Source: an uncultured Lachnospiraceae bacterium (GTDB lineage: Bacteria > Bacillota > Clostridia > Lachnospirales > Lachnospiraceae). From it: a DNA stretch of 12,219 nt. Positions 1-12,219 of the stretch are shown here, piece after piece (the stretch's first letter is position 1; each line of letters begins with the position of its first letter). A program made the translations under genes and the position numbers. The stretch spans positions 1 to 12,219 of the forward strand of contig CAJOPI010000114.1 of NCBI GenBank assembly GCA_905236275.1, written 5' to 3'. A model generated the notes under the pieces. That model had not been told where the DNA came from and did no database searches. It saw only the letters and a list, made by a program, of their open reading frames with translations.

Positions 1-62
1 CAATAACATCATACGCATTCCCCTGACAACAATTTTGAACCAAATAACTTTTTAAGGACCTA

Positions 63-90
63 TAAAGTAAAAGCTTTTTCCTGCCGATAA
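63..90 (+). promoter_or_regulatory. Flagellar sigma (sigma-D / sigma-28) promoter candidate
   Basis: A TAAAGTAA box at 63-70 is followed by a perfect GCCGATAA box at 83-90, with 16 nt between TAAA and GCCGATAA. The known sigma-28/sigma-D consensus is TAAA, about 15 nt, then GCCGATAA or GCCGATAT, so the -10 box matches fully and the spacing is within one base. Transcription would start near 96-98 and give a leader of about 27 nt before the ATG at 124. No well-spaced sigma-A promoter is visible here: TTGAAC at 35-40 and TATAAA at 61-66 are 20 nt apart. Seen in sequence; sigma-factor use is inferred. Confidence 0.75.
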
Positions 91-94
91 ATAA

Positions 95-119
95 GTGAGT
101 AGTTATTCTCACAGGGGGG
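95..119 (+). promoter_or_regulatory. Leader hairpin and Shine-Dalgarno site of the REC-EAL gene
   Basis: GTGAG (95-99) and CTCAC (108-112) form a 5-bp inverted repeat with an 8-nt loop. They are followed directly by the purine-rich run AGGGGGG (113-119), which ends 4 nt before the ATG at 124. The Shine-Dalgarno run supports this start. The small stem lies at the predicted transcript 5' end; whether it affects mRNA stability or translation is unknown. Confidence 0.5.
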
Positions 120-123
120 AAAT

Positions 124-1362
124 ATGGTAGATTTTTTGACGGGAACGCTTAAATATAAAAGAAAAATTCTGGTGGTTGACGATGATGAGGTCAATCGTTT
201 CATGCTTAAGGATATGCTCGAAGACGACTATGATATCCTGCTTGCCTCGAATGGCAGGGAAGGTCTTGAAATGCTGCGCGAAAATTCAACCTCACTCTCA
301 ATAGTGCTCTTGGATCTCATCATGCCTGAAATGGACGGCTATGCATTCATGAAGGAGGTCGAAAAGGATGACAGATTAAGCCGGATTCCCGTCATTGTCC
401 TCACCTCCGAAAGCTCCGCAGAGGTTATAAGCCTTCGTATGGGAGCGGCGGATTTTTTATCGAAGCCCTACAGCGAGCCCGATGTCATCAAAGCGAGGCT
501 CGAAAAAACCATCCGGCTCTACGAGCGCAATATCAATAATCATTACGAAAACCCCTCTGCCAATGATAATACAACGGATGAAAAGAAGGCTTATGAAAAC
601 CGGCTTATTGCCGATATGGATAAGGCTCTGGCAGAAAAGCAGTTCATTGTTTTTTACCAGCCCAAATACGCCATCAAGACCGAGAAGCCTTATCTTTGTT
701 CGGCAGAAGCCCTGATACGCTGGAAGCATCCCGAATTCGGAATGGTAAGTCCGGGAGTCTTTATCCCGCTTTTCGAGCGTAACGGACGAATCATAGAGCT
801 TGACCATTATGTATGGAGGGCAGCCGCAGAACAGATCTCGGAATGGAAAACCGGCTATGGTGTGACAGTTCCCGTTTCCGTAAATGTTTCCCGCATGGAT
901 ATTTTAGACGAAAGATTTGTTGAAAAAATCGAAAACATCGTGAGCGAAACAGGCGTTTCCCCGAAGGAATATCTGCTTGAAATAACGGAATCAGCCTTCA
1001 TTGAGGATTCCGGTCTGATAAATAAAAAAATCGAGAGGCTTCGGGAGCTGGGATTCCAGATTGCAATGGACGATTTCGGAACAGGATATTCTTCGCTGAA
1101 TATGATATCAAGCATGCCGATAGACATATTGAAGCTCGACAGGGGATTTGTAAGAAACATCCATGATAATCCAAAGAATTACAGAATGGTCGAGATTGTC
1201 ATGGATATCGCGAAGCTTTTGGACGTGAAGGTAGTTGCGGAGGGTGTGGAAACCGAGGCACAGCATGAACTTCTAAAAAAAGTTGGCGTTGATATAATAC
1301 AGGGCTTTTTCTATTCAAAGCCTGTACCGCCTGAGGAATTCGAAATCTTTCTGACTGCGTAA
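124..1362 (+). CDS. Response regulator with EAL domain: c-di-GMP phosphodiesterase
   Basis: A 412-residue cytoplasmic protein. Residues about 13-130 form a receiver domain: acidic D19-D21, phosphoacceptor D64 in LLDLIMPEMDG, T94 and K114 in the usual places. Residues about 160-410 form an EAL domain with the full catalytic set: E195 of EAL, N254 in VNVSRMD, E286 in LEITES, D316-D317 in MDDFGTGYSS, K337 and D339 in LKLD, E373 in AEGVE and Q393 in QGFFYSKP. It should hydrolyse cyclic di-GMP to pGpG under control of phosphorylation. There is no GGDEF domain and no membrane segment. The ATG follows a strong Shine-Dalgarno run and a sigma-D-like promoter, which suggests a role in switching between motile and sessile states. 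No histidine kinase lies next to it, so its phosphodonor is unknown. It is transcribed toward the three-gene sensor operon and ends at a shared terminator. Confidence 0.95.
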   Translation: MVDFLTGTLKYKRKILVVDDDEVNRFMLKDMLEDDYDILLASNGREGLEMLRENSTSLSIVLLDLIMPEMDGYAFMKEVEKDDRLSRIPVIVLTSESSAEVISLRMGAADFLSKPYSEPDVIKARLEKTIRLYERNINNHYENPSANDNTTDEKKAYENRLIADMDKALAEKQFIVFYQPKYAIKTEKPYLCSAEALIRWKHPEFGMVSPGVFIPLFERNGRIIELDHYVWRAAAEQISEWKTGYGVTVPVSVNVSRMDILDERFVEKIENIVSETGVSPKEYLLEITESAFIEDSGLINKKIERLRELGFQIAMDDFGTGYSSLNMISSMPIDILKLDRGFVRNIHDNPKNYRMVEIVMDIAKLLDVKVVAEGVETEAQHELLKKVGVDIIQGFFYSKPVPPEEFEIFLTA

Positions 1363-1386
1363 ATAAGGAACTGTAGATAAATCAGC

Positions 1387-1435
1387 AAAACGCCGGCTAT
1401 ATGCTGCAAAATATCAGCAGTACCACCGGCGTTTT
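1387..1435. terminator. Bidirectional intrinsic terminator
   Basis: AAAACGCCGG (1387-1396) is exactly complementary to CCGGCGTTTT (1426-1435), with a weaker inner stem TGCTG (1402-1406) / CAGCA (1415-1419). The A-run and T-run outside the GC stem make it work on both strands. It lies between the convergent REC-EAL gene (+) and the solute-binding protein gene (-) and would end both transcripts. Confidence 0.85.
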
Positions 1436-1443
1436 ATCATGTC

Positions 1444-3084
1444 TTAAGAGCTCTTTTTCAGCTTTTTTTCCACCTCAAAATCCAGTCTTTTTATATACGC
1501 ATCAACATCGACTTTTGAATTGTATTCCTCCATATAGGCATCCCAGTTTTTTTCAAAGCTTCCTTCCTCGGACATGATAACTATCGGCAGCCATTTCCTT
1601 TTGACTTTCTCCATATTTTCCTTCGCTCTGCCGTAGTCGGTGTCATTTCCCCAGTCGGCAGTCACATAATGAAGCGGATACCAGGGGGCACCCTCTGTCT
1701 CTTCTCCCAAAAAATCACGCCAGGTTCTGTAACCGTATGCATCCATTATCCTTTTATCCAGATCAGAAAGGCGGCTGTAGAAAATCTCCGGCTGCTCGGC
1801 AGGGTCAACACAGTTTATATTGTCCGAAAGCATACCCTCATATCCCGGAAACTGCGAATAGGGACAGACATTTTTCTCCTGAAATTCACCATTCGCCCAG
1901 TTCTCCGTCTGAGCCTCATTCCTGTAAAATACACCGTCGGAGTCAACCTCATAATCAACACCTTCCTCTCCCCAGTGCCTGAGTATCATCACTTCAGGCG
2001 AAAGAAGTCCGTCGATAAAGGAAAGTGCGCCCTTGACATCCTTGCAGCTTACAGATATTCCGAGTCCCGAGGCCGTATTCAGATTGGTCTCCCTGCAAAG
2101 ATAATTTCCGCTGATACTCTCATTCGCCGTAACCGCCAGCGGAACATACATATATTCATCCATGCTCTTGCCATGAAGCTCACTCATGGCATCGATTATC
2201 TCCCAGTACTGGTCAACCATTCCGAGAACCCTTCCCGATGAAAGCCTCCGGAGATACTGGTCGTAGGAAAGCGTGAAGGTCTCAGGGTCTATAAGCCCTT
2301 TCCCATACATCTCATTCAGCTTTTCATAATACTGTTTCGCTTCCGGAAGCGTGTCATAGATTCCCGTTTTTCCCGTCTTACTGTCAACCGTTGCACAGCC
2401 GTTATTCGGATACCCGGCAAGAAACATGGGCGGATTTTCCAGACAGAAATACCGCCAGTCATCGCACAGTATTTCAAAGCCTATTGTGCTTTCACCATTA
2501 GTTTCCGCTTCCGCATTTCTGTAGCTTTCTATCAGGTCAAAATATTCATCAAGGGTTTTTATCTTCGGATATCCCGCCCATTCAAGAACCCTTTTCTGTA
2601 TCCAGAAAGCCTCTCCCGACGGCATTGTTGACGTATCATGTCCGTTTATGACTCCGTACTGCGGGATAAAATAAATATGCCCGTCAGATTTCCTTAAGGA
2701 CTCCCACTGCTCTTTGCTGAGATAATTTTTTATCCTCGGATATCTGTTGATATAATCTTCCAGCGGGACGAGTGCCCCCGCTTCTATGAGGAGGTCGGTT
2801 GCCGAGCTTCCGTCTATGAAATCAGGATATTCATCCGAGGCTATAAGGCTCCTTATCTTTTCCTCCGCAGTCTGCGCCGTCAGCTTCTCCACGTCCGCCT
2901 TTGCCCCGGTTATCGAAGCAATTTTATCCTTAAGCCTCGTATCCTTGTGGTCCTCAGGTCCCGTAACCGCAAAAAGAGCCGTATAAGTCCTGACCTGATT
3001 CTTCTCAGGCATCAGATTGATAAATAAAACAGCAGCTATTCCCGCAATTATAAGAAACGGGATAATTATTCTCCAGACCTTCAT
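1444..3084 (-). CDS. Extracellular solute-binding protein, family 1, N-terminally membrane-anchored
   Basis: A 546-residue protein resembling the large ABC-type sugar-binding proteins (LipO/YtcQ-like, COG1653) found beside YesM/YesN pairs. Residues about 5-24 are a single hydrophobic helix after MKVWR. No lipobox cysteine follows and no clear signal-peptidase site is seen, so it is probably anchored by this helix rather than secreted or lipidated. The mature part has features usual for the family: a degraded-substrate-cleft pattern with EYPDFIDGSSA, a LVPLEDYINRYP segment, the IYFIPQYG strand and a long C-terminal lobe rich in Trp, Tyr and Asp. Its ATG overlaps the stop of the response-regulator gene as ATGA, and AGGA lies 7 nt upstream, so translation is coupled. 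No permease or ATPase gene follows; the operon ends at the terminator at 1387-1435. It may present a sugar to the co-encoded kinase or serve a transporter encoded elsewhere. The ligand is unknown. Confidence 0.88.
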   Translation of the reverse strand: MKVWRIIIPFLIIAGIAAVLFINLMPEKNQVRTYTALFAVTGPEDHKDTRLKDKIASITGAKADVEKLTAQTAEEKIRSLIASDEYPDFIDGSSATDLLIEAGALVPLEDYINRYPRIKNYLSKEQWESLRKSDGHIYFIPQYGVINGHDTSTMPSGEAFWIQKRVLEWAGYPKIKTLDEYFDLIESYRNAEAETNGESTIGFEILCDDWRYFCLENPPMFLAGYPNNGCATVDSKTGKTGIYDTLPEAKQYYEKLNEMYGKGLIDPETFTLSYDQYLRRLSSGRVLGMVDQYWEIIDAMSELHGKSMDEYMYVPLAVTANESISGNYLCRETNLNTASGLGISVSCKDVKGALSFIDGLLSPEVMILRHWGEEGVDYEVDSDGVFYRNEAQTENWANGEFQEKNVCPYSQFPGYEGMLSDNINCVDPAEQPEIFYSRLSDLDKRIMDAYGYRTWRDFLGEETEGAPWYPLHYVTADWGNDTDYGRAKENMEKVKRKWLPIVIMSEEGSFEKNWDAYMEEYNSKVDVDAYIKRLDFEVEKKLKKSS

Positions 3085-3947
3085 TTCTTCATCCTGTTCT
3101 TTATCCTGTATTGATTTGGCGTAACGCCTTTCAGCTGAACGAACCTGCTTATAAAGACATCCGCATTCGGAAATCCAAGCTCTTCGGCAATCTCATAAAT
3201 TCTCTTATCAGTATTTAAGAGCATTTCCTCCGCATCCCTTATGCGAAGATAATAAACATAATCCTTGAAAAGCATATCATGCTTACTCTTAAAAAGCTGC
3301 CCCAGATAAACATTATTTACGTGAAAAATTTCTCCCAGCTGCTTTAAGCTGATATTCTCCCGGTAATGCTTATCCAGATAATCGTCAATCTCCCTTACAA
3401 GGTCCTTTTTTTCGAATTTTCTGCTCTCCTCATTCTTTTTAACGGCATTTATCAAAGGGTCTATATCCTTCTGTTTTTCAAGAACCTCCGAAGCATAGTC
3501 TTTTTCACTGCCGTCCCCATCAAGCAGGTCTAAAAGAATTTCCTTCTGTTCGCTGTAAATCCGTTCCAGCCTGTCGGATTTTTGAGACTTAACCTTCTCT
3601 ATTATGACAGTCAGTTCCTCAGTCTGAACCGGCTTCAGCAGATAATCACTTATCCCGCAGCCCATTGCCTTCCGCGCATATTCAAAATCGGCAAATCCGG
3701 TCAGGATAACAATATGTGCCGAGCTTATCTTTTCTTTCTTTATTTTTTCCGCAAGTTCAAGCCCCGTCATTCCGGGCATTTTTATATCAAGAAAAATCAG
3801 GTCAACCTTTATATTTTTAAGGAGCGACAGGGCTTCAAGCGCATTCCCCGCCTCTGCCCCTATTTCACAGCCGTATTTTCTCCAGTCGATTATCCGTCTG
3901 AGACCTTCCCTGATGAACGGCTCATCATCAATTATCATTACCTTCAT
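3081..3947 (-). CDS. YesN-type response regulator: receiver plus AraC DNA-binding domain
   Basis: A 288-residue transcription factor. Residues 1-120 form a receiver domain with D7-D8, phosphoacceptor D54 in FLDIKMPG, T83 and K105 in LLKP. Residues about 183-286 form an AraC/XylS domain with two helix-turn-helix units; ISLKQLGEIFHVNNVYLGQLF and RIYEIAEELGFPNADVFISR are characteristic. The stretch between the two domains is only about 60 residues, so it is shorter than many YesN proteins. I chose the ATG at 3947 rather than the in-frame TTG at 3953, because the run GGGGG at 3954-3958 then sits 6 nt upstream. The gene overlaps the end of the kinase gene by 20 bp and overlaps the binding-protein gene by 4 bp, so the three form one operon. 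It probably activates sugar-utilisation genes when phosphorylated by the adjacent kinase; the target promoters are not known. Confidence 0.93.
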   Translation of the reverse strand: MKVMIIDDEPFIREGLRRIIDWRKYGCEIGAEAGNALEALSLLKNIKVDLIFLDIKMPGMTGLELAEKIKKEKISSAHIVILTGFADFEYARKAMGCGISDYLLKPVQTEELTVIIEKVKSQKSDRLERIYSEQKEILLDLLDGDGSEKDYASEVLEKQKDIDPLINAVKKNEESRKFEKKDLVREIDDYLDKHYRENISLKQLGEIFHVNNVYLGQLFKSKHDMLFKDYVYYLRIRDAEEMLLNTDKRIYEIAEELGFPNADVFISRFVQLKGVTPNQYRIKNRMKK

Positions 3948-5694
3948 TATCAACCCCCGGCATTACGATACATACCTCTGTTCCACCAGCTTCAGAGCTG
4001 TTGATTTCGATTATCAGCTTCTCCCCGTAAAGCTGTTTCAGTCGTATAACGGTATTTATTATCCCGATGCTTTTATTCGCAGCTTCTATATAGGAAATGT
4101 CAGCATTTTCGATGAGCTCGCGAAGCTCTGCAAGGCGTTCTTCATCCATTCCCCTTCCGTTATCCATTATTTCGGCATAAATCAGCCCTTCATCCAGCGA
4201 TACCACAACACTTATGGAACCGCCCTCAACACTGTTCTCTATCCCATGAATACAGGCATTCTCCACAAAAGTTATAATGGAAAATTTCGGTATAAAAAGC
4301 TCCCTGCACTCTTCCTGAACCGTCAGCGAAAATTCCAGTCTGTCCCCGAATCTGTATTTCTGGATTTCAAGATAGCGCTGAACATTTCTGCACTCATTTT
4401 CCACAGTTACCTTGTCCGAGTTCCAGCGGATATTTTCACGAAGAAGCATTGAAAAATTTTCAAGTATCTTTGCAGTTTCCGTCTCATTTTTGATAAGGCT
4501 GTGCATCCGGATACTTTCAAGCGCGTTAAACATAAAGTGCGGATTTATCTGGCTCTGCAAAGCATGAAGCTCCGCCTGTTTTTTAGACAAAAGCAGCTCC
4601 TGCTCCCTTTCCTTATTCTTGTAGACCGTTTCGATCAGTTCCCGTATACGGAGTACCATGAGGTTGTAGCTTTGAATTATGCTCCCTATCTCATCTCTTG
4701 AAGGCTCGATCTTTACCTCCTCATAAAGATCATTTTTCACACGCTCGATATTTTCCCCCATCGCGTAGAGCCTGTCATTGATGGAACGGAATATCAGGTA
4801 AAGCGTGATTGCCGGAAGGATCAGCGAAAATATATAAAGGGCGATAAGCATATTGATTTTTTCGCCCGGAATTTCCACCCAGCTTTTCTTATTGTCTATC
4901 ATGAGAATCTTAAATTTTGTTCCGTATATTTCCGGCTCCCTCTCCAGCAGCACACCACTGACATTTTTAAGGTCAAGCTTCCCGAATGCTTTTGAAGCAT
5001 TATCATTTTCTCCGGCAGACATGATGACATTGCCGTTTTCATCCATGAGATAACCTTCATGACCACCGCAGATCATCGTCATGCTCTTCTGCAGTTCGTC
5101 ATAATTAACATCCAGCATTATGCATCCGTTTCCGTCGTAGAAATTCATTTTCTTTACGATGGCGAGATGCCTTCCTATCGGTATATAGCCGCCGGATTCC
5201 CCGTTTTCGTAAAAGGCGCAGACGATATAATCCCTCTCCGACTCCATCAGTTTTTTATACCAGAAGGTTTCCGTCACCAGCTCCCGATTTACAAAATATC
5301 TCCCGTTTACAATAGTTGGATTATCCGTACATATCGTTATCCCGTCTGTTGATTCCGCGGAATAATAATACTGTATCGCCTCACTCTCCATAAGTTCGTT
5401 GAAGGCAGCATAATAATCAGCTTCCGACTTATATTCCTTTTCCAAAAAATCATCAATCGTATCCATTCTCTCTATATAGTCAGCGATTGAGATAAGCTCC
5501 CGAAGCGAGTTCCTTATGTCATATTCAAGCCGGCTTGCGGCGTTCTTCATCTCCGCCCTCGTCTGACTGCGGTTCTCATCTTCAATATTTCTGAAAAAAT
5601 ATATATTCGTTAAAAGCATTGGTATAAAGATACTCACGAAGATTATTATTAAGTTCTTTTCCCTGAGCTTCAGGTTATTCAAAAGTTTTATCAT
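3928..5694 (-). CDS. YesM-type sensor histidine kinase (HisKA_7TM-independent, LytS/YesM class)
   Basis: A 588-residue membrane kinase. One helix is at about residues 15-34 and a second at about 283-305; between them lies an extracytoplasmic sensor region of roughly 250 residues, dCache-like in length and pattern (YLMDENGNVIMSA). A HAMP segment follows (about 305-360), then a coiled stretch KNKEREQELLLSKKQAEL. The His_kinase domain carries H386 in QINPHFMFNAL, and the ATPase domain carries N479 in FVENACIHG and D511 in MDNGRGMD. All expected catalytic motifs are present. The partner is the YesN-type regulator encoded 20 bp into its 3' end. The ATG at 5694 is the only possible start after an in-frame TAG, yet no Shine-Dalgarno sequence precedes it, and a strong hairpin ends only 19 nt upstream. 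The ligand may be a plant-wall sugar, by context only. Confidence 0.93.
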   Translation of the reverse strand: MIKLLNNLKLREKNLIIIFVSIFIPMLLTNIYFFRNIEDENRSQTRAEMKNAASRLEYDIRNSLRELISIADYIERMDTIDDFLEKEYKSEADYYAAFNELMESEAIQYYYSAESTDGITICTDNPTIVNGRYFVNRELVTETFWYKKLMESERDYIVCAFYENGESGGYIPIGRHLAIVKKMNFYDGNGCIMLDVNYDELQKSMTMICGGHEGYLMDENGNVIMSAGENDNASKAFGKLDLKNVSGVLLEREPEIYGTKFKILMIDNKKSWVEIPGEKINMLIALYIFSLILPAITLYLIFRSINDRLYAMGENIERVKNDLYEEVKIEPSRDEIGSIIQSYNLMVLRIRELIETVYKNKEREQELLLSKKQAELHALQSQINPHFMFNALESIRMHSLIKNETETAKILENFSMLLRENIRWNSDKVTVENECRNVQRYLEIQKYRFGDRLEFSLTVQEECRELFIPKFSIITFVENACIHGIENSVEGGSISVVVSLDEGLIYAEIMDNGRGMDEERLAELRELIENADISYIEAANKSIGIINTVIRLKQLYGEKLIIEINSSEAGGTEVCIVMPGVDNEGNDN

Positions 5695-5713
5695 ATGAGA
5701 ACACGCAAACTAT

Positions 5714-5752
5714 GGCAAAAGCCCCCGCTGCTTTCGCAGTGAGGGTTTTGCC
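5714..5752 (-). terminator. Intrinsic terminator after the GH43 gene
   Basis: On the - strand, a long imperfect stem beginning GGCAAAA and closing TTTTGCC is capped by CTGC-GAAA-GCAG, a stable GNRA tetraloop. The 3' arm contains the T-run. It lies 37 nt after the GH43 stop and just 19 nt before the kinase ATG. It should end most GH43 transcripts, but could let some pass into the sensor operon as an attenuator. Confidence 0.8.
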
Positions 5753-5758
5753 TTTTGG

Positions 5759-5786
5759 ATAATGGATTTTAATTGTATCTTGTCGG
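5759..5786 (-). promoter_or_regulatory. Weak sigma-A promoter candidate for the sensor operon
   Basis: Between the GH43 stop and the terminator hairpin, the - strand reads CCGACA (5781-5786), a 16-nt spacer, then CATTAT (5759-5764). Each box matches four of six consensus positions. If used, the kinase transcript would begin with the terminator-like hairpin. This is a weak call, made because there is very little other room for a promoter. Confidence 0.2.
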
Positions 5787-5789
5787 CAT

Positions 5790-8700
5790 TCAGAATATTA
5801 CAGTCGTGGTATAGTTTCTGCCGTTAATCTGTGCAGTAACCTTTACCTTGCCTTTTTTGCTGCTTGTTACAAGAACGTGTCTTCCGTCCTTTGATACCGA
5901 AATCTTTACGTTATTCGGCTTGCTGCTTGACCATACAGCTGTTGAAATCTCTGTTCCTTCGAGGGTTAATTCTGCACCGTCTGTTCCTGCCTTAACCTTC
6001 TTCGGAAGCTTGGGCTGCTCAACCGCAACAGTCTTTGTAACCTCTTTTCCGCCTGCTGTATAAGTTACGGTAAAGCCTGTGCACTTCTTCTTAATGCTGA
6101 GCTTACCCTTCTTACTAACCTTTACGCCCTTGCCGGCAGTTATCTTGAAGGAGCCCTTATCGCCCTTAAGTACGAGCTTTCTTGCCGAAGCATTTACGGT
6201 AACATTTCCTGACTCATCAGAAGCAAGTGTTGTCGTATCCTTCGGAGCTGCAATCTGCTCTGCTGTGGAAGATTTTCCGCTTCCTGCCGATGCCTTGGGT
6301 GCCGGCTCAGAATCAGGCTTGGTAAGATCCTCAGCGGGCTTTTCAGGCTCATCCGGTGTATCTTCAGACGGCTTGTCAGGATTTACAGGTGTATCTTCAC
6401 CCGGCTTATCAGGTTTGTCTTCACCCGGTTTGTCAGGCTCTACAATAGGTTTGTCCTCTCCCGGCTTTTCAGGATCGTCATGTCCGGGCTTGTCAGGATC
6501 AACCGCAGGTGTATCTTCACCCGGCTTGTCGGGTTCCTTGATCTCTCCTTCTCCAAAGATGTAGGAATCAACCGTCATAAGGTCTTCGCCGTCACCCCTG
6601 AATACGAAGAATACGTTTCTCTCTCCCGTGATCTTTGTAAGTTCTGTTGAAAGATCCTTGTATTCGTCTGTTCCTTCGGGAACTTCAAGTTCACCTACAA
6701 GGCTTCCCTCAGGACTGTCAAGACGAACCTCTATCGTTCCGCCCTTCTTCGACTTAACTCTTGCAGTAAACTTATCTGCACCCTTTTCACCAAAGTCAAC
6801 GCCTGCAACGCTTGTCCAGTCGCCGTCATCAAGTGAGGTGAGCTCTCTGTTCGCATTGCTTCCGTCAATATCTGCAACCTTTATGCCCTTGTTCCATGCG
6901 ATCGTTTCAGCTTCAATTGTCTTGTAAGGGTCAAGGCTTTCAAGCTGGCTTATTCCTTCATAGGTTCCCTTGATAGGAAGGATATTTCCGTCCTCGTCAA
7001 ATTCCATAGCATCGATATGGGTTGAACGATATCCCTTTGCTGTTCCGAGTTCCTTTGCAACTGTCTGTGCATGATAGATGAAATAGCTCTTTCCTCTGAA
7101 TACAAAGGTTGCATGGTGGTTATTACCGCCAACACCGAACCATGTAGCCGGATTGTCGAAGATTTCTCCTGCATACTCGAAAGGTCCCATCGGGTCATCA
7201 CTTACCATATAGGCGATATTTCCGTTTCCGGGATAGCCCTCTTTGCTGTGGTTCATGAAGTTCGTGCAGTAGTTGTAGTAATATTTACCATTATACTTGA
7301 AAATACCTGAGTCTTCAAACATTGCGGGAGCGTCAATTTCAACTGCCTCTCCGTCAATGCTTATCATATCTTCACCGAGCTTTGCAACTCTTGCAGTATG
7401 AGGATTGTAAGCCTCTCCGTTTCTTCCGTTATTCGGGATACCACCGCCGAAATAGATGTAAGCAGAACCGTCATCATCCACAAGTACGGCAGGGTCGAAG
7501 CACCATTCAACTCCTTCGCAGCCCGGAACCTTTCTGTTTAAGAGATATCCGCCAACCGGATCTTTCCAGGGACCTATGGGAGAATCACTCTCTACAACAC
7601 CGATACCGCTTCCGTCATTTGCAAAGTAAAGGAAGAACTTGTCTTTACCGTCAATTACCTTATGCGCAACAGCGGGAGCCCATGAGTGTGATGCCCATTT
7701 AGCCGGTCCGTCCTGTCCTGCTATCTTCATTGTGCCATGGTCTGTCCAGTTCACCATGTCCGAGGAAGAAATTACTCTGAGAGTCTTGATGTAACCATAT
7801 GCGTTATCCTTAAGGTTTCCGTTTGCATCATACTCATAATCATCGGCTGTCATATAAACATAAACCCTGTCGTTGTAAACGATTGCATAAGGGTCAGCAC
7901 CGAATTCCTGTGTATAAAGCGGGTTCGAGCAGCCAAGCTTCTTTGCAATGGCACCTGTATCGAGGTATTTAAGCATAACTGTCTTGCTTGCGTCTTTTAC
8001 CTCATAGAAAACATTCCTGCCTCCGTCAACATGAGCAGAAAGGAGTGCTATTTTGCCCTCAACGTCTTTTCTTACATATCCGTTCATCTTGAGCTTAAGG
8101 GTTGCAAAAAGTCCGTCCTCTGCATCAAAGGCAACATCGTCACCCTTTACCTCGATAACGAGCTTGTCGTCTTCCATCCTGTATTCGGCATCTCCGCTGA
8201 TGGCATCCTTATTGAACTCAACATCATCAACGCTTACCTTCTCAGGAAGTGCAGCTGTGAGCTTTAAGCTCTTATAATCTTTCTTTTCAAGCTTATCAAG
8301 CTTAATTTTTGCCTCTGCTTCCTGATTGATAACGCCCAATATCTCATCAGGAGCTTCGAGTGATGCCTTGAGATCGCTTTCTCTGTAGTCCTTGTTTCCC
8401 TCGTTAGCATCCTTTGAAAGCTCAACTATTGAAAGGTCGTCAGCCGTTATATCCACGAGGTCGGCTTCGGTTGTATCGGAAGCGTTCTTCCAGGGTGTTT
8501 CAAAATAAACGCTTACCACGTCTCTGTCATCATCCTCAGAGAAAGTGTATTTTCCTGAAAGATTTACCCACTCGCCTTTTTTAACTTCTTTTGTATCGAT
8601 TGTTGTAAAGCTCTGTCCCTCACCTTTTCTTATGGAAAGTGCGATAGACTGTGAGTCAACCTCATCCTGCTTTACCCATGCACTGAATTTATAGGTATAG

Positions 8701-9629
8701 CCTTCCTTGAACTCGTTCTCGAATTTCTGACCGAAACCGTCGTTTGTAAGGCTTCTGTTAGTTACCTTAACGGCCTTCTTTCCGCTGTGGGAGTCCTTTG
8801 TCTCTGAAATACTGAGCTTGTCATTTTTTCCTGACTCATGCTCATAGGTCGTCCAGCCTTCCGTACCCTTCTCAGCGTCACCGTTTACAACGAGTTCGCT
8901 GTCACCTGTCTCATAGGACATCGAGAAATCGTCAAGATAGTAATCCATGAGGTCATTCTCTTCTGTCGGGTTCCCTGACCATGGTGTCTCTATGAAAACG
9001 CGGTTGAAATCGTCGTTGAAGGCCCAATCCTGTCCTTCACAGTTTACGCTTTCCGGTATCTTATAGGTTGCGCTAAACTCAGTCCATTCACCTTTCTTCG
9101 CTGTGAACTGAACTACATTGTCTCTGTATCTGTAGCTCGGTCCGTTCTGTATCTCAACTCTGAAAGCCTTTGTAGCAGGACCGTCCTTGTACATAAGCTT
9201 TCCGCTGAATTTGTAGGTCTTGCCAACTTCAAGCTTGCCGTCAAGATTCTGCTCTGCACCTGCGCCACAGGTTTTCCTGTTCTTTACCCATACGCAGTAA
9301 TTTCCGTCATCTTCGGGCTCCTCATCCTCGGAAGCATTGAGGGCATTGACGGACTGTATGTCAATCTCCCCTCGCTCTGTGTTCGTTACACTCCAGCCTT
9401 CAGTTGTACCTGTTGAAACATCCCCATTCGTCGCAAGCTCAACGCTTACCTTCTTCCTGCCGCTCTTCTTCTCTGCCTTTGCACCGGTCTCTTCCGCAAG
9501 AATCTCCAGCCCGCTTCCGGTACGAACCTCAGCTGCCAGAGCATTTACCGGAAGATTGCCCAATGCGAGCATCATCGCCAATGTGGCTGCCGTTGCGCGC
9601 GAGCCCATCAGTCTCTTCTTCATTCCCAT
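5790..9629 (-). CDS. Secreted multi-module GH43 arabinoxylan-active glycoside hydrolase
   Basis: A 1279-residue exported enzyme. The start is ATG 9629: AGGAG (9636-9640) lies 6 nt upstream, while the longer reading frame to 9674 lacks a good site. Modules in order: signal peptide (about 1-33, ending NALAA); two CBM4_9-type modules, each opening with NGD...GW (about 63-237 and 243-405); a beta-sandwich of cohesin-like pattern (about 416-555, uncertain); a GH43 five-bladed propeller resembling XynD arabinofuranohydrolases (about 570-900), with probable base D579 (GADPYA), modulator D712 (FDPAV) and acid E772 (FEDSGIFKYNGKYY); a CBM6-type module opening IEAE (about 904-1025); an acidic Pro-rich repeat linker (about 1030-1105); and a Lys-rich Ig-like C-terminus (about 1130-1279). 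It probably removes arabinofuranosyl groups from arabinoxylan outside the cell, but a xylosidase role is possible. No dockerin, SLH or LPXTG anchor is seen. Confidence 0.93.
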   Translation of the reverse strand: MGMKKRLMGSRATAATLAMMLALGNLPVNALAAEVRTGSGLEILAEETGAKAEKKSGRKKVSVELATNGDVSTGTTEGWSVTNTERGEIDIQSVNALNASEDEEPEDDGNYCVWVKNRKTCGAGAEQNLDGKLEVGKTYKFSGKLMYKDGPATKAFRVEIQNGPSYRYRDNVVQFTAKKGEWTEFSATYKIPESVNCEGQDWAFNDDFNRVFIETPWSGNPTEENDLMDYYLDDFSMSYETGDSELVVNGDAEKGTEGWTTYEHESGKNDKLSISETKDSHSGKKAVKVTNRSLTNDGFGQKFENEFKEGYTYKFSAWVKQDEVDSQSIALSIRKGEGQSFTTIDTKEVKKGEWVNLSGKYTFSEDDDRDVVSVYFETPWKNASDTTEADLVDITADDLSIVELSKDANEGNKDYRESDLKASLEAPDEILGVINQEAEAKIKLDKLEKKDYKSLKLTAALPEKVSVDDVEFNKDAISGDAEYRMEDDKLVIEVKGDDVAFDAEDGLFATLKLKMNGYVRKDVEGKIALLSAHVDGGRNVFYEVKDASKTVMLKYLDTGAIAKKLGCSNPLYTQEFGADPYAIVYNDRVYVYMTADDYEYDANGNLKDNAYGYIKTLRVISSSDMVNWTDHGTMKIAGQDGPAKWASHSWAPAVAHKVIDGKDKFFLYFANDGSGIGVVESDSPIGPWKDPVGGYLLNRKVPGCEGVEWCFDPAVLVDDDGSAYIYFGGGIPNNGRNGEAYNPHTARVAKLGEDMISIDGEAVEIDAPAMFEDSGIFKYNGKYYYNYCTNFMNHSKEGYPGNGNIAYMVSDDPMGPFEYAGEIFDNPATWFGVGGNNHHATFVFRGKSYFIYHAQTVAKELGTAKGYRSTHIDAMEFDEDGNILPIKGTYEGISQLESLDPYKTIEAETIAWNKGIKVADIDGSNANRELTSLDDGDWTSVAGVDFGEKGADKFTARVKSKKGGTIEVRLDSPEGSLVGELEVPEGTDEYKDLSTELTKITGERNVFFVFRGDGEDLMTVDSYIFGEGEIKEPDKPGEDTPAVDPDKPGHDDPEKPGEDKPIVEPDKPGEDKPDKPGEDTPVNPDKPSEDTPDEPEKPAEDLTKPDSEPAPKASAGSGKSSTAEQIAAPKDTTTLASDESGNVTVNASARKLVLKGDKGSFKITAGKGVKVSKKGKLSIKKKCTGFTVTYTAGGKEVTKTVAVEQPKLPKKVKAGTDGAELTLEGTEISTAVWSSSKPNNVKISVSKDGRHVLVTSSKKGKVKVTAQINGRNYTTTVIF
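6330..6540 (-). repeat. In-gene direct repeats coding an acidic Pro-rich linker
   Basis: Within the GH43 gene the six-residue unit [D/E]-K-P-[G/S/A]-[E/H]-D occurs seven times (DKPGED, DKPGHD, EKPGED, DKPGED, DKPGED, DKPSED, EKPAED), separated by short P/V/T/D spacers. The DNA repeats around the motif TCACCCGGCTTGTCAGG. Such tracts act as flexible linkers between modules and can change in copy number by slippage. Confidence 0.85.
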
Positions 9630-9635
9630 GTCCTT

Positions 9636-9640
9636 CTCCT
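9636..9640 (-). promoter_or_regulatory. Ribosome binding site deciding the GH43 start
   Basis: AGGAG lies 6 nt before ATG 9629, and 12 nt before the second ATG at 9623. The upstream in-frame ATG at 9674 has no comparable site, and using it would put 15 charged residues ahead of the signal peptide. This favours 9629. Confidence 0.85.
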
Positions 9641-9770
9641 TGTATAGATATTTTACGTCAAACGAAATCCCCAATACCGATTTCCGTTTGTATTATTTTA
9701 TATACATTTTATAGATTTTGACGGGATTTTCATCCCTAAAAAGTTAAGGAGTTTAGGATATTTGTGGTAT

Positions 9771-9784
9771 AAAACTATAGTTTT
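9771..9784. promoter_or_regulatory. Perfect palindrome, possible operator upstream of GH43
   Basis: AAAACTATAGTTTT is a perfect 14-bp palindrome about 142 bp upstream of the GH43 start and beyond the likely -10 region. The position suits an activator site. Binding protein unknown; it may be a chance palindrome in AT-rich DNA. Confidence 0.3.
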
Positions 9785-9865
9785 TTGGATTTTGTTGGTT
9801 ATTTGGTAGAACTTTTCAGAGATTTGACCTTTTGAGATACAGATTTTCATGATAATTATCTTTAA

Positions 9866-9901
9866 AACAAAAAATCAGACGCAGTTCTTTACGTCTGATT
9901 C
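9866..9901 (-). terminator. sstT: Intrinsic terminator of sstT
   Basis: On the - strand, AATCAGACG (9901-9893) and CGTCTGATT (9882-9874) form a perfect 9-bp stem with a 10-nt loop, followed by a T-rich run. It begins 34 nt after the sstT stop. A textbook rho-independent terminator that separates sstT from the GH43 gene. Confidence 0.92.
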
Positions 9902-9934
9902 CTGTTTTTGAATAGATATGACGTATTAGGATGA

Positions 9935-11179
9935 TCACTTAAGGAAGTCCGGAAGTTCTCTTCCCTCTTTTTTCCACTGCATGAATTCCGCGGTGGCAGC
10001 AAACATTACATCACCGGAGGAGTTAAGCGCAGTTTCCACAGAATCCTGAATCACTCCTATGATAAAGCCTACACCGACTACCTGCATTGCAACATCCTGA
10101 GGTATTCCGAAAAGCGAGCATGCCATAGGTATCAAAAGGAGCGAACCACCTGCCACACCTGATGCACCGCAGGCTGCAAGAGCTGCTATGAAGGACAGGA
10201 GCAACGCCGAACCGAAGGTTACATTTATGCCCATCGTATTTGCTGCGGCAAGTGTCAGAACCGTTATTGTTACCGCCGCCCCGTCCATGTTTATCGTTGC
10301 GCCGAGCGGTATTGATACGGAATACATCTCGCTGTCAAGTCCAAGCTCCTCGCAGAGCTCCATATTTATGGGGATATTTGCCGCCGAGCTCCTTGTGAAA
10401 AATGCAGTCACGCCGGATTGCTTCAGACATCTGAAAACAAGCGGATACGGGTTTCTCCCAAGTGCTATGAATGCGATGAGCGGGTCTATTATCAGAGCAA
10501 CCGTCAGCATGCATCCTACGAGCAGCAGAAGCAGCGCACCATAGTCAACGAAGATCGACATTCCGTTAGAGGAAATACTCGAATACACCAGCCCCAATAT
10601 TCCGAAGGGAGCGAGATTTATTATCCATCTTACCACCATGGATACCGCATCAGCGCTGTTTGCAAAAAAGGTCTTCGTAGTATCCGAAGCGGTATTTTTA
10701 AGTGCAAGCCCAAGAAAAGCCGCCCAGAAAAGTATACCCAGATACTTTCCGTCTGCTAAGGACTGAAGCGGATTTGCAACCATTCCAAGAAGAAGGTTCT
10801 TCATAATTTCAGGCAGACCCGACGGAATCACATCCGCCTCGGCTCCCTGTGTAAGCTTAATGGAAACAGGGAATATAAAGCTTGCGATAACCGAAACAAC
10901 AGCTGCCAGAAATGTACTTATCACATACAAAAAGATTACGGTTCTGAATTTACGCCCAAGCTTTTCGCGTCCCCTGCAAAGTGAAGCCGTTACAAGTACG
11001 AATACAAGCACCGGCGCGATTGCTTTCAGTGCTCCCACGAAAATATCGCCCAAAAAGCCGATCCACTCAACTCCCGGTACGGCAAGTGCCAGAACTATTC
11101 CAACCGCAAGACCGATTGCTATTCTGATTATCAGGCTCGTTTCATTGTAGCATTTGACTGCTTTTTTTAATGTTCCCAT
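9935..11179 (-). CDS. sstT: Sodium:serine/threonine symporter SstT
   Basis: A 414-residue inner-membrane transporter of the DAACS (glutamate transporter-like) family that imports serine and threonine with sodium. The length matches SstT. It has about eight hydrophobic helices plus two re-entrant hairpins. The first hairpin contains FFTRSSAANIPIN (around R263), the helix-7 motif is NMDGAA (N297-A302), which is the SstT form rather than the NMDGT of glutamate carriers, and the second hairpin contains ASGVAGGSLLLIP. The start ATG at 11179 follows the purine stretch GAAGAGA. It is probably a single-gene transcript: its own sigma-A-like promoter lies upstream (11259-11288) and a strong terminator follows. 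Imported serine can be deaminated to pyruvate; no catabolic gene is next to it. Confidence 0.95.
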   Translation of the reverse strand: MGTLKKAVKCYNETSLIIRIAIGLAVGIVLALAVPGVEWIGFLGDIFVGALKAIAPVLVFVLVTASLCRGREKLGRKFRTVIFLYVISTFLAAVVSVIASFIFPVSIKLTQGAEADVIPSGLPEIMKNLLLGMVANPLQSLADGKYLGILFWAAFLGLALKNTASDTTKTFFANSADAVSMVVRWIINLAPFGILGLVYSSISSNGMSIFVDYGALLLLLVGCMLTVALIIDPLIAFIALGRNPYPLVFRCLKQSGVTAFFTRSSAANIPINMELCEELGLDSEMYSVSIPLGATINMDGAAVTITVLTLAAANTMGINVTFGSALLLSFIAALAACGASGVAGGSLLLIPMACSLFGIPQDVAMQVVGVGFIIGVIQDSVETALNSSGDVMFAATAEFMQWKKEGRELPDFLK

Positions 11180-11240
11180 TCTCTTCTATTCTCCATATGT
11201 TTCGTATTCGTTTTACCACTTTAACGCATTGACGTTTTTA

Positions 11241-11256
11241 AGTGATGAAACTCACT
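11241..11256. promoter_or_regulatory. Inverted repeat at the sstT transcription start
   Basis: AGTGATGAAACTCACT is a 5-bp inverted repeat (AGTGA / TCACT) with a 6-nt centre, just downstream of the sstT -10 box. A second repeat of like form, AACG-CATTGA-CGTT, follows at 11223-11236. They could be a repressor operator or a short leader hairpin. No known regulator is recognised. Confidence 0.35.
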
Positions 11257-11258
11257 CT

Positions 11259-11288
11259 ATAATAGCATATCACCTCGTTTTTTATCAA
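11259..11288 (-). promoter_or_regulatory. Sigma-A-like promoter of sstT
   Basis: On the - strand, TTGATA (11283-11288) and TATTAT (11259-11264) are separated by 18 nt; the boxes match five and four or five of the six consensus bases. Transcription would begin near 11250 and leave a leader of about 70 nt before the sstT ATG. Confidence 0.65.
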
Positions 11289-11388
11289 TTCTTTTATGAG
11301 TTGAGCATCAAAGATATTCATCAAGGCATTCTGAAATCACCTTATAAAAGTTCTTTAGCTGAGTCTCCTTATTGTAATCATAGATTTC

Positions 11389-12018
11389 TCAGAAACCTAA
11401 GTTTTCATTTACAAGTATTACGTGTATCCTGTCCTTATGTTTTGAATAACGTGTTACAAGGAACTGGCAGCAGATGGTATCAGGCGATTTACAGTTCATA
11501 CAGGAGCCTGTTTTGGCACAGGGAGTTGACAGACCAAACCGCTGGGCATTTATAGGTGCTGCAACATTTCTTGCCCTTTTCATTGCCCCGTCCACATCAT
11601 CACATACCTTATTCATTCCGACAATGAATATCACTTTTTTCGGGCCCTGTGCAATCGCCGAAACGCGGTTGGCATTTCCATCAATATTGACCAGAATACC
11701 ATCCTCTGTCATGGCATTTGCACTGCTTAAAAACACGTCCGCATCATAAGCTGCAAGCATTGCCTTCCTTTTGTCCTCTGCCTTGTCGCGGTCAATGAAA
11801 TTATAATTTCCTTTTTTAACAGCCTCCACAAGTCCGATTTCATGAGCACTCATTGCACCGCCCATTGCCACGCTCCCGCCCTCCGGGATAAGTCCAAGTG
11901 CTATCTTTACTGCCTCGGAAGCATCCTTTGCATAATAACCGGACATATTCCGAGACTCCAAGCCCTTTATAACCTTCTGAGCCAAGAGGTCATTTCTTTT
12001 AACAATGTTTTCGTTCAT
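11389..12018 (-). CDS. LUD-domain protein (LutC/YkgG-like) with C-terminal cysteine cluster
   Basis: A 209-residue protein of the LUD (DUF162) family. The family includes LutC and part of LutB of the lactate-oxidation complex, but many short clostridial members are unassigned. It shows the usual features: a nucleotide-binding-like loop GGSVAMGGAMSAHEIG, the central ANAMTEDGILVNIDGNANRV segment, VIFIVGMNK and a C-terminal RIHVILVNENLGF strand. C167, C173, C176, C183 and C184 form a CX5CX2CX6CC cluster that could bind an iron-sulfur cluster or metal (inference). ATG 12018 has a strong GGAGG site 5 nt upstream. LutA and LutB genes are not seen nearby, so a role in lactate use is not established. 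A structured repeat element lies just upstream. Confidence 0.9.
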   Translation of the reverse strand: MNENIVKRNDLLAQKVIKGLESRNMSGYYAKDASEAVKIALGLIPEGGSVAMGGAMSAHEIGLVEAVKKGNYNFIDRDKAEDKRKAMLAAYDADVFLSSANAMTEDGILVNIDGNANRVSAIAQGPKKVIFIVGMNKVCDDVDGAMKRARNVAAPINAQRFGLSTPCAKTGSCMNCKSPDTICCQFLVTRYSKHKDRIHVILVNENLGF

Positions 12019-12023
12019 GGATT

Positions 12024-12030
12024 CCTCCTT
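12024..12030 (-). promoter_or_regulatory. Ribosome binding site of the LUD gene
   Basis: AAGGAGG lies 5 nt before ATG 12018, a near-perfect Shine-Dalgarno match that fixes the start. No convincing -10/-35 pair is seen in the 37 nt between the start and the hairpin at 12055, so the promoter is inside or beyond the structured element. Confidence 0.85.
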
Positions 12031-12054
12031 CTAACTACCTGTTCATACAATGAT

Positions 12055-12184
12055 GTTGGGGTCAAAAGGTATTTTGCCCCCAACTGATGCCCACGCATTG
12101 CTCCATTGCTTCGCAATTCACGCAATGCTGCAATCATTCGGAATCCGCATGTTTACTACGTAAACAGCTACTTCCTCATGATTG
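12055..12184. repeat. Structured palindromic intergenic element with three stem-loops
   Basis: Three inverted repeats stand in a row. First, GTTGGGG-TCAAAA (12055-12067) pairs with ATTTTGC-CCCCAAC (12071-12084), a 12-bp stem with one mismatch and a tiny loop. Second, GCATTGC (12095-12101) / GCAATGC (12122-12128) encloses ATTGC (12105-12109) / GCAAT (12113-12117). Third, CAATCAT (12131-12137) / ATGATTG (12178-12184) encloses GGAA / TTCC (12140-12143, 12172-12175) and then TGTTTAC / GTAAACA (12150-12156, 12160-12166). No coding potential is seen. It has the look of a dispersed REP-like element or a folded RNA leader; it may extend beyond the window. Confidence 0.7.
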
Positions 12185-12219
12185 GGCGGGTCAACAAGTC
12201 ATACAGCAGATCATGCAAG

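Follow-up and report, generated by a model that had tools for sequence, protein, structure and literature searches.

The window analysed here, a 12,219-nt stretch of an uncultured Lachnospiraceae genome, contains three genes that we read, with a probability of roughly 0.7, as a three-component sensor that works on its own and responds to oligosaccharides derived from xylan. A histidine kinase (HK), a response regulator (RR), and a large family-1 solute-binding protein (SBP) make up the trio, for which the three-component reading is plausible and the cue sensed is probably plant-fibre fragments. The source bacterium is a member of a group found in the rumen. The features discussed below are, in window coordinates:

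1444..3084, minus strand: SBP, 546 aa, large family-1 type, with an N-terminal hydrophobic helix and no lipobox
3013..3066, minus strand: membrane helix predicted for SBP residues 7–24 from hydropathy and the model (of lower confidence here)
3081..3947, minus strand: RR, receiver plus AraC-type HTH, 288 aa from the first ATG
3928..5694, minus strand: HK, LytS/YesM-type sensor, 588 aa, its dCache domain flanked on either side by a predicted membrane helix
5714..5752, minus strand: hairpin in the interval between the GH43 and kinase genes, a possible terminator without a long T-run
5790..9674, minus strand: exported multi-domain enzyme (two CBM4_9, GH43, CBM6), from its domains and the ORF call
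9729..9756, minus strand: core of an element conserved ahead of the GH43 gene, a candidate regulator binding site

The initial annotation had described overlapping genes with no permease or ATPase gene adjoining, and both points are borne out. From the ORF coordinates, HK and RR overlap by 20 bp when the regulator starts at its first ATG (the ORF spans 3081–3953 on the minus strand if a TTG start is used) and RR and SBP by 4 bp, while a Pfam scan of the window's seven main ORFs found no ABC-importer permease or ATPase. In the kinase, dCache_1 and His_kinase scored above the Pfam cut-off and HATPase_c and HAMP just below it; its sensor is a dCache domain rather than a four-helix bundle, and no solved chain for it was found by profile search. 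The window RR is a shortened form: beyond the window's own subclade, its length in most relatives is 523–559 aa. The sole Pfam match of the SBP is SBP_bac_1, at 26.5 bits (just above the 26-bit cut-off), and the protein is not of the XylF (Peripla_BP) type to which XylFII belongs. In a structure search, its model (mean pLDDT 93.6) resembles the FusA/AlgQ large family-1 SBPs, with 8w7p as the best match, a structure for which we found no paper naming it among the matches listed in open-licence PMC; the closest solved SBP by sequence, 9pmy, is absent from the best 50 structure-search matches.

Relatives were drawn from the best 120 of 3253 protein matches, and 80 of 243 loci were retained, nine of them on contigs <10 kb. 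Two rows unresolved in the gene map (L061 and L068) are left out of all row counts, and an SBP interrupted by a stop codon (L010/G436) was left out of the trees and used solely for its N-terminus and gene context. HK and RR adjoin the SBP in 23/23 loci of its clade, and permeases adjoin it in 0/20 assessable ones. The trio thus recurs without transporter genes in relatives, and the contrary case named in the initial annotation, close orthologues that always sit beside permeases, was not what we found, in favour of the sensor reading. In three loci, the gene order is altered and the trio still stays together (SBP-HK-RR in L025, HK-SBP-RR in L029 and L030). Outside the clade, the same SBP type is a lipoprotein followed by two permease genes, as in a xylan/aldouronate-type importer, and a permease lies within three genes in 63 of the 65 importer-type rows.

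An extra SBP can nonetheless share distant permeases, which weighs against the sensor reading: the protein may still serve uptake, feeding permeases encoded elsewhere, with the kinase sensing sugar alone through its dCache domain. We regard this as unlikely. It draws on the 43–55% identity of the SBP to importer SBPs, its homologues in a single tree, on the 39 columns, many aromatic, that are invariant among 100 aligned sequences, on the CUT1-type permeases present in the SBP's own genome, and on the cellobiose response that persisted in CuaSR without CuaD, according to PMC10384115. However, an orthologous permease was not found in four trio genomes (G000, which is 81.5% complete, G033, G031, and G014), where the best permeases reached 35–39% identity and 163–204 bits, versus 354–708 bits for complete permeases beside the SBPs of relatives (phmmer, same query). 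In addition, the best permease pair of each of three genomes (its own, G033, and G031) comes with its own lipobox SBP, and the SBP gene considered here is linked to kinase and regulator genes. The broader statement that no trio genome has an importer of this family was ruled out by G428 and G432, both of which encode the trio plus a separate complete importer with its own HK-RR.

Just upstream of the trio lies the GH43 gene (5790–9674), part of a recurring cluster and missing from the initial annotation, whose true start is probably an ATG near 9629. A xylan-degrading enzyme is encoded upstream in 20/20 clade loci whose contig extends past the trio, and a GH43 or GH10 gene adjoins 21/23 loci, the contig beginning within the kinase gene in the other two (L010 and L013). 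This last count favours the view that the SBP captures sugars at the cell surface in aid of the extracellular GH43/CBM enzyme and is cotranscribed with the two-component system by chance, a view we hold to be very unlikely, as the translational overlap joins the SBP to the regulator and not to the enzyme, and a hairpin (a possible terminator, with a z of −3.3 in the 95-nt GH43/kinase intergenic stretch) lies between the enzyme gene and the trio in 6/7 regions tested. The conserved element ahead of the GH43 gene, roughly 100 bp long and located around 9690–9800, was derived from sequences of close relatives, and shared descent therefore accounts for part of its conservation. The motif search covered six sequences, related to each other, and was run from 150 random starts on the real sequences as against 40 on the mononucleotide-shuffled sets. 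In G009 (75% complete), the element is present and the SBP absent; a 55-base pattern for the whole element matched 1/48 genomes and missed most of its own source sites.

SBP residues 1–80 include no cysteine, so that the protein is not a lipoprotein, and hydropathy peaks at 2.77 over residues 6–24 (19-residue span), in agreement with the N-terminal hydrophobic helix lacking a lipobox cysteine that had been noted initially. The model, which is weaker over the first 30 residues (block means of 59, 79, and 65), has a helix at residues 7–24, with the domain's first strand following ~7 residues later, at residue 32. Under a simple rule, 6/25 clade rows have a lipobox versus 63/65 importer-type SBPs. 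A published lipoprotein motif (PMC13068155), applied with a set of excluded residues that bars K and Q from the helix, for that reason matched only 46 of the 65 importer-type SBPs, hence the simpler rule. A first lipobox tally (4/21 permease-less, 0/7 extra, and 55/60 importer-type rows) was replaced, as the domain start had been misplaced in at least L024, L043, L047, and L048. The median distance from hydrophobic segment to domain is 10 residues in the clade versus 22 in importer-type SBPs, and median N-terminal hydropathy is 2.37 versus 1.86 in lipoprotein relatives. The permanent membrane anchor proposed earlier is therefore consistent with most clade members, which have no lipobox, but not with the clade as a whole: the six rows that retain one rule out a helix anchor as a fixed clade trait and indicate that it is not essential to the design. 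Some true importers also have membrane-helix anchors. We give the least credence to a cleavable signal peptide that would leave the SBP secreted and soluble, since, although the helix ends are rich in alanine in L011, L014, and L016 and the importer-type L046 and L049 resemble signal-peptidase-I substrates by eye, the window SBP has a proline after its hydrophobic segment and its sole stretch fitting the signal-peptidase small-x-small rule (AGIAA) lies inside that segment, and the higher clade hydropathy, from which alone non-cleavage was judged, points the same way.

The initial annotation had also suggested a separate origin for this design, which appears right and understated: trees and AU tests point to three origins, within this SBP family, of kinase-linked or extra SBPs from importer-linked ones. 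For these trees, thinning at 85% identity reduced 201 SBPs to 104, after which L008 and L009 (long branches) and P0081 (a fragment) were removed and further rows added, giving a 115-row tree. A single common origin of all kinase-linked and extra SBPs was rejected by AU tests, whose p-values are optimistic because the groups were defined after the tree was seen, and a mixture tree of 45 hand-picked rows agrees. Most members in each of the three origins have no lipobox, and two of the three have a clearly shortened tether; in lineage C it measures 17 residues, and some importer relatives of that lineage have one as short or shorter. In lineage B, the sole member whose gene directly follows those of a kinase and a regulator (L073b) is also the one that has a lipobox-like cysteine. 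Under the rule used, which is noisy, the tree shows 17 changes of lipobox state. Outer members of the window's clade retain the lipobox, and therefore permeases were probably lost before it there. Xylan-degrading neighbours were Pfam-checked for the window's clade and L055, and judged by eye from likeness to L070 for lineage B.

Taken together, these patterns suggest that the SBP descends from a lipoprotein that served as SBP of a xylo-oligosaccharide/aldouronate-type importer, and that it lost its permeases, probably first, and mostly also its lipid anchor. An uncleaved helix and short tether would keep the SBP near the membrane beside the co-encoded dCache kinase; the sugar-loaded SBP would dock on the dCache domain, the kinase would phosphorylate the AraC-type regulator, and the regulator would use the conserved element to control the promoter of the adjoining gene for the secreted GH43 enzyme (and a paralogous GH43 promoter as well in two relatives with the trio). 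At about even odds, we further propose a repeatable route, taken at least three times, by which xylan/aldouronate-type importer SBPs became dedicated membrane-tethered co-receptors of YesM-type kinases: permease uncoupling (or gene duplication) would come first, after which a membrane helix would replace the lipid anchor and, in two lineages, a tether of ~10 residues would replace the long linker. The short tether would set the SBP level with the dCache domain, and the SBP helix may join the membrane helices of the kinase in one signalling unit. The trio may thus illustrate how transport proteins become receptors, with intermediates still present, i.e., the same family and gene order, permeases lost, then the anchor changed. 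The change seems to have recurred in three lineages, at loci that also encode xylan-degrading enzymes, and lipobox loss next to two-component genes may therefore be a sequence signature of co-receptor SBPs, one that could pick these out among the many annotated as transporters. For fibre-degrading Lachnospiraceae, the trio also provides a putative sugar-sensing module, complete with a candidate operator, that is open to experiment.

No published account of this trio was found among the matches listed in open-licence PMC (titles and abstract starts), and the available parts of PMC8954004 and PMC13311272 contain nothing on such a system. Three-component systems with a family-1 SBP are already known, however, and the family-1 version is not new. 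The initial annotation correctly set this SBP apart from XylF, but the XylFII-LytS-YesN precedent it invoked is less close than CuaDSR of Ruminiclostridium cellulolyticum, and the pairing of a family-1 SBP with a kinase, which it suggested might be a separate origin of the XylFII-type design, has been shown for CuaDSR and proposed for NagB1. As described in PMC10384115, CuaDSR is supported by genetics and two-hybrid assays and shares with the trio a family-1 SBP, a two-TM sensor kinase with HAMP, an AraC-type regulator, an SBP gene that adjoins two-component genes and not permeases, and control of a neighbouring operon (predicted here); the CuaS sensor model, a long helix with two beta-sheet modules, resembles our dCache model. 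By the same source, CuaD is predicted to be a lipoprotein whose mature form has 410 residues, the gene order is D-S-R, the regulator has 538 aa, and a second SBP, CuaA, feeds an importer, whereas here a 546-aa large-type SBP from a clade mostly without lipobox follows HK and RR, the regulator has 288 aa, and the four trio genomes searched yielded no orthologous importer. In Paenibacillus sp. FPU-7, the gene for one SBP, NagB1, likewise lies beside a two-component system without permeases and that of a close homologue, NagB2, beside permeases; that case differs in that the authors of PMC8233162 expect a lipid anchor, the sugars are those of chitin, and the signalling role is only proposed. XylFII-LytS-YesN of Clostridium beijerinckii resembles the trio as read here in that an SBP senses the sugar for a two-component system whose kinase is LytS (PMC9769921 and PMC13068155), but the sensor module of LytS is a four-helix bundle in the former and that of the window kinase a dCache domain, and with SBP family and sensor fold both different, a close relationship to XylFII-LytS is ruled out. 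The trio is also related to the aldouronate/xylo-oligosaccharide importers of Paenibacillus and Lachnospiraceae (Chow 2007, as cited in PMC3572039), which have the same SBP family, related HK and RR, and the same gene order, and differ in their lipoprotein SBP, mostly longer linker, and two downstream permease genes.

The reading we favor for the solute-binding protein (SBP) in the window is that it acts as a co-receptor of the kinase (probability about 0.72). In this scenario, the membrane-tethered SBP would sense a xylan-derived sugar together with the dCache kinase, and the AraC-type regulator would act on the promoter of the GH43 gene. From the neighbor genes only, we infer that the ligand class is a xylan-derived oligosaccharide. 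The features of the window are:

9674-5790, minus strand: exported GH43 enzyme (Pfam CBM4_9, GH43, CBM6)
5694-3928, minus strand: kinase (Pfam dCache_1 and His_kinase; HATPase_c and HAMP slightly below cut-off)
3947-3081, minus strand: regulator (Pfam receiver and AraC-type HTH)
3084-1444, minus strand: SBP (Pfam SBP_bac_1, 26.5 bits, cut-off 26)
1390-1436, minus strand: inverted repeat AAAACGCCGG...CCGGCGTTTT, immediately past the SBP stop codon
12085-12219, minus strand, cut by the window end: Clostridiales-1 RNA (RF01699, 77.4 bits), upstream of a LUD-domain gene

These coordinates agree with the gene overlaps claimed in the initial annotation (20 bp for kinase and regulator, 4 bp for regulator and SBP), and the inverted repeat is likely a terminator between the SBP gene and a convergent EAL-domain response regulator gene (124-1362). 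On reading the sequence, the kinase retains a PHFMFNAL and a DNGRGM stretch, which we take to be the phospho-acceptor and nucleotide motifs, respectively. The SBP had also been described as devoid of a lipobox cysteine, and indeed has zero cysteines within residues 1-80. Its structural model (mean pLDDT 93.6; 59-79 for the first 30 residues) includes a helix at residues 7-24 and a first domain strand at residue 32, and it folds like large family-1 SBPs, e.g., FusA and AlgQ2. The nearest solved chain by sequence is 9pmy_A (E 3.5e-58).

Relatives were sought in a species-genome collection, from which the best 80 of 243 loci were retained, including 23 from the window's clade (clade A; L010-L031 and L042, 53-81% identity). 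Among these best 80, kinase and regulator adjoin the SBP in all 23 clade A loci, with the gene order of the trio altered in three (L025, L029, L030), and in 20 of the 23 the trio is preceded by a gene for a xylan-degrading enzyme. These enzymes were assigned to the GH43 type by likeness to the window enzyme, with Pfam applied to L014 and L017; L029 carries GH10 upstream, and L030 GH10 as well as GH43. The contig begins inside the kinase gene in L010 and L013, and 90 bp before it in L031, where the GH43 gene is downstream. Regulators of the window's subclade are short, with a reduced stretch from receiver to HTH: most measure 288-302 aa, and those of L013 and L129 359 aa. Most other clade A members have 523-548 aa (385 in L031; cut by the contig end in L029).

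The initial annotation had proposed searching for the trio without transporter genes. Permeases sit beside the SBP in 0 of 20 assessable clade A loci (19 have at least 2 kb past the SBP; the twentieth is L129, taken from G033, a near-complete genome). They occur farther off only in L012, where they belong to another transporter that has an SBP of its own. For importer-type (permease-linked) SBPs, a permease lies at most three genes away in 63 of 65 rows; 60 come from one count, in which eight rows (from L119-L128) were set by hand, and L005-L007 were added from another. L062 and L074 stop at the contig edge. By Pfam, the importer-type loci L070 (GH43, GH8, GH115, GH3, and esterase genes) and L036 (GH43, GH88, phosphorylase) share a xylan-utilization theme. 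Because outgroup loci L119 and L120 are as near as outer clade A members (54-55% identity) yet have a lipobox and permeases, clade A is defined by the tree rather than by identity.

An unlikely alternative is that the protein remains the SBP of an importer. Arguing against this, no orthologous permease was found in four trio genomes: the top-scoring counterpart of the family's first permease in G000 (the window's genome), G033, G031, and G014 reached 35-39% identity and 163-204 bits, compared to 354-708 bits for complete permeases of that type beside relatives' SBPs (phmmer, identical query), and the best permease pairs in G000, G033, and G031 are each paired with their own lipobox SBP. Two further trio genomes, G428 and G432, additionally encode a complete importer that is separate from the trio and has a kinase, a regulator, and a lipoprotein SBP of its own. 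A role as a capture protein serving the enzyme is quite improbable. Across 48 genomes of the genus, the trio-type SBP was found in nine (67-100% identity, one copy stop-broken) and a distant SBP alone in three (39-40% identity), while 36 had no match at E 1e-50. In the closest relative, G436 (L010:2085-3716), the trio SBP is interrupted by a single TAG stop, reflecting an assembly error or a pseudogene. G033 encodes seven LytS/YesM-type kinases, three within ~5 kb of an SBP_bac_1 gene by position; among those three, only the window-type trio has no match from the above permease search close by.

A tree of 115 rows, built after trimming the signal region, shows three switches of permease linkage among rows with known context: in A and in two further groups. 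Group B consists of additional SBPs in loci that also have a kinase-regulator-lipoprotein SBP-permease-permease set (L060, L071, L073, L088 with its near-copy L089, and L126; in L124, the extra SBP is ~15 kb away from that set); in L073, the extra SBP comes right after kinase and regulator, and the lipoprotein SBP stays with the permeases. The sole member of group C, L055 (Clostridium sp. C2-6-12), is a kinase-regulator-SBP locus with a permease pair ~6.5 kb upstream. Joining any two of the groups, which were named after the tree was seen, was rejected (p-AU 2e-5, 9e-4, and 8e-4). A 45-row mixture-model tree supported A (100/98), B nested in Lachnospiraceae lipoprotein importers (100/99), and the set of L055 plus importer SBPs (100/100).

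By a simple rule (a cysteine closing the hydrophobic stretch, then polar residues), a lipobox is present in 63 of 65 importer-type SBPs, 6 of 25 in A, one of seven in B (the extra SBP of L073), and 0 of 1 in C. The importer-type exceptions, L046 and L049 (Globicatella), are permease-linked and, by eye, have a signal-peptidase-I-like signal, making theirs a different kind of loss. The median distance from hydrophobic segment to domain is 10, 11, and 17 residues in A, B, and C vs 22 in importer-type SBPs (pooled Mann-Whitney p 6e-13, a statistic that ignores relatedness). This shortening is clear in A and B, not in C, since the Clostridium and Paenibacillus relatives of the latter span 15-23 residues. 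Least probable is a secreted soluble SBP. Within A, cysteines are ambiguous in L022 and L028, and L015 has a good lipobox although placed within the lipobox-less part of the tree. Because outer A rows retain the lipobox (L029, L030, L031, P0082, P0085, P0095), permeases were probably lost before the lipobox in this group, with a long assessed flank only in L030 and the three P rows being without gene context.

Under the co-receptor reading, the regulator would act upstream of GH43, where the window shares ~100 bp of conserved sequence with L011, L012, L014, L015, L016, and L129. The best 24-base block scored 33.5 bits vs 23.6-25.7 in eight shuffled sets (150 random starts vs 40 for shuffles; six related sequences), and this element is a candidate target of the trio. 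Its core occurs once in the window, with none before the kinase gene. At ≤3 mismatches, the core pattern matched 12 times in four genomes (reversed-pattern control, 1). Six matches had ≤2 mismatches, every one upstream of GH43-CBM genes, and six had three, of which those assessed (L161, L164, L165) fall within unrelated ORFs, and L160, L162, and L163 are without annotation. Two of the six good matches are independent of pattern building and precede a GH43-CBM4_9-CBM6 paralogue in G014 and G031, which may have inherited its promoter through duplication. At L166:3613-14001, downstream of an element-bearing GH43 paralogue, come a different kinase, regulator, lipobox SBP, and permease, i.e., the enzyme-kinase-regulator-SBP plan of the window, here combined with an importer and an SBP of another type. 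Genus-wide, a variant pattern gave six sites in 4 of 48 genomes (G014, G031, G433, G009; control 1), all preceding GH43-type genes; the trio SBP is in three of these four and absent from G009 (75% complete), and the pattern misses 6 of 9 trio genomes (sites divergent, or GH43 promoter off contig). Of seven intergenic regions tested between the GH43 and kinase genes, six contain a hairpin (z -3.3 to -6.0) and that of L017 has none (z -0.2), so the enzyme may be transcribed separately from the trio.

Among known systems, CuaDSR is nearest in working parts, with a family-1 SBP, a kinase, and an AraC-type regulator as in the window trio. There, cuaDSR is constitutive and controls the neighboring operon, two-hybrid assays show CuaD binding to the CuaS sensor, which by itself bound none of three tested sugars, growth is better with CuaD, and the cellobiose response persists in CuaSR without CuaD (PMC10384115). 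Two other reports present NagB1 as a proposed further case (PMC8233162) and, in Parageobacillus, a second, non-lipoprotein SBP of a different SBP family beside YesM-YesN (PMC13068155). Relative to these systems, what is new is the SBP subfamily, the anchor, the repeated origin, and that no orthologous importer was found in some of the genomes.
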